The position numbers were made by a program, and so were the translations under genes. Shown piece by piece: positions 1 through 64,000 of a stretch of DNA of 64,000 nucleotides (positions are counted from its first letter, which is position 1; every line of letters begins with the position of its first letter). Source of the DNA: Acetobacter fallax (GTDB lineage: Bacteria > Pseudomonadota > Alphaproteobacteria > Acetobacterales > Acetobacteraceae). Under the pieces are notes generated by a model. It worked only from the letters and a program-made list of their open reading frames with translations. It was not told where the DNA came from and ran no database searches. The stretch lies in assembly GCF_011516735.1 (NCBI RefSeq), contig NZ_WOSX01000003.1:1-64000 (forward strand), read 5' to 3'.

Positions 1-126
1 GAATAAGGACGCGCCATCCATGCTGGCCTCCAATCCAGCCAGATGGTTGAATCAGATTTCAGCCAATCTGGGTACCCATATTCCGATTCAGCCCAAAATC
101 ATCAGGCTCTAAGTGCTGGCTCCTTC

Positions 127-258
127 CCAGGGCTTTGCCCTGGAACCCACCAAAGGTCACAGACCTTTGGAAACCATTTTATTATTCATCAATCGGGGTA
201 CAGGGGCCGTCGTGCGCAGCACGCCTTCGCGTGACGGTCCCTGCCGGGTTCGGGCCGG
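127..258 (+). repeat. Dispersed intergenic repeat, copy 1
   Basis: This non-coding block has two conserved halves. The first half carries the core CCAAAGGTC-A-C-AGACCTTTGG, a near-perfect hairpin. The second half reads CGGGG..CAGGGGCC, then GGTCCCTGCCGGGTTCGGG. The same two halves in the same order occur at 39017-39131, the second half occurs inverted at 56864-56920, and the hairpin core alone occurs at 31635-31654. This copy has about 28 extra bases between CAGGGGCC and GGTCCCTG. It lies downstream of the CoxF-like gene. The function is unknown; a REP-like dispersed element or an RNA hairpin is possible. Confidence 0.7.
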
Positions 259-272
259 CACCCTCACCTTAC

Positions 273-419
273 TCAGATCTGAACAAGCGCCACAGCGTAA
301 ATCACCAGCGCCATGGCCAGGGTGAATCCCACCAGCCCCAGCACACGGCCACGTTGCCGCCGCGCCAGTTCAATTTGCTCCAGGGATGTAAGCTCAGTCG
401 AATTTTCCGCAACGATCAT
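273..419 (-). CDS. CoxF-like small membrane protein
   Basis: This 48-residue protein starts at the ATG at 419, which overlaps the ctaB stop as ATGA. A longer in-frame start at 461 lies inside ctaB and is less likely. It has a charged N-terminus (LEQIELARRQRGR) and one membrane helix at about residues 24-47, ending YAVALVQI. That layout matches the tiny CoxF protein found directly after ctaB in aa3 cytochrome oxidase clusters of alphaproteobacteria, so the family assignment rests on size, topology and position. It would sit in the inner membrane. No catalytic residue is visible. It completes a relic oxidase-assembly trio. Confidence 0.7.
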   Translation of the reverse strand: MIVAENSTELTSLEQIELARRQRGRVLGLVGFTLAMALVIYAVALVQI

Positions 420-1372
420 GACAGCCACCAGGTCAATCCATGATCCGCAAGCAGACCACAAAACAGCAGAAACAGATAAGCGAGCGAGAAGCGGAATGAG
501 AGACGGGCCGCTTTGTCACCATTCAGGCTGATGCCGCCAGCGTCCTGTTTCTCAAGCAACACCCTGATCGCGCAGGCAACAAAGCCGAGGCCGAGAGTCA
601 GCGCTGTAACTGTGTAAAGCGCTCCGCAGAGATGCAGAAAGGACGGCACCAGCGACACAGCGAGAAGAATCAGCGTGTAGACAAAAATATTCCAGCGCGT
701 GTAGCGGGCGCCGCGTACAACGGGGAGCATGGGGATACCGGCCCGACCGTAATCCTTGCAGGCGTAAAGCGACAACGACCAGAAATGCGGCGGCGTCCAT
801 AGAAAGACGATCGCGAACATCACAATGGGCAACACAGCGAGCGAGCCCGTGGCGGCGGCCCAGCCAATCATCGGCGGGAAAGCGCCGGCAGCACCACCGA
901 TGACAATATTCTGCGGCGTCGAGCGCTTGAGCCACATCGTATAAATGACTGCGTAGAAGAAAATGGAAAACGCCAGAATACCGGCGGCCAGCGTGTTGGT
1001 GGCCAGCCACATGAGCGCGACCGACAAAACCGAAAGACCAATACCGTATGCCAGTGCTTCATCCGGCGGAATGCGACCGCCTGGAATGGGGCGCGTGGCG
1101 GTGCGCTGCATAACGATGTCGATGTCACGATCGTACCACATATTGATCGCACCGGCGGCACCGGAAGCAAGACAGATGCAAAGAATACTGACAGCGGCAA
1201 TGATCGGATTAACCGGGCCGGGAGCGACAATCAGACCCGCGGCACCCGTGAATACCACCAGAGAAATGACACGCGGCTTGAGAAGCTGCACCCAGTCACC
1301 GGCACGGGTGCCGACGCGAGCGGCCTCAAACCGTGGGCGTGGAGCCCGTTCCGTGACTGCTGCACCGCTCAT
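416..1372 (-). CDS. ctaB: Protoheme IX farnesyltransferase (heme O synthase)
   Basis: This 318-residue polytopic UbiA-family prenyltransferase transfers farnesyl from farnesyl diphosphate to heme B to make heme O, the precursor of heme A, in the inner membrane. The Asp-rich motif NMWYDRDIDIVMQRTATRP is present at about residues 78-96, followed by about eight more membrane segments. Length is normal for the family. The ATG at 1372 overlaps the stop of the upstream subunit-I-like gene (ATGA), and its own stop overlaps the next start the same way, so the three genes are translationally coupled. The active oxidase in this window (57162-61020) would be the consumer of the heme. Confidence 0.95.
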   Translation of the reverse strand: MSGAAVTERAPRPRFEAARVGTRAGDWVQLLKPRVISLVVFTGAAGLIVAPGPVNPIIAAVSILCICLASGAAGAINMWYDRDIDIVMQRTATRPIPGGRIPPDEALAYGIGLSVLSVALMWLATNTLAAGILAFSIFFYAVIYTMWLKRSTPQNIVIGGAAGAFPPMIGWAAATGSLAVLPIVMFAIVFLWTPPHFWSLSLYACKDYGRAGIPMLPVVRGARYTRWNIFVYTLILLAVSLVPSFLHLCGALYTVTALTLGLGFVACAIRVLLEKQDAGGISLNGDKAARLSFRFSLAYLFLLFCGLLADHGLTWWLS

Positions 1373-2709
1373 CGTGTCCCCGCTGAACCGGACAGAGCCG
1401 GATTCTGATGCCTGATCTCATGGCGATGCCGCTTCATAGCTCCGGCGATGACCGCCACGAAAATCGCCAGAGAACCAGCCATCGCGACGTCACCGGTCAT
1501 CTGCACCGGACCGCGGGCAGATAAACCACCGGCAGCGGACAGGATCGCTCCGGCAAAAAGCAGTCCGAACTGGAGGCGGGCGAGCCCAACAGAGTAACGA
1601 CCTTCGGAGGCCGTCTCCAGCCAGTTGTAAAAAGCACCGAACAGCACGAACACAGCGCCGCTCAGCACAGCAGCATGCAGGCCCTGCCCGCTGCTCATCT
1701 GCACGCCCCATCCTGCTGCAAGAAGCACGAAAAACGCCGAAGCCCACAGCACGGGCACGCCGGCACGCGTCCTCACCGAAACGGTCTGATGCCACAGTGC
1801 CCGCACCCACAGCCCGGCAAATATGAGAGACATTGCGGCAGCGAGGCCCGTTCCGGCCAGAGTGATCAGGAATTGCGGCTGATGCGCAAACAGGCCACGA
1901 GCCCAGATTACAGCCCCGCCATCAGAAGCAAGACCGGCTATTGCGGCGGCGGTCAGACGGATACGGCTGCTCAGAGGGGCCACGCTGTCAAAGATCCGAG
2001 CAGCGAGACCAAAAGCCGCAACCAGAACAATGAGCGTGACCGGCATGGAAAAAGATGGAAGCACATTTTCGATACCAGCCTGACCGAAAAATGCGTGTGT
2101 TGCGGAAGCAGCAAGTACCGGCGCCACAAAAAGCAGGCTGGTCGCAGCAAAAAGCTGTGTCCACGTGAACAGCGAAAATGGAGGCACCGCACCGGATCTG
2201 ACCTGCCCGCGCGAAACGACGCAACCGGACCGGGCGCGGCTGTCCAGAATGGTTGTGACCGTCGAGGTTGCAAGCAGAATGGCACCCGCACTCCAGAGCA
2301 ACAGCCCTGTCGCGACAAGTGACGCCGCTCCCCCACCAGCGATAAAGGTCAGAAGTGAGAGCAGCAGCAGAGAAAGAGAGGCCGCATCCAGACGTGAAAG
2401 GCGTGCAAGACCACCATTCTCAAGCATCGGATCAGCGAGATCACGGGCCAGAAAGAGTCGCCCGAAACCACCGAGAAAGGCCGGAACAGCAACGAACAGA
2501 AGCATGGCCACCGGATGAAACCAGGCCATCTGCCGGGTGAGACCGTCGGAGAGAACCCCGGCTTCCTGCAGGATACCGGAAATACCCGCGATGCTTCCCA
2601 CCGCTACGGCCAGGCTGAGTGACGCTGTGGATATAGCCGGAACAGGTGCTGTGAACGAAGCACTTTCGGCGCGGTTCGGAGTATCCGGAGCTTGCGTCAT
2701 TACAGGCAT
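1369..2709 (-). CDS. Degenerate cytochrome oxidase subunit I-like membrane protein
   Basis: This 446-residue protein has about ten to twelve membrane helices. Several blocks align by eye with heme-copper oxidase subunit I: FHPVAMLLFVAVPAFLGGFG at 64-83 matches the HGI..FFVVIPALFGGFG block and keeps its low-spin heme His (H65). The catalytic residues are gone. The HPEVY block reads SMPVTL (221-226), the WAHH block reads WARG (269-272), and the HFHYV block is missing near 345-352. No CuB ligand or cross-linking Tyr remains, so oxygen reduction is not expected. ATG 2700 is an alternative start. It is coupled to ctaB. It may be a relic or a repurposed heme or assembly factor. Confidence 0.75.
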   Translation of the reverse strand: MPVMTQAPDTPNRAESASFTAPVPAISTASLSLAVAVGSIAGISGILQEAGVLSDGLTRQMAWFHPVAMLLFVAVPAFLGGFGRLFLARDLADPMLENGGLARLSRLDAASLSLLLLSLLTFIAGGGAASLVATGLLLWSAGAILLATSTVTTILDSRARSGCVVSRGQVRSGAVPPFSLFTWTQLFAATSLLFVAPVLAASATHAFFGQAGIENVLPSFSMPVTLIVLVAAFGLAARIFDSVAPLSSRIRLTAAAIAGLASDGGAVIWARGLFAHQPQFLITLAGTGLAAAMSLIFAGLWVRALWHQTVSVRTRAGVPVLWASAFFVLLAAGWGVQMSSGQGLHAAVLSGAVFVLFGAFYNWLETASEGRYSVGLARLQFGLLFAGAILSAAGGLSARGPVQMTGDVAMAGSLAIFVAVIAGAMKRHRHEIRHQNPALSGSAGTR

Positions 2710-2918
2710 CGTCGCATGCGTCTTTCGTTTGACGGGCCGCCGAACCGGGCGGCGGAAATCAGGCGACCATCAGAACGGGCGCCGGCCCAAAACAGGATCC
2801 TTCAGCCAAGTCTTACCGGAATTTCACGAAAGTCAAAAGCATGATGGGAACGCGGGGCCACAGCTCTGCATTGCTTACGACGCGCCCCGGCGGCGCCTTC
2901 GGGCACCAGAGTTTACTA

Positions 2919-3671
2919 TCAGGCGACCTGTTCTTCCGGTGCAACAGCGGATGCACTGGCGGAAGACTCTGCGTCACGTGTGAGAGTAACCAGAGTAAAG
3001 AGACCGGCTGGCGGAACCGGCTCGACACGGGCCCGCGCCAGATCATCGGGGGGAAGCAGGGCCTCCATCGCAAAATCAGGGTGCCAGCCCAGCGAATGAG
3101 ACGCACGCGCCATGCTACGCTCAATCGCACCACGCACACCGTTCGGCGCGAGAAAATGATTCACGAAAAGGATGTGGCCACCTGGCTTTACGACGCGCTT
3201 GAGTTCTGCCAGCAAAAGACGTGGATGCGGGACGACCGAGGCGACAAACATGGCTACGGCGATATCGAAGGAGGCATCCGCGAAGCGGGTATCTTCCGCA
3301 TCCATTTCAAGCAGCGCGTCAACATTGACCAGCCTGTCGCGACGCACACGTTCACGGGCGCGCTCAAGCATATCAGATGACAGATCAATACCGGTGATGC
3401 GTTTATTCGCGGTGTAATGCGGCAGGGCCAGCCCGGTACCGACCCCGACTTCCAGCACGCGGTTACCTGGAAGACGATTGACCGCAGAGACTGCCCGCCG
3501 TCGCCCGAAAGCCGATACGCTGCCAAACACGGCATCATACACGCCGGCCCAGCGCCTATAGGCTGCCTTTACCGCATCGGCATCGAGGGCAACACGCGGA
3601 CCGTGCACCTCTTCAGACCGGGAAACATCTTCCGCGGAATCGTCGCGGACACCTTGCAAGACTTCGCTCAT
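2919..3671 (-). CDS. pmtA: Phosphatidylethanolamine N-methyltransferase, PmtA type
   Basis: This 250-residue class I SAM-dependent methyltransferase has motif I, VLEVGVGTGLALPHY, at about residues 72-86, then GIDLSSDMLERA and LKRVVKPGGHILFVNHF. The pattern matches alphaproteobacterial PmtA, which methylates phosphatidylethanolamine to phosphatidylcholine at the cytoplasmic membrane face. Phosphatidylcholine is abundant in Acetobacter. The ATG at 3671 is chosen because homology begins near the N-terminus and a TAGGG lies upstream; the open frame extends to 3866 with no convincing start. A UbiE-like methyltransferase is the main alternative. Confidence 0.8.
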   Translation of the reverse strand: MSEVLQGVRDDSAEDVSRSEEVHGPRVALDADAVKAAYRRWAGVYDAVFGSVSAFGRRRAVSAVNRLPGNRVLEVGVGTGLALPHYTANKRITGIDLSSDMLERARERVRRDRLVNVDALLEMDAEDTRFADASFDIAVAMFVASVVPHPRLLLAELKRVVKPGGHILFVNHFLAPNGVRGAIERSMARASHSLGWHPDFAMEALLPPDDLARARVEPVPPAGLFTLVTLTRDAESSASASAVAPEEQVA

Positions 3672-4036
3672 GCGCCCTATCTGCCCGGCGTTACCAGGTT
3701 TCACAAGAGGTTGAAAACTCAAGACACGGTCAAGACGCCACAGAAACGGGTTTCGTTCCATATCGCCGGGACGCGACATTGCCATACAGCAGCAGAACGA
3801 CAAAGTCTGTAGCATGTCTCTCCCGCCTTCTTTCACACGCCGTAATCCCCTACAATAAGACACCACCAGGGAGATTTACGGAGCCAGGGAGTATTTAACT
3901 TCCTCAATACATCCCTTGAATGATGATGCGGTGCTGGCTGGATGACAGAGCTTTTCTCCGGGAATCGTGGCCGGGCCGGTGCTCAGGCAGTATCTGCACG
4001 AACCGGAGGTAATGCCGCACCGACAGGAGTGACGTC

Positions 4037-4240
4037 GTGATTCTGTTTCTTATTGTACTGAGTTTTTTCATCTGGTCGGGCATATTTGCTTTCTACTGGC
4101 GACAGCAGATTCATACCTGGATCGATTGTCGTTTTGATATTTTTGACAAATTAAGACAACGCCGAGCACAGGGCGCGGAGCAGGAGACCGGCCAGCAAAA
4201 TGCCTCCCAGGCCCCGCCGGCTGAGACTGAGCAGACTTAA
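4037..4240 (+). CDS. Small single-pass membrane protein
   Basis: This 67-residue protein starts at a GTG preceded by ACAGGAG with 7-nt spacing, a strong ribosome site. Residues 2-20 form one membrane helix ([20 protein letters not shown]), followed by a basic stretch and a Gln/Glu/Ala-rich hydrophilic tail. I do not recognise the family. Its stop overlaps the stop of the convergent gshB gene by four bases (TTAA), so the two 3' ends are fused back to back. The ribosome site and typical membrane topology make it likely to be real. Confidence 0.65.
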
Positions 4241-5235
4241 GCGAGGACGGCCAGCCGTTCTTCAATGCAATCCCAGAGCACTCCTGCGGGATTGGTTCCT
4301 TCGAAGCGGGCCAGTTCCTGAAGCCCGGTCGGAGAGGTGACGTTGATTTCGGTCAGCCAGTCCCCGATGACATCGATCCCGACAAAAACCAGTCCGCGCT
4401 CTTTCAGCATAGGCCCGATTGCTTCACAGATTTCACGGTCACGTGGTGTCAGATCGACTTTCTTTGCGACACCGCCAACATGCATGTTCGAGCGCGCCTC
4501 GCCTTCAGCCGGAACGCGATTGATCGCCCCGATGGGCGTACCGTCCGCAAGGATAATACGCTTATCTCCGGCTCTGACAGCCGGTTCGTAGCGCTGGATC
4601 ATCAGCGGCTCACGGGAGCGGGCAAAATGCATCTCCAGAAGAGCGCTCAGATTCTGATCGTCTTCCCGGATGCGGAACACACCGCTGCCGCCATTACCGA
4701 ACAGTGGCTTAACGATGATGTCTTTCCATTTCTGACGGAAGGCACGGATTTCCTGCACGTCCCATGTGACAAGAGTAGGAGGCATCAGTTCCGGATAGTG
4801 TGTGACCAGCAATTTCTCAGGTGAGTCCCGCACAAAGCGCGGGTCATTGACCACAAGCGCTTTTCCCGGGCCGACACCATGAACGTGCTCAAGCATGTGC
4901 GTGGCGGTAATATAGGCCATGTCGAAAGGAGGATCCTGACGCATCAGAATCACGTCCATTTCTCCGAGATCACGACGAACCGCCTCACCGAAGATGGCAT
5001 GATTGCCTTTCTGCCGCTGCACGCGCACAGGCCGAACCAGTGCCGTAAGCCGGTTGGAGAATTTTTTTCCCTGCCCCTGCGTGCCTTCCGTCAGAGCGAG
5101 CGACTCCACGCCGTAAACGAACAGACTGCTTCCGCGCGCCTGCGCTTCGAGCATCATCGCGAAGGAAGAATCTCCATCAATGTCGACCCCTTCGAGAGGG
5201 TCCATCTGTACTGCGACATCCAGCCCGCTGGTCAT
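4237..5235 (-). CDS. gshB: Glutathione synthetase
   Basis: This 332-residue ATP-grasp ligase joins gamma-glutamylcysteine and glycine using ATP in the cytosol, the last step of glutathione synthesis. It begins [20 protein letters not shown] and carries [19 protein letters not shown], the ATP-grasp loop [13 protein letters not shown] and the C-terminal [13 protein letters not shown], all diagnostic for prokaryotic GshB. The ATG at 5235 is preferred over the ATG at 5247 because GGAG lies six bases upstream of it. Length is normal. It is monocistronic or last after greB, with a 155-bp gap. Confidence 0.95.
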
Positions 5236-5390
5236 GATCTGCTCCATTTCTGCTGTTTTTGTCTTAAAGCAAATTCATCCGGCCAGGAAAGTGACCTGCG
5301 AACACGCAGGATTGCCTCAGGCTCTCAGAGCGATCTGGTTCCCATCAGATATATCGCCGGCATCCATCAGATCTCTGTCCGGAGACTCTG

Positions 5391-5894
5391 CTAAGGAGAG
5401 GGATATGAAATGCTCAGAACCTCAATCTGCTCCGGGCCGCGCGGTGTGCGGAGTATGATCTCATCTCCCACCGCATGCCCAAGCAGGGCGCGGGCTACAG
5501 GAGCCAGAAGAGTGATTTCCCCGCGGTCAGAGACGGCCTCGTCAGCGCCTACGATAGTGACGCTCGTTTCCCGGTCACTCTCATCGACATAGATAACGGT
5601 TGCACCAAAAAACACTCTGTTGCGCTTCGCCTGTGTCGCCGGATCAACTTCAATCGCGTTTTCGACCCGCTTTGTCAGAAAACGGATGCGTCGGTCGATC
5701 TCACGCAGACGCTTTTTACCGTAAATATAGTCGCCATTCTCGGAGCGGTCGCCATTTCCAGCCGCCCAGGACACGATCTCAACCACAGCCGGGCGATCCT
5801 CTCTCAGCAGCCGCGAAAGCTCCTGCCGCATGAGCAGCAATCCTCCCGGCGTGATGTAACGAACGAGATCGCCCGCACTGGTCTCAGCAACCAC
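5391..5894 (-). CDS. greB: Transcription elongation factor GreB
   Basis: This 167-residue GreA/GreB-family factor rescues backtracked RNA polymerase by stimulating transcript cleavage. The N-terminal coiled coil carries NGDYIYGKKRLREIDRRIRF, whose GDYIYGKKRL signature separates GreB from GreA, and the C-terminal FKBP-like domain contains GRGEITLLAPVARALLGHAVGD-type residues (here DRGEITLLAP). It starts at a GTG at 5894 preceded by AGGGATGG. It lies 26 bp after motA on the same strand, so it may be cotranscribed with the stator genes. Confidence 0.93.
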   Translation of the reverse strand: MVAETSAGDLVRYITPGGLLLMRQELSRLLREDRPAVVEIVSWAAGNGDRSENGDYIYGKKRLREIDRRIRFLTKRVENAIEVDPATQAKRNRVFFGATVIYVDESDRETSVTIVGADEAVSDRGEITLLAPVARALLGHAVGDEIILRTPRGPEQIEVLSISYPSP

Positions 5895-5920
5895 TCTTTA
5901 ACCATCCCTGTCGTCTGCCT

Positions 5921-6784
5921 TCAGACAAGTGCGGCGCTGATCGCTTCATCAACCTCCGCAAAGCTGGGCATCAATGGTACCGGAATATCCTTACGGCCAA
6001 TCTCCACGCTGACCTGCGGCGCATTGCCCTGCAGAAACGCGACGAGCACAACACGGATCAGATCGTAATAGGCCGCGTCCTCTTCCACCACACTCTGTAT
6101 GCGGGCAGCAAACGGACCAACCATGCCGTAAGCCAGAAGAACGCCCAGAAAGGTCCCCGAAAGCGCGCCTGCGATCATTTCTCCGAGCACCTCGGGCGGC
6201 TTGCTGATCGAGCCCATCGTCTTGATCACGCCGAGCACCGCCGCAACGATTCCAAGGGCAGGCAGGGCGTCAGACAGTGACTGCATGCCGTGGGCAACAT
6301 GCGTGTCTTCCTTGAGATTTTTAGCGAGTTCCCGCGTCATGACCTCGTCGAACTGAAACGGGTCGTCCATATTCATGCTGATCATACGAAGGTAATCACA
6401 GATCAGATTTCGCACCCGGTTGTTATCCCGGATTTTTTTGTGATCCGCGAAAACCGTACTCTCCATTGGCGTCTCGATGTGACTTTCAAGCGCCATCGTC
6501 CCGTGACTCTGGGCCATTCGCGTAAACGTAAACAGCAGTTTAAGCAGATCGAGATAGTCCGCACGTCCGTAAGACGGCCCTTTGAGTGCCGCCCTGAACG
6601 CAGCAGGAACATGTTTCAGATCACTCATGGAGTTCGCCATGAGAAAGGTGCCAATACCAGCGCCAAGAATGGTGATCAGCTCGAAAGGCATGGACATCAT
6701 AAGCGGCACAATCGCACCGCCCGACGCCACGAAAGAGCCGAAAACACAGAGCAGCAGGAAACCCAGCCCGCCGATTACCAACAT
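5921..6784 (-). CDS. motA: Flagellar motor stator protein MotA
   Basis: This 287-residue inner-membrane protein forms with MotB the proton-conducting flagellar stator. Four membrane helices lie at about residues 2-22, 30-50, 170-192 and 200-222. The cytoplasmic loop keeps the rotor-interacting Arg and Glu in FTFTRMAQSHGTMALESHIE, and the functionally required Pro is in LPALGIVAAVLG. Length is normal. The gene follows motB by 53 bp on the same strand, which is the reverse of the usual motA-motB order. No other flagellar genes are in the window. Confidence 0.95.
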   Translation of the reverse strand: MLVIGGLGFLLLCVFGSFVASGGAIVPLMMSMPFELITILGAGIGTFLMANSMSDLKHVPAAFRAALKGPSYGRADYLDLLKLLFTFTRMAQSHGTMALESHIETPMESTVFADHKKIRDNNRVRNLICDYLRMISMNMDDPFQFDEVMTRELAKNLKEDTHVAHGMQSLSDALPALGIVAAVLGVIKTMGSISKPPEVLGEMIAGALSGTFLGVLLAYGMVGPFAARIQSVVEEDAAYYDLIRVVLVAFLQGNAPQVSVEIGRKDIPVPLMPSFAEVDEAISAALV

Positions 6785-6837
6785 TCAGTTTGTCCTCGTC
6801 TCAAAGTAATATGGCGTTATGCCGGTTCGTATTCCCG

Positions 6838-8052
6838 TCACGGCGGAGCGCCAGGCTGGGCCGGGCTATCGGATGCAGGATTGCCGGACGTGGACGGTGT
6901 CGTATCGGCTGCAGGGCCTGCACCGGGCAGCTGGACATCGTGCTCACGATGCAGGACCAGTACGATACGACGGTTTGCAGCGGCGCCGGGGTCATCAGGC
7001 AGTGCCAGTTCCCGGTCGGCACGACCTGCCACTTCGACCAGTCGACGCTCCGGGAATCCGTTCTGCGTCAGCACACTTCGCGCCGAATCGGCACGGGCAC
7101 CTGACAATGTCCAGTTTGATGACTGACTGGTTCTGAAAATCGCTCCATCCGTATAGCCGTAGATCGACAGCGTTTGCGGCATCGCTGTCAGATACGGAGC
7201 GATGACACCGAGGAGATGAGCCGCGCGCACGTTCAGACGGGCCGAACCGGAATCGAACATCGGCTTCTTTTCAGTCTCGGAAATTTCGATCTGCAATCCC
7301 TCAGGCGTCACATGAACAGCCAGTTGCTGCGCGGCCTGGGCACCGACGGGGTCCTGTGCCAGAGCCGCTTTCATCTGCCGGGCATCGCTCTCCAGATCTT
7401 CCTGCTCCTGCTGCGCTGCATCCTGCCCGTCACCCACAGACGTGGTGACGCCATTTTTCTCACCACCTATCGGCACGATCCGGGGGATCGCCGCAGGTGC
7501 AGGAGTCACCATACCAATACTTCTGTCCGGAAAAGACGGAACGGGTGCCCGTATCGTGCCGGACTGCTTCAGGATCTGACCCGCACCGGCGATATCTCTT
7601 CCCATCACCACGCCAACATCCGGACCAAAACCACCCGATCTGGCGGGAACGCCACCATTACCCGGCGCAAGACCGCGAGGTACGGTAGCGGCTTCATCGC
7701 TCTTCTTCAGTATGCTGTCGGATGTCGGCAGCAGATCTGCCGTTCGCGATCCCGCCGAATTTTTCGCCCCCTGAACAGAGCCATTACCGGAAACGGTTGA
7801 GGCGCTGGGCTCAGCCATCATATGGGCCGTGGCGGCACCATCCGATGACATCGGATTGAAAAAATTGGCGATACCGCGGCGGCGTTGCTCGGTCGTGGCG
7901 TTGATCAGCCACATCACCAGAAAGAACGCCATCATGGCGGTCACGAAATCCGCGTACGCGATCTTCCATGCACCACCGTGATGTGCGCTGCCCCCGCCAC
8001 TATTGCGACGAATGACGACGATCTTCGCCTTGTTGTCCCCGTTTTTCGCCAT
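6838..8052 (-). CDS. motB: Flagellar motor stator protein MotB
   Basis: This 404-residue protein anchors the stator to peptidoglycan. A single N-terminal helix with the proton-carrying Asp lies in AYADFVTAMMAFFLVMWLI (about residues 33-51). A long Ala/Pro/Gly-rich periplasmic linker follows. The OmpA-like peptidoglycan-binding domain is at about residues 245-380, with YGYTDG, NWTLSGARADSARSVL and NRRIVLVLH. The tail is Pro/Ser-rich. It is longer than the E. coli protein because of the linker. It precedes motA and follows two glycosyltransferase genes on the same strand. Confidence 0.95.
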   Translation of the reverse strand: MAKNGDNKAKIVVIRRNSGGGSAHHGGAWKIAYADFVTAMMAFFLVMWLINATTEQRRRGIANFFNPMSSDGAATAHMMAEPSASTVSGNGSVQGAKNSAGSRTADLLPTSDSILKKSDEAATVPRGLAPGNGGVPARSGGFGPDVGVVMGRDIAGAGQILKQSGTIRAPVPSFPDRSIGMVTPAPAAIPRIVPIGGEKNGVTTSVGDGQDAAQQEQEDLESDARQMKAALAQDPVGAQAAQQLAVHVTPEGLQIEISETEKKPMFDSGSARLNVRAAHLLGVIAPYLTAMPQTLSIYGYTDGAIFRTSQSSNWTLSGARADSARSVLTQNGFPERRLVEVAGRADRELALPDDPGAAANRRIVLVLHREHDVQLPGAGPAADTTPSTSGNPASDSPAQPGAPP

Positions 8053-8114
8053 GCGCCTCTCCGACCCCGGGCACCATGCTGGCCGGAGCGGCTTAAAACA
8101 GGCTTAACAACAGG

Positions 8115-9596
8115 TCAGTGAGCGGCCGGAAGTTGCCGCAAATCCTGCAAAACGGCGGCCGGAAGCGGACATCGCACCATATAAAGTACATAGCGTTCCG
8201 CTTCCTGCCCGTACCTTGCGCGCGTAATCGCCAGCCCGGGCGATGCGATTCCTGACCATGCACTGTCAGACGGAAAGCTTCGCCGGGCATTGCGAATCAA
8301 TACGCCCTCTCCGGAATCACAGAGAAAAGCAGGCAACCCGACCAGCCGCCAGCGGGATTCTCCACCAAGAACGGGTACATTATCCAGGCGCAGCGCCAGT
8401 TCCGAGGCCAGGCCATAATCATCCGATGCAATGAACGCGACGCCCTGCGTCTTCTCACGCACCTCCCGGGCAAAGGCTGACCAGCCACCGCCCTGACGCA
8501 GCGTGATATCAAAATGCCTGTTGAGTGGCAGAATCCCGATCATTGCCTGCAAAAGAACCAGCGCGCCGAGCACCAGCCCAAAAACCGAGGCCGGACGCCA
8601 CCAGCGGGGGTGCGAAAGAGCTGTCAGAACAACCAGCGGAGGATAGATCAGTACTGGCCAGTTTGCCTGAACGCGGTCTCCCAGAGCATGCTGGAAGAAA
8701 ACCAGCAACGGCACAACGATCACTGCCAGAAGGAGGCGGTCGGTCTTTTCGTGGCTGCGAACGGACTTCAGAAGTGCTCTGCTACAAAGAAGAAAAATTC
8801 CGGGCGTCATCAACCCGATCTGTCCACCGAGCAGTTCACCCAGAAACTGCACTGCCCGGGCTGGCTTCCAGTCGGCGGCGCGGCCGCCCTGCCGGATGAA
8901 ACTGACCCAGCCGTGGGTTTCATTCCACCAGAAAACCGGAATGGTCAGCGCGGCCGCCAGAAGAACTGCGCCCCAGGGCCAGGCGGTTTTCAGCCAGGCC
9001 CGGCCAGGACGGGACAGCAGGCACCACGCACCAACCCCCGCGACCGGCAGCAGCATGGTATATTTACTATCAAAACCCAGCCCGGCTGCAGCCCCGAGGA
9101 CAAACCACCAGAATCCGTTTCCCGTCACGCTGAGCCGCCCGAGCGCCGCGAGAAAAATCGCTACGAAGAACAGCAGTGGCGTGTCGGGGGTCATCATGAC
9201 CGCACCCAGCCCGACCGCAAGCGTCGCATTGAGCAGCACCCCCGCGATGATGGGGGGCGCCAGATCATCAGAAACCACTCTGGTCCGCCCGATGCGGGTA
9301 GTCATAAAGTCGCGGGTGGCAGAAGCGGTCAGTAACGTTCCGACTGCGGCAGCGAGAGGACCGGAAACGCGGATTCCGAAGCCGTTATTACCAAACAGAG
9401 CTGTGCCGAGACGGATCCAGAGAGCAACCATCGGGGGATGATCGAGGTAACTGGCCTGAAGATGGCGGGACCAGGTCCAGTAATAGGCTTCGTCGGGTGT
9501 GACAGGCAGAAAACCGGCGGCCACGAGACGAATAATCGTAATACCCGCAAGAGCCAGCAGAGCAGAATGCCGGGCCGACAGCCCGCTCAGGGACAC
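8115..9596 (-). CDS. GT39-like membrane glycosyltransferase (PMT_2 family)
   Basis: This 493-residue protein has about eleven membrane helices and a C-terminal periplasmic part. DEAYYWTWSRHLQASYLDHPP in the first periplasmic loop has the acidic pair and the DHPP motif of the PMT/ArnT superfamily, which use polyprenyl-phosphate sugars to modify lipids, glycans or proteins on the periplasmic side. It starts with GTG at 9596. It lies 49 bp after a DPM1-type transferase that would make the polyprenyl-phosphate donor, so the pair likely works as donor synthase and acceptor transferase. The acceptor is unknown. Confidence 0.85.
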   Translation of the reverse strand: MSLSGLSARHSALLALAGITIIRLVAAGFLPVTPDEAYYWTWSRHLQASYLDHPPMVALWIRLGTALFGNNGFGIRVSGPLAAAVGTLLTASATRDFMTTRIGRTRVVSDDLAPPIIAGVLLNATLAVGLGAVMMTPDTPLLFFVAIFLAALGRLSVTGNGFWWFVLGAAAGLGFDSKYTMLLPVAGVGAWCLLSRPGRAWLKTAWPWGAVLLAAALTIPVFWWNETHGWVSFIRQGGRAADWKPARAVQFLGELLGGQIGLMTPGIFLLCSRALLKSVRSHEKTDRLLLAVIVVPLLVFFQHALGDRVQANWPVLIYPPLVVLTALSHPRWWRPASVFGLVLGALVLLQAMIGILPLNRHFDITLRQGGGWSAFAREVREKTQGVAFIASDDYGLASELALRLDNVPVLGGESRWRLVGLPAFLCDSGEGVLIRNARRSFPSDSAWSGIASPGLAITRARYGQEAERYVLYMVRCPLPAAVLQDLRQLPAAH

Positions 9597-9645
9597 AGGC
9601 AGCCCGGATGGATCAGCGGCGATGTTTCGCAGTACGGGAGGCAGA

Positions 9646-10773
9646 TCACCTTGGGCGCCAGATCAGCGTGGAGGAGACGGCATAGTTCCACACGACACCG
9701 ATCACGGCGCCGGCGGCGCTCGCGTTCCCCCACCCCTGCCCGTCAGCACGGAAGAGTTGCGCAATACCAATATTGGCCCATGCCCCCAGAGAAGAGACCA
9801 GCAGGAATATGATCAGGCCGCCATAAAGCTGCGCACCACGCAAACGGCGATCCCGGTATGTCAGCGTGTTGTCGAGCCAGAAATTCGTGAGAATGGCGAC
9901 CAGGGTGCCTGTCGCCTGAGCCGCCTCGAAATCCGCTCCGGCAAGATGCATGATATTCATGATCGCGATGTTCACCGTGACACCGATTGCCCCTACGGTG
10001 GCAAAGGCCAGGAAGCGGACTGGCAGCCAGCCGTGAAACAGCTTGTCCAGCATCAGTCCGGCGAACTGGAGCAGAACCAGCACGTCGAGTTTACTCTCTC
10101 CGGCAACACGCGGACGGAACATGCAGGGAATTTCCTTCACACGTACCGGCTCCGGCGCGGAGAGGATGAGATCCATGAGAATCTTGAATCCCTGCCCGGA
10201 GAGGTGAGGCGCTGTCGCGTCAAAAAACTCCCGGCGCAGAGCGAAGAAGCCACTCATCGGGTCCCCGACACGCACCGGCAGCATCATCTGAGCGAGACGG
10301 ATGCCACCATCGGAGAGAGCGTGACGCCAGGCGTTGGCGAGGCCGCTGTTGTCCCCTCCTTCGACGTGACGGCTGCCGATCGCGATGTCACATCCACCAT
10401 CGCCGACAGCGTCGATCAGAGCGCCGAGCTGCGTTTCGTCATGCTGAAGATCACCATCCATCACGGCTATAATCTGTGCCGAGGAAGAAAGAGCCCCTTC
10501 GATAACGGCAGATGACAGACCGCGTCGGCCGACCCTGCTGATTCCCCTCACCCTCCAGTTAACCTCAGCGATGGCCCGGATCTGGTCGATGGTCCCGTCG
10601 GGAGAATTGTCATCCACGAAGACGACTTCCCAGCTCCGACCGGCCAGGGCCAGGGTCAGCGCTTCGACAAGCGGGCGTACATTGGCCGCCTCCCTGTAAC
10701 AGGGCACGACGATCGTGATTTCCGGGCAGCCGGCCCGTGCTTCACTCAGAACTGCGGCATTCGCCCGACTCAT
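9646..10773 (-). CDS. Polyprenyl-phosphate glycosyltransferase, GT2 plus GtrA domain
   Basis: This 375-residue protein has an N-terminal GT2 domain at about residues 18-225, with VVPCYREAANV, FVDDNSPDGT and VMDGDLQHDE, typical of dolichol- or undecaprenyl-phosphate mannose and glucose synthases. The C-terminal GtrA-like domain at about 250-375 has four membrane helices. It likely loads a hexose onto undecaprenyl phosphate and helps flip it. ATG 10773 is chosen for the AGGAGA five bases upstream; the open frame extends to 10866. It is followed by the PMT_2 transferase. GDP-mannose from ManC (13632-15110) is a plausible donor, by inference only. Confidence 0.85.
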   Translation of the reverse strand: MSRANAAVLSEARAGCPEITIVVPCYREAANVRPLVEALTLALAGRSWEVVFVDDNSPDGTIDQIRAIAEVNWRVRGISRVGRRGLSSAVIEGALSSSAQIIAVMDGDLQHDETQLGALIDAVGDGGCDIAIGSRHVEGGDNSGLANAWRHALSDGGIRLAQMMLPVRVGDPMSGFFALRREFFDATAPHLSGQGFKILMDLILSAPEPVRVKEIPCMFRPRVAGESKLDVLVLLQFAGLMLDKLFHGWLPVRFLAFATVGAIGVTVNIAIMNIMHLAGADFEAAQATGTLVAILTNFWLDNTLTYRDRRLRGAQLYGGLIIFLLVSSLGAWANIGIAQLFRADGQGWGNASAAGAVIGVVWNYAVSSTLIWRPR

Positions 10774-10868
10774 GGTGTCTCCTGCTTCGCAGCCACTCCT
10801 GTGGCCGTTCGTCCTGAAAATCGGCATATTGTCGGGATCTGCGCTCTGAAATCCAGTGGCAGGCATGA

Positions 10869-11357
10869 CTATTTTTCTTCACTTTCAGCGCGCAGTTCAG
10901 GCGGAGGCAGCCGCGAGAGACTTGTACGAATGGTTTGCAGCGTCTGCACGCGTGCGACATGCGGCGCTTCCGTCAGACGGCGGGTGAGCAGGTTTTCATG
11001 TGCCGTATCGCGCGCAACCAGCCGGACGAGAAAGTCTCCGCCGCCACGAATCATGTGACATTCCTGAACCTCGGGCCAGGAGGCGACCATCGCTTCGAAA
11101 CCTGTCAGAACCGTCTCTTTCTGACTGTCGAGGCCGATCAGCGCGAAGAGCGTGGCAGACCAGCCCAGCGCCTGCAGATCGGTCTCCGCCCGGTATCCTG
11201 TGATGACACCAAGTTCTTCCAGACGACGGACACGCCTCAGACAGGGCGGTGCGGAAACTCCCACACGGCGGGCAAGTTCGACATTGGTCATGCGTCCGTC
11301 TGCCTGCAGTTCAGCAATGATCCGCCGATCCACTGCATCGAGTTCCGCTGCGGCCAC
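10869..11357 (-). CDS. Lrp/AsnC-family transcriptional regulator
   Basis: This 162-residue regulator has an N-terminal winged helix (LDAVDRRIIAELQADGR, NVELARRVGVSAPPCLRRV) and a C-terminal RAM ligand domain (ECHMIRGGGDFLVRLVARD). Members sense amino acids and form octamers. A GTG at 11357 with upstream GGAGAGG fits the family start, whereas the frame extends to 11432 without similarity. It sits on the strand opposite trxB, with 217 bp between the starts. The target is unknown; self-regulation and control of a neighbour are typical of the family. Confidence 0.88.
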   Translation of the reverse strand: MAAAELDAVDRRIIAELQADGRMTNVELARRVGVSAPPCLRRVRRLEELGVITGYRAETDLQALGWSATLFALIGLDSQKETVLTGFEAMVASWPEVQECHMIRGGGDFLVRLVARDTAHENLLTRRLTEAPHVARVQTLQTIRTSLSRLPPPELRAESEEK

Positions 11358-11574
11358 CCTGCCCTCTCCATGCCCGGTTCGGGGTGGATATAGGACGAAG
11401 CGGCCCCGCTGTGCAAAGTCTGCCCGAAGCATTGCGGCACGGCTCCGGGCCAGCCGGAAAAATGGTGGACGGGTTGCCCCACTCCGGCAGGAGCGCCATA
11501 TCGGAGCGACGCCAGCTGCTCGATTCGAGCCTTACGGCGCGCTGGCCGCGCTCCAGAGACGGACCCAGGGTACG

Positions 11575-12543
11575 ATGAGCAAGACGATGACGACCGACCT
11601 TCTGATCATTGGCGCAGGGCCAGCGGGATATACCGCAGCGATCTATGCTGCACGCGCAAACCTCAGGCCCGTTCTCGTCGCAGGAATGCAGCCGGGTGGC
11701 CAGCTCATGATCACCACGGATGTAGAAAATTATCCCGGTTTCGCGCAGGCGATTCAGGGGCCCTGGCTCATGGAGCAGATGGCCGCACAGGCGGAGCATG
11801 TCGGCACCACCATCCTGCATGACCTTGTGACTGAAGTGGATTTCCGTCACGGCTCGCCTTTCCGGGTGACACTGGATGGTGGTGACACCTGGATTGCCCG
11901 CTCCGTTGTCATCGCGACAGGAGCGCAGGCAAGGTGGCTGGGCCTGCCGAGCGAAAAGCGGCTACAGGGCGCGGGCGTTTCGGCCTGCGCGACCTGCGAT
12001 GGTTTCTTCTTCCGGGGCAAAAACGTCGCGGTTATCGGAGGCGGCAATACAGCCGTGGAAGAGGCTCTTTATCTTACGCATCACGCCGCACATGTCACAC
12101 TGATCCATCGTCGCGATTCCCTGCGGGCTGAAAAGATTTTACAGGACCGGCTCCTCGCCAACCCGAAAGTCTCGGTCGTATGGAACTCGGTCGTCGCGGA
12201 CATTCTCAGCCAGGGCACGCCGCCGACCGTCACCGGCCTTCAGCTCTGCAACATTCTGAACGAAACGACGAGCACACTGCCGGTCGATGGCGTCTTCATC
12301 GCCATCGGACATTCGCCGAATACGGGGCTTTTTCATGATCAGCTGATGCTGGATGCTGAAGGTTACATCATGACCGAGCCGGGAACGACGCGCACCTCGG
12401 TGCCCGGGGTTTTTGCGGCTGGCGATGTGCAGGACAAAATATATCGTCAGGCCGTCACTGCAGCTGGCACAGGCTGCATGGCTGCGCTGGACGCGGAGCG
12501 GCATCTTAGCGGAATTGTTGCAGAGTCAAGTCAGAATACTTGA
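11575..12543 (+). CDS. trxB: Thioredoxin reductase
   Basis: This 322-residue flavoprotein reduces thioredoxin with NADPH in the cytosol. The FAD site GAGPAGYTAAIYAARA is near residues 12-27, the redox-active CATCDG follows in the central domain, the NADPH site is VIGGGNTAVEEALYL, and the C-terminal FAD motif is GVFAAGDVQDKIYRQ. Start ATG 11575 has CCAGGG four bases upstream; ATG 11587 is an alternative. The frame is open far upstream, but that part is antisense to the Lrp gene. A LysR regulator follows 78 bp downstream. Confidence 0.97.
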   Translation: MSKTMTTDLLIIGAGPAGYTAAIYAARANLRPVLVAGMQPGGQLMITTDVENYPGFAQAIQGPWLMEQMAAQAEHVGTTILHDLVTEVDFRHGSPFRVTLDGGDTWIARSVVIATGAQARWLGLPSEKRLQGAGVSACATCDGFFFRGKNVAVIGGGNTAVEEALYLTHHAAHVTLIHRRDSLRAEKILQDRLLANPKVSVVWNSVVADILSQGTPPTVTGLQLCNILNETTSTLPVDGVFIAIGHSPNTGLFHDQLMLDAEGYIMTEPGTTRTSVPGVFAAGDVQDKIYRQAVTAAGTGCMAALDAERHLSGIVAESSQNT

Positions 12544-12621
12544 CCTTGCTCAACAATTCTTGCACCACACGCATAGGACGCCATACCGGATGGCGTGGCT
12601 ACTACGATCAGGGAGATTGGG

Positions 12622-13506
12622 GTGGACTGGGACAAGCTCAGGATATTCCATGCGGTTGCCGAAGCTGGTTCCTTCACCCATGCCGGTGATGTTCTGAACC
12701 TCAGCCAGTCAGCTGTATCGCGCCAGATTTCGGCGCTTGAAGACGTGCTTCAGGTTCCTTTGTTTCATCGTCATGCCCGAGGTCTGATTCTGACCGAGCA
12801 GGGCGAGACGCTGAATCAGACGGTTCGTGAAGTTTTCTCGAAACTTGAAATGACGCAGACTTTGCTCACTGAGAGCAAGGAAAAGGCTGCTGGCCGTCTG
12901 CGTGTCACAACCACCACAGGATTCGGCAGTTGCTGGCTTATGCCGCGGCTGCATCGTTTCATGGACCAGAACCCCGAGATCGCTATTACGCTGATCCTTG
13001 AGGATAATGATCTCGACCTTGGTATGCGTGAAGCCGATGTCGCGGTCCGTATGCACGCGCCACGACAGCCGGATCTGATTCAGCGGCATCTGGCGGATTT
13101 CCCTCTCGCGGTATTTGCGTCACCTCGTTACATTGAACAGCATGGTCAGCCGGCCACACTGGAAGATCTCAGTGCCCATAATCTGGTGGCCTTCGGTGGC
13201 TATCACCCACCTGTTCCACATGTGAACTGGTTGCTGGAAGCCGGTCTGCCTGAAGGCAACCGACGCGCGGCGCGGCTTGAAGTCAACAGCATGGTCGCCA
13301 TGGCGGATGCCATACAGGCTGGCCTCGGCATCGGTTCGGTACCCGGTTATGCGGTTTCCGAATATCCCGATCTGGTTAAAGTGCTGCCGAATGTCGAGCC
13401 GCCTCTGGTGGAAGCATTCTTTGTCTATCCGGAAGAACTGCGCAGTTCGAAGCGTGTCGCGGTTTTCCGCGATTTCCTGACGACGGAACTCGGTCTGCGG
13501 GGTTAA
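12622..13506 (+). CDS. LysR-family transcriptional regulator
   Basis: This 294-residue regulator begins VDWDKLRIFHAVAEAGSFTH with an N-terminal winged helix (LNLSQSAVSRQISALEDVL) and a C-terminal effector domain of the periplasmic-binding fold (VTTTTGFGSCWLMPRLHRFM). GTG 12622 has AGGGAG with 6-nt spacing and is preferred over GTG 12595. It lies 78 bp after trxB on the same strand, so readthrough is possible. The effector is unknown. A strong terminator follows at 13529. Confidence 0.9.
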   Translation: MDWDKLRIFHAVAEAGSFTHAGDVLNLSQSAVSRQISALEDVLQVPLFHRHARGLILTEQGETLNQTVREVFSKLEMTQTLLTESKEKAAGRLRVTTTTGFGSCWLMPRLHRFMDQNPEIAITLILEDNDLDLGMREADVAVRMHAPRQPDLIQRHLADFPLAVFASPRYIEQHGQPATLEDLSAHNLVAFGGYHPPVPHVNWLLEAGLPEGNRRAARLEVNSMVAMADAIQAGLGIGSVPGYAVSEYPDLVKVLPNVEPPLVEAFFVYPEELRSSKRVAVFRDFLTTELGLRG

Positions 13507-13528
13507 TCTCCCTCAACAGGCTTTCCGT

Positions 13529-13574
13529 AAAAAACGCCCGCGACGTCTCTTATCAGACGTCGCGGGCGTTTTTT
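13529..13574. terminator. Bidirectional intrinsic terminator
   Basis: A 16-base perfect stem built from ACGCCCGCGACGTCT and its complement, with a short TTATC loop, is flanked by six A on the left and six T on the right. It lies between the convergent LysR gene and manC and can stop transcription from both sides. Confidence 0.93.
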
Positions 13575-13631
13575 GTATTTACCGCCGGAGAAACAGTATG
13601 GAGGCGCGGGTTTTCCCCGCGCCTCTACGAC

Positions 13632-15110
13632 TTACGTCCGGTTATAAGTATCCTCGATACGAACGATGTCGTCCTCACCAAGATAAGACCCCGTCTGTAC
13701 CTCAATGAGAGTCAACGGAATCTTTCCGGGATTTTCCATGCGATGGATGCATCCCAGTGGCAGATAAATGCTTTCATTCTCCCGCACGAGGACCTTGTCA
13801 TCATCACGCGTGACAAGAGCGACTCCTCCCACGACCACCCAGTGTTCGGCACGATGGAAATGCTTCTGCAGAGAAAGTTTCTCGCCTGGCTGAACAACGA
13901 TCCGCTTCACCTGGAACCGGTCGTTCTGGATAAGGCTCTCGTAAAAACCCCATGGGCGGTAACAACGGTTATGTGTCGCGGCTTCAGGCCGCTTCTGCTG
14001 CTTCAGACGATCAACGATCTTCTTGACGTCCTGGGCGCGGTCACGATGAGTCACGAGAACAGCATCGTCCGTTGCGACCACAACAATATCTTCAATGCCC
14101 GCCACTGCTGTCAGATATTTATCTGAGCGCACATAACAGTTTTTCGCGTCTTCAATCAGCACATCACCAATGCCGACATTTCCCTCCGCATCTTTCGGGC
14201 TGATGTCCCACAGAGCATCCCAGCTCCCGACATCGGACCACCCAAGATCGGCGGGCACAACGGCAACATTACTGCTGCGCTCAGCAACCGCATAATCAAT
14301 GGAGATATCGGGAACACTCCTGAATTCTTCAGCGCCGAGACGCTCAAAAAACAGATCACCGCGACGGGCAGCAAAAGCGGCTCTCACTCCGGACATCACA
14401 TCCGGGGCGTGCTCATCCATTTCACGAATCAGCGCGTCAGCACGGAACACAAACATGCCGGAATTCCAGAGATAATCGCCGGCTTCCAGAAACTCTTCGG
14501 CCTGTCTGGCATCCGGCTTTTCACGGAATGCCCTGACGCGAAACGCGCCCTCAACATCAGGGAGTGCCGATCCGACCTCAATATAACCGTAACCCGTTTC
14601 TGGCCGGGTCGGCTTCATCCCGAATGTCACGACCATACCGTGCTCAGCGCCGGCGACAGCGCTCTGCAATGCCGCAGGAAGGGCCTCGAGTTTCAGCATT
14701 GCCGCATCGGCAGCCATAAGCCACAGGATAGCATCGGGCTGAGTCTCCGCCACGAGAAGAGCAGCGGCGGCAATGGCCGGGGCGGAATTCCGCCCGACCG
14801 GTTCAAGCAGAATCCTTGGAGCGTCGATCCCCGCTTCCCGGAGTTGCTCTGCGATCAGAAACCGGTGTTCCTCATTGCAGACAATCACGGGAGCAGCCTG
14901 AGAGAGTTTGCGAGCCCGAAGGGCTGTCTCCTGCAACAAAGATTTGTCGCTCAGCAAAGGCCAGAGCTGCTTCGGGTAGCTGGCCCGTGACATCGGCCAT
15001 AACCGCGTCCCTGAACCACCTGACAAAATGACAGGAACGATCGTGGCGGCAGTGCGATCTGCTGGTATCGCGGTATGCTCCGCGTGATCCTGTTCAGTAA
15101 AAATAGCCAT
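13632..15110 (-). CDS. manC: Bifunctional mannose-1-phosphate guanylyltransferase / mannose-6-phosphate isomerase
   Basis: This 492-residue cytosolic enzyme makes GDP-mannose. The guanylyltransferase signature GGSGTRLWPMSRASYPKQLW is at about residues 31-50. The C-terminal cupin type II isomerase domain has FQVKRIVVQPGEKLSLQ, then HFHRAEHW with metal ligands. Two-domain length is typical of the ManC/XanB/AlgA class. The start has AGGGA six bases upstream. GDP-mannose feeds exopolysaccharide and lipopolysaccharide synthesis in acetic acid bacteria, but no polymer operon adjoins it here. Confidence 0.95.
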   Translation of the reverse strand: MAIFTEQDHAEHTAIPADRTAATIVPVILSGGSGTRLWPMSRASYPKQLWPLLSDKSLLQETALRARKLSQAAPVIVCNEEHRFLIAEQLREAGIDAPRILLEPVGRNSAPAIAAAALLVAETQPDAILWLMAADAAMLKLEALPAALQSAVAGAEHGMVVTFGMKPTRPETGYGYIEVGSALPDVEGAFRVRAFREKPDARQAEEFLEAGDYLWNSGMFVFRADALIREMDEHAPDVMSGVRAAFAARRGDLFFERLGAEEFRSVPDISIDYAVAERSSNVAVVPADLGWSDVGSWDALWDISPKDAEGNVGIGDVLIEDAKNCYVRSDKYLTAVAGIEDIVVVATDDAVLVTHRDRAQDVKKIVDRLKQQKRPEAATHNRCYRPWGFYESLIQNDRFQVKRIVVQPGEKLSLQKHFHRAEHWVVVGGVALVTRDDDKVLVRENESIYLPLGCIHRMENPGKIPLTLIEVQTGSYLGEDDIVRIEDTYNRT

Positions 15111-15310
15111 GTCGGTCCCTGTTCCGCGCGGGGCGCTCTCATTCCGACGGCCAACCCGCGACAGAATGACAGCCTGAAGACCCCGTCCTCAAGAATTGAC
15201 CAGCGATTCCGCATGTCATGCGGCTTCCCTGGAGAAATCAGTCTAGCAGAAACTGTGCTCTTCGCGAGTGGAACTGACAAATCGGAAACACACAGATCGG
15301 AAAGAAAATG

Positions 15311-15595
15311 TTACCCCCGACGCCGCGTATGCTTCCCCGGCATACAGTAATGCCGCGCATCGGTGTAATAGACAGCCCGACCGACCGGAGCGAGAAGCTT
15401 GCCCCCTCGTCCGATGGAACGGAGCTTGCGGCCATGCGTGACAATTACCGGTCCGGCGGACAGGCAGCCGTGCAGCATGTAATGGTGATGCCGCGTCACT
15501 GATCTGGCGTGATGAACCGTGCGGGCGCTGCCGTACTGACACTGGAAGCAAAGACATGCCGCAACGAGAAAAACAGCGATACGGCGAACAAGCAT
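15311..15595 (-). CDS. Small basic secreted protein, unknown function
   Basis: This 94-residue reading frame starts at ATG 15595 with a clear signal peptide (MLVRRIAVFLVAACLCFQ, cleavage near GSA-RT). The mature part is rich in His, Arg and Gly, with HHARSVTRHHHYML and a Cys pair (HGCLSAG, YCMPG). I do not recognise the family. No good ribosome site is visible before the ATG, and the open frame extends upstream to 15763. The signal peptide and lack of a competing gene support it; a spurious ORF is possible. Confidence 0.45.
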   Translation of the reverse strand: MLVRRIAVFLVAACLCFQCQYGSARTVHHARSVTRHHHYMLHGCLSAGPVIVTHGRKLRSIGRGGKLLAPVGRAVYYTDARHYCMPGKHTRRRG

Positions 15596-15811
15596 CGTCC
15601 GGAGAAAAACGATGCACTCCGGACGCGATGGCCAGACACACAGGCCACCACTTTGTTCCGAAGCACCGTGAGACAGGACCATGTATTGAATTGCCCGGGA
15701 CGCCTTCCTGCGAATGGTCACGCTGGTTAGCGCCCGGCAACATTTTAAACAGGCTAACGGCACTCTTCAAGAAAAACCGGAAACCGCCGACAGGGTATTT
15801 CAGGATGCGGA

Positions 15812-16108
15812 CTATTCGTTCCCTGGATCCGTATTATTGACTCGTTCGCGGAGTTCTTTGCCTGCTTTGAAGAAAGGTACCACTTTTTCGTCAACCGCGA
15901 CGGAATCTCCGGTTCGCGGATTACGCCCGGCCCGTGCGTCTCGTTTTTTTACAGTGAACGCACCAAAACCACGCAACTCAACCCGGTCTCCCCGGGCGAG
16001 CGCCTGTGTCAGCTCATCAAAAATCGTGTGAACAATCAGTTCCACATCCCTGACGAGCAGATGCGGATTGGCGGCCGCAATTTCAGCCACGAGTTCCGAT
16101 CTGGTCAT
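15812..16108 (-). CDS. ihfB: Integration host factor, beta subunit
   Basis: This 98-residue DNA-bending protein of the HU/IHF family has [16 protein letters not shown] at the N-terminus, the arm motif [17 protein letters not shown], then GRNPRTGD with the DNA-intercalating Pro. It pairs with IhfA to bend DNA at specific sites. The start has GAGGGGG upstream. It lies 20 bp after sppA on the same strand, forming an sppA-ihfB unit. In many alphaproteobacteria rpsA precedes this pair; it is not seen here. Confidence 0.95.
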
Positions 16109-16128
16109 TGCCGCCCCCTCGCTGGAGA

Positions 16129-17091
16129 CTAAGGTTTCCAGATCGAAACAGCGCCGTCAAGACGTTCGGAATCCTGTGGCAAAAATTCGTCAAGATTAAG
16201 GCCGGACCATGACATCACGGCGCCGCCAAACAGCCCGATCAGACGTCGGCGGAAAGAGAAGCGCCGAACGGCCTGACCGATCGTCACGACATCCGGCTCG
16301 GCTTTCAGGCCACAGGTTTTTGCAAGCCAGTCACGGGCATCGTCACGATTTCCCAGACTGTCGATCAGTCCAAGAGCGACCGCCTGCTGTCCCGTATAGG
16401 GACGACCGTCAGCAAGAGAGCGGACTTTATCTTCTGGCATATGCCGGCCTGCAACGACCATCGCCACGAACTGATCAAAGAGATTGCTGACAACTCCCTG
16501 AAGCATGACCCGGCCTTCCGGAGAGATCGGTTTCACCATGGATGGCTGTCCCTTGAGCGGGCCGGAGACGAGTTCGTCCACATTTACGCCAATTTTACCA
16601 AGAAGCCCCGACACGTCCGGGCTTTCCATGATGACACCGATGGAACCCGTCAGAGTACTGCGTTCGGCAAAAATACGTTTTGACGGAAGCGCGATCATGT
16701 AGCCGGCGGAAGCGCCGACACCACTCATCGTTGTGACGACGGGCTTCGATTTCGCGAAGCGCTCAATCGCATCGTGAAGTTCCTCGCCGCCTGTGACTGA
16801 GCCACCCGGACTGTCGATATCGAGCAGCAATCCTTTGACGGACGGCTCTTTCTCCGCTTTGGAAAGCGCTTTCGTCCATCGGGAAACGTCAGATCCGATG
16901 ACACCGGTCACTTTAAGTCTGACCAGGTGAGGACCAGTCACGGAAGCATGATTCCAGGCGCCGGATCTATGACTGACGGCCCCGGTCACAAAAAGAGCGA
17001 AAGCGAAAAGCGCTACCGATCCGGCTCGCCACCGGCGCAGTCTGCGCTTCAGTTCTGCCTCGACAACAGCATCATCAACGCCAGAACTCAT
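16129..17091 (-). CDS. sppA: Signal peptide peptidase SppA, short form
   Basis: This 320-residue membrane-anchored S49 serine peptidase cleaves leftover signal peptides. An N-terminal helix lies at about residues 25-42. The Ser-Lys dyad is visible: the nucleophile in [12 protein letters not shown] and the general base in [12 protein letters not shown]. Also present are DIDSPGGSV and [13 protein letters not shown]. This is the single-domain form. The ribosome site is weak. It precedes ihfB. Confidence 0.93.
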
Positions 17092-17202
17092 GCATATTTA
17101 TCCATATCGGCGCTCAGAGCGCGCGGAGTGTTCGATTGCAACACCCCGTTTGTGACGCATCATAATTAAAGACGCGCCACACATCGTGTCAGTTTATTCC
17201 GG

Positions 17203-17682
17203 TCAGGAAGACTGACTCTTGCGACCACGACGCCGGCCATTATTGCCGCCCTCATCTGCGTCATGAACTGGCGCAGCGGTTGCACTGATCTTCCGGCCGA
17301 GCCCGATTTCACGCGCCAGCGTCGAACGACGCTCAGCGTAATTCGGAGCAACCATCGGATAATCTGACGGCAGACCCCACCGCTCACGATATTGCTCCGG
17401 CGTCATGCCATAAGCACTCTGAAGATGACGCTTCAGCATTTTCAGCTTTTTACCGTCTTCCAGACACACGATATAATCCGGGAAAACCGAACGTTTGATC
17501 GGCACAGCTGGCTGAAGCTTCTCGGGCTCCGGCGCGGCCTGACCGGCGGATTCAAGCGCGGCATAGACATCGCGGATCAGAGCCGGAATACCATCGGCTG
17601 CAAAAGAATTGTTCGCCACATGCGCAGAAACAATTTCTGCTGTCAGTTCAAGAAGCGGCGAAACGGGCTTGCTCTCACTCAT
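17203..17682 (-). CDS. mucR: MucR/Ros-family zinc-finger regulator
   Basis: This 159-residue protein of the Ros/MucR family combines LTAEIVSAHVANNSF at the N-terminus with the prokaryotic zinc finger CLEDGKKLKMLKRHLQSAYGM and TPEQYRERWGLPSDYPMVAP. MucR proteins bind AT-rich DNA and silence surface polysaccharide, motility and their own genes. The C-terminus is basic (GRRRGRKSQ). The start has GGAG with six-base spacing. Upstream is an unusually long AT-rich gene-free region (17683-18459) that fits autoregulation. Confidence 0.9.
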   Translation of the reverse strand: MSESKPVSPLLELTAEIVSAHVANNSFAADGIPALIRDVYAALESAGQAAPEPEKLQPAVPIKRSVFPDYIVCLEDGKKLKMLKRHLQSAYGMTPEQYRERWGLPSDYPMVAPNYAERRSTLAREIGLGRKISATAAPVHDADEGGNNGRRRGRKSQSS

Positions 17683-18459
17683 GATAAACTCCGTTACATT
17701 TTAACGATACAACGCAATCATTAGCCACTCAGAACTTTTAGCGGGCTGAGAATGCTGCGTCAGCACAAATAATCACTCGAAGCTTTTAACGCAATACCTC
17801 GCGAAGGCGTTTTCCGGCAAAACTTCTTCAAGGTCAGGAGAATTCATAACGATATGTTCAAAAAAAATAACAGAAAATCACAAATAAACATGATCATATC
17901 GACTAAAATACACTGGATGCAGCATAAAAAGAGAAAGAATAAAATCACCATCTCAGGCAAAATGAGATGACCGTTATCTCAATTTTTCTGAAAACAGAAA
18001 TTCACAAGAAGTCTGTACAGGCCTGACAAACGCACTCACTGAAATCACACACTTCTGTTGCATACAGCACAGTCGCAACAAGCCATTCCGCTGTATTTCT
18101 TAAACCTTTTGTGCTCCGGAACGATATAAAAACAGAGCAGGCCTTTTATTTCACAATAAGGCGGGAAACAATCTTTACCGCAAAAATCCAAAGTCACTCT
18201 ATTTTGACTAACACATTAATAACGTAAAGGTTTTTTTATAAACGACTGAAAAATGTAAGGCTTTCAGCTGTCAGATCGGCCCGGTCATCAGGGCACTCCA
18301 GAGTATCCGTGATGCAATATGTGTTTCACGATTAAATTTTATTCAGAACAGGCTCAACTCAGCAGGGAAGTCAGTTAAAAACCCGATTCTGTTCCTGCCA
18401 GCGGAGTCAAAAAACAGCGCAGGCAGGAGACAGCAATCAAAGAATCGCGAACCCGTGGC
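17683..18459. other. AT-rich gene-free region upstream of mucR
   Basis: About 780 bases hold no convincing gene. Composition shifts sharply to A/T, with many poly-A and poly-T runs and TpA steps (for example around 17850-17950 and 18170-18250). Only a 26-codon ATG frame near 17891 is open, without a ribosome site. An imperfect inverted repeat, CTGCCAGCG (18395-18403) and CGCAGGCAG (18418-18426), lies downstream of the Cys-rich small gene and could be its transcript end. The likely role is MucR or nucleoid-protein binding, with the mucR promoter. Confidence 0.6.
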
Positions 18460-18594
18460 TCAGGATTTTTTGAATTTCTTCCACAGAAAGCCGGCAATGC
18501 CAGCAAAAACGACAAGTCCGACAACCTTTTTCAGGCTGCAGCAACCTTTTTTCGGGGCACAGCCACCTTCTGTCTTACAGCAATCCTTGCTCAT
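18460..18594 (-). CDS. Cys-rich 44-residue membrane protein
   Basis: This short frame encodes 44 residues: SKDCCKTEGGCAPKKGCCS at the N-terminus with five cysteines (CC, C, CC at residues 5, 6, 12, 18, 19), one membrane helix (VVGLVVFAGIAGFLW, about 24-38), and a Lys-rich end KKFKKS. ATG 18594 is preceded by AAGGA with 8-nt spacing. The family is not recognised. The cysteine spacing suggests metal binding or a redox role at the membrane. It stands alone between two long non-coding stretches. Confidence 0.7.
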   Translation of the reverse strand: MSKDCCKTEGGCAPKKGCCSLKKVVGLVVFAGIAGFLWKKFKKS

Positions 18595-18788
18595 AACATT
18601 CGTCCTTTGTCTTTCAGCACGTCACGACACGGAGAACAGTCCCCGGTCACGTCGTTCATCAATAGAAACATGGAACGGGATGCAAGACAAACCGGGACAA
18701 AAGCAATTCTGACACGTCTGTAACAATAAACAGCCCAATACAGCGCTCCCTGTCCGTCAAAATGCAGTCCCGGCCGGCCGGCCGGCCA

Positions 18789-21700
18789 TTACCCTCCGGA
18801 TTCCGGAACGGATCTGCTGCGTGTAAAGAACTTTCCGGTGACACGCCTTCTGGCCTGCATGATCCATTGCCGGGTTGATTCCATGAACAGGTATACAACC
18901 GGCGTGGAATAGAGCGTCAGCAACTGACTCATCGCCAGACCACCAACGACAGCGATGCCCAGCGGACGACGCAGTTCCGCCCCGTAGCCATTGCCGATCA
19001 CAAGTGGCACCGCGCCCAGAGCCGCAGCAAGGGTCGTCATCAGAATGGGCCGAAAGCGTTTGAGACAGGCTTCGCGAATGGCCTCTTCAGGCGTCATTCC
19101 ACTCTCACGCTCAGCATGCAAAGCAAAATCGATCATCAGAATAGCGTTTTTCTTGACGATACCAATCAGCAGGATAACGCCGATCATAGCGATCAGGGAG
19201 AAGGACTGCCCGGATATCCACAGAGCCAGCACGGCTCCGACCGCCGCTGACGGCAATGTTGAGAGAATAGTCAGCGGATGGATATAGCTCTCATAGAGAA
19301 TACCGAGTGTCACATACATCGTGGCCAGCGCGGCAACAAAGACCAGCAACTCGTTAATCATTGCTTTGCTGAAATCAGCTGCTCTGCCTGAAAATCCACC
19401 GCGTACCGTATCGGGCATGTGGATGGTAATTCCCACGCGCCTGATCTCGGCCTCAGCGTCGTTAATTCCCTTGCCCGGCGGCAGATTGAAAGAGATCGAC
19501 CCCGAAACAAACCCATTCTCATGGCTGACAGTCAGAGACGTTGGCCGATGGTTCAGATCCGCCACAGAAATCAACGGCACCATCGTCTCAGAGGAGGACG
19601 ACACTGCCGACCCGCTCGAAGCTCCTGCACCGCCAGCCAGCCGGTTGGCGATCTGATTGCGAAAGGACTGCTGGCTCAAAGCCGCAGCTTTCGATTCCGT
19701 TTTATCCGGCAACGTCACACGGATCGAGTTCGAAACCGTGCCGCCGCCCGCCGTACCACCCGCAGTGGAAACCCACATGGCGTTCAGGACATCCGGAGTC
19801 TCCCGGTACTGTTTCGCAACTTCCATTATGACGTAATACGTCGTCAGAGACGTCGAAATACTGGATGCCGTACGCTGTCCGTAGGCATCAAACAGCGCAT
19901 TGCCGATCAGCTGCGGCGTGATCAGATACCGGGCTGCGGTATCGCGCTGAATATCCACATGTAATGCCGACCCGGTGTTATGAACATTCGTGCTGACATC
20001 ACTCAGAACGGTGCTGTGACGTAACGCCTCCTCCAGTCGGGGCACCCAGGTGTCGATCGCCTCCGCGCTGTCGCTTTCAAAGACGTAAGTATAGTTGCCT
20101 TTGTGCTGACGGCCGCCACCGCCATTAACATCGCCTGAATTGGAAACATGCGCGTCCAGACCGGCGATATTCTCCACGCGTTTCTGAATTCGCGCAGCAA
20201 TCGTCTCCGGTGTGTCGCGGCGTGTCGCCTTGTCTGTCAGAGTGGCGAAAGCTTCGGACTCATTGGCGGCATCATCACCGGTAAACGCGACAACAGACGT
20301 GACCTGATGGTCCGCCATCATCGCATCGACAACCTTCTTTGTTTTTTCCGAAACACCGGCAAAAGAACTTGTCTGATCCGCGCTGATAAACCCCGACAGC
20401 AAAGCGATGTCTTCCGCCGGCAGGATTGTCTTGGGCATGAAGATGATGACAGCGACGGTCACGACAACACTGAGCGGCAAAGAGGCCATTACCAGCCAGC
20501 GATAACGCAGTGTGCGGTCAAGCGAACGCATGTAAAGGCGCAGCATACCGTTGAGTCCGCTCTCGATCGCATCGAACCCTTTATGCGCCAGACGGGCGAA
20601 GCCGCTTCCCTTGTCCACCGGCCCACCATGATGAACCTCCAGCAGATAGGCGCACATCATCGGCGTGAGTGACATCGAAAGCAGGAATGAGATCGTCACC
20701 GCCGTCGAGAGCGTCATCGCGAATTCGTAGAAAATCTTTCCGGCGGTTCCCGACAGCAGCAGCAGGGGCATGAACACGGCGATCAGTGAGATCGTGATCG
20801 ACAGCACAGTAAAGGAAATTTCCCGGGATCCCAGAATGGCTGCGTCCATGCGGTTCATGCCATCTTCCATATGGCGGGCGATGTTCTCCACAACGACGAT
20901 TGCATCATCAACGACAAACCCTGTCGCAATCGTCAGCGCCATCAGGGAAAGCGTGTCCAGAGAAAAGCCGAGCATATGCATGACGCCCAGCGATCCGGCG
21001 AGCGACACCGGAACAGTAATGGCCGGAATCAGTGTCGAACGAAGGGACCGGAGAAAGGCCAGCACCACGAGCACCACGAGGATCAGTGAGATCATCAGCG
21101 TAAGCTGCGTGTCAGCCAGCGCGGCACGGATACTGCGTGACATGTCGGCGGCCAGCGTCAGCTTCACGTCTCCTGGCAGCACGCTCTGCAGACGCGGTGC
21201 GTGAGCCTTGATCTGATCGGTGACCTCAATGACATTCGCGCCCGGCTGGGGACGGATGATCGCCAGAACGGCCGAATGTTCGTTATACCATGCCGCCTGT
21301 CGCTCGTTCTGCGGGCCGTCCCGTACATCCGCGACATCGGTCAGCCGTACAGGCCGTCCGTTGCGATACCCTACGATCAGGCCGCGATACTGCTCCGCTT
21401 TCCGCGCCTGATCATTGGTTGCAAGCAGCATCCGCTGATCGCCTGCATCGATGAAGCCCTTGGGCGTGTTGGCATTCGCGGAGGCGAGAGCGGAACGGAT
21501 ATCCTCATATCCGATGCCATATTTATAAAGTGCGTAGGGATTGATCTCCACGCGCACGGAAGGCTTTGCAGTTCCCTCGGGCTGAACCCAGCCAACGCCC
21601 CGAATGCCTGCGAGCTGAGGAAGCAGCCGGGTTTCGGCGAAATCTCGCAGGCTGGTCAGTGGCCGCGTGTCAGAGGTGAGCGCGGCCACGATGATCGGGT

Positions 21701-22109
21701 TATCGCTGGGGTTGGCTTTATAATATTGCGGGTTTGAGATCAGTGTGTGCGGCATATCCTGCCGTGCGGCCTGCAACGCCGCCTGCACATCACGCGCAGC
21801 ACCATCAATGTCACGATCATCGTCAAAGAACAGCAGGATAAACGCGGAGGTATCCGTCGAATCGGACGTCATCTGCGTCAGCCCGGCGATCGTCCCCAGA
21901 TGCCGTTCCAGCGGCGTTGTCACCGAACTGGCCATCTGCTGCGGTGAACTGCCCTGCTGGCTGGCGATCACATAGATGACCGGCACGGAGATATTCGGCA
22001 GATCCGCCACGGGCATCAGCCGGTAAGAAAGAGCGCCCGCGAACACGAAGGCAACGGCGATCAGGATGGTTGCAACCGGCCTGAGAATAAACACACGGCA
22101 CAGATTCAC
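18789..22109 (-). CDS. RND multidrug efflux transporter, HAE-1/MdtC-like
   Basis: This 1106-residue inner-membrane proton antiporter has twelve predicted helices and two large periplasmic loops. Family marks include FILRPVATILIAVAFV at the start, the Asp pair of helix 4 in FVVDDAIVVVEN, and GIVKKNAILMIDFAL. It exports drugs or lipophilic compounds with a membrane-fusion protein and an outer-membrane channel, neither of which is adjacent. It is longer than AcrB, partly due to a Gly/Ser-rich insert (AGGAGASSGSAVSSSS). It starts with GTG 22109 after GGAG. A (CCGG)n palindrome lies just after the stop. Confidence 0.92.
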   Translation of the reverse strand: MNLCRVFILRPVATILIAVAFVFAGALSYRLMPVADLPNISVPVIYVIASQQGSSPQQMASSVTTPLERHLGTIAGLTQMTSDSTDTSAFILLFFDDDRDIDGAARDVQAALQAARQDMPHTLISNPQYYKANPSDNPIIVAALTSDTRPLTSLRDFAETRLLPQLAGIRGVGWVQPEGTAKPSVRVEINPYALYKYGIGYEDIRSALASANANTPKGFIDAGDQRMLLATNDQARKAEQYRGLIVGYRNGRPVRLTDVADVRDGPQNERQAAWYNEHSAVLAIIRPQPGANVIEVTDQIKAHAPRLQSVLPGDVKLTLAADMSRSIRAALADTQLTLMISLILVVLVVLAFLRSLRSTLIPAITVPVSLAGSLGVMHMLGFSLDTLSLMALTIATGFVVDDAIVVVENIARHMEDGMNRMDAAILGSREISFTVLSITISLIAVFMPLLLLSGTAGKIFYEFAMTLSTAVTISFLLSMSLTPMMCAYLLEVHHGGPVDKGSGFARLAHKGFDAIESGLNGMLRLYMRSLDRTLRYRWLVMASLPLSVVVTVAVIIFMPKTILPAEDIALLSGFISADQTSSFAGVSEKTKKVVDAMMADHQVTSVVAFTGDDAANESEAFATLTDKATRRDTPETIAARIQKRVENIAGLDAHVSNSGDVNGGGGRQHKGNYTYVFESDSAEAIDTWVPRLEEALRHSTVLSDVSTNVHNTGSALHVDIQRDTAARYLITPQLIGNALFDAYGQRTASSISTSLTTYYVIMEVAKQYRETPDVLNAMWVSTAGGTAGGGTVSNSIRVTLPDKTESKAAALSQQSFRNQIANRLAGGAGASSGSAVSSSSETMVPLISVADLNHRPTSLTVSHENGFVSGSISFNLPPGKGINDAEAEIRRVGITIHMPDTVRGGFSGRAADFSKAMINELLVFVAALATMYVTLGILYESYIHPLTILSTLPSAAVGAVLALWISGQSFSLIAMIGVILLIGIVKKNAILMIDFALHAERESGMTPEEAIREACLKRFRPILMTTLAAALGAVPLVIGNGYGAELRRPLGIAVVGGLAMSQLLTLYSTPVVYLFMESTRQWIMQARRRVTGKFFTRSRSVPESGG

Positions 22110-22344
22110 CCGGCCAGATCTCCGGTCACGCAGTCAATGCAGCCTTTCACGGAAGCGCCATCTCTCCTTGCCGCGCCAGACTGTCTGGCGTGGACGTTTT
22201 GACTCCGCATTGTCTTAACATGGAAGGCATGCCCGTTATACGGCAGAAACGAAATGCCCTTCATTGTTCCGCCGCATTCCGCGGCAAGAATGATATCTCC
22301 GGTCATACCCTGACCGGGTCCATATAAGCCAATGGGACACATGC

Positions 22345-22932
22345 ATGACACGATCCACCAGTAAGGCCCCGTCAGCAACGCGTCCGGACACGCTGCGCGT
22401 GCTCCGCTTTCCGGCACTGATCGCCATGACATCCCTCGTGATCCTGGCCGCTCATCCGGAGAGCGCCGTTGCGCAGCGGCCTGCTTTCGTGCCGCAGGGC
22501 GCCTATCTTTATTCCGGACCGGGCGTGGGCTATCCGCTCGTTGGCACCATGCCTCCGGGCATGCAGGTCGTAACCTACGGTTGTCTCGACGGATGGAGCT
22601 GGTGTGACGTGGGTGCCGGGCCGCTCCGCGGCTGGGCTCCCGGACCCGCGATCCAGCTTTCGTGGAACGGCATGACGGGACCGCTGACGCAGTATGGCCC
22701 GATGGCGGGTCTGCCACTCGTTCCATTTGCTTTCGGCTCTTACTGGGGCAACCATTACCGGGGAGAACCCTGGTTCTCCGATCGTGACAGATGGGGTGGT
22801 GGACAGACTGGCCCTGGTCCTGGGGGACGTGACAGAAACCAGCGTGGAGGTCCCGGCGGCCCGGGAGGTGGCCGACGCCCTGGACCGGATGGTGGTCAGC
22901 GTGGTGGCGGTAGTGGTGGTCCGGGGCGGTAA
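22345..22932 (+). CDS. Secreted SH3-like protein with Gly-rich tail
   Basis: This 195-residue protein has a membrane or signal segment at about residues 22-43 (FPALIAMTSLVILAAHPESA, then VAQ). An SH3b-like module follows: YLYSGPGVGYPLVGTMPPG, CLDGWSWCDVG and LRGWAPG. The last 55 residues are Gly/Arg/Pro-rich low complexity. SH3b modules in exported proteins commonly bind cell-wall or protein ligands. It is divergent from the RND gene with 235 bp between starts. The function is not known. Confidence 0.75.
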   Translation: MTRSTSKAPSATRPDTLRVLRFPALIAMTSLVILAAHPESAVAQRPAFVPQGAYLYSGPGVGYPLVGTMPPGMQVVTYGCLDGWSWCDVGAGPLRGWAPGPAIQLSWNGMTGPLTQYGPMAGLPLVPFAFGSYWGNHYRGEPWFSDRDRWGGGQTGPGPGGRDRNQRGGPGGPGGGRRPGPDGGQRGGGSGGPGR

Positions 22933-23264
22933 ATGTCAGGTGTGAGACACCATTCGGCGCAGGAGTAATCAGCCGCCTGTTACAGTTCAGTCTCCCGATA
23001 CGACCTGGAACGCTGAACCACGGGTCTTCGTTTCCCGGCGATTATGCTGCTGTATTTTCTGGTTTTACCTACACAGTCTGCGCCGTTAATCCCATCGCTG
23101 GCTCACTGGCCTGCCTGCCGGCATTTGTTTTCAATTTTGTCCGTATTGTCCGGGCTATCATTTTCCAGACGACAGGATCGGAGGTGCGGCACTTAGTATT
23201 GTCCGCACACTGCATTTTCATATCCCATCCTGATGGCGTGCTCTGAAGGCCCGGAAAAGCTCCT
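22933..23264. other. Intergenic region, no gene seen
   Basis: These 332 bases lie between the ends of convergent genes. I see no supported reading frame, no strong hairpin with a T-run, and no member of the repeat family. Confidence 0.5.
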
Positions 23265-23876
23265 CTAATGTGCCGGAGCCACCGCTGCATAATCGGCCGG
23301 AACCGCAAAGACCGCATCACTTTGCGGTCCGCGCGTCACAGAAACCGCGCGCACCATTACCCTGCCCTGCTGTGTGGCACGCACCATGATCCCGTCATCG
23401 GTGTAGCAGGCATCGCTCTGGCGCCCGTCCTGATCTGTTGTGCGCCAGTTGACGCAGTACTGACCGGCAACAAAATCTGTTCCGAGACGCTGGAACGGAC
23501 CTGGGGCCACCTTTCCGGGCGGGGTCAGAGCGGCACCGGGCACGGGCATCCGGCTGATCCTGTGCTTAAGTGTGTCCACAACAGTCAGCGTGTGATCCTG
23601 CCAGGACGTGATCATATAAATAACCGAGTTTTCCGGGTCGACACGCTGCCGAAGGGATACGACCTGCCAGCGCATCTCCTGATGCACTGGCGATCCGCCA
23701 TCCGGAGACGGCATTTCATACTGCACATCGACATCCACGGAAGGCGTGACATACGGCCCGGACAAAGCAGCCGCGGCCGTTTCATCTGCTCTGGCCCCGA
23801 TCGTAAAGCCCGTTCCGCACCACAATCCCGCCAGCAAAATCGTGCCAGCCGGACGCAGTTTCTTATGATTTCTCAT
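23265..23876 (-). CDS. Secreted DUF4412-like protein (tandem paralogue 2)
   Basis: This 203-residue protein has a signal peptide (MRNHKKLRPAGTILLAGLWC, cleavage near ARA-DE). The mature part has a beta-rich pattern, YEMPSPDGG, SVIYMITSWQDHTLTVVDT and GQYCVNWRTTDQDGRQSDAC-YTDDG. It resembles the upstream neighbour in the Cys-x(~16)-Cys block followed by a [TV]D[DN]G turn, so the two are a tandem pair. ATG 23876 follows the neighbour's stop by 10 bases. DUF4412-type periplasmic proteins are the nearest match I can suggest; the function is unknown. Confidence 0.65.
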   Translation of the reverse strand: MRNHKKLRPAGTILLAGLWCGTGFTIGARADETAAAALSGPYVTPSVDVDVQYEMPSPDGGSPVHQEMRWQVVSLRQRVDPENSVIYMITSWQDHTLTVVDTLKHRISRMPVPGAALTPPGKVAPGPFQRLGTDFVAGQYCVNWRTTDQDGRQSDACYTDDGIMVRATQQGRVMVRAVSVTRGPQSDAVFAVPADYAAVAPAH

Positions 23877-23886
23877 AAACTCAGTC

Positions 23887-24600
23887 TCAGGGCGCAGATG
23901 CTGGTGCCACTGGCGGTAACGCCGGCGCAGCCGCATTGTCAGGACCCGGAACAGGGCCGGTCAGCGCATGTCCCTGACTCACGCGATGACGCTGAACTTC
24001 CTGATAACCGGCAGGAGGTTCGAATTCCGATGAGGGAATTGTCTCGTAGCTGACAGACAGCGCGGTCAACTGGCCTTTCAGCCCGTCTGAATCCACACCA
24101 TCCTCACTGAGGATCAGGCCGTTATCGGTCACGCAGGCATTGGCCCGGCCTCTCTCCGAGGCCACGGTCCAGCGTGTGCAGTCGACTCCTGCGATCGTAG
24201 CATGACCACTCTTCGTATATTGCATCGACACATCCAGCAGAAACGGATTGCGAACGGCGCCGCGATCTGTGAGTCGGGTGAAGACGCGCTGTTTATGCAG
24301 CACAATGGTCACGCTCTGTGCCGTGCGGTTGAGAATAGTGGACGCAGCCCCGTCGGGTGCGTCAATCCGCATGCGTGCCCCCTCTGAGGCAAACCACACC
24401 TTCACCTGCTCACTCTGCGGAGCGCCATCCGGCTGCACGGTATACGTGACAACAGCATCCCGCGTCGGCATCAGCGGCGGATGATCGCCCTCCGCATAGG
24501 CAACCGGTGACAGAAGCGCTCCCATAATGGCAGAGGAAGCAAGAATGCGGCGCGCATATTTCGCGACAGACGTCGCCCCGGGCAGCGTATTTCTGAACAT
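23887..24600 (-). CDS. Secreted DUF4412-like protein (tandem paralogue 1)
   Basis: This 237-residue protein has a signal peptide ending SPVAYA-EG. It carries VVTYTVQPDGA, VKVWFASEGARMRIDAPDG, TIVLHKQRVFTRL, GVDCTRWTVASERGRANAC and VTDNGLILSEDG, which looks like a DUF4412-type beta-sheet protein that may bind a lipid or envelope ligand. The tail is Pro/Ala-rich. ATG 24600 is chosen for GGGAG ten bases upstream; ATG 24615 is possible. The next gene repeats the same C-terminal module, which argues for duplication and one operon. Confidence 0.7.
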   Translation of the reverse strand: MFRNTLPGATSVAKYARRILASSAIMGALLSPVAYAEGDHPPLMPTRDAVVTYTVQPDGAPQSEQVKVWFASEGARMRIDAPDGAASTILNRTAQSVTIVLHKQRVFTRLTDRGAVRNPFLLDVSMQYTKSGHATIAGVDCTRWTVASERGRANACVTDNGLILSEDGVDSDGLKGQLTALSVSYETIPSSEFEPPAGYQEVQRHRVSQGHALTGPVPGPDNAAAPALPPVAPASAP

Positions 24601-24740
24601 CGGTGAGGCTCCCATCCGGACTGCAATTCATCTTAATCGCTCTATCGTTAGAGCAGTTCCCGACCAGATGGAAACATTGATCCGTCAAAAAGAGCCGCGA
24701 AAACAAAGAGCTGAGCGACGCCCCTGGGGATAACAACCTG

Positions 24741-25415
24741 TCAGGCGGACGCGGTGCGGCTCTCTTCCCGCATTCGCCTGATTTCAGCGATAACCTCCCC
24801 GGCCTCCACAGCAGCCCATCGCCCCTTCACCGTAATCGCCCGGGCCAGAGCATTTTTATATTCCGTCGCCGGGATCTCAATCCCACCAAACCCCGCGAGA
24901 TGCGATGTACCAAACTGCGTATCCAGAAGAACAAAACCTCCCAGTCTCAGCCGTGCGACAAGATGCACCAGGGCAACTTTGGACGTATCCGCTTCCCGGC
25001 TGAACATGCTTTCGCCAAAAAATGCGCCTCCGAGGGCAACGCCATACAGTCCGCCAATCAGCTTCCCGTCACGGCGCGTTTCCACGCTATGGGCGAACCC
25101 CTCTTCATGCAGCGCACAGAACAACGAGATGATTTTTTCATTGATCCACGTGGTTTCACGCCCTGGCGCGGGAGCGGCGCAGGCCCGCATCGTCTCTTCG
25201 AACGCCGTGTCCACCGTAATATCAAATGTCCCGTTCAGAGCAGTACGGGCAAGCCGGCGATGTAAGTGAAAGCCGTAGAGCGGCATCACACCACGCGGAT
25301 CCGGATCATACCAGTCGAGGCGACCGGGATGCGTTTCGCTCGCCATCGGGAAAAGACCTATGGAATAAGCCCGCAGCATCATGTCCGGCGTCAGCACCAT
25401 ATCGGCGGCCATCAA
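24741..25415 (-). CDS. aat: Leucyl/phenylalanyl-tRNA--protein transferase
   Basis: This 224-residue cytosolic enzyme adds Leu or Phe from aminoacyl-tRNA to N-terminal Arg or Lys of proteins, marking them for ClpAP (N-degron pathway). Signature blocks are MLRAYSIGLFPMA, DWYDPDPRGVMPL, HSVETRRDGKLIGGLYGVALGGAFFGESMFS and DTQFGTSHLAGFGG. Length is normal. It is divergent from the 2-hydroxyacid dehydrogenase gene. Confidence 0.95.
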   Translation of the reverse strand: MMAADMVLTPDMMLRAYSIGLFPMASETHPGRLDWYDPDPRGVMPLYGFHLHRRLARTALNGTFDITVDTAFEETMRACAAPAPGRETTWINEKIISLFCALHEEGFAHSVETRRDGKLIGGLYGVALGGAFFGESMFSREADTSKVALVHLVARLRLGGFVLLDTQFGTSHLAGFGGIEIPATEYKNALARAITVKGRWAAVEAGEVIAEIRRMREESRTASA

Positions 25416-25581
25416 TATTCCTGATCGTGATTACCATGACTGTAACGTCCGACGCTCCGGTTTGCGACAGAATATTACCTTACCGGCAACATCTGACACT
25501 GCCATCCGTTGCGACGTTGAAGAGCCGCTGCCTATGATGGTCGCAGTGCCCCGACATCTTCTTTTCAGACCGGAGCTTTCA

Positions 25582-26556
25582 ATGCCTGCAAACCGTCCCC
25601 GTATCATTCGCAGTGTACGCCTGCCGCAACCCGTCGAAGATCGCATCGCCGCCGCGTTCGACGCACCTCCGGTGCCAGAGACACCTCTTTCCACGGATGA
25701 AGTCTTCCGGCTTGCGGCAGAGACGAAAGCCGAGGGGCTTCTTGTTACACATCACGCGGCGATCAAAGGCGCGGATGTGGCGCGTATTCCCGAAAGCGTG
25801 CGCATCGTAGCCACTGTGAGTGTCGGTCTCGACCATCTTGACGTGAAGGCGATCCTTGATCGCGGCATCGCTGTCACCAACACGCCGGACGTGCTGACCG
25901 ACTGCAATGCCGATCTCGCAATGATGCTGATCATCGCCGCTTCCCGGCGCGTCAAAGCCTATACCGAAATCATGCGGAACGGCTGGGGCCATACCCTGGC
26001 GATGGACGAACTCCTCGGCGTTCAGGTGAGCGGCAAGACACTGGGCATCATCGGGATGGGCCGCATCGGCCAGGCGGTGGCGAAGCGTGCAAAGGGCTTC
26101 GACATGAAAGTGCTTTATCATAACCGCCGCCGTCTCGATCCACAGGACGAACATGGCGCGACATGGTTTGAAAATCTGTCTGACATGCTGCCGCTCTGTC
26201 AGATTCTGACGCTGCATCTGCCCGGCAATCCGGACTCTGCCTCGCTGATCAACGCCGAAACACTTGCCCTGCTTCCGAAAGGCGCGATTTTCGTCAATGC
26301 GGCTCGTGGCATCCTTGTCGATGAAGACGCGCTTCTCGACGCGCTGAACAGCGGTCAGCTCTTCGGTGCCGGGCTTGATGTCTGTCGCAATGAACCGAAT
26401 CCTGATCCGCGCCTGCTCGCCGAACCCAACGTGTTCATGACTCCGCATGTCGGCAGCGCCACAATCGAAACACGGACTGCCATGGGAATGCTTGCGCTCG
26501 ATAACGTCGTGGCCGAGGTGAGCGGCAAGCCTCTGCTCACCCCGGTGAAAGCATAA
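25582..26556 (+). CDS. D-isomer 2-hydroxyacid dehydrogenase (glyoxylate/hydroxypyruvate reductase type)
   Basis: This 324-residue NAD(P)-dependent oxidoreductase has the nucleotide fold GKTLGIIGMGRIGQAVAKRA, substrate block VSVGLDHLD and catalytic Arg, Glu and His in VNAARGILVDEDAL, DVCRNEPNPD and TPHVGSAT. It most resembles glycerate dehydrogenase or glyoxylate reductase. The ATG at 25582 has CGGAG six bases upstream; the open frame extends to 25381 but that part overlaps aat. A 53-residue membrane protein gene follows 32 bp downstream. The exact substrate cannot be read from sequence. Confidence 0.9.
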   Translation: MPANRPRIIRSVRLPQPVEDRIAAAFDAPPVPETPLSTDEVFRLAAETKAEGLLVTHHAAIKGADVARIPESVRIVATVSVGLDHLDVKAILDRGIAVTNTPDVLTDCNADLAMMLIIAASRRVKAYTEIMRNGWGHTLAMDELLGVQVSGKTLGIIGMGRIGQAVAKRAKGFDMKVLYHNRRRLDPQDEHGATWFENLSDMLPLCQILTLHLPGNPDSASLINAETLALLPKGAIFVNAARGILVDEDALLDALNSGQLFGAGLDVCRNEPNPDPRLLAEPNVFMTPHVGSATIETRTAMGMLALDNVVAEVSGKPLLTPVKA

Positions 26557-26588
26557 CCACCACACCACGCAAAAGGAGACCTTACCGG

Positions 26589-26750
26589 ATGCATATGCTC
26601 GCAGCCTCACTCAGCGGCATTGCCCTCGCAATGGTTGTCTCGCTGGTGACCCCACATTATGCGCCAGCAGCATTCGTCGTGGCCGTGATCTACACAGTTC
26701 TCGGGCTGCTTTCTTCGTGGATCACCATTCACGAAGTCATATCGGACTGA
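26589..26750 (+). CDS. 53-residue membrane protein
   Basis: This short frame encodes two hydrophobic helices (residues 3-20, LAASLSGIALAMVVSLV, and 27-44, AAFVVAVIYTVLGLLSS) ending ITIHEVISD. An AAAAGGAG ribosome site lies about nine bases before ATG 26589. It follows the 2-hydroxyacid dehydrogenase gene by 32 bp on the same strand and is probably cotranscribed. The family is not recognised. Confidence 0.65.
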   Translation: MHMLAASLSGIALAMVVSLVTPHYAPAAFVVAVIYTVLGLLSSWITIHEVISD

Positions 26751-26806
26751 TGAGACATCTCCGACGGGGAAGTCCGGGGTTTTTGCCCGGCTTCGCCGAA
26801 AGGGGT

Positions 26807-27688
26807 TCAGGCCGCGTTTGTGCCAGCCCGCGCCACCGCCTGCTCCCGAAGCGCTACTGCGGTATCTCTTACGACCGGTCCATGCTCCCGCTCAAGCCGC
26901 CGAATGGTAAAATGAGCCCGGGCAAGCGCCTGATAATGGGCGAGGAAAGCCGCATTCAGCGATGCTCCGCAAAGAGCTCCGGCCACAGGCATAAGCTGCA
27001 ACGAAATCTTATGTCCGAGTGCCAGGCCGTAATGTGACGCAACCTCGGAAATCAGCATCACCACTGGCCGTCCACGCAGCACTGTGCGGGCCGAGAAATA
27101 GCCCAGTTCGCTTTCACGTCCCTCACCAATATTCGGGAACGCCTTCAGCGCGAAAACCTCCAGACAGGCCCGTCGTGCATCCGGGTCTGAAAGATCCTCC
27201 CCCTCTTCCCGCGCAATGCGGGCAATCTCACGCATGATCGTCAGCGTGGTGAAGCCGACATCGGGCGCCAGTCCGACAACTCCGGCAAACCCGCCAACGG
27301 CTCCGGAGACGGCCACAGCAGCCTGCAACGCCCGGTCACGGACTTTTGAAGTGGCAGCACGCTCTTCACCCGCCGCCAGCACTGGCGGCGGGTTGCCGGG
27401 CTTCGCAAGTCCCAGCACCGCAACGTCAAATGCTCGTGTAATCGCGGTCTCGGCGACTCCCCGCAGCTTGTCCTGCACCGAAGGTGTCATCCCAAGGCCA
27501 CGCAGACCGAGTCGTGTTGCATGACCAACGGCCCCGCCCATCAGATCCGCAAGCCGGACGAGAACGCCGCGTCCCGCCTCAACCTGATTCAGCGCACGCT
27601 CAAGCTCCATAATCTGCCCGTTTGTGAGAGCCAGTGGAGCGAGCGCGCTTCCCGTGCTTAGAGTCATTATGCTGTCGTCCTGTGTCAC
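26807..27688 (-). CDS. EcsC-family protein
   Basis: This 293-residue protein matches the EcsC family: ALNQVEAGRGVLVRLADLMGG, a Gly-rich hydrophobic hairpin (VSGAVGGFAGVVGLAPDVGFTTLTIMREI), LEVFALKAF, and a second hydrophobic stretch (SLQLMPVAGALCGASLNAAF). EcsC in Bacillus is linked to an ABC transporter affecting secretion, but no transporter is adjacent here. M8 is an alternative start. The function in alphaproteobacteria is not established. Confidence 0.85.
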   Translation of the reverse strand: MTQDDSIMTLSTGSALAPLALTNGQIMELERALNQVEAGRGVLVRLADLMGGAVGHATRLGLRGLGMTPSVQDKLRGVAETAITRAFDVAVLGLAKPGNPPPVLAAGEERAATSKVRDRALQAAVAVSGAVGGFAGVVGLAPDVGFTTLTIMREIARIAREEGEDLSDPDARRACLEVFALKAFPNIGEGRESELGYFSARTVLRGRPVVMLISEVASHYGLALGHKISLQLMPVAGALCGASLNAAFLAHYQALARAHFTIRRLEREHGPVVRDTAVALREQAVARAGTNAA

Positions 27689-27797
27689 TCTGCTTCTGGT
27701 CTGATAGCGCGCCAGACCATAACAGGTTCGCGGAAACGCTCATTGACCGCAAGCGTTGCGCATTCGACTCTGTTATGGAACGCGTAAGGAGGCCGAC

Positions 27798-28490
27798 ATG
27801 GTTTACACTTCACCAGCTACGGCACGCCCGGTCGCGGCGCGTTGTCCCACCTGCCTCCGGCCCGCGTTCGTGGCTCCAGGCGCCCATGCCCCATCAATGA
27901 GCACAGCGGGTCGATCCATGAAAAAAACACTACCCGGCATTGCAGCCACCACCGCTCTTGGCGTCAGTCTGCTCATTGGATGTGCCCTGCTCCCGGCAGC
28001 AGCCCATGCGGCACCCGACGCTTCACTTCAGCCGACAGATAACTCTCTCAGCCAGAGTGCTCTGTCGGATCCTGTGCATGGCCGTACCAGCCATATCCGC
28101 CACTCTGCCCGTAGCGGGCGCAGCGGTGCCGCTGCGCCCGCCACAACCCGGTCGGATGCGCCGCAGTCACTGGAATCACAGGAAACCGCACCGCCACTGC
28201 CTGATGGGTACAAACCGGTGGAAGATTTTGACGTCACCCTGGCGGCCCATTCTGACACCGTGCTCGCCAGCAGACCTTCCCGCGAGAGAATCGGCGCTAC
28301 CGAAGCCCAGCAGGTGCCAAGGTTAGCCAGTTCGACCGCCCGGCAGTTCGATATTTTCGGCGTACCTGTAAGAGTCGTGGCCCCCGTTACGCCGCCCTAC
28401 AACGCTTCGTTCACTTATGAGAATTATGGTGGGCAGCCGGGAAAGGGACGGGATGCGACAGGCGCCTGGGGAGCTGCGGGACAACCGTAA
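27798..28490 (+). CDS. Membrane-anchored or secreted Ser/Pro/Ala-rich protein
   Basis: This 230-residue frame has an ideal AAGGAG six bases upstream of ATG 27798. It begins with a Cys pair (ARCPTCLRPAF, residues 14-24) before a hydrophobic segment (about 47-70, GIAATTALGVSLLIGCALLP) that looks like a signal peptide ending AHA-AP. The remainder is low complexity, then FDIFGVPVRVVAPVTPPYN. An internal ATG at 27918 would give a plain signal peptide but has a poor ribosome site. I do not recognise the family. Confidence 0.6.
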   Translation: MVYTSPATARPVAARCPTCLRPAFVAPGAHAPSMSTAGRSMKKTLPGIAATTALGVSLLIGCALLPAAAHAAPDASLQPTDNSLSQSALSDPVHGRTSHIRHSARSGRSGAAAPATTRSDAPQSLESQETAPPLPDGYKPVEDFDVTLAAHSDTVLASRPSRERIGATEAQQVPRLASSTARQFDIFGVPVRVVAPVTPPYNASFTYENYGGQPGKGRDATGAWGAAGQP

Positions 28491-28549
28491 TTACCAGACT
28501 GCACAATCCGGCTTCTGACCCTGAGTTTATTTGAATCGGTCGATTTCAG

Positions 28550-28708
28550 AGGCTGTTTCAGAAACTCTTCGGCTGAGCGAGAGCGCCCCTGACGGGCGCG
28601 GTCGGCGTATGTTTTTGAGCGCCGAAGCGAAGCGGTCATGCGGACCGTGAGCATCGGAGCATGGAAAACCCGCGTTGGATCGCCAGCAGAAGGCTCCTGA
28701 AACAGCTT
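28550..28708. mobile_element. Putative 159-bp element with inverted ends
   Basis: The left end AGGCTGTTTCAG (28550-28561) and the right end CTGAAACAGCTT (28697-28708) are inverted copies differing at one base. The interior is GC-rich with a hairpin (GCGCCCCTGACGGGCGC) and encodes nothing convincing. It fills the gap between two genes. The form suggests a miniature inverted-repeat element derived from an insertion sequence. No target duplication is clear. Confidence 0.4.
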
Positions 28709-28778
28709 CTTACACCCTGCCGTTCCGGGCACGGCACAGCTGGGTCATCGCATGATATGAACGGATAATCAGAGCGGC

Positions 28779-30185
28779 ATGTCTGACACACAGGATTCCG
28801 GGCCAGTTACGGCACTGACGATTGATGAGACACCTTCCATTTTCTCCGCGGCCGAACCCGGCAAAATCACGCCCGATGAAGCGGGCGCCGGAGCTGAGCA
28901 GAAACAGAGCGACTCACCGACCGAAAAAGGCCCGTTCGTTTCTCCATCTCCGATCCCCACACAGGCTGCGTCCGCTGGCATCCGCTTTGACTTTAATCTC
29001 GGATGTCGTGTGCAGCTTCCCGAAGGCGCCTGGACCATCAGGCTACGGGATCTCGACACAGGCAACATTCTTTTCGAAACAAAAGCTCGCAAGGCCACGG
29101 TCAACAGCGCCAAACGGTTTTACGTCCGTTTCGGCATTGAAGTGTTCGATGCCGCCGGAACGGTCTTTTCGCACGAGTTCGACTGTCGCGACCGCGATGT
29201 GCTGATTCAGGTCCCGGTGGGCACGCTCGGCGACACGATGGGGTGGTTTCCTTATGTGGCCCGCTTTGCCGAAGTGCATGGCTGCCGCCTGACCTGTGCC
29301 ATGTCGAAAGTGGTCATTCCTCTCTTCGAAAGCGTCTATCCGCACATCCGGTTCATGACACCGGAAGATGTCGCCAATGAAGAGGTGATGAAGACATTCT
29401 ATGCCACCTACACCCTCGGGCTGTTCTTTGATGACGCGGCGGCCATCTGGCAACCTACTGATTTTCGTCTGGTTGGTCTGCACCGGACAGCGGGTTACAT
29501 CCTCGGCGTGGACCCGACAGAACAACCGCCAGTCATGGCACCGGATGAGGACCCGTCGCGTCCCGTTGAAGAGCCTTACGTGTGCATTGCCACGCAAAGC
29601 AGTTCGCAGTGCAAATACTGGAACAATCCGGATGGCTGGCGCCAGATTATCGCGTTTCTGAATGAGTGCGGCTATCGTGTCATCTGCATCGACCAGAAGC
29701 CTGTCCATGGCACGGGCATTGTCTGGAACCAGATCCCGCATGGCGCTGAAGACCAGACAGGAAACCGTCCGCTGACTGAACGCGTCCGCTGGCTGCGTCA
29801 TGCGGAGTTCTTCATCGGGCTGTCGAGTGGTCTGTCGTGGCTGGCCTGGGCTGCCGGCTGCAAGGTCGTGATGATCTCAGGCTTCACACACCCGACCAAT
29901 GAATTTCACACGCCCTGGCGTATCGTGAACTGGCACTCCTGCAATTCCTGCTGGAACGACCCCACGCACCGCTTCGATCACAAGGATTTTCTGTGGTGTC
30001 CACGCCATGCCGGCACCCCCCGGCAGTTTGAGTGCACCCGTCTGATTACAGTCGAAAATGTGAAGCGCGTGCTGCGCACAATCCCCGGATTTCGTCTTCC
30101 GAAAGCATCCCGGACCGAAGCTGAAGCGCCGGATGCGGCAAAGCCCGGAAAGCGACACAAAAGCGCAAAGCATCAGCACGCCTGA
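28779..30185 (+). CDS. Autotransporter-type O-heptosyltransferase, BAHT family
   Basis: This 468-residue protein matches the bacterial autotransporter heptosyltransferase family (TibC, AAH): GTLGDTMGWFPYVARFAEVHGC, YVCIATQSSSQCKYWNNPDGW, FFIGLSSGLSWLAWAAGCKVVMISGF and THPTNEFHTPWRI. The Cys cluster CNSCWND...FLWCPRHAGTPRQFEC matches the iron-binding cysteines of TibC. These enzymes transfer heptose from ADP-heptose to Ser in beta-helix adhesins in the cytosol. The N-terminal 65 residues are a low-complexity extension and the C-terminal tail is Lys/His-rich. No autotransporter lies beside it. Confidence 0.9.
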   Translation: MSDTQDSGPVTALTIDETPSIFSAAEPGKITPDEAGAGAEQKQSDSPTEKGPFVSPSPIPTQAASAGIRFDFNLGCRVQLPEGAWTIRLRDLDTGNILFETKARKATVNSAKRFYVRFGIEVFDAAGTVFSHEFDCRDRDVLIQVPVGTLGDTMGWFPYVARFAEVHGCRLTCAMSKVVIPLFESVYPHIRFMTPEDVANEEVMKTFYATYTLGLFFDDAAAIWQPTDFRLVGLHRTAGYILGVDPTEQPPVMAPDEDPSRPVEEPYVCIATQSSSQCKYWNNPDGWRQIIAFLNECGYRVICIDQKPVHGTGIVWNQIPHGAEDQTGNRPLTERVRWLRHAEFFIGLSSGLSWLAWAAGCKVVMISGFTHPTNEFHTPWRIVNWHSCNSCWNDPTHRFDHKDFLWCPRHAGTPRQFECTRLITVENVKRVLRTIPGFRLPKASRTEAEAPDAAKPGKRHKSAKHQHA

Positions 30186-30193
30186 AAAAACAA

Positions 30194-30228
30194 AGCCCGG
30201 CCAGATATTTCCATCTGACCGGGCCTTT
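30194..30228. terminator. Intrinsic terminator between convergent genes
   Basis: A stem AAGCCCGGCCAGAT with its near complement ATCTGACCGGGCCTTTT encloses an ATTTCC loop. It lies between the ends of the heptosyltransferase gene and ssb and can act in both directions. Confidence 0.85.
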
Positions 30229-30254
30229 TAAGAGCGCAAAGTTTTCGTCTGATG

Positions 30255-30791
30255 TCAGAACGGAATCTCATCATCGAGATCACTGCCACCCGGAGTATCC
30301 CAGCCGCCGGCGGGTGACGCCGGGGCTCCGCCGCGCGGCCCGCCGATCTGACGCGAGGCCGATGCTCCGCCGCCATATCCGCCCCCGGCCGGAGCACCGC
30401 CGCCGTAACCGCCGCTTTCACCACCGTCCGATCCGCCGCCACGCCCATCCAGCAGCACCAGCTCGCCACGGAAGCGATCGAGAACGACCTCCGTCGTGTA
30501 ACGCTCCTGGCCAGACTGATCCGTCCATTTGCGCGTCTGCAACGTGCCTTCCAGATAAACCTTCCGGCCCTTTTTCACGAAGCGCTCCACGACATCGGCA
30601 AGCCGGTCATTGAACACCACAACCCGGTGCCATTCGGTCCGCTCTTTTTTCTCGCCCGACGCGCGGTCATTCCAGGTTTCGCTTGTCGCGACAGAGAATG
30701 ACGCAATTTTCTGACCGCTCTGACTTGAACGGATTTCCGGGTCCTTACCTAAATTTCCGACCAGGATAACTTTATTGACACTACCAGCCAT
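30255..30791 (-). CDS. ssb: Single-stranded DNA-binding protein
   Basis: This 178-residue protein has an OB-fold domain at residues 1-110 (SVNKVILVGNLGKDPEIR, FSVATSETWND, TEWHRVVVF, GRKVYLEGTLQTRKW), a Gly-rich linker and the acidic tip DLDDEIPF that recruits repair and replication partners. ATG 30791 follows GGGGG; the frame extends to 30824. It coats single-stranded DNA during replication and repair. Confidence 0.97.
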   Translation of the reverse strand: MAGSVNKVILVGNLGKDPEIRSSQSGQKIASFSVATSETWNDRASGEKKERTEWHRVVVFNDRLADVVERFVKKGRKVYLEGTLQTRKWTDQSGQERYTTEVVLDRFRGELVLLDGRGGGSDGGESGGYGGGAPAGGGYGGGASASRQIGGPRGGAPASPAGGWDTPGGSDLDDEIPF

Positions 30792-31181
30792 CGATGCCCC
30801 CGTTCCGATTCCAGTGACGTACACACGCCCGCGTGTACTCCCAATAGCACTTCGCCGTCATCTTTCCATGTCAGTTGCCGTATAATCCGGGAGGGTCATT
30901 TACCCACTCCCTGCCTCACGGCCAGTTCACCTGTCGCATCGGCCGGCCCGATCTGCCGCTCCGCGCGTCAGAATGTCCCGCTCATATAAATTCACCATCA
31001 TACGTTGCGGGTCTTGAATGCCCCTGCCATATCCAGCCTTATGACTCAGGTGAATGCCGGACAGCGAACCCGGTGCATGGCGGCTTTCTGATCCGGATGC
31101 TCTCGCCTTATTAAGCCGGCCCCAGACCAGAAACGGACTTTTTCCGTCGCTGCGGATCGCATCCAGGAAAGTAGGACTGCC
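30792..31181. other. Intergenic region, no gene seen
   Basis: About 390 bases between divergent ssb and the DUF551-like gene. It must contain the promoters of both. I see no supported gene, tRNA or member of the repeat family. Confidence 0.4.
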
Positions 31182-31532
31182 ATGTCGCAGCGCCCTGATA
31201 CCCGCCACCTCATCTCCGACGAACAGCTCGAAAGCGCGGCAAGAGCGTATTACAATTACTGTGATGCGTCGTGGTATGATCTCGACCCGAGAGCACAGAC
31301 CCATTACCGCACCCGCATGCAGCTCGCACTGAGTGAATTCGTAGCGCACATCTGGCGTCCGATCGAATCAGCACCACGTGACGGAAGCGCGGTCCTGCTT
31401 TTTCACCATATGCCGGGACGAGGGGATTATGTCTGGCTGGACAAATGGGACGGTCAGGATCGGGCCTGGATGACTGCGCCGCGCGCCGCGCCAACACACT
31501 GGATGCCCGTACCGCCTCCGCCTGCTCCCTGA
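31182..31532 (+). CDS. DUF551-like hypothetical protein
   Basis: This 116-residue protein has AGGA six bases before ATG 31182. The second half has the pattern WRPIESAPRDGSAVLLFHHMP, WLDKWDG, then PTHWMPVPPPPAP, which is the DUF551 type of motif common in phage and bacterial small proteins. The first half is helical (LISDEQLESAARAYYNYC). The cellular role is unknown. It stands alone between two non-coding stretches. Confidence 0.7.
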   Translation: MSQRPDTRHLISDEQLESAARAYYNYCDASWYDLDPRAQTHYRTRMQLALSEFVAHIWRPIESAPRDGSAVLLFHHMPGRGDYVWLDKWDGQDRAWMTAPRAAPTHWMPVPPPPAP

Positions 31533-31634
31533 GAGCCATTTTCCCGCTACCGGGAAGAAAGCCCAAACTCTGGCCGGTCCCGAAACGGAACGTGGCTCCC
31601 TTCACCGTGATCTGTCGAGAGACAAACCTGATTG

Positions 31635-31654
31635 CAAAGGTCACCGACCTTTGG
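31635..31654 (+). repeat. Dispersed repeat, core-only copy
   Basis: CAAAGGTCACCGACCTTTGG is the hairpin core of the dispersed repeat at 127 and 39017, followed by GCGGGGTGC, which echoes the start of its second half. The rest of the unit is missing or diverged. Confidence 0.5.
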
Positions 31655-31735
31655 GCGGGGTGCGAAACAGAGCCCCGGATCTCTCTTCCGGTGTGTCAGC
31701 CTCAACAAAGGTGGATATGAGAGAGCCGGGAACGT

Positions 31736-32224
31736 TCAGGTTCCGTCCGCCGGTGCCATCGACCGGATCAGATCCAGCACACGCTTACGCACGCCTGTAT
31801 CGGGGATGCGATAATAAGCCCGCACAAGATCCAGTGTCTCACGTCGGGTCAGCACACTGGCATCCACCGAGGCCGTCGCCGCTGTAGGCGCCGCAGTCAT
31901 GGGAGGACCGCCAAAACTCTGCTGAGCCTCGGCGAAACCGGTCACAACCTGAGGCGAAACCGGGGGCAGAGTGGCCGGATCAAGCGGCATGTCATCATAA
32001 AAAAAGCCAATCGGAACGTCGAGCACTCTGGCAATGTCATACAACCGGGATGCGCTGACACGATTGGTCCCCCGCTCATATTTCTGGATCTGCTGAAAGG
32101 TCAGGCCAATCGCCTCACCGAGCTTTTCCTGCGACATCCCGAGCATCGTGCGGCGCAGACGGATACGCGCTCCCACATGGACATCAAGATCGTGGATACG
32201 GCTCCCGCTCTCTTCGTCAGCCAT
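31736..32224 (-). CDS. XRE-family helix-turn-helix regulator
   Basis: This 162-residue regulator has a Cro/CI-type DNA-binding domain at residues 14-75 (GARIRLRRTMLGMSQEKLGEAIG, TFQQIQKYERGTNRVSASRL), followed by DVPIGFFYDDMP and a C-terminal helical part ending VRKRVLDLIRSMA. The start has AGGAG seven bases upstream. This layout is widespread in alphaproteobacteria, usually with unknown ligands. lnt ends 93 bases upstream on the same strand. Confidence 0.9.
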   Translation of the reverse strand: MADEESGSRIHDLDVHVGARIRLRRTMLGMSQEKLGEAIGLTFQQIQKYERGTNRVSASRLYDIARVLDVPIGFFYDDMPLDPATLPPVSPQVVTGFAEAQQSFGGPPMTAAPTAATASVDASVLTRRETLDLVRAYYRIPDTGVRKRVLDLIRSMAPADGT

Positions 32225-32316
32225 GTGTCGCTCCTGTCATACCCCTCGGACTGCCCGACTGGTAACTAAGAGTTAACATACAACCTGAAGCTGAGTTTGT
32301 TAACCAGATATCTATT

Positions 32317-33924
32317 TTAGGAAAGACGTCTGCGTCTGGTCAGAGCCACAACCACAGAAAGCAGGCAGAGAACCGCCGGAATTGCCTGTCCGTAACGCGC
32401 AAACAGAGGCGCCGGCAAAGGCGGCGGCATGGTCCGCACCAGCGTCCCTTCCACGCCCCAGCCAAGTCTCCCCATATCGTGACCACGTGCGTCATAAACA
32501 ATGGTGACACCGGTATTGGCCGCGCGGGCGATCGGCAGTCCTTCCTCCACGGCACGCAGACGCACGGCGGCGAGATGCTGACGAGGACCGGCACTGTTGC
32601 CATACCACGCATCGTTGGTCACATTGACCAGCCAGTCCGGACGATCATGTCTGTCCACGACATGACCGGAAAAAATCACCTCGTAGCAAATCAGTGGCCC
32701 CACAGCGGCAAGCCCCGGCAGATGCCAGCTCATCGAACCGGGTCCGGGCGTCATTCCCCCGCCAGGAACAATCTGCAGCGGCAGAAACGGTGGCTGATAC
32801 TCTCCGAACGGCACCAGCCGTGCCTTGTCGTAGCGCCCAAGGAAACGGCCGCCGCCATCAATCGCCACAACCGAATTGCGCCAGTGTCCGTCCGGCCCGA
32901 CGCCTAACGTCCCGATGATACCCTCGGTGGCCCCTTCAGCGGTGTGCGCGATCATGGTCCGGGTTAGCCCATCCTCCTCCAGCACGCCGGGATAAGCTGT
33001 CTCAGGCCAGACATAGACCACAGGCGGGGCCGCACCCGGCACCTTTGCCGCCAGCGTCAGACCATCCGCCACGCCGCGCTGCGTCAGTCGAAGATAACGA
33101 TCGAACACTGTCTGAATATCGGTCCGGCTGATTTTTTCCTTCTCAGCCACATTACCCTGCACCAGCACGACAACCGGCTGCTGCACGCTCCCGGTGCGGG
33201 CCCCGTCATGAGCCACCCCGTAAAAGCGTGCGGTGCCGGCGGCGATCCAGACGACCAGAACAGCCAGACACGGAAGAACAAAACGCCGACCGAGCGGAAG
33301 AAGAACAGCGAGAAGCACCGTCAGCAAGGTCAGACCATCAACCCCGATCCAGGCAACGGGCTGGATCAGAATATCCCCCGCCAGACCGTGGAAAGCCCAG
33401 TCACTGCCAAGAGGATTCCATGTAAATCCGCTAAACAGAAACAGGCGCCCCATATCGCAGAGCGTCCACAGTCCGGCGAACAGAACGCCGCGTCGCCAGC
33501 CAGCAGGCGCCAGCCGGCAGAACGCGGCCGGAACCGCAGCGAAAGGCGCGAGGATCAGTCCGCAGCCAATCGATGGGAATGGTACAAACCACCAGAAATC
33601 GCTGGCACGGATCAGAACCGCATTGATCAGCCAGTAGAGGCCCACGGTGTGCAGTCCAAGGCCGAACGCAAAACCCACTGCTGCCGCCTGCTTCATCGTC
33701 GGCGCGCGATCCACAGACCGCATGAGAATGAAAAAGGCGATGGGCAAAACCGGCAGAAGATGCAGCGGCGGAAAACCAAGCGCGGCAAGCGCACCGGCGG
33801 CAAGCGGACCCCCGAGTGATTTCAGCGCATAAGCGGCACGACGCCACCAGGCCGGACGCGGCATCTCATGCGCATCTTCATCCGCCTGCTCACGCGCAGC
33901 GACGGTCCCCATACCCTTACCCAT
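32317..33924 (-). CDS. lnt: Apolipoprotein N-acyltransferase
   Basis: This 535-residue inner-membrane enzyme adds the third acyl chain to lipoproteins. Helices fill the first 220 residues, with GFPPLHLLPVLPIAFFIL and FSGFTWNPLGSDWA. The periplasmic nitrilase-fold domain has the Glu-Lys-Cys triad in VWPETAYPG, RYDKARLVPFGEYQP and PLICYEVIFSG. A C-terminal helix follows. Length is normal. The start is uncertain between ATG 33924 and ATG 33912. olsB ends 23 bases upstream on the same strand. Confidence 0.95.
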   Translation of the reverse strand: MGKGMGTVAAREQADEDAHEMPRPAWWRRAAYALKSLGGPLAAGALAALGFPPLHLLPVLPIAFFILMRSVDRAPTMKQAAAVGFAFGLGLHTVGLYWLINAVLIRASDFWWFVPFPSIGCGLILAPFAAVPAAFCRLAPAGWRRGVLFAGLWTLCDMGRLFLFSGFTWNPLGSDWAFHGLAGDILIQPVAWIGVDGLTLLTVLLAVLLPLGRRFVLPCLAVLVVWIAAGTARFYGVAHDGARTGSVQQPVVVLVQGNVAEKEKISRTDIQTVFDRYLRLTQRGVADGLTLAAKVPGAAPPVVYVWPETAYPGVLEEDGLTRTMIAHTAEGATEGIIGTLGVGPDGHWRNSVVAIDGGGRFLGRYDKARLVPFGEYQPPFLPLQIVPGGGMTPGPGSMSWHLPGLAAVGPLICYEVIFSGHVVDRHDRPDWLVNVTNDAWYGNSAGPRQHLAAVRLRAVEEGLPIARAANTGVTIVYDARGHDMGRLGWGVEGTLVRTMPPPLPAPLFARYGQAIPAVLCLLSVVVALTRRRRLS

Positions 33925-33947
33925 TTTCAGGAAAAATAACGTCGCGC

Positions 33948-34796
33948 TCAGTCGAGTGCGTCACGCAGACGACGCTCGTAGTGGCGATAATATTTGTCGG
34001 CCAGCAATTCGCTTTTGACCAGAACAGCCACATCGGTCGTGTTGAAGCCCTGATCCACGACGGCGCCGTCGCCAACATAACCACCGAGCCGGAGATAGCC
34101 TTTGATGAGCGGCGGCAGACGCGTCAGCACACGGCGGCGGTCCAGACTCAGCGGATCGCAGCGCAGCATGTCCACGCGTCGTTCCGGCAACGCTTTCACC
34201 CTCAGCGCCGGAGGCGCCAGATGGTTATGGTAAAGATAGGTCAGTTCCTCTGCAACGTCGTCCGGATTGGTGCCTGGCAGGCTCGCACAGCCAAACAGAA
34301 CGTCGATCTGATAGAGGAAAATGTAGGACGCGATTCCGCGCCACAGCAACTGCATCGCAGCCCGGCCACGATAGCGTGCATCCACGCAGGACCGTCCCAC
34401 TTCGAGCAGTCTGCCAGGAAACTTCTTCAGCGGCGAAAGATCGAATTCACTCTCGCTGTAAAACCGGCCCAGTATTCCGGCCGCTTCACCCTGCATGAGC
34501 CGATAGGTTCCGACTACCCCTTCCGGGCCAGATGAAATGGCGTGGTCGATAACCAGCAGATGGTCAGCATACTGGTCGAACTCATCGACATCACGCCTGA
34601 GGCGCTTAGCCTCCACATCCGGATGTGCACCCATTTCCTCGAAGAACACACGATACCGCAGCGCCTGCGCAGCCTCGATCTCCGCCGGAGTGGACGCGAT
34701 CCGCACCCCGAGATTACCACCTCGCAGTTCCGGAAAACCATCGCGCTGCAACTCAAGCGTGGAAAGCGTTGCCCGCTGCGGTTTTTCAGCGCTCAT
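33948..34796 (-). CDS. olsB: L-ornithine N-acyltransferase, OlsB-like
   Basis: This 282-residue GNAT-fold acyltransferase shows ALRYRVFFEEMGA, DEFDQYADHLLVID, VVGTYRLMQGEAA, LEVGRSCVDARYRG and IDVLFGCASLPGTNPD, the pattern of OlsB, which acylates ornithine from acyl-ACP to make lyso-ornithine lipid. Ornithine lipids are known in acetic acid bacteria. Its ATG overlaps the stop of the Fur-family gene (ATGA). No olsA gene is seen in the window. A hemolysin-like acyltransferase is the alternative name for this family. Confidence 0.85.
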   Translation of the reverse strand: MSAEKPQRATLSTLELQRDGFPELRGGNLGVRIASTPAEIEAAQALRYRVFFEEMGAHPDVEAKRLRRDVDEFDQYADHLLVIDHAISSGPEGVVGTYRLMQGEAAGILGRFYSESEFDLSPLKKFPGRLLEVGRSCVDARYRGRAAMQLLWRGIASYIFLYQIDVLFGCASLPGTNPDDVAEELTYLYHNHLAPPALRVKALPERRVDMLRCDPLSLDRRRVLTRLPPLIKGYLRLGGYVGDGAVVDQGFNTTDVAVLVKSELLADKYYRHYERRLRDALD

Positions 34797-35320
34797 TTCA
34801 CGCTTCCCTTACCGCGCTTAGCCTTTTTTGCCGCAGAGGACGTGTCGGGCTCCTTTAGCCTGCGACCGAACAGTTCCAGACGCATGGACACCAGTTCAAA
34901 GCCAAGACGCTCGGCAATGCGGCGCATCAGGGCCTCGTGCTCATCGTCTTCAAATTCGGTGACCTTGCCGGTCTCGACATCAATCAGATGATAATGCCGG
35001 CCATGTTCGCTGGCCTCATAGCGGGCCCGCCCCCCGCCGAAATCCCGCCGTTCGAGAATCCCTTTCTCTTCCAGCAGACGGACAGTGCGATACACTGTCG
35101 CCACCGAAATGCGCGGATCGAGTTCCGATGCCCGGCGATAGAGTTCTTCAACATCCGGGTGATCTTCTGCGTCTGACAGCACCCGTGCGATCACGCGCCG
35201 CTGCCCTGTCATTTTGAGACCGCGCTCCACACACAAAAGACCGATCCGTGACTCGGACGTGTCCGCGGCATTCGCGGAACGACCAGCACGGGCCAGGGCG
35301 GTATTCTGAGGCGGAGTCAC
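34793..35320 (-). CDS. fur: Fur-family transcriptional regulator
   Basis: This 175-residue regulator begins at GTG 35320, which has AGGAAG upstream; the frame extends to 35452. The winged-helix domain holds KMTGQRRVIARVLSDAEDHPDVEELYRRA and ISVATVYRTVRLLEEKGILER, and the dimer domain HGRHYHLIDVETGKVTEFEDDEHE carries metal-binding His, Asp and Glu. The ETGKVTEF form is typical of alphaproteobacterial Fur/Mur. Which metal it senses cannot be read. It is translationally coupled to olsB. Confidence 0.88.
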   Translation of the reverse strand: MTPPQNTALARAGRSANAADTSESRIGLLCVERGLKMTGQRRVIARVLSDAEDHPDVEELYRRASELDPRISVATVYRTVRLLEEKGILERRDFGGGRARYEASEHGRHYHLIDVETGKVTEFEDDEHEALMRRIAERLGFELVSMRLELFGRRLKEPDTSSAAKKAKRGKGSVK

Positions 35321-35592
35321 AGCACGCTTCCTGCTGCCTGTGTATTCACGAACATGCGCTTCCGCGTAGCTGATTGATCCAGAACCTGTCCACTTTAAAG
35401 CTGCTGTCCCACAGTCTCGCATAAAAGCGACACCGCGATGCCAGACAGACAAAAGCTACAGCCAGTGTGCCTCATTCAGTTCATAAAGGAAACATCGACT
35501 GACACGATCGCCTTTCCCATCTGCGCGAACAGAGCCTGCATTGTGGCCTGACAGCGCTTGCACCGGCTGCCGGCCGGGACCAGTTTACGGCC

Positions 35593-35859
35593 ATGACGAA
35601 CGCAGTTCCATACGCCTCCGGCAATCAGTCAGCCCCTGCCAGATGGCTCGACATCACTGGCGAAATCTGTCCGATGACATTTGTGCGGACGCGCCTCGCG
35701 CTCGATGCTCTGGAGACAGGCGATCTGTTGCATGTCACGCTGCGCGGGGCCGAACCGCTGCGCAATGTCCGTCGTTCAGCAGAAGCCCTGGGGCACATCA
35801 TCCTCTCCCAGGAAAAGATGACAGATGACAGGGCGGTTCTGCTGATTCTCAAAGCGTGA
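35593..35859 (+). CDS. TusA/SirA-like sulfur-carrier family protein
   Basis: This 88-residue protein has the family CPM motif in LDITGEICPMTFVRTRLALD, with the Cys at about residue 26, and a C-terminal beta strand (AVLLILKA). TusA-type proteins carry persulfide sulfur. The residues after CPM (TFVRTRLA) are less usual than in TusA proper, so a sulfurtransferase role is inferred. It is divergent from the fur gene. Confidence 0.82.
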   Translation: MTNAVPYASGNQSAPARWLDITGEICPMTFVRTRLALDALETGDLLHVTLRGAEPLRNVRRSAEALGHIILSQEKMTDDRAVLLILKA

Positions 35860-36139
35860 GGCCAGAAGATGCAGTGGCGTGACATCCCGGCGACCGGGCT
35901 GACATGCTCTCTGTTTTGTGACCGGAGAACTCAGGAAGCACGACCGCGATGAAGCGTGGTTGATGCCTCTCCGTCTCACTGAGCCGTCATCACCATATGC
36001 GCCACCGGAACCGGCACCCGTTTCAGGCGTGATAACCCTGTATCGCCATTCCAGACCCCGACTTGTATGCCTTCCCGCAATATGGCGTGATGATCCGCAC
36101 GTGAATCTCTGGGCGCCTTGTTCCACAGGAGAGCTTACC

Positions 36140-37096
36140 TTGCCGTTTTCTTCATCGTCATCGGGGATCGCCCCCCGCCTCCGGAGTCTGCATCGCGCCG
36201 CGATCGCCCTCCTGCTCGGAACCTCCCTGGCCGTAGTCCCTCATGCACGGGCGGCCGACGCGTTTCTGCCCCTGTCGGCTCCGTCGACGAAGTCCGTTCT
36301 CCCTGGCAAAATTGTCTATGCCCAGCTGACGACCCCCGATCTCGCGCAGGCCAAAACATTCTACGGCACGCTGCTCGGCTGGACCTTCAAAGACATTCCC
36401 GTTTCACGTGGTCACTATGCTCAGGCCATGGCTGGTGGCCGTAATGTGGCAGGGTTTATCGAGCATCCGCTCCCGTCCGGCGATGCGGCCCGGCACGAGC
36501 CACTCTGGCTTCCTTTCATCTCCGCGACGGACCCCGACGCACTGGCACAGACGGCACAAAGCTGGGGTGGAAAAATTCTTTTCAGACCTCGTGACATTCC
36601 CGGTCTTGGCCGGGAAACGCTCATAGCGGACCCGCAAGGCGGCGTCTTTGCCGTCATTCATTCCGAAAGCGGTGATCCGGCTGATTCCGATACGCCCACA
36701 GCGCAGGGCGAGTGGATCTGGAGTGCGCTGCTGACCGGCATCCCTGCCAATGCCGCGGGTTTCTATCAGAAACTGTTTGGCTATGAGGTCCAGACCAGCC
36801 AGGACCCGTCCAGCCCCCTGCGTTATGCGCTCGAATCGCAGGGATATGCCCGCGCGACAGTCAATCCGCTTCCGCCACGCCTTCCGGCGAATGCCCCGGC
36901 ACGATGGATGAGTTTCGTTCAGGTCGACAGTGTCGGTGCCGCAGCGGAAAAAGTTCCGCAGCTTGGCGGTAAGGTGCTGGTGGAGCCGCATCTGGACCAC
37001 AACAACTGCATGATCGCCATTGTCTCCGACCCGGCCGGCGCAGTGTTCGGGATCATGGAATGGCACATGCCGACAGCCGCCGGAGAAGCAAAATGA
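36140..37096 (+). CDS. Secreted protein with two VOC (glyoxalase-like) domains
   Basis: This 318-residue protein starts at a TTG at 36140 with AGGAGAG and six-base spacing, chosen because it gives a clean signal peptide (LHRAAIALLLGTSLAVVPHA, cleavage near ARA-AD). Two vicinal-oxygen-chelate modules follow: KIVYAQLTTPDLAQAKTFYG at the first, WSALLTGIPANAAGFYQKLF at the second, each ending in FAVIHSES or FGIMEWH. Export of a VOC pair is unusual. The substrate is unknown. The stop overlaps the next ATG (ATGA). Confidence 0.8.
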   Translation: MPFSSSSSGIAPRLRSLHRAAIALLLGTSLAVVPHARAADAFLPLSAPSTKSVLPGKIVYAQLTTPDLAQAKTFYGTLLGWTFKDIPVSRGHYAQAMAGGRNVAGFIEHPLPSGDAARHEPLWLPFISATDPDALAQTAQSWGGKILFRPRDIPGLGRETLIADPQGGVFAVIHSESGDPADSDTPTAQGEWIWSALLTGIPANAAGFYQKLFGYEVQTSQDPSSPLRYALESQGYARATVNPLPPRLPANAPARWMSFVQVDSVGAAAEKVPQLGGKVLVEPHLDHNNCMIAIVSDPAGAVFGIMEWHMPTAAGEAK

Positions 37097-37482
37097 GTGT
37101 ATTTCGTCCCGGCAAACTCCTTTTCGCAGCCGCTCTTGGTATCACCTCACTACTTGCGGGCTGCGCTTACGATGACGGCTACGGGTATGGTAACTACGGC
37201 GGCAGTTATTACGGTTATAACAGCGGCTGGAATGGCGGCTGGGGCGGCTGGGGACCAGGATATGGCGTCGGCCCTTATCGCGGCTGGCGCGGTGGTCCAC
37301 GCGGTGGCGGACCGGGTGGTGGCGGACGACCGGGCGGCGGTGGTGGACGACCAGGCGGAGGCGGACCGGGCGGTGGCGGTGGACGACCAGGTGGAGGGGG
37401 ACCGGGCGGCGGTCACGCTGGTGGTGGAGGTCATGGCGGAGGGGGAGGTCATGGTGGCGGAGGCGGCGGGCGCGGTCACTGA
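37093..37482 (+). CDS. Glycine-rich lipoprotein
   Basis: This 129-residue protein starts at ATG 37093, inside the ATGA overlap with the VOC gene. The signal peptide FAAALGITSLLAGC is a lipobox, so it should be lipidated. A Tyr/Gly stretch (DDGYGYGNYGGSYYGYNSG) is followed by a long Gly/Arg/Pro then Gly/His tract coded by degenerate short tandem repeats of GGNGGN type. I cannot name a function; Gly-rich lipoproteins are often surface or matrix linked. Confidence 0.75.
   Translation: MSVFRPGKLLFAAALGITSLLAGCAYDDGYGYGNYGGSYYGYNSGWNGGWGGWGPGYGVGPYRGWRGGPRGGGPGGGGRPGGGGGRPGGGGPGGGGGRPGGGGPGGGHAGGGGHGGGGGHGGGGGGRGH
37300..37479 (+). repeat. Tandem GGN-type codon repeat in the Gly-rich lipoprotein
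   Basis: Repeating units of the form GGCGGA-CCGGGCGGT and GGTGGACGACCAGG recur about eight times with base changes, then pass to GGTGGAGGTCAT units. The tract is in frame and encodes PGGGGRPGG-type residues, then GGGGHGG units. Confidence 0.7.
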
Positions 37483-37663
37483 CCGTTAAAATCGCAGTCA
37501 CTATTTCGCGGGCCATGCTAAGCATGCATGGTGCGCATTCTCTGATGATGTTTCGGTGCGGCCTGCCGAAGCATCATCATCTGCCTGATCGGGCATACTT
37601 TTCCGTTTCACCGGAACACAGTGCATTCCGGTTCAGACAGGCTGCTGCGAAAAGCGCGACGTG

Positions 37664-38797
37664 TCAGACCGTTTCCGCAGGGGTCGGCAGGTCTGTCAGG
37701 GGGACCAGAGCCTCCGCCCGCAACAATTTTTCAATGCGGCGACGGACACGAATAGCCGCTGCATCTGTTACGAAATTCGGTTCGTCCCGCGCATCTGCCG
37801 TGTCGAGATATGGCTCTATTGCTTCCAGGACTTTGATGTCCTCATCAGCGACAAGGCGATTCCGCTCCCCCAGGAGGGCAGTGTAGTCTTCATTTTCAGG
37901 CGCAAAGTCACGTGACACAGCCATGAAGTAGTGCGTGGTCCTGTCCGTCTCAGGTGTAATGCCGTGAAGAAAGTTCATACGTCCTGCCACGGTCAGACAT
38001 GCACCATTCCCGTCGCACGAAATGCACTCAGTCCCCGCCGCGTTCACCAGCCCGACCCCGAACAGTTCCGCGCGATACTCAACACGCATAAATGGCCCGA
38101 TATCGGGGAAAAATGCCCGCATGGTCGCGTCGGGTGCCCGCATTGGCGATAAATGATGAAAAGCCAGATAATTGTGACGATCAATGACTTCCGGTGACTG
38201 CTGTGGCCCGTCAGAGGTCGTGCGGATGCCCAGTGTCACCGGATGAGTAAAACTGATATGTGACTTGTCAAAAAGGTTCTCAAGCAGGAGCTGCGATCGG
38301 GCCCGGACATGCTTCAGCCCGAAGCCGGACAGCACCATATTCCCGCCAGGCGCTGTCAGCGATGTCGTGTCGGGCAGACACGTCATATCCGCGCTCGCCG
38401 GATCTCCGCCCCAGATCCATATAAACGGTGCCCGTTCCTCCACCACGAATGATTTCAGGCGCATCGCCCCGGGAATTTTTGACTGAAACGGCAGCGACGC
38501 ACAGCGGTCTTCCGCGTCGAACGCCGCTCCGTGATATGGGCAGATGAGTTGATCATCGACGATTTGCGCTGATGCGAGAGGCATCCGCCGATGCGGACAA
38601 AGGCCGGATACTGCCGTCACCTGCCCTGCCGCCGTTCGGTAGAGGACGATCTCGTGACCGAGCAGTTTCCGCATAAGCGGCGCGGAAACTACTTCCTGGC
38701 TCCAGGCGGCAATATACCACTGTCGCTGAGGAAAGGATTTATCACCTGCGGAAAATGGATATGGCGCCACGGATACGGTTCTCTTTCGCCTGAACAC
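37664..38797 (-). CDS. Rieske-type aromatic ring-hydroxylating oxygenase, alpha subunit
   Basis: This 377-residue protein has a Rieske [2Fe-2S] site, CPHRRMPLASA then CPYHGAAFD, at about residues 67-92, and a mononuclear iron site in ENLFDKSHISFTHP. It resembles single-component VanA-like or caffeine-type oxygenases. It would use NAD(P)H through a reductase that is not adjacent. The GTG at 38797 has AGGA seven bases upstream. The substrate is unknown. Confidence 0.88.
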   Translation of the reverse strand: MFRRKRTVSVAPYPFSAGDKSFPQRQWYIAAWSQEVVSAPLMRKLLGHEIVLYRTAAGQVTAVSGLCPHRRMPLASAQIVDDQLICPYHGAAFDAEDRCASLPFQSKIPGAMRLKSFVVEERAPFIWIWGGDPASADMTCLPDTTSLTAPGGNMVLSGFGLKHVRARSQLLLENLFDKSHISFTHPVTLGIRTTSDGPQQSPEVIDRHNYLAFHHLSPMRAPDATMRAFFPDIGPFMRVEYRAELFGVGLVNAAGTECISCDGNGACLTVAGRMNFLHGITPETDRTTHYFMAVSRDFAPENEDYTALLGERNRLVADEDIKVLEAIEPYLDTADARDEPNFVTDAAAIRVRRRIEKLLRAEALVPLTDLPTPAETV

Positions 38798-39276
38798 AAT
38801 CCGTCCTGAAGTATCAGGGTAAACAAGACCTGAACCGATCAGGGAAAAGTGGAAAATTTCATCATAGCAGGCTGGTATTTACATTTCGAAATACATCGCC
38901 ATCAGAAAGATACCGTATTCATCGTTATCTTATAAAGTAAATTCAGTCTTATTTTCTGTCTGCGACGAGAGAACCCTTTTTATATGGCTCTGTCAGCGTT
39001 GCGTACTGGCCCGTCTCAGGGCTTTGACCTGGAACCCACCAAAGGTCGCAGACCTTTGGAAACCATTTAATTAAACAAATCGGGGTGCAGGGGCCTGCGG
39101 TCCCTGCCGGGTTCGGGCAGAGCCCGGTTTTTCGCCAGCCCTTTGAAAAATCACAGATCAACACTGAACGACAACAGAGCTTTTTATATCCTTTGGGCAA
39201 GCCGCGAAACCGCTGATGGTCTCAGACCATCATCCCGCCATAAATACTGCAAAAATTCAGACCCGGAGAAATCCTC
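38798..39276. other. Intergenic region carrying a dispersed repeat
   Basis: About 480 bases without a supported gene. The left part (38810-38945) is AT-rich and likely holds the promoter of the Rieske oxygenase gene, whose start is at 38797. The centre holds a full copy of the dispersed repeat (39017-39131). Confidence 0.5.
39017..39131 (+). repeat. Dispersed intergenic repeat, copy 2
   Basis: CAGGGCTTTGACCTGGAACC, the hairpin CCAAAGGTC-GC-AGACCTTTGG and AAACCATTT match copy 1 almost base for base, as does the second half CGGGGTGCAGGGGCCTGCGG then TCCCTGCCGGGTTCGGGC. It lacks the 28-base insert of copy 1. Confidence 0.75.
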
Positions 39277-40797
39277 TCATCGCCAGAAAGGCGTGACGTC
39301 CTGAAAATCCTTCCAGGACTGTGGAAATTTCCGCAACGCCTTCCTGGTTTTTCTGTCACTCCAGCGGGCAACGGCACCGCAGGCCGGCGCAAGATCGACA
39401 TGGCTGTCACTAAACTCATCAGCAAGCGTCAGAGCTACAGCAGCGTCGTTGATCTCTCCCAGAGCCCGCTGCAAAATCTTGCAACGCTTCAGATAAGGTC
39501 TGACCCGTCTGCCCGGGAACAGACTGGCAAAATAATCCGCTCCGTAACGAAGTTTTTTGAGAGATTTGCGGAGATCATGCAGCGTTTCCGGAGACGCCGG
39601 ATCGATCCTGCGGCCACGCCGATTTACTTTTCGGAAAAAACGGTCTAGCGGTGCCGGCGCGATAGCTGCGAGCAGCGTCAGGGCAACGTCCTCATCAGCA
39701 CTCAGCGGGCGATCTTCAGCCCACGCCATCAGCCCCAGCGCCAGCGCCGTCAGGGCGGGACCGGCAAGTTCACGCTGCACGGCCTGATGGGCGGCATCCC
39801 TGCTTTCCGTTGCGACCCTGTCCAGAAGGAGACGCCAGTCATTCGAATCCGGTGTTGAAAAAACCGCTGGCAGTGTCTCCATACAGAACACATCCCGATC
39901 CCGGGCTTCACCCAGCACCCGCCCCAGTCTTTGCAGTTCGTCTTCAAACGGACCGATAGTGTGAGCCTCCAGATACGGCTCGAACAGTTGCAGCGCCGAG
40001 CGCAACTTCCGGATGGCGACCCGCATCTGATGGATCCCTTCCACATCTCCGGCTTCCGCAGCGGGCTGATTGCGGATCAGTCCTTCAAGTCCCGCGCGAA
40101 TGATCATCCGAAACCCATCACCGGTCATTACCCGGCGAGGCAGAGCAGGTATTGATGCCTCGACCGCAACCGGCCCCTCACCTCGCAGCATGCGATAGCC
40201 TCGTTCGGCTTTACTCTCCACGCCGATTCTCAGCGGCAGAGCGGCCTGAAGCCGAAGAGCAAGCCGGCAGAGCGGAAGAATGGGTCCGTCTTTAAGTTCC
40301 AGTTCGATTTCCCTGATCGGTAACGTCTTTCCGGCCGCACGAACCACGCCTTCGTCAATAGCGACTTCAACCAGAGCCTCATCGTGTTTCAGAAGAAGCA
40401 CAGTCCTCCGGATATCGGTCACCACGACCGGCTTCACGTTCCCCGCCAGAACTGGCTCCAGAGCCGCAGCGGGCGTTTTTGCAAGCAGAGCCAGATCGGG
40501 CTGACTGCTTCTGACCGGCCATTCCCATTCATGCCGGCGAGCAGCCACACCACCATCAATGGACCCTGATTTCAGCGTCTGCATACGTTTCCGGCCGTGC
40601 TGTCTCACACGCAGGGAAAATCCCGTCCTGTGCAGGATGAGATCGGATGTATCGTAATACGTGGTAACGAGATGCTGTTCGCTGACCGATGCGCCCTGAA
40701 AAACAGGATGCCGGTCGATCAGGGCTCTGGCGTCCGGCGGAAAGACCAGCTTCAACTCGATTTCCTGCGGCGGGATCGTAGTTTTTTCAGCCATCAT
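39277..40797 (-). CDS. CYTH-CHAD domain protein (triphosphatase-like)
   Basis: This 506-residue protein joins an N-terminal CYTH domain (about 10-205: ExExK-type EIELKLVF, TYYDTSDLILHRTGFSLRVR, EIELELKDG) to a C-terminal helical CHAD domain (about 230-500: IHQMRVAIRKLRSALQLFEP, LHDLRKSLKKLRYGADYFASL). It resembles E. coli YgiF, an inorganic triphosphatase, and CHAD domains bind polyphosphate. AAGGAAAGGC precedes the start ATGATG. Confidence 0.9.
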   Translation of the reverse strand: MMAEKTTIPPQEIELKLVFPPDARALIDRHPVFQGASVSEQHLVTTYYDTSDLILHRTGFSLRVRQHGRKRMQTLKSGSIDGGVAARRHEWEWPVRSSQPDLALLAKTPAAALEPVLAGNVKPVVVTDIRRTVLLLKHDEALVEVAIDEGVVRAAGKTLPIREIELELKDGPILPLCRLALRLQAALPLRIGVESKAERGYRMLRGEGPVAVEASIPALPRRVMTGDGFRMIIRAGLEGLIRNQPAAEAGDVEGIHQMRVAIRKLRSALQLFEPYLEAHTIGPFEDELQRLGRVLGEARDRDVFCMETLPAVFSTPDSNDWRLLLDRVATESRDAAHQAVQRELAGPALTALALGLMAWAEDRPLSADEDVALTLLAAIAPAPLDRFFRKVNRRGRRIDPASPETLHDLRKSLKKLRYGADYFASLFPGRRVRPYLKRCKILQRALGEINDAAVALTLADEFSDSHVDLAPACGAVARWSDRKTRKALRKFPQSWKDFQDVTPFWR

Positions 40798-41083
40798 GCC
40801 TTTCCTTGCGATCCATTTCTCGGAATCTTATGCAGGCAAATTCAGTTCACCCGGCCGGAACAGCACAATCCGGTGATATTCCAGCCCATCACCGGGACCG
40901 GGCGTCAGTCAACGAAATCCGGCCAGACAGGAATGACACCTCCGTGACAATGAGACAGCAACCTCAGGCCTGTTTCATGTACACACTGAAGTTACCGGCT
41001 AAACAATCATCCGGACTCGCCCGTTCCCCGGCAACGACAGGCTTATTTCCCGATGTGTTCAGAGAAAATTGCTTTGGAAATAT

Positions 41084-41287
41084 TCAGGGCAGAGACCGGC
41101 CAGAATCACCGCCAGCTTTCTCCGCAACAGCCCGATCCAGGCAGACCGGACACAGACATTCTGCCTTCCCCGCTTTCGGCACGGGCAACACTGCCGGCCG
41201 TGTCATACACCAGCATGCCTCAGAACCGAGACACGACAGCGCGGCTCCGCAGCAGGAGCAGCGGGTCTCCCCGGTCCCGTCATTCAT
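41084..41287 (-). CDS. Cys-rich CWC-family protein
   Basis: This 67-residue protein starts at ATG 41287, overlapping the HAD gene stop (ATGA). It has the family cysteine layout CSCCGAALSCLGSEACWC, then CLCPVCLDRA, ten cysteines in all, suggesting zinc or iron-sulfur binding. CWC-type proteins are small and of unknown role. It is the last gene of a three-gene coupled unit with the HAD phosphatase and the membrane protein upstream. Confidence 0.85.
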   Translation of the reverse strand: MNDGTGETRCSCCGAALSCLGSEACWCMTRPAVLPVPKAGKAECLCPVCLDRAVAEKAGGDSGRSLP

Positions 41288-41883
41288 GACGCGACGCGAA
41301 ACTCCGAACAGGGACGCACATCTTCAGCCGTCATCCCCGCCGCGCGGGCGGCCTTCAGCCCTTCATGACTGTCCTCAAACACGACACAATGCGCAGGATC
41401 GACCCCCAGTTTCCGGGCCGCGAGCAGATAAATGTCCGGCGCCGGTTTCGGGTGTTCCACGTCCTCAATCGTGACGATTACGGAAAACACGTCGAGCAGA
41501 CCGATCGCCGCAAGCGATGCCTCCACCACCTCGCGTGACCCGCTGGAGGCAACGGCCAGAGGCACCCGTCCTGCCCACTCGCGCACAACAGTGATGACCG
41601 GCACATTGCAACGCACGCCCTCAATCGTCTCCCGGACGCGCCGGCGCGTGGCAGCAATGATGGCAGGCCGGTTCAGCGTGATACCGAAGGATTTTTCAAC
41701 ATCCGCAAGCAACATCTGCTCGGCATAACCACCCCGCTCTCTGAACCAGGCAGCATCAACCTCAATCCCGCCGACTTCCCGAAGCGCAGCCTGCCAGGCT
41801 CTGAGATAAAGCGGCAGCGTATCGACCAGCGTGCCATCGCAGTCGAAAATCAGCGCCTCGGTATCAGCAGGGATACTGATCAC
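41284..41883 (-). CDS. HAD-superfamily phosphatase, beta-phosphoglucomutase-like
   Basis: This 199-residue HAD subfamily IA enzyme has the nucleophile motif FDCDGTLVDT, motif II VASSGSREV, the Lys in HPKPAPDIYLL and motif IV VFEDSHEGLKAARAAGM. It likely dephosphorylates a small sugar phosphate in the cytosol. Its start overlaps the membrane protein stop and its stop overlaps the CWC start, both as ATGA. The substrate is unclear. Confidence 0.9.
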   Translation of the reverse strand: MISIPADTEALIFDCDGTLVDTLPLYLRAWQAALREVGGIEVDAAWFRERGGYAEQMLLADVEKSFGITLNRPAIIAATRRRVRETIEGVRCNVPVITVVREWAGRVPLAVASSGSREVVEASLAAIGLLDVFSVIVTIEDVEHPKPAPDIYLLAARKLGVDPAHCVVFEDSHEGLKAARAAGMTAEDVRPCSEFRVAS

Positions 41884-42350
41884 GGAAAGGCCGAGCGCTG
41901 ATAGCTGTGTCCGTCGACCATCTCACGCAGAACGTCAAACTGCTTGCCGCGGAATGTCTCAGTACGAACCTTCGATCCGTCCGGCGTTTCCACAAACACA
42001 GTCTTGTTCCAGTCGGCAGCACTGATCCCGGTCCAGAGCGTCAGTACGATCGGATCAGGCTTACCATCCTTCTCCGCCGTCAGCTCCATGCGCGCATCGC
42101 CACTGGAAGGCGGCGTCGTGCTCAGCGGCCCCCAGCCGCTCTGGTGATGCTGCAACCAGTCATTCAAGGTCGCAATCTCCTGCTGTGTGAGCACCCGCTC
42201 GTGCCGCATCGGACCGACAGCAATCTTTCCGCCAGTCACATGCGGGAACGAAACCGCGACAAAGTTGGGCAGTGCAAACATCCAGATGACAAGAGAAGTG
42301 CCAATGGTGAAAGTCAGGAAGGCGAGAATAAACGCCGTTTCCTTTCTCAT
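41880..42350 (-). CDS. Membrane-anchored hypothetical protein
   Basis: This 156-residue protein has one N-terminal helix (AFILAFLTFTIGTSLVIWMF) and a soluble periplasmic part with RVLTQQEIATLNDWLQHHQSGW, LTAEKDGKPDPIVLTLWTG and TETFRGKQFDVLREMVDG. I do not recognise the family. The stop overlaps the HAD gene (ATGA). It lies 14 bases after the DegT aminotransferase gene, on the same strand. Confidence 0.75.
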   Translation of the reverse strand: MRKETAFILAFLTFTIGTSLVIWMFALPNFVAVSFPHVTGGKIAVGPMRHERVLTQQEIATLNDWLQHHQSGWGPLSTTPPSSGDARMELTAEKDGKPDPIVLTLWTGISAADWNKTVFVETPDGSKVRTETFRGKQFDVLREMVDGHSYQRSAFP

Positions 42351-42364
42351 AGTCGTCAGGTCCT

Positions 42365-43504
42365 TCAGCCTCGGACAGCGGCGATCACGCGGGCGACCTC
42401 CGCGTCAGTCAGTTCGGGGTGGATAGGCAGCGCCAGAATACGCTCAGCCAGTGATTCCGAAACCGGCAGCGCCACGCCATCGTGGTGGCTGCGATAAGCC
42501 GGCTGTTTGTGCAGCGGCAACGGATAGTAAATCGCGGATGGAACGCCCGCCGCCTTCAGCCGCCCCTGCGTTGTCGTACGTTCGTCCGAATCCTTCAGAA
42601 GGATCGAATAAATCGCCCAGGCACTCTGGCAGTCTTCCACATCAGCGGGCGGGATGACGATATCCTCCAGTCCGGCGGTGTACGCCTGAGCAATCTCATC
42701 GCGGCGAATAAGTTCTTTTTCAAAACCCTCCAGCTTCGCCAGCAGCACAGCCGCCTGAAGCGTGTCGAGACGCCCGTTCATGCCCGTCCGCAGCACCTCA
42801 TAGCGTGTCTTTCCTTCACCATGTGAGCGCAGAGAGCGATAAAGCTCAGCCCGGTCGGCATCGTCGGTGAGGATCGCCCCGCCGTCGCCATAACCACCCA
42901 GCGGCTTGGACGGAAAGAATGAGAGTGTTGTCGCCACAGCCTCATGGCCGAGCTTATGCCCCTGATACGATCCGCCAAAGGCCTGAGCGCAGTCATCCAT
43001 CAGGAACAGTTCATACTCCGCCGCGATCTGGCGCAGCACTTCCCATGGCGCGGGCAGACCAAAAAGATCCACACCAACAATGGCACGCGGCTTCAGTTTT
43101 CCTTCCTTGCGGACTTTTTCGATCCGCTCCCGCAGATTCACCGGATCAATCTGATACGTCTCCGGATCGACATCGACGAAAACCGGCGTCGCACCCAGCA
43201 GCAGCGGCACCTCCGCCGTGGCGGTATACGTGAAAGACGGCAGGAACACCGCGTCGCCCGGCCCGATATTTTCGGCCATCATGACAATCTGGATTGCATC
43301 CGTGCCGGATGACACGCCCACGCAATGACCGGCTCCGCCATACGTCGCGAGTTTCTCTTCCAGTTCCGTCACTTCCGGGCCGAGCACGAAGCGGCAGTGC
43401 TCCATCACCGTATCGACCCGCTGCTTCAGCTTCGCGCCAATCCGCTTCTGCTGTGCGGGAAGATCAAGGAAAGCAATCGGGGGGGCGCCGGACGTCGTGT
43501 TCAT
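42365..43504 (-). CDS. DegT/DnrJ/EryC1-family sugar aminotransferase
   Basis: This 379-residue PLP enzyme transfers an amino group to a keto sugar nucleotide. PLP-binding and substrate motifs are GVSSGTDAIQI, LMDDCAQAFGGSYQG and the Lys in LSFFPSKPLGGYGDGGAI. Its ATG overlaps the stop of the dehydratase gene (ATGA), so the product of that enzyme, a 4-keto-6-deoxy sugar, is the likely substrate. It resembles WbpE/PglE-type enzymes. The exact product cannot be read. Confidence 0.9.
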   Translation of the reverse strand: MNTTSGAPPIAFLDLPAQQKRIGAKLKQRVDTVMEHCRFVLGPEVTELEEKLATYGGAGHCVGVSSGTDAIQIVMMAENIGPGDAVFLPSFTYTATAEVPLLLGATPVFVDVDPETYQIDPVNLRERIEKVRKEGKLKPRAIVGVDLFGLPAPWEVLRQIAAEYELFLMDDCAQAFGGSYQGHKLGHEAVATTLSFFPSKPLGGYGDGGAILTDDADRAELYRSLRSHGEGKTRYEVLRTGMNGRLDTLQAAVLLAKLEGFEKELIRRDEIAQAYTAGLEDIVIPPADVEDCQSAWAIYSILLKDSDERTTTQGRLKAAGVPSAIYYPLPLHKQPAYRSHHDGVALPVSESLAERILALPIHPELTDAEVARVIAAVRG

Positions 43505-45525
43505 GAAACAAGTTTCTCCCTGTCCTGCGCCGCGTCTGTCACGGAAGGGCTCCGCACTTCCCCGGTCGCATTATGATCGAATTCGGGCACAAGCGCCTTA
43601 AGCGCCGCAATGGCTCCCGCCGCATTCCCGGCATGCGCCAGAACGGCGATCCGGTCCACCACGCCACCCACTTCAGCCTGATCCACCACACGAGGCGTCG
43701 CGATCAGCAGGCCTGGCGCATCCGTCGGCACCGGCGCCTCGCGTCCGTGGAACAACTCCTCAAACAGTTTCTCACCCGGACGCAGCCCCGTAAACCGGAT
43801 CGCGACATCTTCATCGGGCCTCAGCCCCGCAAGACGGATCATCTGGCGGGCCAGATCGACGATTTTCACCGGCTCGCCCATGTCGAGCACGAAGATACCT
43901 CCGTCCCGCAAAAGCGCATCCGTTCCGGCGGACCGCTCCGGTTCCACGCCAGACACCCTGTCCCGCACGAAGCCCGCCGCATCCGCGCCCCGCACGCTTG
44001 CCTGAAGCACCAGCCCCACGGCCTCGGGAACGGTCATGAAATAGCGCCGCATCTCAGGATGCGTCACCGTCAGCGGACCGCCCCGCTCAAGCTGACGCCG
44101 GAACAGAGGCACGACCGAACCCGTCGATCCGAGCACATTACCGAACCGCACCGTCACGCAACGCATCTCATCCGCGCGACCGGAAGACCGGGCCGCGATG
44201 TCCAGCGCCTGGCAGTACATTTCCGCGGCCCGCTTGCTGGCTCCCATCAGACTGGACGGATTGACAGCCTTATCTGTGGAAATCACCACCATCGCCCGTG
44301 CGGCATGACGCTTTGCCGCATCCGCCACCACGCGCGTGCCGACGATATTGGTCAGAAGTCCCTCACAGGGATTCTGCTCGACAATCGGCACATGCTTGAG
44401 CGCTGCCGCATGGAACACAAGCGCAGGCCGATACAGCGCGAATACCCCGTCGATTCGCTCGATATCCCGAATATCAGCAACCACCACACTGCGCGGTACA
44501 TCCGGCGCCATTTCACCCAGTTCGACATCGATCTGCCACAGCGCGAACTCGCCATGATCCAGCAGAATCAGATGCTCTGGTCTGAAACCCGCGATCTGCC
44601 GCACCAGTTCCGAGCCGATCGTCCCGCCCGCTCCTGTCACCAGAACGACCTGATCACGGATCAGACGCTCCATGCCGGCACGATCCAGCGGCACCTGTGG
44701 CCGGTTAAGAAGATCCTCGATCGCCACAGGACGAAGCTCGACACGTTCAGCCGGGGTCAGTGTTGTCAGCACCGGTGCCCGCATGACCTGAATGCCGTGC
44801 GTTTCGGCAGCCGACAGCACTCGCCCCAGTCCCTCACCCCGAAAATTCGGATCGGTAATGACCAGATTTTCCGGCAACGCGTTCCGCCGTGCCATGCCAT
44901 CCAGCAGGGCTGCGATATCGGTGACATGACCAAGGATCGGGACATTATGGATGCGGCGCCCGGCCTGATGCGTTCCCTGCCCGATCAGCCCCGTCACCCG
45001 CACACCGGAGGCCGGGTTACGATCAATGGCCCGCAGAAAAATATCCGCCACCTGATCGGCCCCGACCAGAACAACCTTACGCTGCACGACACCTCGACGG
45101 TTCAGACCGTTCGTGAGGCGGTAAGCCGTTCGCAATCCACCCAGCAGAACGACAAGCGTTACTGCGTAAATGACCGGGAAGGTAGGACTCGGCAGCGGAT
45201 AACCGGTCGCCAGCAGCCCCAGAGTAAACAGCGCCGCGCTCGCGGCAGAGGCGCCAGCGATCCCGAGCAGATCCGAGATTCCCGAGAAACGCCAGTATTG
45301 TTGCGGCATGCGGAACGGCACGCCGCTGACGATCAGCGTGATCGCTCCTCCGGCAAGAAACCACAACGGGTGAAGCAGCCCGTCGCGTGGCGCAGCCAGC
45401 CAGCGCGCCAGCGGCGCGGCAATGGCCGCGACACTGCCATCAAGCAGCACGTTGACCAGAATCCGATTCATGGGCCGCAGCCGGGTGCTTCTCGGCGCGA
45501 CCTCCGGGCGTTGCGGGACCATCAC
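43501..45525 (-). CDS. UDP-sugar 4,6-dehydratase, WbpM/PglF type
   Basis: This 674-residue protein has about four N-terminal membrane helices, a first Rossmann domain (KVVLVGADQVADIFL) and a C-terminal short-chain epimerase/dehydratase domain with VTGAGGTIGSELVRQIAG. The catalytic Tyr is replaced by Met, SLMGASKRAAEMY, as in WbpM, PglF and FlaA1. These enzymes make UDP-4-keto-6-deoxy-HexNAc. It is translationally coupled to the aminotransferase, so the pair makes an amino-dideoxy sugar. Confidence 0.9.
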   Translation of the reverse strand: MMVPQRPEVAPRSTRLRPMNRILVNVLLDGSVAAIAAPLARWLAAPRDGLLHPLWFLAGGAITLIVSGVPFRMPQQYWRFSGISDLLGIAGASAASAALFTLGLLATGYPLPSPTFPVIYAVTLVVLLGGLRTAYRLTNGLNRRGVVQRKVVLVGADQVADIFLRAIDRNPASGVRVTGLIGQGTHQAGRRIHNVPILGHVTDIAALLDGMARRNALPENLVITDPNFRGEGLGRVLSAAETHGIQVMRAPVLTTLTPAERVELRPVAIEDLLNRPQVPLDRAGMERLIRDQVVLVTGAGGTIGSELVRQIAGFRPEHLILLDHGEFALWQIDVELGEMAPDVPRSVVVADIRDIERIDGVFALYRPALVFHAAALKHVPIVEQNPCEGLLTNIVGTRVVADAAKRHAARAMVVISTDKAVNPSSLMGASKRAAEMYCQALDIAARSSGRADEMRCVTVRFGNVLGSTGSVVPLFRRQLERGGPLTVTHPEMRRYFMTVPEAVGLVLQASVRGADAAGFVRDRVSGVEPERSAGTDALLRDGGIFVLDMGEPVKIVDLARQMIRLAGLRPDEDVAIRFTGLRPGEKLFEELFHGREAPVPTDAPGLLIATPRVVDQAEVGGVVDRIAVLAHAGNAAGAIAALKALVPEFDHNATGEVRSPSVTDAAQDREKLVS

Positions 45526-45666
45526 ACTGGTCCTATAGCCCAGCTAAGCGCCGGCCAGAAGAAGCCATCACCGGTTTCTTCATCCCGACCGGGATGAGTC
45601 GCGCTCCATCCCCCGGATGTCCGGCCACCAGCCGGACGCCCGACTGCTCCGGCCGATCTGCCCGCC

Positions 45667-46719
45667 ATGTTTCACGTCTATCTCCCACTGCTCCTGCTCA
45701 TCGCCGCCTACGGCACATCCGCGCTGCTGATCCGGCGGATGATCGCCATTGCCGTGCTCGACACGCCGGGCCACCGCAGCGCGCATACCAGACCGACACC
45801 AAAAGGCGGCGGCGTCGGGGTTATCGGCGCATTCCTGCTGTTTCTCGTTCCTCTGCGCGCGGTGTGCGGCCTGCCGCCGCTGACCATGGAAGCTGGCGCC
45901 CTGTGGGGAGCGGTCACATTGCTGGCGGTCGTGTCCTGGCTGGACGATGTCTATCAGTGGCCGCCGCTGATCAAACTCGCCGCGCAGAGTCTGGCGGCCC
46001 TGACCATAGCTCTGACCACTCTTCCCATCGACGGCTTCACCGGCATTCCCGGTCTGTGCGCCACCCTGGCCGGGGCGGTCTTCTGGCTGGTGTTCGTGAC
46101 CAACGCGGTCAACTTCATGGACGGGTTGAACGGTCTCGTTTCCGGCGTGCTCTGCCTGTCTTTTCTCTGCCTTGCCCTGCCCTTCTGGCCCGCTGACAGC
46201 GAGGCACTCCGCCTCTCATCCGCCCTGATCGCGTTCGGACTGCTGGCTTTCCTGCCCTATAACTTCCCCCGCGCCCAAATCTTTCTCGGCGATGTCGGCA
46301 GCCAGAGCTGCGGGCTGCTCATCGGCGCGGCAGCGCTTTCGCTCGCAACACAGGGCCCGGTCGCATTCCTCCCCGATCTGCATGCCGCCCTGCTGGTTCC
46401 GTGCCTGATTGCTGGTCTGCTCTATGATGTCACGGTCACACTGATCCGCCGCGCACTCGCCGGCGAGGCAATCCTTCAGGCACATCGTGGGCATCTCTAC
46501 CAGGTTGCTTACCGCGCCGGCGTGCCAATGCCTGCCGTCTCATTGGTTCACTGGAGCTTCGTCCTCTGGGGTGGCGGCATTTTCGCACTGACCGCACTCC
46601 CGGGGCAGCGCGAAGCCTCGTCTGTTACAGTCACCCTGGCGCTGGTAGCGCTGCCGCAACTGGTATGGACCGCGTTCGTGCTCCGGCGGGTGCGGCGACA
46701 CCCGATCGGACGCTGGTAG
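45667..46719 (+). CDS. WecA-like polyprenyl-phosphate sugar-phosphate transferase
   Basis: This 350-residue protein of the MraY/WecA family (GT4) has about ten helices and the motifs GHRSAHTRPTPKGGG, VVSWLDDVYQWPP, NAVNFMDGLNGL, and LGDVGSQSCGLLIG, then HRGHLYQ. It attaches a sugar 1-phosphate to undecaprenyl phosphate at the inner membrane. It is divergent from the dehydratase gene (142 bp). It likely starts assembly of a glycan that uses the sugar made by the neighbours. Confidence 0.9.
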   Translation: MFHVYLPLLLLIAAYGTSALLIRRMIAIAVLDTPGHRSAHTRPTPKGGGVGVIGAFLLFLVPLRAVCGLPPLTMEAGALWGAVTLLAVVSWLDDVYQWPPLIKLAAQSLAALTIALTTLPIDGFTGIPGLCATLAGAVFWLVFVTNAVNFMDGLNGLVSGVLCLSFLCLALPFWPADSEALRLSSALIAFGLLAFLPYNFPRAQIFLGDVGSQSCGLLIGAAALSLATQGPVAFLPDLHAALLVPCLIAGLLYDVTVTLIRRALAGEAILQAHRGHLYQVAYRAGVPMPAVSLVHWSFVLWGGGIFALTALPGQREASSVTVTLALVALPQLVWTAFVLRRVRRHPIGRW

Positions 46720-46739
46720 ACATACCACTACAGACAAAC

Positions 46740-46767
46740 GGGCCGGAAGCATTGCTGCTTCCGGCCC
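46740..46767. terminator. Hairpin terminator between convergent genes
   Basis: A perfect 12-bp stem GGGCCGGAAGCA / TGCTTCCGGCCC with loop TTGC lies between the ends of the WecA-like gene and the 46818 gene. The T-run is short on both sides, so strength is uncertain. Confidence 0.7.
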
Positions 46768-46817
46768 GCTGAAAACATCACATTATCTGCCAGATTACCG
46801 TAACATTCCCGATAACC

Positions 46818-47261
46818 TTATTTCGCGGTAAAGGTCAGGCCCTGCCCACTGGCGGCGAGACGCGCGCCCTTCGCGGTGCTCTCGATTTTGATCCGCACCC
46901 CGTTCTTATTCTCCAGCACTGCCCCGCCAAGACCGTTACCCAGCGTCGCCTCACCGGACGCTGAGGCAAAAGTACCAGCGAAATCAGACGCCTTATGCAG
47001 ATTATAGACCGTCCCTTTACTCGTCACTTCCGAGAACCCGACAGCAGCGATCTGCGCGCCACTTACCGAGAAATGGTAGGCCTTATGGTTAAATGTCAGC
47101 GTGGCGTCACCCCAGGTATAGCCAACGCCGAGATCAGCGGATTTTGCTGTCAGCACGATCGAACCCGACGGCGTGCCCATCGTCGCTTCCGCAGCCATGA
47201 CAGGCGCCGCGAACGTCGCCATTGAAAGTGCCGCAACTGCTGCAATCGGTGCAAAACGCAT
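46818..47261 (-). CDS. Secreted beta-rich protein, possibly EipA/DUF1134-like
   Basis: This 147-residue protein starts at ATG 47261 with AAGGAA upstream and has a signal peptide (FAPIAAVAALSMATFAAPVMA). The mature part is short beta-strand blocks: AAVGFSEVTSKGTVYNL, SDFAGTFASASGEATLGNG and VLENKNGVRIKIESTAKG. The pattern recalls EipA/DUF1134 envelope proteins, but I cannot confirm it. The frame upstream to 47369 is open and not supported. Confidence 0.7.
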   Translation of the reverse strand: MRFAPIAAVAALSMATFAAPVMAAEATMGTPSGSIVLTAKSADLGVGYTWGDATLTFNHKAYHFSVSGAQIAAVGFSEVTSKGTVYNLHKASDFAGTFASASGEATLGNGLGGAVLENKNGVRIKIESTAKGARLAASGQGLTFTAK

Positions 47262-47524
47262 AGTACTATTCCTTGTCTTCCACAAACGTAGAAAAACGGC
47301 TGACAGGCGACTCTGCCCCAGCGTCATCTGGCATTTGAACGTCATGCCTGTGTTACAGTTCCCATGCATTGCCAGAGACCTGCTCTGCGTGGCTCGCGCA
47401 CAGCAGCCTGACCGGCGATATTTTACATGCGAAAAGCCATCTCCGACTGTTACGTTCGCTCAGCAATCTCAATCAAAAATGGGATATCCCGATATCCCGC
47501 AGCTTTCTGTAACGGAGCGCAGTG

Positions 47525-48697
47525 TTGAACAGCCCCACACACACTCCCCTTCTTTCCCGGCGGCACTGTCTGATTCTGACAGGTTCGACTCTTCTCACCA
47601 GCCACGCCGGAACTGCGATTGCCGCCGAAACGCCCCTCGTGGCTCCCATCACGCTGACCGGATCCCGTGTTGCCCTCTTCGTGGTGATCAACAACTCTGA
47701 CCCACAGCTTTTCGCACTGGATACAGGCGGGGGCATCAGCCTCATCCGTAATGAACTGGCGCAGAAACTCAATCTTCGGGAAACACGACAAGCTCGCTTC
47801 TCCGCCGGCGGACATGACGGCGCACATCCGGTTTATGACGCAGATGACGTGCGGTATGGCGGCATTGTGAGGCAGCCCCATGTTTTGTTCGGAGGCATGA
47901 AAAATTTCGGCTTCGGAGATGGCATCGCCGGGTCGCTTGCCGCCGGCTTTCTCACCACACTTAGCAGCGAACTCGACTTTGAAGCGCGCGAGTGGCGCAT
48001 ATGGCGACACGGGGGACCAGATCGCGGCAACCGGTTCACAAAGCTGCACTCTGAAATCATGCAGGCAGGCCCGGAAGGGTGGTCGTCGTACCTTTACGCG
48101 GATGCAACGCTCAATGGGCAGCCTCTCCGCTTCCTGCTGGACACCGGATCGCCGTCAGTCGTGCGACTCAATCACAACCAGGCAGTCAGATTCGGCCTGT
48201 GGTCAGATGACCGCCCCTGGGTTCCTGTACAGAATGGCGGGCGGCTTGTCCGCGCGGACAGCCTTATCTTCGGCGACACGACATTCTCCCGACCTCTGAC
48301 ATTTCTGTTGCCGCCTGCAAAAAGAAATTATTCCGGCACAACAGAAAACGAAAACGGCCTGATCGGCCTGCCGACTCTCCGCTGCTTCACTCTGTCAGCA
48401 GATCCGCGCGAAGGCATCCTGTGGGTCAGACGCAATACTTTGCCACCGCCGCCAGCCCGGTACCCGATGTCAGGTCTGTGGATCGACAATCACGACGAGA
48501 CGCTGACCGTCTTACAGGTCGGAACCGGGAGTCCTGCCGCACAGGCCGGCATCCGGCCGGGGGACCGCATTCTGAATACGACCTTCGCAGCGCTCCTGCC
48601 CCTGCTCCGCGGCGATCCCGGAACAATCGTCCCACTGACGATCGAAAGCGATGGCAAACGCAGAGATATCCCGCTTCAGCTTCAGTCTTATCTCTGA
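47525..48697 (+). CDS. Secreted retropepsin-like protease with PDZ domain
   Basis: This 390-residue protein begins with a signal peptide (SRRHCLILTGSTLLTSHAG). Two retropepsin-like half sites are visible: FALDTGGGISLIRNELA and FLLDTGSPSVVRLN, followed by LIGLPTLRCFTLS. A C-terminal PDZ-type segment is VLQVGTGSPAAQAGIRPGDRI. An Asp peptidase in the periplasm or on the surface is likely. TTG 47525 has GGAG seven bases upstream; a GTG at 47522 is possible. The substrate is unknown. Confidence 0.8.
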   Translation: MNSPTHTPLLSRRHCLILTGSTLLTSHAGTAIAAETPLVAPITLTGSRVALFVVINNSDPQLFALDTGGGISLIRNELAQKLNLRETRQARFSAGGHDGAHPVYDADDVRYGGIVRQPHVLFGGMKNFGFGDGIAGSLAAGFLTTLSSELDFEAREWRIWRHGGPDRGNRFTKLHSEIMQAGPEGWSSYLYADATLNGQPLRFLLDTGSPSVVRLNHNQAVRFGLWSDDRPWVPVQNGGRLVRADSLIFGDTTFSRPLTFLLPPAKRNYSGTTENENGLIGLPTLRCFTLSADPREGILWVRRNTLPPPPARYPMSGLWIDNHDETLTVLQVGTGSPAAQAGIRPGDRILNTTFAALLPLLRGDPGTIVPLTIESDGKRRDIPLQLQSYL

Positions 48698-48739
48698 AAA
48701 CCGGCAGTGAAACCGGATGTTTTTTCTTACTGAAAATAA

Positions 48740-48777
48740 GAAAACCCGCTCCGGCGAAATCGCCGGAACGGGTTTTC
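48740..48777. terminator. Bidirectional intrinsic terminator
   Basis: GAAAACCCGCTCCGGCGA then AATCGCCGGAACGGGTTTTC forms a stem with flanking A and T runs. It serves the convergent aspartyl protease gene and the gene at 48800. Confidence 0.92.
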
Positions 48778-48799
48778 ATGCATCAAAACTACGATCTGA

Positions 48800-49096
48800 T
48801 CAGTTGCCTGAATTCTGACCGTTTCCGTTCTGACCATTTTCGGTGTTCTGGTCAGAATGGCGATGGTGACCACCCCGTTCGCTACGGTCGCCCTGGCCGC
48901 TCTCGCCATTCTGACCGCGTTCACCGCGCCGGTCGCTACCCTGCTCAGAGCCGCCGTTGCTGCGGTCGCTGTCGTTCTGGCCATGCTCACCATGACGATG
49001 ATGATGTCCGGAAGAAGAAGATGACGAGTCATCCGCATGCGCAATAACAGGAGCAGAAACAGACAGAGCGGCGAGAAAAAGAAAAACTTTTTTCAT
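48800..49096 (-). CDS. Secreted low-complexity Ser/His/Asn/Gly-rich protein
   Basis: This 98-residue protein starts at ATG 49096 with GGAG nine bases upstream and a signal peptide (MKKVFLFLAALSVSAPVIAHA, cleavage before DD). The mature part is low complexity: SSSSSSGHHHRHGEHGQN then repeated Asp, Arg, Gly and Asn-rich blocks (GERGQNGESGQGDRSERGGH). It resembles small exported, possibly metal-binding proteins. The family is not recognised. A long AT-rich segment lies upstream. Confidence 0.6.
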   Translation of the reverse strand: MKKVFLFLAALSVSAPVIAHADDSSSSSSGHHHRHGEHGQNDSDRSNGGSEQGSDRRGERGQNGESGQGDRSERGGHHRHSDQNTENGQNGNGQNSGN

Positions 49097-49433
49097 AATT
49101 ATAAACTCCAGAAACGAATCTATAAAAATGTTATACTTCTGCCACCTCTGACGACAATCACGGATCAAAGCATGGATGCCATGCTGTAATTTAATGTTAC
49201 GCAACATCTCTTAATCTAATGATTGCAATGCGTAATTGATTTCCATAACATAGATTTAAAATGTAATTATTATAAATTATAAATTTTTATAAAAAATAAA
49301 CGCAACTATATCTGCTTTAGTTTCAGTCGCTGTATTTATGCATCCACCGCCTCATGATCAGTCAGAATATTTCTGATTTTATGATGTGCTTCACGTAGCT
49401 ATCTCCCGCCACAGTCTTCGCTGGTTCCGGAGG
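49097..49433. other. AT-rich intergenic region
   Basis: About 337 bases with no supported gene. The stretch 49200-49310 is strongly A/T-rich with long runs (TTATAAATTATAAATTTTTA), unlike the surrounding GC-rich DNA. It probably holds the promoter of the gene at 49096. No hairpin or repeat member is visible. Confidence 0.5.
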
Positions 49434-49868
49434 CTAAAGTGGCAGCATCCCCTGCACCTCTGCTGCGGCTGCGCCAGCCTTATCCTCCCGCTTCAGCCAG
49501 GAGCAGATCACCGTCACCACATAAGCCTGCTGCTCTCCGTCAAGCGGCACGCCTTTCGGAAAGCCATGCCATTTATAAAGGCAGGATCGGCAGCATGTCC
49601 CTGTTGCATGTTGCGCCACAAAAACCGGATGCCCACACCAGGGTGTCTGACGGCCATCCCGCACGGGTTTCGCCGGCGCCAGCCGTGTCGCGACGAAATC
49701 GGCGGCATGCTCCGTTACCGTCCTGAAACCACGTGTTTCCAGATAGGTGCGATCTTTCACATCAAGATGAAATTTCGCCCGGAACGATGAATGAGCCAGT
49801 CTGTCCCATAGAGAATCAGGAATCTCATCTACCCCGGCAGACACATCACGTATCGGACCTTCACTCAC
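49434..49868 (-). CDS. DUF4186 domain protein
   Basis: This 144-residue protein matches DUF4186: SSFRAKFHLDVKDRTYLETRG, then HAADFVATRLAPAKPVRDG, TPWCGHPVFVAQHATGTCCRSCL and KWHGFPKGVPL. Conserved Cys and His (HPVF, QHAT, CC..C) suggest a metal site. It starts with GTG at 49868. The function is unknown. The reductase gene that ends at 49882 precedes it, 13 bases upstream on the same strand, so they may be cotranscribed. Confidence 0.85.
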   Translation of the reverse strand: MSEGPIRDVSAGVDEIPDSLWDRLAHSSFRAKFHLDVKDRTYLETRGFRTVTEHAADFVATRLAPAKPVRDGRQTPWCGHPVFVAQHATGTCCRSCLYKWHGFPKGVPLDGEQQAYVVTVICSWLKREDKAGAAAAEVQGMLPL

Positions 49869-49881
49869 CGGAACACACCCC

Positions 49882-50778
49882 TCAGTCTCGCGGAGACCGC
49901 AACCCCGCGTCCTGGCGCACCCGTTCCATCAGCACGACGAAATCCCGACTCGCATCTCCTGCCGAGATTGCAGCAAGAAAACGATCTCTTGCAATCGACG
50001 CATAAGGCAGCGGCACCCGATAATCATGCCCCGCGGCAAGAAACATCTCCGTATCCTTCAGACCAAGCGTGACCGATGGTGCTCCCGGTTTGTCATACGC
50101 ATGATCCACCATCAGCTTTCCATAATTCCGATGAACGGGCGCATCAAAGAAACTGCCCGTCATGATATCGAAAACAGTATGCGGATCAGTGCCTGATTTC
50201 TCGTTGATCGCAAAAACCTCCGCCATCTGCTCAATCGTCGACATGATCATGAAATTCAGAGATAGCTTGAGCAGATTCGCCTGCACCGGATCATCTCCGA
50301 CCACAAAGACCTTCTTCCCGAAGGCCTCCAGCAAAGGCGTGATTTTTTCACAACTGTCAGCCGGTCCGGCAACCATGACAAACAGTTCGCCTGCCTCAGC
50401 TGCCGGAGGCCGGCCAAGAACATTTGCCGAAACATAAACCTGTCCATGTCTGGCATGTCCGTCGCGCAGACGACGCGCCTGATCGAGAGACAGCGTGCTG
50501 CAGCAAACATGCGCTGCGCCGGCTTTCAGTGTTGAGGCCAGACCATCCGATCCGAATGTTGCACGCTCAGTGCTGGCATCATCGAAGAGGATCGAAAACA
50601 CAACATCAGCATCCACCGCGACATCCGCAGGGCTTGCCGCACGATGTGCTCCCTTTGCGACAAGATCGTCCGCCTTGCCCGCAGTCCGGTTCCAGACCGT
50701 CACGTCGTAACCCGCTTCAAGAAGACGTCTGGCCATGGGGTGCCCCATCGCGCCCAGGCCGACAAAGCCGATTTTCAT
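49882..50778 (-). CDS. NAD(P)-dependent beta-hydroxyacid dehydrogenase family protein
   Basis: This 298-residue protein has the N-terminal Rossmann motif FVGLGAMGHPMARRLLEAGY, the substrate block GRPPAAEAGELFVMVAG, and the catalytic Lys in NLLKLSLNFM. It belongs to the 3-hydroxyisobutyrate dehydrogenase/GLYR family. The substrate cannot be read. AAGGACTC precedes the ATG. It is followed by the DUF4186 gene. Confidence 0.9.
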   Translation of the reverse strand: MKIGFVGLGAMGHPMARRLLEAGYDVTVWNRTAGKADDLVAKGAHRAASPADVAVDADVVFSILFDDASTERATFGSDGLASTLKAGAAHVCCSTLSLDQARRLRDGHARHGQVYVSANVLGRPPAAEAGELFVMVAGPADSCEKITPLLEAFGKKVFVVGDDPVQANLLKLSLNFMIMSTIEQMAEVFAINEKSGTDPHTVFDIMTGSFFDAPVHRNYGKLMVDHAYDKPGAPSVTLGLKDTEMFLAAGHDYRVPLPYASIARDRFLAAISAGDASRDFVVLMERVRQDAGLRSPRD

Positions 50779-50917
50779 TGCAGAGTCCTTCCGGTGTGGT
50801 GGCTATTCCGAAACAGGCCGCCTCAACAGCGCCACGATCCGGAGCATGACTTTGCAACACGCATATTGTGTGGAAGGTTGCATAACGCATCCTTCACTAT
50901 TGGGACGCGCAGATCAC

Positions 50918-50957
50918 CAAAAAAAAGAAAAGGGCCGCATCGGAACGATGCGACCCT
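50918..50957 (-). terminator. Intrinsic terminator after the MarR gene
   Basis: On the minus strand AGGGTCGCATC and GATGCGGCCCT pair around a GTTCC loop, followed by a run of T (about 8 of 9, then interrupted). It lies 28 bases after the MarR stop. Confidence 0.9.
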
Positions 50958-50984
50958 CTCCTCGAACCTGTCTGAAAATCAGAT

Positions 50985-51428
50985 TCAGGCAGCGCGACGA
51001 CTTGCGCGAACCTCTTTCTCAGCCTTCTTCGGAGCACCGGCTTCGCCCATGATCGAACGAATCTCACGGAGATATGCAGCACCTTTCAGCGTGCGCTGCA
51101 CCAGCACCGAGCGACGGTCCAGCGGATCAACCTTACGACGCGCCAGATCCAGTTCACCAAGACGATCCAGCGCACGCGTGATCGCAGGCTTGGACACATT
51201 CAGTTCAGCGGCGAGACCACGAACAGTGTGCCCTTCTTCCTGCAGATAGCAGGTGAGGAACACCGCCAGCTGACGGGAAGAAAGATCGGGGCCATCACGA
51301 CGGACGAGCGAAACGATGGTGTCGCGCAGGACCGAAACAAGTTCGTCCGCAGTGGTATTTGTCTGTGTTTTGGTGGAAGCAGCCTTCGTCGCCGCCGTCC
51401 TGATTGATGTTGTTCTGGCCTGTGCCAT
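50985..51428 (-). CDS. MarR-family transcriptional regulator
   Basis: This 147-residue regulator has an N-terminal Thr/Ala-rich stretch, then a winged helix: LSSRQLAVFLTCYLQEEGH, TVRGLAAELNVSKPAITRAL, LDLARRKVDPLDRRSVLVQ. ATG 51428 is preferred over the ATG at 51473. A strong terminator follows. The reductase and the DUF4186 gene lie downstream on the same strand but beyond it; the target is unknown. Confidence 0.85.
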   Translation of the reverse strand: MAQARTTSIRTAATKAASTKTQTNTTADELVSVLRDTIVSLVRRDGPDLSSRQLAVFLTCYLQEEGHTVRGLAAELNVSKPAITRALDRLGELDLARRKVDPLDRRSVLVQRTLKGAAYLREIRSIMGEAGAPKKAEKEVRASRRAA

Positions 51429-51581
51429 AAGTCCGGTATCCTTTTTTCCCGAACACGGAAACGAAAGTCCCATGTACTGCCGGTCAAAAAACCGGCGTTT
51501 CCTGTTGAAAGCTCATATAGCCTGTCTCTGAGCGATTTAAACCCGCAGCAAATGAATAGTTGCTTTCCGGTATCGTTATTC

Positions 51582-52994
51582 TCACGAATTTAATAAATCA
51601 GTCAGATCAAGAGCCTGGGGCAGGAATGCAAAAATTCCCCGCAACCCAAGGATTTCGCCGCCTTCCGGCCTGCCGGGACGCGTCTGATCGTTCCAGGCAT
51701 AGCTGTCGATATGAACCCAGCGCACGCCTGATCCGACAAAACGGTCAAGAAATAAAGCAGCCGTTATTGCTCCGGCAAATGGCTTAGATGAGATATTGTT
51801 AATATCCGCGACAGAACTTCGCATCCAGTCACGGTATCCATCCCAGAGCGGCAGACGCCAGAACGGATCCGAAACTGCACGTCCCGCTTCGATCAGCGCC
51901 GCCGCGACATCGTCATCGTTGCACATCAGCCCGGGAAGATCCGGCCCGAGCGCCACACGGGCTGCCCCCGTCAGCGTTGCAACATCAAGCAACAGAGACG
52001 GCTTCGCTTCACTCGCCTCCGTCAGAAGGTCCGCCATCACCAGCCGTCCTTCCGCGTCCGTATTCCCGATCTCCACGGTCAGACCATTCCGCGCCGTAAC
52101 GACGTCCAGCGGACGCATCGCGCCCCCCGATACGGAGTTCTCCACGCAACCCAGCCGCATCTCAAACCGGATCGGCAGATCCTGCGCCATGATAAGACGG
52201 GCGAGCGCCAGTACTGTCGCAGCGCCGCCCATATCCTTCTTCATTCGCAACATGCCGGAAGCCGGTTTGAGATCGTAACCACCAGAGTCGAAACAAACGC
52301 CCTTGCCCACCAGGGAGAGCAGGGGTGCATTTTTTGCCGCTTTCGACCCCATCCAGCTGGCCAGCACAACACGTGGTTTTCGGTCCGATCCGTTGCCGAC
52401 ATGCGCCAGAAGCGGATACGCCTTCTCAAGAGCCGCGCCTCTGATCACCTTCACTTTCGCGCCAAACGGCTCCAATGTCGTCACCGCCTGGTCCGCCAGT
52501 TCCGACGGGCCGAGCAGATTCGCAGGCAGGTTGATCAGATCGCGCCCAAGCCAGATCGAACGCGCGGTCTCCACGGCAAGTGGATCGGGTGCCGGATCAT
52601 ACAGTGTCGCCGGAGCAGCCCCCTCTTTCCCGAGCGTAAAACGATACGCTCCGAGAGCGAAACCGAGCGTAGCCTGCCCGACGTCCACGTCCGGCGGCAA
52701 CGCAAATCGCCATACACCCTGCGGAAGAGCACGCGGAAGAGAACCGAATATAAACGGCTCCCCCTGCCCCGCTTCCGGCAACCCGAGCAACGCCGCGATT
52801 CCACCATCAGCAGCCGGCACGACCACCAGTTCACCCGGTCTTGCCGCAAAGCCCGTCTTCACCGCGAACTGTGCGCCCGCGCTGCCGACCAGAGGCACAA
52901 GCGTTTTCTGATCACAGGTCCGAACGCCATGAATCACACTGACTGTGCCTTTTTTCCGCCCGATCGCAATGCATTTCAGTCCTTTCACGGCCAT
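51582..52994 (-). CDS. M17-family leucyl aminopeptidase
   Basis: This 470-residue cytosolic metallopeptidase cleaves N-terminal residues. The C-terminal domain keeps the M17 signature NTDAEGRLVM, the metal-binding block KGVCFDSGGYDLKPASGM and RMKKDMGGAATVLALA, and DVATLTGAARVALG. The N-terminal domain is shorter and more diverged than in PepA, so it is the smaller PepB-like type. The start has AAGGACG upstream. Confidence 0.92.
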   Translation of the reverse strand: MAVKGLKCIAIGRKKGTVSVIHGVRTCDQKTLVPLVGSAGAQFAVKTGFAARPGELVVVPAADGGIAALLGLPEAGQGEPFIFGSLPRALPQGVWRFALPPDVDVGQATLGFALGAYRFTLGKEGAAPATLYDPAPDPLAVETARSIWLGRDLINLPANLLGPSELADQAVTTLEPFGAKVKVIRGAALEKAYPLLAHVGNGSDRKPRVVLASWMGSKAAKNAPLLSLVGKGVCFDSGGYDLKPASGMLRMKKDMGGAATVLALARLIMAQDLPIRFEMRLGCVENSVSGGAMRPLDVVTARNGLTVEIGNTDAEGRLVMADLLTEASEAKPSLLLDVATLTGAARVALGPDLPGLMCNDDDVAAALIEAGRAVSDPFWRLPLWDGYRDWMRSSVADINNISSKPFAGAITAALFLDRFVGSGVRWVHIDSYAWNDQTRPGRPEGGEILGLRGIFAFLPQALDLTDLLNS

Positions 52995-53133
52995 CGTCCT
53001 TCTCTCCGCTGCACGTCATTCATCCTGTCAGATGCAAGGCTGCGCCGGAACAGTTCGCAAGGCAACGTCTCCCCAACCATGAGACGTCAGAACCTGACTT
53101 GCATTTCCCGTGAGGCCAGCGGACGATGTATTC

Positions 53134-55713
53134 ATGACAGGGTCCCACGCCCGCACGACCGCACCCCGTGTTATCGCGGATGCCGGAAGTGCCTACGCCC
53201 CGAACAGCCGGGATGCGGATGCTCACCTCCACGCGGTGCTGGGGCCGACGAATACCGGAAAAACGCATTACGCCATCGAACGGATGCTGGCTCATCCGTC
53301 CGGCATTATCGGCTTTCCGCTCCGGCTTCTCGCCCGCGAAAATTACGAACGCATGGTGGCGCAGAAAGGAGCCGGGCGCGTCGGCCTCATCACCGGCGAG
53401 GAAAAGATCATTCCCCCGGATGCAAAATGGTTTTCCTGCACCGTCGAAGCCATGCCGGTCGATCGCAACGTCGCCTTCCTCGCCGTTGACGAGATCCAGC
53501 TTTGCGCTGACCCGGAACGTGGCCACATTTTTACCTCCCGCCTCCTCCATGCCCGCGGCCGGGAAGAAACACTGTTCCTCGGCGCCGAAACCATTGCCCC
53601 TTTGCTCCGAAGGCTTCTCCCGGGCATCACTATCGACACCCGGCCACGTCTTTCAGCCCTGACTGCTACCGGCGCCATCCGTCTGGAAAAACTTCCTCCC
53701 CGTTCAGCCATTGTCGCGTTCTCCGCTGCCGAACTTTATGCGATCGCCGAACTGATCCGCACCCGCCGGGGTGGCTGTGCCGTCGTGATGGGCCAGATGT
53801 CCCCTCGTACGCGCAATGCTCAGGTCGCGCTTTATCAGGATCGCGAAGTCGATTACCTCGTCGCCACCGATGCGATCGGCATGGGTCTGAACATGGACAT
53901 TGCTCATGTCGCCTTCGCTGGCCTCTCGAAATTCGATGGCATGCGACGTCGATCTCTCACAGCAGCGGAGGTCGCCCAGATCGCAGGCCGCGCCGGCCGT
54001 GGCACCCGCGACGGCACCTTTGGAACGACCGGCCGCTGCCCGCCAATCCCGGAAGCCATCATCGAAGCCGTCGAAACACATCAGTTCGACCCGCTGGAAT
54101 GCCTCATCTGGCGCAATGATGCACTCGATTTCACCTCTCCCCGTGCCCTCCTCGCGAGCCTGTCTCTTCCTCCGCCCCTGCGTGGTCTTCGGGCCAGCGA
54201 GCCCACAAGCGACGCGCTGACCCTGGCAGCGCTGGTCGAGGAGCCACAGGTCAGAACCTTCGCGGTGGGCCGCACCCGTACCCGGCAACTCTGGGATGTC
54301 TGCCAGATCCCGGATTTCCGCAAAATCGGTGAACGCAGCCATGCCCAGCTCTGCGCCCGCGTTTTCACTCTTCTGGTCGAACAGCGTCGCCTGCCGGCAA
54401 CATGGCTTGAAGAGCAGCTCCGCCACTTCGACCGTGCCGATGGCGATGTCGACACACTGATGCAGCGTCTCGCTGGTATCCGCATCTGGTCCTATATCGC
54501 CAATCGCGACAACTGGGTCACCAATGCACCGCTTTGGCAGGAGCGCACACGCGCCGTGGAAGACAAGGTCTCCGATGCGCTGCATGAACGGCTGACGGCC
54601 CGTTTCGTCGATCGCCGTTCCGCCCATCTCATCCGCCTGCTGGAAAACGAAGACAGTGCTCCTCTGCTTTCCGCCGTTCAGCATAACGGCGACGTCATCG
54701 TCGAGGGCCATTCCATCGGCCGGATGCAGGGGTTCACACTCCATATGGATCCGACCCTTCCCCAGTCCGATCGCACCACGCTGGCCCGCGCCGCCCGGCG
54801 AGCCATGCGCACAGAAATCCCCTTTCGCGTCAGCGCCTGTTGTGATGCTCCCGACACCGCATTCCGCTTTGATACAGGAACTGGCGACATAAGCTGGAAA
54901 GATGCCATCATCGCCCGACTCCGACCGGGTCGCGACATTCTGCATCCGGCGATTGAGATCCGTGGTGACGACCTGCTCGATACCAGGCAGCGGGAGCGCG
55001 TGAAAGCCCGCCTGAGTTCCGCTTTCCAGCACCTTGTCAAACGTGAACTCGCTCCTTTATTCCGCGCCGAAGCCGGAGCTGTCGCCGATTGCAGTGCCCG
55101 CGGTCTGATCCATCAACTCATGGAAGGCGCCGGACAGACTCCTCAGGGAACCATGTCTCCTGGCAGGCTGCTGGCCCGTCTCGGCGTGCGGATCGCGCTC
55201 GGGCAACTTTACCTTCCCTCTCTGCTCAAACCCGGACCGGCAAAAATGCGGCTGCTGCTGCTTGCCGTCGCGCAGGATATCCCGCCTCCTGTTCTTCCTC
55301 ACCCCGGCGCGGTCTCCGTTCCCGCCGGGTCGTTTCCCTCCCCGCTACTCTTTCACCTCGGCTGGATACCCTGTGGACCGGTTCTGTTAAGGATCGATAT
55401 GGCAGACCGGTTGTCCACCGAGCTCACCATTCGGGCACGACACACTGACACAGCTTTGCGCGCCGACTTCGCCCCCTGGCTCGGAGTTCGGACAAAGGAT
55501 ATTCCCGCAGTCCTGAAGGCTCTCGGCTTCCGAGTCACGATACCTCCGCCATTGCCCTCCGAAGTTTACGGGCCATCACCTGCCTGGATGCTCACACGCA
55601 TCCGGTCCCGAAAGCCGCGCCGCAAGGATGCCACCATCTCTGTCAGAGAGTACTGCCCGGACAGTCCATTTGCTGCTCTCGCAACGCTCATCCCGATCAA
55701 TCAGCCCCAGTGA
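53134..55713 (+). CDS. SUV3-like DEAD-box RNA helicase family protein
   Basis: This 859-residue protein has an N-terminal helicase core: Walker A LGPTNTGKTHYAIERM, DEIQ box, motif V VATDAIGMGLNMDIAH and motif VI QIAGRAGR, followed by a long helical C-terminal part. It resembles the SUV3-type helicases common in alphaproteobacteria, which may act in RNA turnover, but the role is not settled. GTG 53110 is an alternative start. fdxA follows after 492 bases, with no gene between. Confidence 0.88.
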   Translation: MTGSHARTTAPRVIADAGSAYAPNSRDADAHLHAVLGPTNTGKTHYAIERMLAHPSGIIGFPLRLLARENYERMVAQKGAGRVGLITGEEKIIPPDAKWFSCTVEAMPVDRNVAFLAVDEIQLCADPERGHIFTSRLLHARGREETLFLGAETIAPLLRRLLPGITIDTRPRLSALTATGAIRLEKLPPRSAIVAFSAAELYAIAELIRTRRGGCAVVMGQMSPRTRNAQVALYQDREVDYLVATDAIGMGLNMDIAHVAFAGLSKFDGMRRRSLTAAEVAQIAGRAGRGTRDGTFGTTGRCPPIPEAIIEAVETHQFDPLECLIWRNDALDFTSPRALLASLSLPPPLRGLRASEPTSDALTLAALVEEPQVRTFAVGRTRTRQLWDVCQIPDFRKIGERSHAQLCARVFTLLVEQRRLPATWLEEQLRHFDRADGDVDTLMQRLAGIRIWSYIANRDNWVTNAPLWQERTRAVEDKVSDALHERLTARFVDRRSAHLIRLLENEDSAPLLSAVQHNGDVIVEGHSIGRMQGFTLHMDPTLPQSDRTTLARAARRAMRTEIPFRVSACCDAPDTAFRFDTGTGDISWKDAIIARLRPGRDILHPAIEIRGDDLLDTRQRERVKARLSSAFQHLVKRELAPLFRAEAGAVADCSARGLIHQLMEGAGQTPQGTMSPGRLLARLGVRIALGQLYLPSLLKPGPAKMRLLLLAVAQDIPPPVLPHPGAVSVPAGSFPSPLLFHLGWIPCGPVLLRIDMADRLSTELTIRARHTDTALRADFAPWLGVRTKDIPAVLKALGFRVTIPPPLPSEVYGPSPAWMLTRIRSRKPRRKDATISVREYCPDSPFAALATLIPINQPQ

Positions 55714-56205
55714 GGCTTTGTGTTCCCGGCCTCCTGGCCTGCTCACGCTAAAGCGCCCTGACGCTTCAGGGCGTGCAAGACCATTATGCATACCCCCCGA
55801 CACAGCTCTCCGGAAAAGCTGTTGTACCATCAACCAATCGGAACGCAGGGCGTGCTGGTTCTTCTTGCCGGGTTCCAAGGAAGCTCGCTTCTCTGCTCTC
55901 AGCAAAACCTTATTTCAAAATCGCACCTCCCACTTCTCCAGGATCATCGACGACCAGCCGATCAGTCTGACACATGAAGAACAGGCAATCCGGATAGCTC
56001 CTGCTTGCACTCCGCTGACTTTTGGCGCCAACCTGAATACAGCGGCAGACTACGACAGACGTGTCCATCAGAACTTCGACGTGATGACTTGCTTCATCCC
56101 GAAAACGCACGCATATCTGCGCGCCTGGTAATGCGCAAAGGGTCAGCCGATCCGCGCAATTTCAATTTCGACTCCCAGTCGAACTTCTGATGATCGGAGA
56201 TGCCG
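55714..56205. other. Intergenic region between helicase and fdxA
   Basis: About 490 bases without a supported gene. An 8-bp stem CGCCCTGA / TCAGGGCG at 55754-55773 may end the helicase transcript; it lacks a T-run. Open frames here have no family match and no ribosome site. Confidence 0.5.
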
Positions 56206-56538
56206 ATGACCTACGTGGTCACTGAAAACTGCATTCGCTGCAAGTTCATGGATTGCGTGGAAGTCTGCCCGGTGGACTGCTTCTACGCTGGCGAGAATTT
56301 CCTCGTCATTAACCCTGACGAGTGCATCGACTGCGGCGTCTGTGAGCCGGAATGCCCTGCCGAGGCCATCTTCCCGGACAGTGACGATCGCGCCGCCGCC
56401 TGGGCAGAAATCAACGCGAAGTATTCGACATCCTGGCCCAATATTACCCGCAAGGGCACACAGCCGGCCGATGCCGAAGAGTGGAAAGATAAGCCCGGCA
56501 AGAAAGAGCTTCTTTCCAGTGAGCCCCACAAAGACTAA
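56206..56538 (+). CDS. fdxA: Ferredoxin FdxA, 7Fe type
   Basis: This 110-residue protein has two clusters, [18 protein letters not shown] for the [3Fe-4S] site and [17 protein letters not shown] for the [4Fe-4S] site, with the typical long tail ([20 protein letters not shown]). It carries electrons in the cytosol. ATG 56206 has GGAG six bases upstream, so it is chosen over ATG 56200. Length is normal for the FdxA type. Confidence 0.95.
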
Positions 56539-56660
56539 TCCGGCAACGTCCGGATTCTCTTCGTTCTGCACTAAGAGCATTCAGAGCACTGGCACCCGGA
56601 AACGATCACAGACTCCGTCACCCCTGTTCATTAAAATAAACAGGTTTCCAAAGACGTGCT

Positions 56661-56698
56661 TTTGACGTGGAACAGAGCACGCTTTGTCCCACGTCAAA
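56661..56698. promoter_or_regulatory. Perfect 10-bp inverted repeat, possible operator or RNA stem
   Basis: TTTGACGTGG and CCACGTCAAA are exact inverted copies separated by 18 bases. The repeat lies 120 bases after fdxA, not close to a start codon. Its role is unknown: a terminator without T-run, an operator, or part of a mobile repeat are all possible. Confidence 0.45.
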
Positions 56699-56863
56699 GC
56701 GTGTAAACCAGTGCTTACGAAGTAGCGTCCTGAAATCCGGCAACGGTAACAGGTCTTTGCAGGTCGTTTTGTTTTTCAGCAGAAATTCAAAGAGCAAAGT
56801 CCGGGGCTCTTTGACAGGGTCTTATACCAGTGACTGTGAAGGCTGACCTGTGGATGACGGCAT

Positions 56864-56920
56864 CCCGGGCTCGGCCCGAATCCCGTCCGACAGGGACCAA
56901 CAGGCCCCTGCACCCCCGTT
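56864..56920 (-). repeat. Dispersed intergenic repeat, inverted partial copy
   Basis: Read on the minus strand, AACGGGGGTGCAGGGGCCTG then GGTCCCTGTCGG.. and TTCGGGCCGAGCCCGGG match the second half of the repeat at 39078-39131. The hairpin half CCAAAGGTC..GACCTTTGG is absent. Confidence 0.65.
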
Positions 56921-57079
56921 TGTTCCTGATAAAAACAGCGAGCCTTTCCGGGGGTAGGCCAGAGCCTCGCCGGGTTACACACAGATCACCCTCCGGTATT
57001 ACAGCGTCCAGATGCTACGGGAACTCAAAGCCCTACGCGGCTCAGGTTGCGCAATTTTACTCCGTTCAGCGAACAGCAC

Positions 57080-57122
57080 AAAAAAAGCCCCGGCAAGGAC
57101 ATTGTCCTGACCGGGGCTTTTC
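57080..57122 (-). terminator. Intrinsic terminator of the cyo operon
   Basis: On the minus strand AGCCCCGGTCAGGAC and GTCCTTGCCGGGGCT pair around AATG, followed by a T-run. It lies about 40 bases after the cyoD stop. Confidence 0.92.
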
Positions 57123-57161
57123 CGTTCGGAAAGGCTGCCTGAACAGCCTAACTGAAACGTA

Positions 57162-57494
57162 TCAGCGCGACATCATATGTTCGGCCGTGTTCGTCATGAT
57201 GAACATCGTACCTATAATAAAGATCGCAACAAACATGAGGGTGAAGAAGAACACGTTATTGTTCCACTTCGCCTCAGCCGTCGTGTTCATGTGCAGGAAG
57301 AAGATCAGGTGAACAACCACCTGGATCGCTGCCAGCACGGAGATCGCCATAAGCGTCCCCGAAGGAGAGAGGCTATGTCCCATCACGATCATGAAGGACG
57401 CAGCCGTCAGAATTACAGCGAGAACAAAGCCAATAGCATAGGCACCTGCACCGCCGTGTCCTGACTCAGAATGGGCTGAATGGTCATTACTCAT
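57162..57494 (-). CDS. cyoD: Ubiquinol oxidase subunit IV
   Basis: This 110-residue inner-membrane protein has three helices, with AYAIGFVLAVILTAASFMIV, TLMAISVLAAIQVVVHLIFFLHM and NVFFFTLMFVAIFIIGTMFIM. It matches subunit IV of the heme-copper ubiquinol oxidase. It starts at ATG 57494, one base inside the cyoC stop (TGATG), and ends the cyoABCD order. Length is normal. Confidence 0.93.
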   Translation of the reverse strand: MSNDHSAHSESGHGGAGAYAIGFVLAVILTAASFMIVMGHSLSPSGTLMAISVLAAIQVVVHLIFFLHMNTTAEAKWNNNVFFFTLMFVAIFIIGTMFIMTNTAEHMMSR

Positions 57495-58099
57495 CAGATC
57501 ATGCTCGCCAGATAGACATAGGTGAACACGCAGATCCACACGATGTCGAGGAAATGCCAGAACAGGCTCAGCATTGTGAGCTTGTTCATCATGCGCTCAG
57601 AAATCGCGGTTGTGCCAGCGAGCTGGACAATCAGCGTCACGATCCAGATCAGACCGCAGCTGACATGCAGACCGTGCGTGGACACCAGCGTGAAGAACGC
57701 TGAGAGAAACGCGCTGCGGTCAGGGCCTGCGCCCTCAGCGATCATATGAGCGAATTCCTTGAGTTCGAGGAATACGAACCCAAGACCCAGCAGGAAGGTC
57801 ACGGCCAGCCACATCATGACTGATTTGATCTCACCCTTGTGGGCAGCGATCATGCCGAAACCATAGGTGATGCTCGAGATCAGGAGGAGCGCTGTTTCCA
57901 TCGCGAGCCCTGAAAGCTCAAACAACTCCTTACCGGTCGGTCCACCATTGAACTGGTTATGGAGGACTGCAAAGACGGCGAACAGCGATCCGAAGATGAT
58001 GCAGTCCGTCATCAGGTAAACCCAGAACCCGAACACCGTGGGTAACTCGTGGTGTTCGTGCTCCGAGTGCGCGTCAGCGAATGTTGTGTCGTGCGCCAT
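57494..58099 (-). CDS. cyoC: Ubiquinol oxidase subunit III
   Basis: This 201-residue protein has five membrane helices, with FGFWVYLMTDCIIFGSLFAV, MIAHKGEIKS-type loop residues (IAAHKGEIKSVMMW), STHGLHVSCGLIWIVTLIVQ and HFLDIVWICVFTYVYL. It matches CyoC. The ATG at 58099 overlaps the cyoB stop by one base (TAATG). It holds lipids in the complex and has no catalytic metal. Confidence 0.94.
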   Translation of the reverse strand: MAHDTTFADAHSEHEHHELPTVFGFWVYLMTDCIIFGSLFAVFAVLHNQFNGGPTGKELFELSGLAMETALLLISSITYGFGMIAAHKGEIKSVMMWLAVTFLLGLGFVFLELKEFAHMIAEGAGPDRSAFLSAFFTLVSTHGLHVSCGLIWIVTLIVQLAGTTAISERMMNKLTMLSLFWHFLDIVWICVFTYVYLASMI

Positions 58100-60090
58100 T
58101 ACTCAGCCGCCTGTGCCATAAGTTTGCGGGAGTGCTCATTCTCGATCCGCGCAACCTCTTCTGCAGGGATGTAGTAATCGACGTCGTGGTTCGCACTGCG
58201 TGCGATCACGGTCGCGAAAACTCCCACCAGGGCAATCGCGGCGAGCCACCAGATGTACCAGATCGCGGCAAATCCGAGCACAAAGCTGAAGGCACCGATG
58301 AAGAACCCGGCAGCCGTGTTCTTCGGCATATGGATCGGCTCATAAGGCCCACCCGCATGACGTGTGTCGATGCCATTTTCCTTGTCATGCATGAACGCAT
58401 CGAGTTCATGAATGTGCGGGATGATCGCGAAGTTGTATGGCGGCGGAGGCGACGAAGTCGACCACTCGAGTGAACGCGCGTTCCACGGATCACCGGTAAC
58501 GTCCACATTCTCAGCCAGATTACGGTCACGGATCGACACATAGATCTGAATGAGCTGACAGGCGATACCGAAGAAGATCAGGACAGCGCCGACTTCGGCA
58601 ACCAGCATCCACGGATACCAGGCCGGGTTGTCATAGTGGTTCATACGACGGGTCATACCGTCGAAGCCAAGAACATAAAGCGGCATGAAGGCGACGTAGA
58701 AGCCAACAAACCAGCACCAGAAAGCGCGCTTGCCCCATGCTTCATTGAACTTGAAACCCAGAGCCTTTGGAGCCCAGAAGTTCATGCCACACACATAACC
58801 GAAGTAAACACCGCCAATGATAACGTTATGGAAGTGAGCAATAAGGAACAGGCTGTTATGAAGGACGAAGTCAGCGGCCGGGATCGCCATCATCACGCCG
58901 GTCATGCCGCCGATCGAGAAGGTGATCATGAAGCCGATTGCCCAGTACATCGTAGCGTGAAACTCCACACGCCCCTTGTACATCGTGAACATCCAGTTGA
59001 AGAGCTTAACACCCGTCGGAATTGAGATGACCATTGTCATGATGCCGAAGAAGGCATTGACGTCAGCACCCGCACCCATCGTGAAGAAGTGGTGCACCCA
59101 GACGAGGAACGAAAGCACCATGATCGCGCAGGTTGCGTAGACCATCGTGGCGTAACCAAAGAGCGGCTTCTCGGAGAATGTCGGGACGACTTCCGAGAAC
59201 ACACCAAACGCCGGAATGATGAGGATGTAGACTTCCGGATGACCCCAGGCCCAGATCAGGTCCAGGTAGAGCATCTGGTTGCCACCACCATCATTGGTGA
59301 AGAAGTGCATGCCAAAGTAGCGGTCAAGACCAAGAAGCGCCACTGCAACGGTCAGAACCGGGAAGGCCACCATGATGAGAACGCAGGCGCAAAGAGCTGT
59401 CCAGCAGAAGACGGGCAGCTTCATCCAGGTCATGCCAGGAGCGCGCATCTTAACGATCGTGACGAAGAAGTTCACACCCGTCAGCAGGGTGCCCACACCG
59501 GAGAGCTGCACTGCCCAGATGTAGTAATCCACACCAACACCAGGGCTGAACTGAGTTTCAGACAGTGGCGGATAGGCCAGCCAGCCGCACTGCGAGAACT
59601 CACCGACGAACAGGGAGAGGTTGATCAGCGCGAACGCGACCGTCGTCATCCAGAAGCTCAGGTTGTTCAGGAACGGGAAGGCAACGTCACGTGCACCGAT
59701 CTGAAGCGGCACAATGAGGTTGAACAGCGCCGTCATGATCACCATAGCCATGAAGAAGATCATGATCGTTCCGTGGGCGGAGAAGATCTGATCGTAGTGA
59801 TGCGGCGGCAGGTAACCGGGATTGCCCGCATAGGCCAGCGCAAGCTGGGTACGCATCATGATCGCGTCAGCAAAGCCGCGTGCAAGTGCGAGCAGCCCGA
59901 CGACGACATACATGATCGCCAGACGTTTATGATCGACAGACGTGAACCACTCTTTCCAGAGATAGCCCCATTTACCGTAATAGGTGATCAGGCCGAGGAC
60001 CGTGATACCAATAATCGCGACCCCGAGGAATGTACCGACAAGGATCGGCACATCCACCGGAATATCCGCGAATGATAATCTCCCTAGCAT
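58099..60090 (-). CDS. cyoB: Ubiquinol oxidase subunit I
   Basis: This 663-residue catalytic subunit reduces oxygen and pumps protons. All ligands are present: the low-spin heme His in [14 protein letters not shown], the CuB site [13 protein letters not shown] with the cross-linked Tyr, the His pair in [10 protein letters not shown], and [10 protein letters not shown]. Which heme occupies the site (bo3 or ba3 type) cannot be read. The start has AGGA six bases upstream, and cyoA ends 6 bases earlier. It contrasts with the dead homologue at 1369. Confidence 0.97.
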
Positions 60091-60096
60091 TTGATC

Positions 60097-61020
60097 CTAC
60101 TCCTTCATGTTCATGTCGGACATTGCGGACTGAACCTGGATCATCTTGCCCGTGCTTTTGTCCATGACCATGCCGTTATTGTACTTCGCGACGATCGTAT
60201 CGAAGAGATTGCCTTCAACATGCGAGAAGTATTTAACCGGCTCAGCTTCGCTCGGAGCGGCAAGCCTGGCATATGTCTGACCATCAAGCTGATCAGAAGA
60301 GGAACGCACTTTCTCAACCCAGGCATCATACTGATCCTTAGGCATCGCAAGCGTGCGGAACTTCATATCCGAGAAACCACGACCACTGTAGTTCGCTGAT
60401 TCACCAAGATAATCACCAGGTTCGGTAGCCATCAGATGAAGCTGCGTCTGCATGCCGGCCATCGCGTAAATCATCGAACCAAGACGCGGAATAAAGAACG
60501 AATTCATCACCGCATCGGACGTGATCACGAAGTGAACGGGCTGGTTCACCGGAATTGCAAGCTGATTGACAGTCGCAATACCTTCATCCGGGTAGATGAA
60601 GAGCCATTTCCAGTCCAGCGCCACCACTTCGACGTTAAGCGGCTTTGTCTGAGCTTCCTCGTCAAGCGGACGATACGGATCCAGAGAATGACACGTCTGA
60701 TAAGTGATCACCGCCAGGAACAGGATGATGAGCGTCGGGATACCCCAGATCGCAACTTCGATCTTGTTCGAGTGGCTCCACTTCGGAAGATATTCGGCTT
60801 CCGTGTTGGAGGCCCGGTACTTCCAGGCAAAATAACACACCAAAATGATTGTCGGGACAACCACAATGAGCATGGCGACCGTTGATTCAACGATCAGGTG
60901 TCTGATTTGGTCTCCCACCGGCCCTTTAGGATCAAGGGTGTCAAGCTGACATCCCGCCAGTGGAAGCACCGAAGCAAGGCCGGCCAGTCTGGCCACCCCC
61001 TTCAGGTACTTAGTTCTCAT
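60097..61020 (-). CDS. cyoA: Ubiquinol oxidase subunit II
   Basis: This 307-residue lipoprotein has a lipobox signal (LASVLPLAGC), two membrane helices (about residues 45-70 and 88-110) and a periplasmic cupredoxin-like domain (LNVEVVALDWKWLFIYPDEG, NSFFIPRLGSMIYAMAGM) without CuA ligands, as in quinol oxidases. The C-terminal aromatic-rich block (TYARLAAPSEAEPVKYFSHV) is typical. It is the first gene of cyoABCD. GAGGGA precedes the start. Confidence 0.96.
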   Translation of the reverse strand: MRTKYLKGVARLAGLASVLPLAGCQLDTLDPKGPVGDQIRHLIVESTVAMLIVVVPTIILVCYFAWKYRASNTEAEYLPKWSHSNKIEVAIWGIPTLIILFLAVITYQTCHSLDPYRPLDEEAQTKPLNVEVVALDWKWLFIYPDEGIATVNQLAIPVNQPVHFVITSDAVMNSFFIPRLGSMIYAMAGMQTQLHLMATEPGDYLGESANYSGRGFSDMKFRTLAMPKDQYDAWVEKVRSSSDQLDGQTYARLAAPSEAEPVKYFSHVEGNLFDTIVAKYNNGMVMDKSTGKMIQVQSAMSDMNMKE

Positions 61021-61458
61021 CGTACGTCCCTCGGTTCTGACATACTCTAAAGCCTCGCAAAAACAGGCCCCGCTCTCACAGCACGCTCATCTCGCCTTTC
61101 GGACACATGCCCATCCGGCCAGGCAATCGCGCTGCATTACGGCGATTCAATAATCCCACAAGCTTGTTACCACAATCCGTGAAACAAAGCTTGATCACCC
61201 GATCTCCCCTTATCCGCCTGACCGGAAGCTGCGGACAAGTGTTCACGGTATATTTCAATTTATTTCAAAAACATCGGCCAACACGCGTTCGTGCTCGTAA
61301 TCATGGGCTTTTTGTTTCCTGCGGAAGATCACGCGCAGATTATAATCAGCCATCTTCTTAATGCATAAGTCTTATTTTTTAGCTTTGCCATGCACTCCGC
61401 GCGATGGCGGCACGCGTAAATCCAGACAAAGCACATCATCCGGTTCCCGACCGGACAT
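61021..61458. promoter_or_regulatory. Upstream region of the cyo operon
   Basis: About 440 bases between the cyo start and the terminator of the next gene. It must hold the cyo promoter. No consensus boxes are clear enough to mark, and no gene is supported. Confidence 0.4.
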
Positions 61459-61490
61459 AAAAAAACCCGACCCTTTTCAGGGGCCGGGCT
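61459..61490 (-). terminator. Intrinsic terminator after the BI-1 gene
   Basis: On the minus strand GCCCGGCCCCTGAAAAGGGTCGGG forms a stem followed by a run of seven T. It lies about 45 bases after the BI-1/YccA stop. Confidence 0.9.
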
Positions 61491-61534
61491 TCAGAGTCGG
61501 ATGAGCCGACTCCTGTTTAGCGTGACACAGACAC

Positions 61535-62290
61535 TTAGTTATTATTGTTACGCGTACCCATGAACTGAAGAAGGAACTGAAACAGGTTGATGAAATTCAG
61601 ATAGAGGCTAAGTGCGTCGTAAACGGAGCGCTTAGCTGCCTGATCCGGACCTTCATAATAAGCAAACTGCGGATACGTTGCACGGATGCGTTGCGTATCA
61701 AATGCGGTCAGCCCCGTGAACAACACCACACCGACCACACTATAAACAAAGTACAGTGCCGGACTGTGGAGGAAAATGTTCACCACGCCCGCAATCACAA
61801 GCCCAATCAGCCCCATCATCAAAAAAGACTGAAAACGCATCAGGTTTGCACCGGTCGTGTAAGCCCACAGAGATGTCGCACCGAAGGTAATTGCCGTCAC
61901 AAGAAACACGCGCGCAACCGAGACACCTGTATAAAGCAGCAGGATACTCGCCATGCTCGCGCCCATGACGCCGCAAAACAACCAGAACAGACCCTGCACC
62001 GCAGAGCGCGACAGACGGTTAACCCCGAAAGACATCACCATGACAAAGCCAAGCGGGGCAATCATAGCCAGCCAGCCAAGCCCTGTCGGTGCAACACCGC
62101 GTTCCGTCATATGAAAGAAGAGCGCCCCGACGGATGTATTGGCGATGACATACGCAACCAACGCTGTAAGCAGAAGGCCGGATGCCATCCAGTTATAGAC
62201 GCGGAGCATGTATGTCCGAAGGCCAGCGTCCACCTCGGCTGACGGTACACCAGTGGCAGAAGGCGACGAACGGAAGTCGCTGAATGACAT
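61535..62290 (-). CDS. Bax inhibitor-1/YccA family membrane protein
   Basis: This 251-residue inner-membrane protein has seven helices, including YMLRVYNWMASGLLLTALVA, TGLGWLAMIAPLGFVMVMSF and the C-terminal LTAFDTQRIRATYPQFA block of the BI-1 family. In E. coli YccA modulates FtsH proteolysis; in this organism the role is inferred. ATG 62290 has AGGAAG five bases upstream; the frame extends to 62356. Confidence 0.9.
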   Translation of the reverse strand: MSFSDFRSSPSATGVPSAEVDAGLRTYMLRVYNWMASGLLLTALVAYVIANTSVGALFFHMTERGVAPTGLGWLAMIAPLGFVMVMSFGVNRLSRSAVQGLFWLFCGVMGASMASILLLYTGVSVARVFLVTAITFGATSLWAYTTGANLMRFQSFLMMGLIGLVIAGVVNIFLHSPALYFVYSVVGVVLFTGLTAFDTQRIRATYPQFAYYEGPDQAAKRSVYDALSLYLNFINLFQFLLQFMGTRNNNN

Positions 62291-62904
62291 GATTCTTCCT
62301 CTTACTTTCCCGGCAAAACCGGCATGCTTACTGATATGCGCATAGCAGACAAGCAATTCAAGTCCAGGATTTCTAACCCGTTTCCGCGCCGCATCATAAT
62401 TAAAGGTGAGTCATCCGCCTCACATACCGACTCCCTTTCAAGCGTCGGATCGGCGCCGGGTTCACCCCGGCAGGCACCGTCCGTGATCACCTTTCTGTGA
62501 GGAAACCCCTCCCATAACGCTCAGAAACAGCCCCGAGACCAGATATGAGGTCAGTCATGGTCGAACAGCACGAAACAACATGAAACAGACCGTGCGACCA
62601 TGATCGAATTCGCTGTGTATTCATGCGGACATGGCAGTAGAGAGCGGGACATACGCCAAATTCCTCTCCGCAGCCCATCTTGCTGACAGAGGCGGGGAAC
62701 ACACCACAGACTGTCCATGACAGGCATCGTCACAGGCGAAAGCTGCTTACCTGTTCTGAAAAGCCCCTACGGCTGACGCATAGGCCGTCCCCACATGACA
62801 CGATTGACATGATCAGTTCATGTGGGCTGACTGACCCGCAACGGTAATTCCGCATTGATTTGCCGATTGAAGCTGCAATCAGTGATTTGTCGAGGACGTA
62901 AGAC
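62291..62904. other. adhA upstream region
   Basis: About 610 bases between the divergent BI-1 and adhA genes, holding both promoters. No gene is supported. A conspicuous inverted repeat at 62790-62826 is described separately. Confidence 0.45.
62790..62826. promoter_or_regulatory. Inverted repeat, candidate operator of adhA
   Basis: CCCACATGA (62790-62798) and TCATGTGGG (62818-62826) are exact inverted copies 19 bases apart, and a further ACATGA at 62807-62812 gives three half sites in 37 bases. The centre is about 95 bases before the adhA ATG. The spacing suits a dimeric regulator; the regulator is unknown. Confidence 0.5.
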
Positions 62905-64000
62905 ATGATCCGCCCCGCATCCGCCAAGAGGACTTCCCTGCTTGGCATTCTCGCGGCAGGAACCTTCCTTGCTGCAGCCCTGGGCCAGCCCGCTGGCTCG
63001 GCCCGCGCCGCCGGCGCTTCCGGTGACACTGGTGAACAGATCATCCACGCGGACGATCATCCCGAAAACTGGCTCACTTATGGCCGAACCTATTCCGAAC
63101 AGCGTTACAGCCCGCTCGATAAGATCAACCGCGAAAATGTCGGCCAGCTGAAACTGGCCTGGATCAACGAACTGGACACCAACCGCGGTCAGGAGGGTAC
63201 CCCTCTGATCGTGGACGGGGTTATGTACGCGTCTACCAACTGGTCCAAAGTCCGGGCTCTGAAGGCTGATACCGGTGCGCTGCTCTGGGCGTTCGACCCG
63301 AAAGTTCCTGGCAACATTGCCGATAAAGGCTGCTGCGACACGGCCAACCGCGGCGTTGCTTACTGGAACGGCAAAGTCTATGTCGGCACTTTTGATGGTC
63401 GCCTGATCGCACTGGACGCAAAAACCGGTAAGCAGATCTGGAGCGTCAATACGATTCCGCAGGAAGCTGCCCTCGGTAAACAGCGCTCTTATACGATCGA
63501 TATCGCACCCCGTGTTGCCAAGGGCCGCGTCATTATCGGCAACGGCGGCTCCGAGTTTGGTGCGCGAGGGTTTATCTCTGCCTTTGATGCCGAAACCGGT
63601 AAGCTGGACTGGCGCTTCTTTACAGTGCCGAACAACAAGAATGAGCCGGATCACGCTGCCTCTGACAGCATTCTGATGAACAAGGCTTATAAAACATGGA
63701 GCCCGACAGGCGCCTGGACCCAGCAGGGCGGCGGCGGCACAGTATGGGATTCTCTCATTTACGATCCTGTCACTGACCTGATTTACATCGGCGTCGGCAA
63801 CGGTTCGCCATGGAACTACAAATATCGTTCAGACGGCAAAGGGAACAATCTGTTCCTTGGCAGCATTGTCGCCGTGAAACCGGAAACCGGCGAGTATGTC
63901 TGGCACTTCCAGGCAACGTCGATGGATCAGTGGGATTACACCTCGGTCCAGCAGATCATGACGCTTGATCTGCCGATCAACGGTGAAACCCGTCACGTTG
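62905..64000 (+). CDS. adhA: PQQ-dependent alcohol dehydrogenase subunit I (partial, 3' end beyond window)
   Basis: The frame runs off the window after 365 residues. ATG 62905 follows GAGGA seven bases upstream. A signal peptide (LLGILAAGTFLAAALGQPAG) ends near ARA-AG. The mature part matches the quinoprotein ADH: NWLTYGRTYSEQRYSPL, the vicinal disulfide pair C143-C144 in NIADKGCCDTANRG, ISAFDAETGKLDWRFF, and GNGSPWNYKYRSDGKGNN. It oxidises ethanol to acetaldehyde in the periplasm and passes electrons to ubiquinone with a cytochrome c subunit not yet visible. A C-terminal heme domain is expected outside the window. Confidence 0.95.
   Translation, partial: MIRPASAKRTSLLGILAAGTFLAAALGQPAGSARAAGASGDTGEQIIHADDHPENWLTYGRTYSEQRYSPLDKINRENVGQLKLAWINELDTNRGQEGTPLIVDGVMYASTNWSKVRALKADTGALLWAFDPKVPGNIADKGCCDTANRGVAYWNGKVYVGTFDGRLIALDAKTGKQIWSVNTIPQEAALGKQRSYTIDIAPRVAKGRVIIGNGGSEFGARGFISAFDAETGKLDWRFFTVPNNKNEPDHAASDSILMNKAYKTWSPTGAWTQQGGGGTVWDSLIYDPVTDLIYIGVGNGSPWNYKYRSDGKGNNLFLGSIVAVKPETGEYVWHFQATSMDQWDYTSVQQIMTLDLPINGETRHV

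Follow-up and report, generated by a model that had tools for sequence, protein, structure and literature searches.

A cytochrome oxidase subunit I without its active site, encoded beside heme O synthase in acetic acid bacteria, retains the histidine pair of the low-spin heme

Acetobacter carries a 'deranged COX1-like protein' whose gene is clustered with ctaB, and a role in stabilising CtaB has been suggested for it. In the accessible text of that report, the protein is said to lack all metal-binding residues, with reference to Matsutani et al. 2014 (PMC10715153). The available part of PMC5158111 describes ctaD (APT_01775), numbered beside ctaB (APT_01774), as conserved in three A. pasteurianus genomes, and CtaB and CtaA of this species are given as still functional in an excerpt of PMC6915089 that cites Matsutani 2014. 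According to PMC9145763 (available section), CtaA is in a complex with CtaB that presumably facilitates the tunnelling of heme O, which is a precedent for a membrane partner of CtaB that handles heme O. How heme O and heme A are transferred from the synthase to the oxidase is largely still to be elucidated, according to the accessible text of PMC7140478. The gene studied here is already known and a retained role, the stabilisation of CtaB, is already in print (PMC10715153), but the published reading differs from what the sequences contain. The accessible text of PMC4007555 mentions neither COX1, ctaB nor the word 'deranged'. We found no report of kept low-spin heme ligands in the available portions of the literature covered, which included PMC10715153, PMC4013037, PMC13213658, PMC9171043 and PMC5112900 and few subscription papers.

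The analysed stretch of DNA, here called the window, comprises the first 64,000 nucleotides of a contig of Acetobacter fallax (C3:1-64000). On the minus strand it encodes a degenerate cytochrome c oxidase subunit I, ctaD' (1369..2709), of 446 amino acids with 12 predicted long helices of transmembrane length. An earlier note on this DNA had placed the frame correctly and given its right length; the strand has to be corrected to minus. The frame is intact, as had been stated there, and is coupled to the gene of the heme O synthase, ctaB (416..1372, minus strand, 318 amino acids, NCBIfam TIGR01473 with 322.7 bits), by a 4 bp overlap of the stop and start codons (ATGA). The closest named relative, and the only one that a single-protein scan gave, is that of Acetobacter musti, with 67% identity and the identical 4-bp overlap with ctaB.

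Overlapping the stop codon of ctaB lies a small frame with one hydrophobic stretch (273..419, minus strand, 48 amino acids from the ATG at 419), which may be the third part of the ctaD'-ctaB unit. Small frames of this kind, short and basic, then hydrophobic, follow ctaB in many ctaD' loci and in some working COX operons. A search pattern found one in 43 of 49 loci, and since the matches of at least 2 (L057, L060) lie in a spurious reading frame, the true number is lower than 43. As a bacterial counterpart of COX14 or COA3 the frame gave no significant match (E 0.054 and 0.13), nor did it match any Pfam family significantly. The contig starts at position 1, so nothing further downstream can be read. 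A gene for a SAM methyltransferase (2919..3866, minus strand) is, by position, a conserved neighbour upstream of ctaD'. Its top NCBIfam match is the phospholipid N-methyltransferase PmtA, far under the cut-off of that model, and such a neighbour is found upstream in some working COX loci as well. Genes of a cyoABCD-type quinol oxidase, the likely user of heme O, lie at 57162..61020 (minus strand), and none of five frames tested at this cluster is a heme O synthase. The window also holds motA and motB genes (5921-8052, minus strand, Pfam MotA_N and MotB_plug/OmpA) beside greB, a cluster seen in three fetched loci, those of the window, L034 and L062.

A search with the ctaD' protein through 299 genomes of the family matched 65 genomes, including the window's own, and 60 other regions of 9-13 kb, a few of which end at contig ends, were fetched; G247, G106, G150 and G260 were left out. 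Of these regions, 48 contain ctaD' (L034-L082 minus L075, which is cut by a contig end) and 11 are COX operons (L083-L093), with L088, L092 and L093 kept out of the counts for a stop inside, a partial gene or the lack of a phmmer match. A ctaB search in 30 selected genomes, after which the loci were scanned with a profile, yielded thirteen more divergent members, recognised by their place before ctaB. Together with A. musti and the 49 of the window and the 48 loci, this makes 63 homologues. They were compared with 14 working CoxI, of which 8 were taken from the fetched loci and the remaining 6, which are partial, from the ctaB search.

The ctaD' protein of the window matched Pfam COX1 with E 2.2e-7 and 30.5 bits, slightly under the curated cut-off of 34.8. 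Five of six homologues scanned passed this cut-off, L034 failing with 33.9 bits, and less diverged homologues scored up to 175.6 bits. With phmmer, residues 60-391 aligned colinearly to residues 81-451 of Rhodobacter sphaeroides CoxI (E 0.003). An NCBIfam search with the window protein gave no match; TIGR02891 (CtaD) matched 35 of the 49 members of the ctaD' alignment. An AlphaFold2 model, for which the alignment of the 49 homologues, all without the active site, was the input, had a pLDDT of 87.3, a pTM of 0.88 and 12 helices of at least 20 residues. Its best PDB matches were chains of aa3-type CoxI (1ar1_A with E 2.5e-9), with a TM, normalised by the length of the query, of at most 0.72. By sequence and by the 12-helix fold, ctaD' belongs to subunit I of the heme-copper oxidase superfamily, a relation that the earlier note had proposed, and is a relative of cytochrome c oxidase subunit I. 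The protein is shorter, with a median of 437 residues (n=49) versus 529-546 in full-length working copies.

Residue numbers and roles refer to the R. sphaeroides protein, and the pairing with window residues is taken from the alignments. In the R. sphaeroides protein, the low-spin heme is bound axially by H102 and H421; H284, H333 and H334 are ligands of CuB, H419 is the ligand of heme a3, Y288 the active-site tyrosine and Lys362 a residue of the K-channel. In ctaD', H65 in the second long helix (codon 2515..2517, minus strand) corresponds to H102 and H345 in the tenth (codon 1675..1677, minus strand) to H421. Two histidines at these homologous positions of helices II and X, as in a bis-His low-spin site, are present in 63 of 63 homologues (78-row alignment). 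The retention of H65 had been noticed before and is borne out by the alignment, yet it had been taken as the single kept ligand, whereas the whole site is kept. Likewise, the motif HFHYV had been called absent, which is right for its first histidine, now G343, and not for the second, which is H345.

The loss of the CuB and heme a3 residues proposed in the earlier note was confirmed. In the alignment, M222 (2044..2046) replaces H284 where HPEVY has become MPVTL, with L226 for Y288; R271-G272 (1894..1899) replaces H333-H334, and G343 (1681..1683) replaces H419, all read on the minus strand. Of the six conserved histidines of a heme-copper oxidase, the window protein has the two low-spin ones only and so does not qualify as an oxidase. 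Among the 63 homologues, H284 and the active-site tyrosine are never kept, H333 is kept in 29, H334 in 3 and H419 in 2, and none of these five residues is left in 30 homologues, one in 32 and two, the maximum, in 1. The histidine at the H333 position stands mostly in W-x-H-D or W-x-H-G, although its CuB partners are gone. Lys362 is found in none of the 49. With the heme a3/CuB site lost, ctaD' is predicted to be unable to reduce oxygen. The published statement that all metal ligands are missing, however, does not hold as far as the alignments indicate, and ctaD' presents an oxidase subunit that appears to be turning into something else.

The invariance of the histidine pair is selective. Two separate alignments of the 49, one with and one without working CoxI, gave the same six invariant columns, H65, W183, P223, W269, H345 and Y361. 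Of the 256 columns that do not vary among the 14 working CoxI, four are conserved without exception in the 63 ctaD', namely both low-spin histidines, W331 and the tryptophan equivalent to W183; P223 and Y361 fall to 60 and 61 of 63. The chance that two randomly picked columns would both be among the four is 1.8e-4, a post hoc figure. The median retention of the 256 columns in the 63 is 18%. Of 13 histidine columns invariant in working CoxI, the low-spin pair alone is fully kept, and the next best is H333 with its 29. The tree counted 44.3 substitutions per column in the 63 ctaD' versus 1.39 in the 14 working CoxI. Both histidine codons vary among the 49 between CAT and CAC (29/20 and 39/10), so the DNA changes while the residue stays. 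W139 (window 2293-2295) is a tryptophan in 57 of 63 ctaD' and in none of the 14 working CoxI, a gain specific to the clade and a candidate contact site.

On one side of the low-spin site the protein has been trimmed. Working CoxI have 37 residues between the conserved helix IX tryptophan and H421, compared with a median of 24 (range 17-39) in ctaD', and from helix X to XII they have 60, compared with a median of 38 (range 36-60). The R481/R482 columns are gaps in 61 of 63 ctaD'. These gaps and the shortened segments indicate that the clamp at the heme-propionate side is gone. The heme site would thus be more open, which suits exchange better than a sealed site for electron transfer does. We consider it quite probable that ctaD' binds heme.

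In all 49 ctaD' loci, ctaB follows directly and in the same orientation, and in 40 of them a start codon of the ctaB reading frame overlaps with the stop codon of ctaD' (ATGA in 38, GTGA in 2). With an SH-aLRT of 100, the 63 ctaD' group together as a single clade next to the family's working CoxI, in a quick tree whose details are unsure because of its long branches. A working locus such as L084 has the order ctaC-ctaD-ctaB-(small frame)-ctaG-ctaE-DUF983-SURF1 (identities by Pfam). Profiles of ctaC, ctaG, ctaE, SURF1 and DUF983 matched no frame of the 49 ctaD' loci, the window being read to position 1, and subunits II and III are thus not encoded alongside subunit I as for a cytochrome c oxidase complex. 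Since upstream of ctaD' gshB and the methyltransferase gene are found instead, the COX operon has been pruned on both sides of ctaD'-ctaB. Six loci from genera outside the main group (L070, L079, L081, L082, L107, L109) branch first in the ctaD' tree, and L070 and L079, with COX1 scores of 150-176 bits, may be early stages of decay.

Rate covariation between ctaD' and ctaB was weak (partial 0.21) and below that of ctaD' and gshB (0.73), which gives no support for a special tie. Five genomes keep ctaB without an adjacent ctaD. G001 has gshB-methyltransferase-ctaB; G053, G179 and G249, which are of one genus, have methyltransferase-ctaB; and in G077 ctaB precedes another oxidase operon. All five are outside the clade of the 63 in the CtaB tree, with G001 at its base with weak support; G031, where ctaB lies at the contig start, was counted neither way. 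From these five genomes we conclude that CtaB has no general need for a CoxI partner. The function of the A. pasteurianus ctaB was reportedly shown by Matsutani and coworkers by expression in E. coli, that is, without ctaD'.

Which heme the site might hold was approached through the genomes. Of the 34 carrier genomes tested, 15 gave no match to heme A synthase (PF02628), and all 15 keep the histidine pair. Heme A is therefore unlikely as the general cargo, and in these 15 the site would hold heme B or heme O only, unless a distant enzyme was missed. At the position of R52, which we take to be the arginine that binds the formyl group of heme A, arginine occurs in 8 of 63 ctaD', with 11 gaps; among the 34 genomes it was found only where heme A synthase is present (5/19 versus 0/15). 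In the window genome, ctaB is the sole strong match to heme O synthase, another being weak (25% identity, E 3.3e-5), and besides the cyoABCD-type genes there is another high-scoring COX1 on C42. A further COX1-family frame of another type (G000:C77:4394-5752, 880 aa open, 175 bits) is perhaps, we presume, a quinol nitric oxide reductase.

The ctaB search of 30 genomes left 6 without a match, of which G034 (82% complete) was set aside. In the other five (G210, G029, G116, G066, G070; at least 98% complete), ctaD' and a COX1 scoring as bo3 were absent as well. Two of them had no COX1 match and three had one of 139-145 bits with a frame of 785-833 codons, unlike the bo3-type matches, which score 450-510 bits; of the five, G210 alone is known to be of the window's genus. 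A further ctaB search of 28 genomes gave no match in 4 (G026, G076, G258, G002) and weak matches only in some others.

Could ctaD' be a decaying relic without a function of its own, kept because ctaB is translationally coupled to it? The A. pasteurianus ctaD is reportedly read by Matsutani and coworkers as carrying accumulated mutations, the overlapping codons fit such a coupling, and ctaD' evolves much faster than ctaB (mean patristic distance 3.15 versus 0.90). However, the NG86 dN/dS of ctaD' was 0.06-0.26 in 21 pairs, some of which share members, and 0.06-0.23 in the 15 pairs with dS below 0.7; the value of 0.26, for the window and L034, is rough because dS is saturated. For ctaB the same pairs gave 0.01-0.12, so that ctaD' is mostly higher and yet far from 1. 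The frames are open: the 49 and that of A. musti run from start to stop, and the 13 divergent ones are free of stops over the match, some running off the end of the locus. Genome searches flagged one internal stop in G279 and, in another search, in G279, G214, G030, G079, G295 and G048, but, compared with the open frames, these sit at or slightly past the ends of the gene, in parts of the match that extend beyond the frame. The ctaD' gene is under purifying selection. Neither a missing relation to subunit I nor a dN/dS near 1 with frameshifts in sister strains, which the earlier note had named as speaking against it, was found, and its view of a dead subunit I kept under selection in a unit with ctaB is upheld. 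Since a coupled leader would also need no conserved membrane protein of about 440 codons, with a confidently modelled CoxI fold and an invariant low-spin pair, a relic is very improbable.

A heme-free scaffold that keeps CtaB stable in the membrane, in line with the structural role suggested in the accessible text of PMC10715153, would explain why ctaD' adjoins ctaB in all 49 loci and why its predicted fold is conserved. It gives no reason for keeping exactly the low-spin ligands in each of the 63 homologues while the remaining ligands drift, and other lineages have ctaB without an adjacent ctaD; we regard it as unlikely. A bis-His low-spin site is, on the other hand, the classic site of electron transfer, and ctaD' might be a cytochrome of the b type that has a redox or heme-sensing task of its own, in electron transfer or in feedback on heme O synthesis, and that inherited its link to ctaB from the former operon. 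That the pair persists in genomes without a heme A synthase match fits heme B. Against it, the electron acceptor ctaC, the CuA subunit, was not found in the 49 loci, the usual neighbours apart from ctaB are those around working COX operons or unrelated genes, and the fact that five genomes lack ctaD' together with ctaB and bo3 points to the use of heme O. Such a cytochrome seems rather unlikely.

We favour the reading that ctaD' is a mono-heme membrane protein that works with CtaB and holds or passes heme O or heme B, and give it, as well as the handling of heme on behalf of CtaB and bo3, a probability of about 0.5. It builds on the homology, the loss of the active site, the selective invariance of the low-spin pair, the purifying selection and the ctaB linkage, all of which were observed. 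Since the two low-spin histidines are kept beside ctaB, a heme-handling partner is more probable than junk, and the role proposed in the earlier note, in which a protein encoded next to ctaB would deliver or insert heme, is the guess with the most support. The binding of heme, its type, the contact to CtaB and the transfer are what we infer. In this reading, ctaD' would be the former subunit I of an aa3-type cytochrome c oxidase that has been lost. The locus may have shed ctaC, ctaG, ctaE and SURF1, with ctaD' and ctaB staying, when a bo3 quinol oxidase took the place of aa3 in acetic acid bacteria. The protein would have lost its heme a3/CuB site and become shorter in the segments at the heme-propionate side while retaining the fold and the low-spin pair. 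In the old low-spin site, of which one side is trimmed, it may now bind heme O (or heme B) and help to hold, meter or pass prenylated heme toward bo3, whose genes here have no adjacent heme O synthase.

A narrower version is possible but doubtful. In it, a subunit I reduced to its low-spin heme site would have become a carrier dedicated to prenylated heme, which collects heme O at CtaB and delivers it to a bo3 oxidase gained by horizontal transfer; if true, ctaD' would be an adapter with which acetic acid bacteria could supply a foreign oxidase from the heme O synthase they already had. As a heme-handling partner of CtaB, ctaD' would offer a tractable model for the travel of heme from synthase to oxidase, an unsolved step. 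Across industrially used bacteria, an active site has been removed while the scaffold and the residues of the low-spin heme site were kept, tied to the heme O synthase.

Compared with known systems, ctaD' is closest to CtaD/CoxI of aa3-type oxidases (Paracoccus, 1ar1; Rhodobacter sphaeroides, 1m56), which it resembles in fold, colinear sequence, the low-spin pair and the place before ctaB. It differs from them in having no complete CuB or heme a3 site and no active-site tyrosine, in the missing R481/R482 loop and the shortened segment between helices IX and X, and in the lack of ctaC and ctaE at the locus. CtaA/Cox15, the heme A synthase, and ctaD' are to our knowledge unrelated sequence families. 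The former oxidises heme O and has no match in 15 of the 34 ctaD' genomes tested; what it shares with the proposed role of ctaD' is to be a membrane partner of CtaB with His-ligated heme (available parts of PMC9145763 and PMC7140478). SURF1, an assembly factor of COX for which a heme chaperone function is under discussion, acts at the hemylation of subunit I (PMC9145763, available section), but it has two membrane segments versus twelve in ctaD' and was not found in the 49 ctaD' loci. The 'deranged COX1-like protein' or ctaD of Acetobacter (accessible text of PMC10715153 and PMC5158111) is very probably of the same gene family as ctaD'. In print it is described as devoid of all metal-binding residues or as non-functional, whereas here each of the 63 homologues, including A. 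musti and the genomes examined from the same genus, has the complete low-spin pair.
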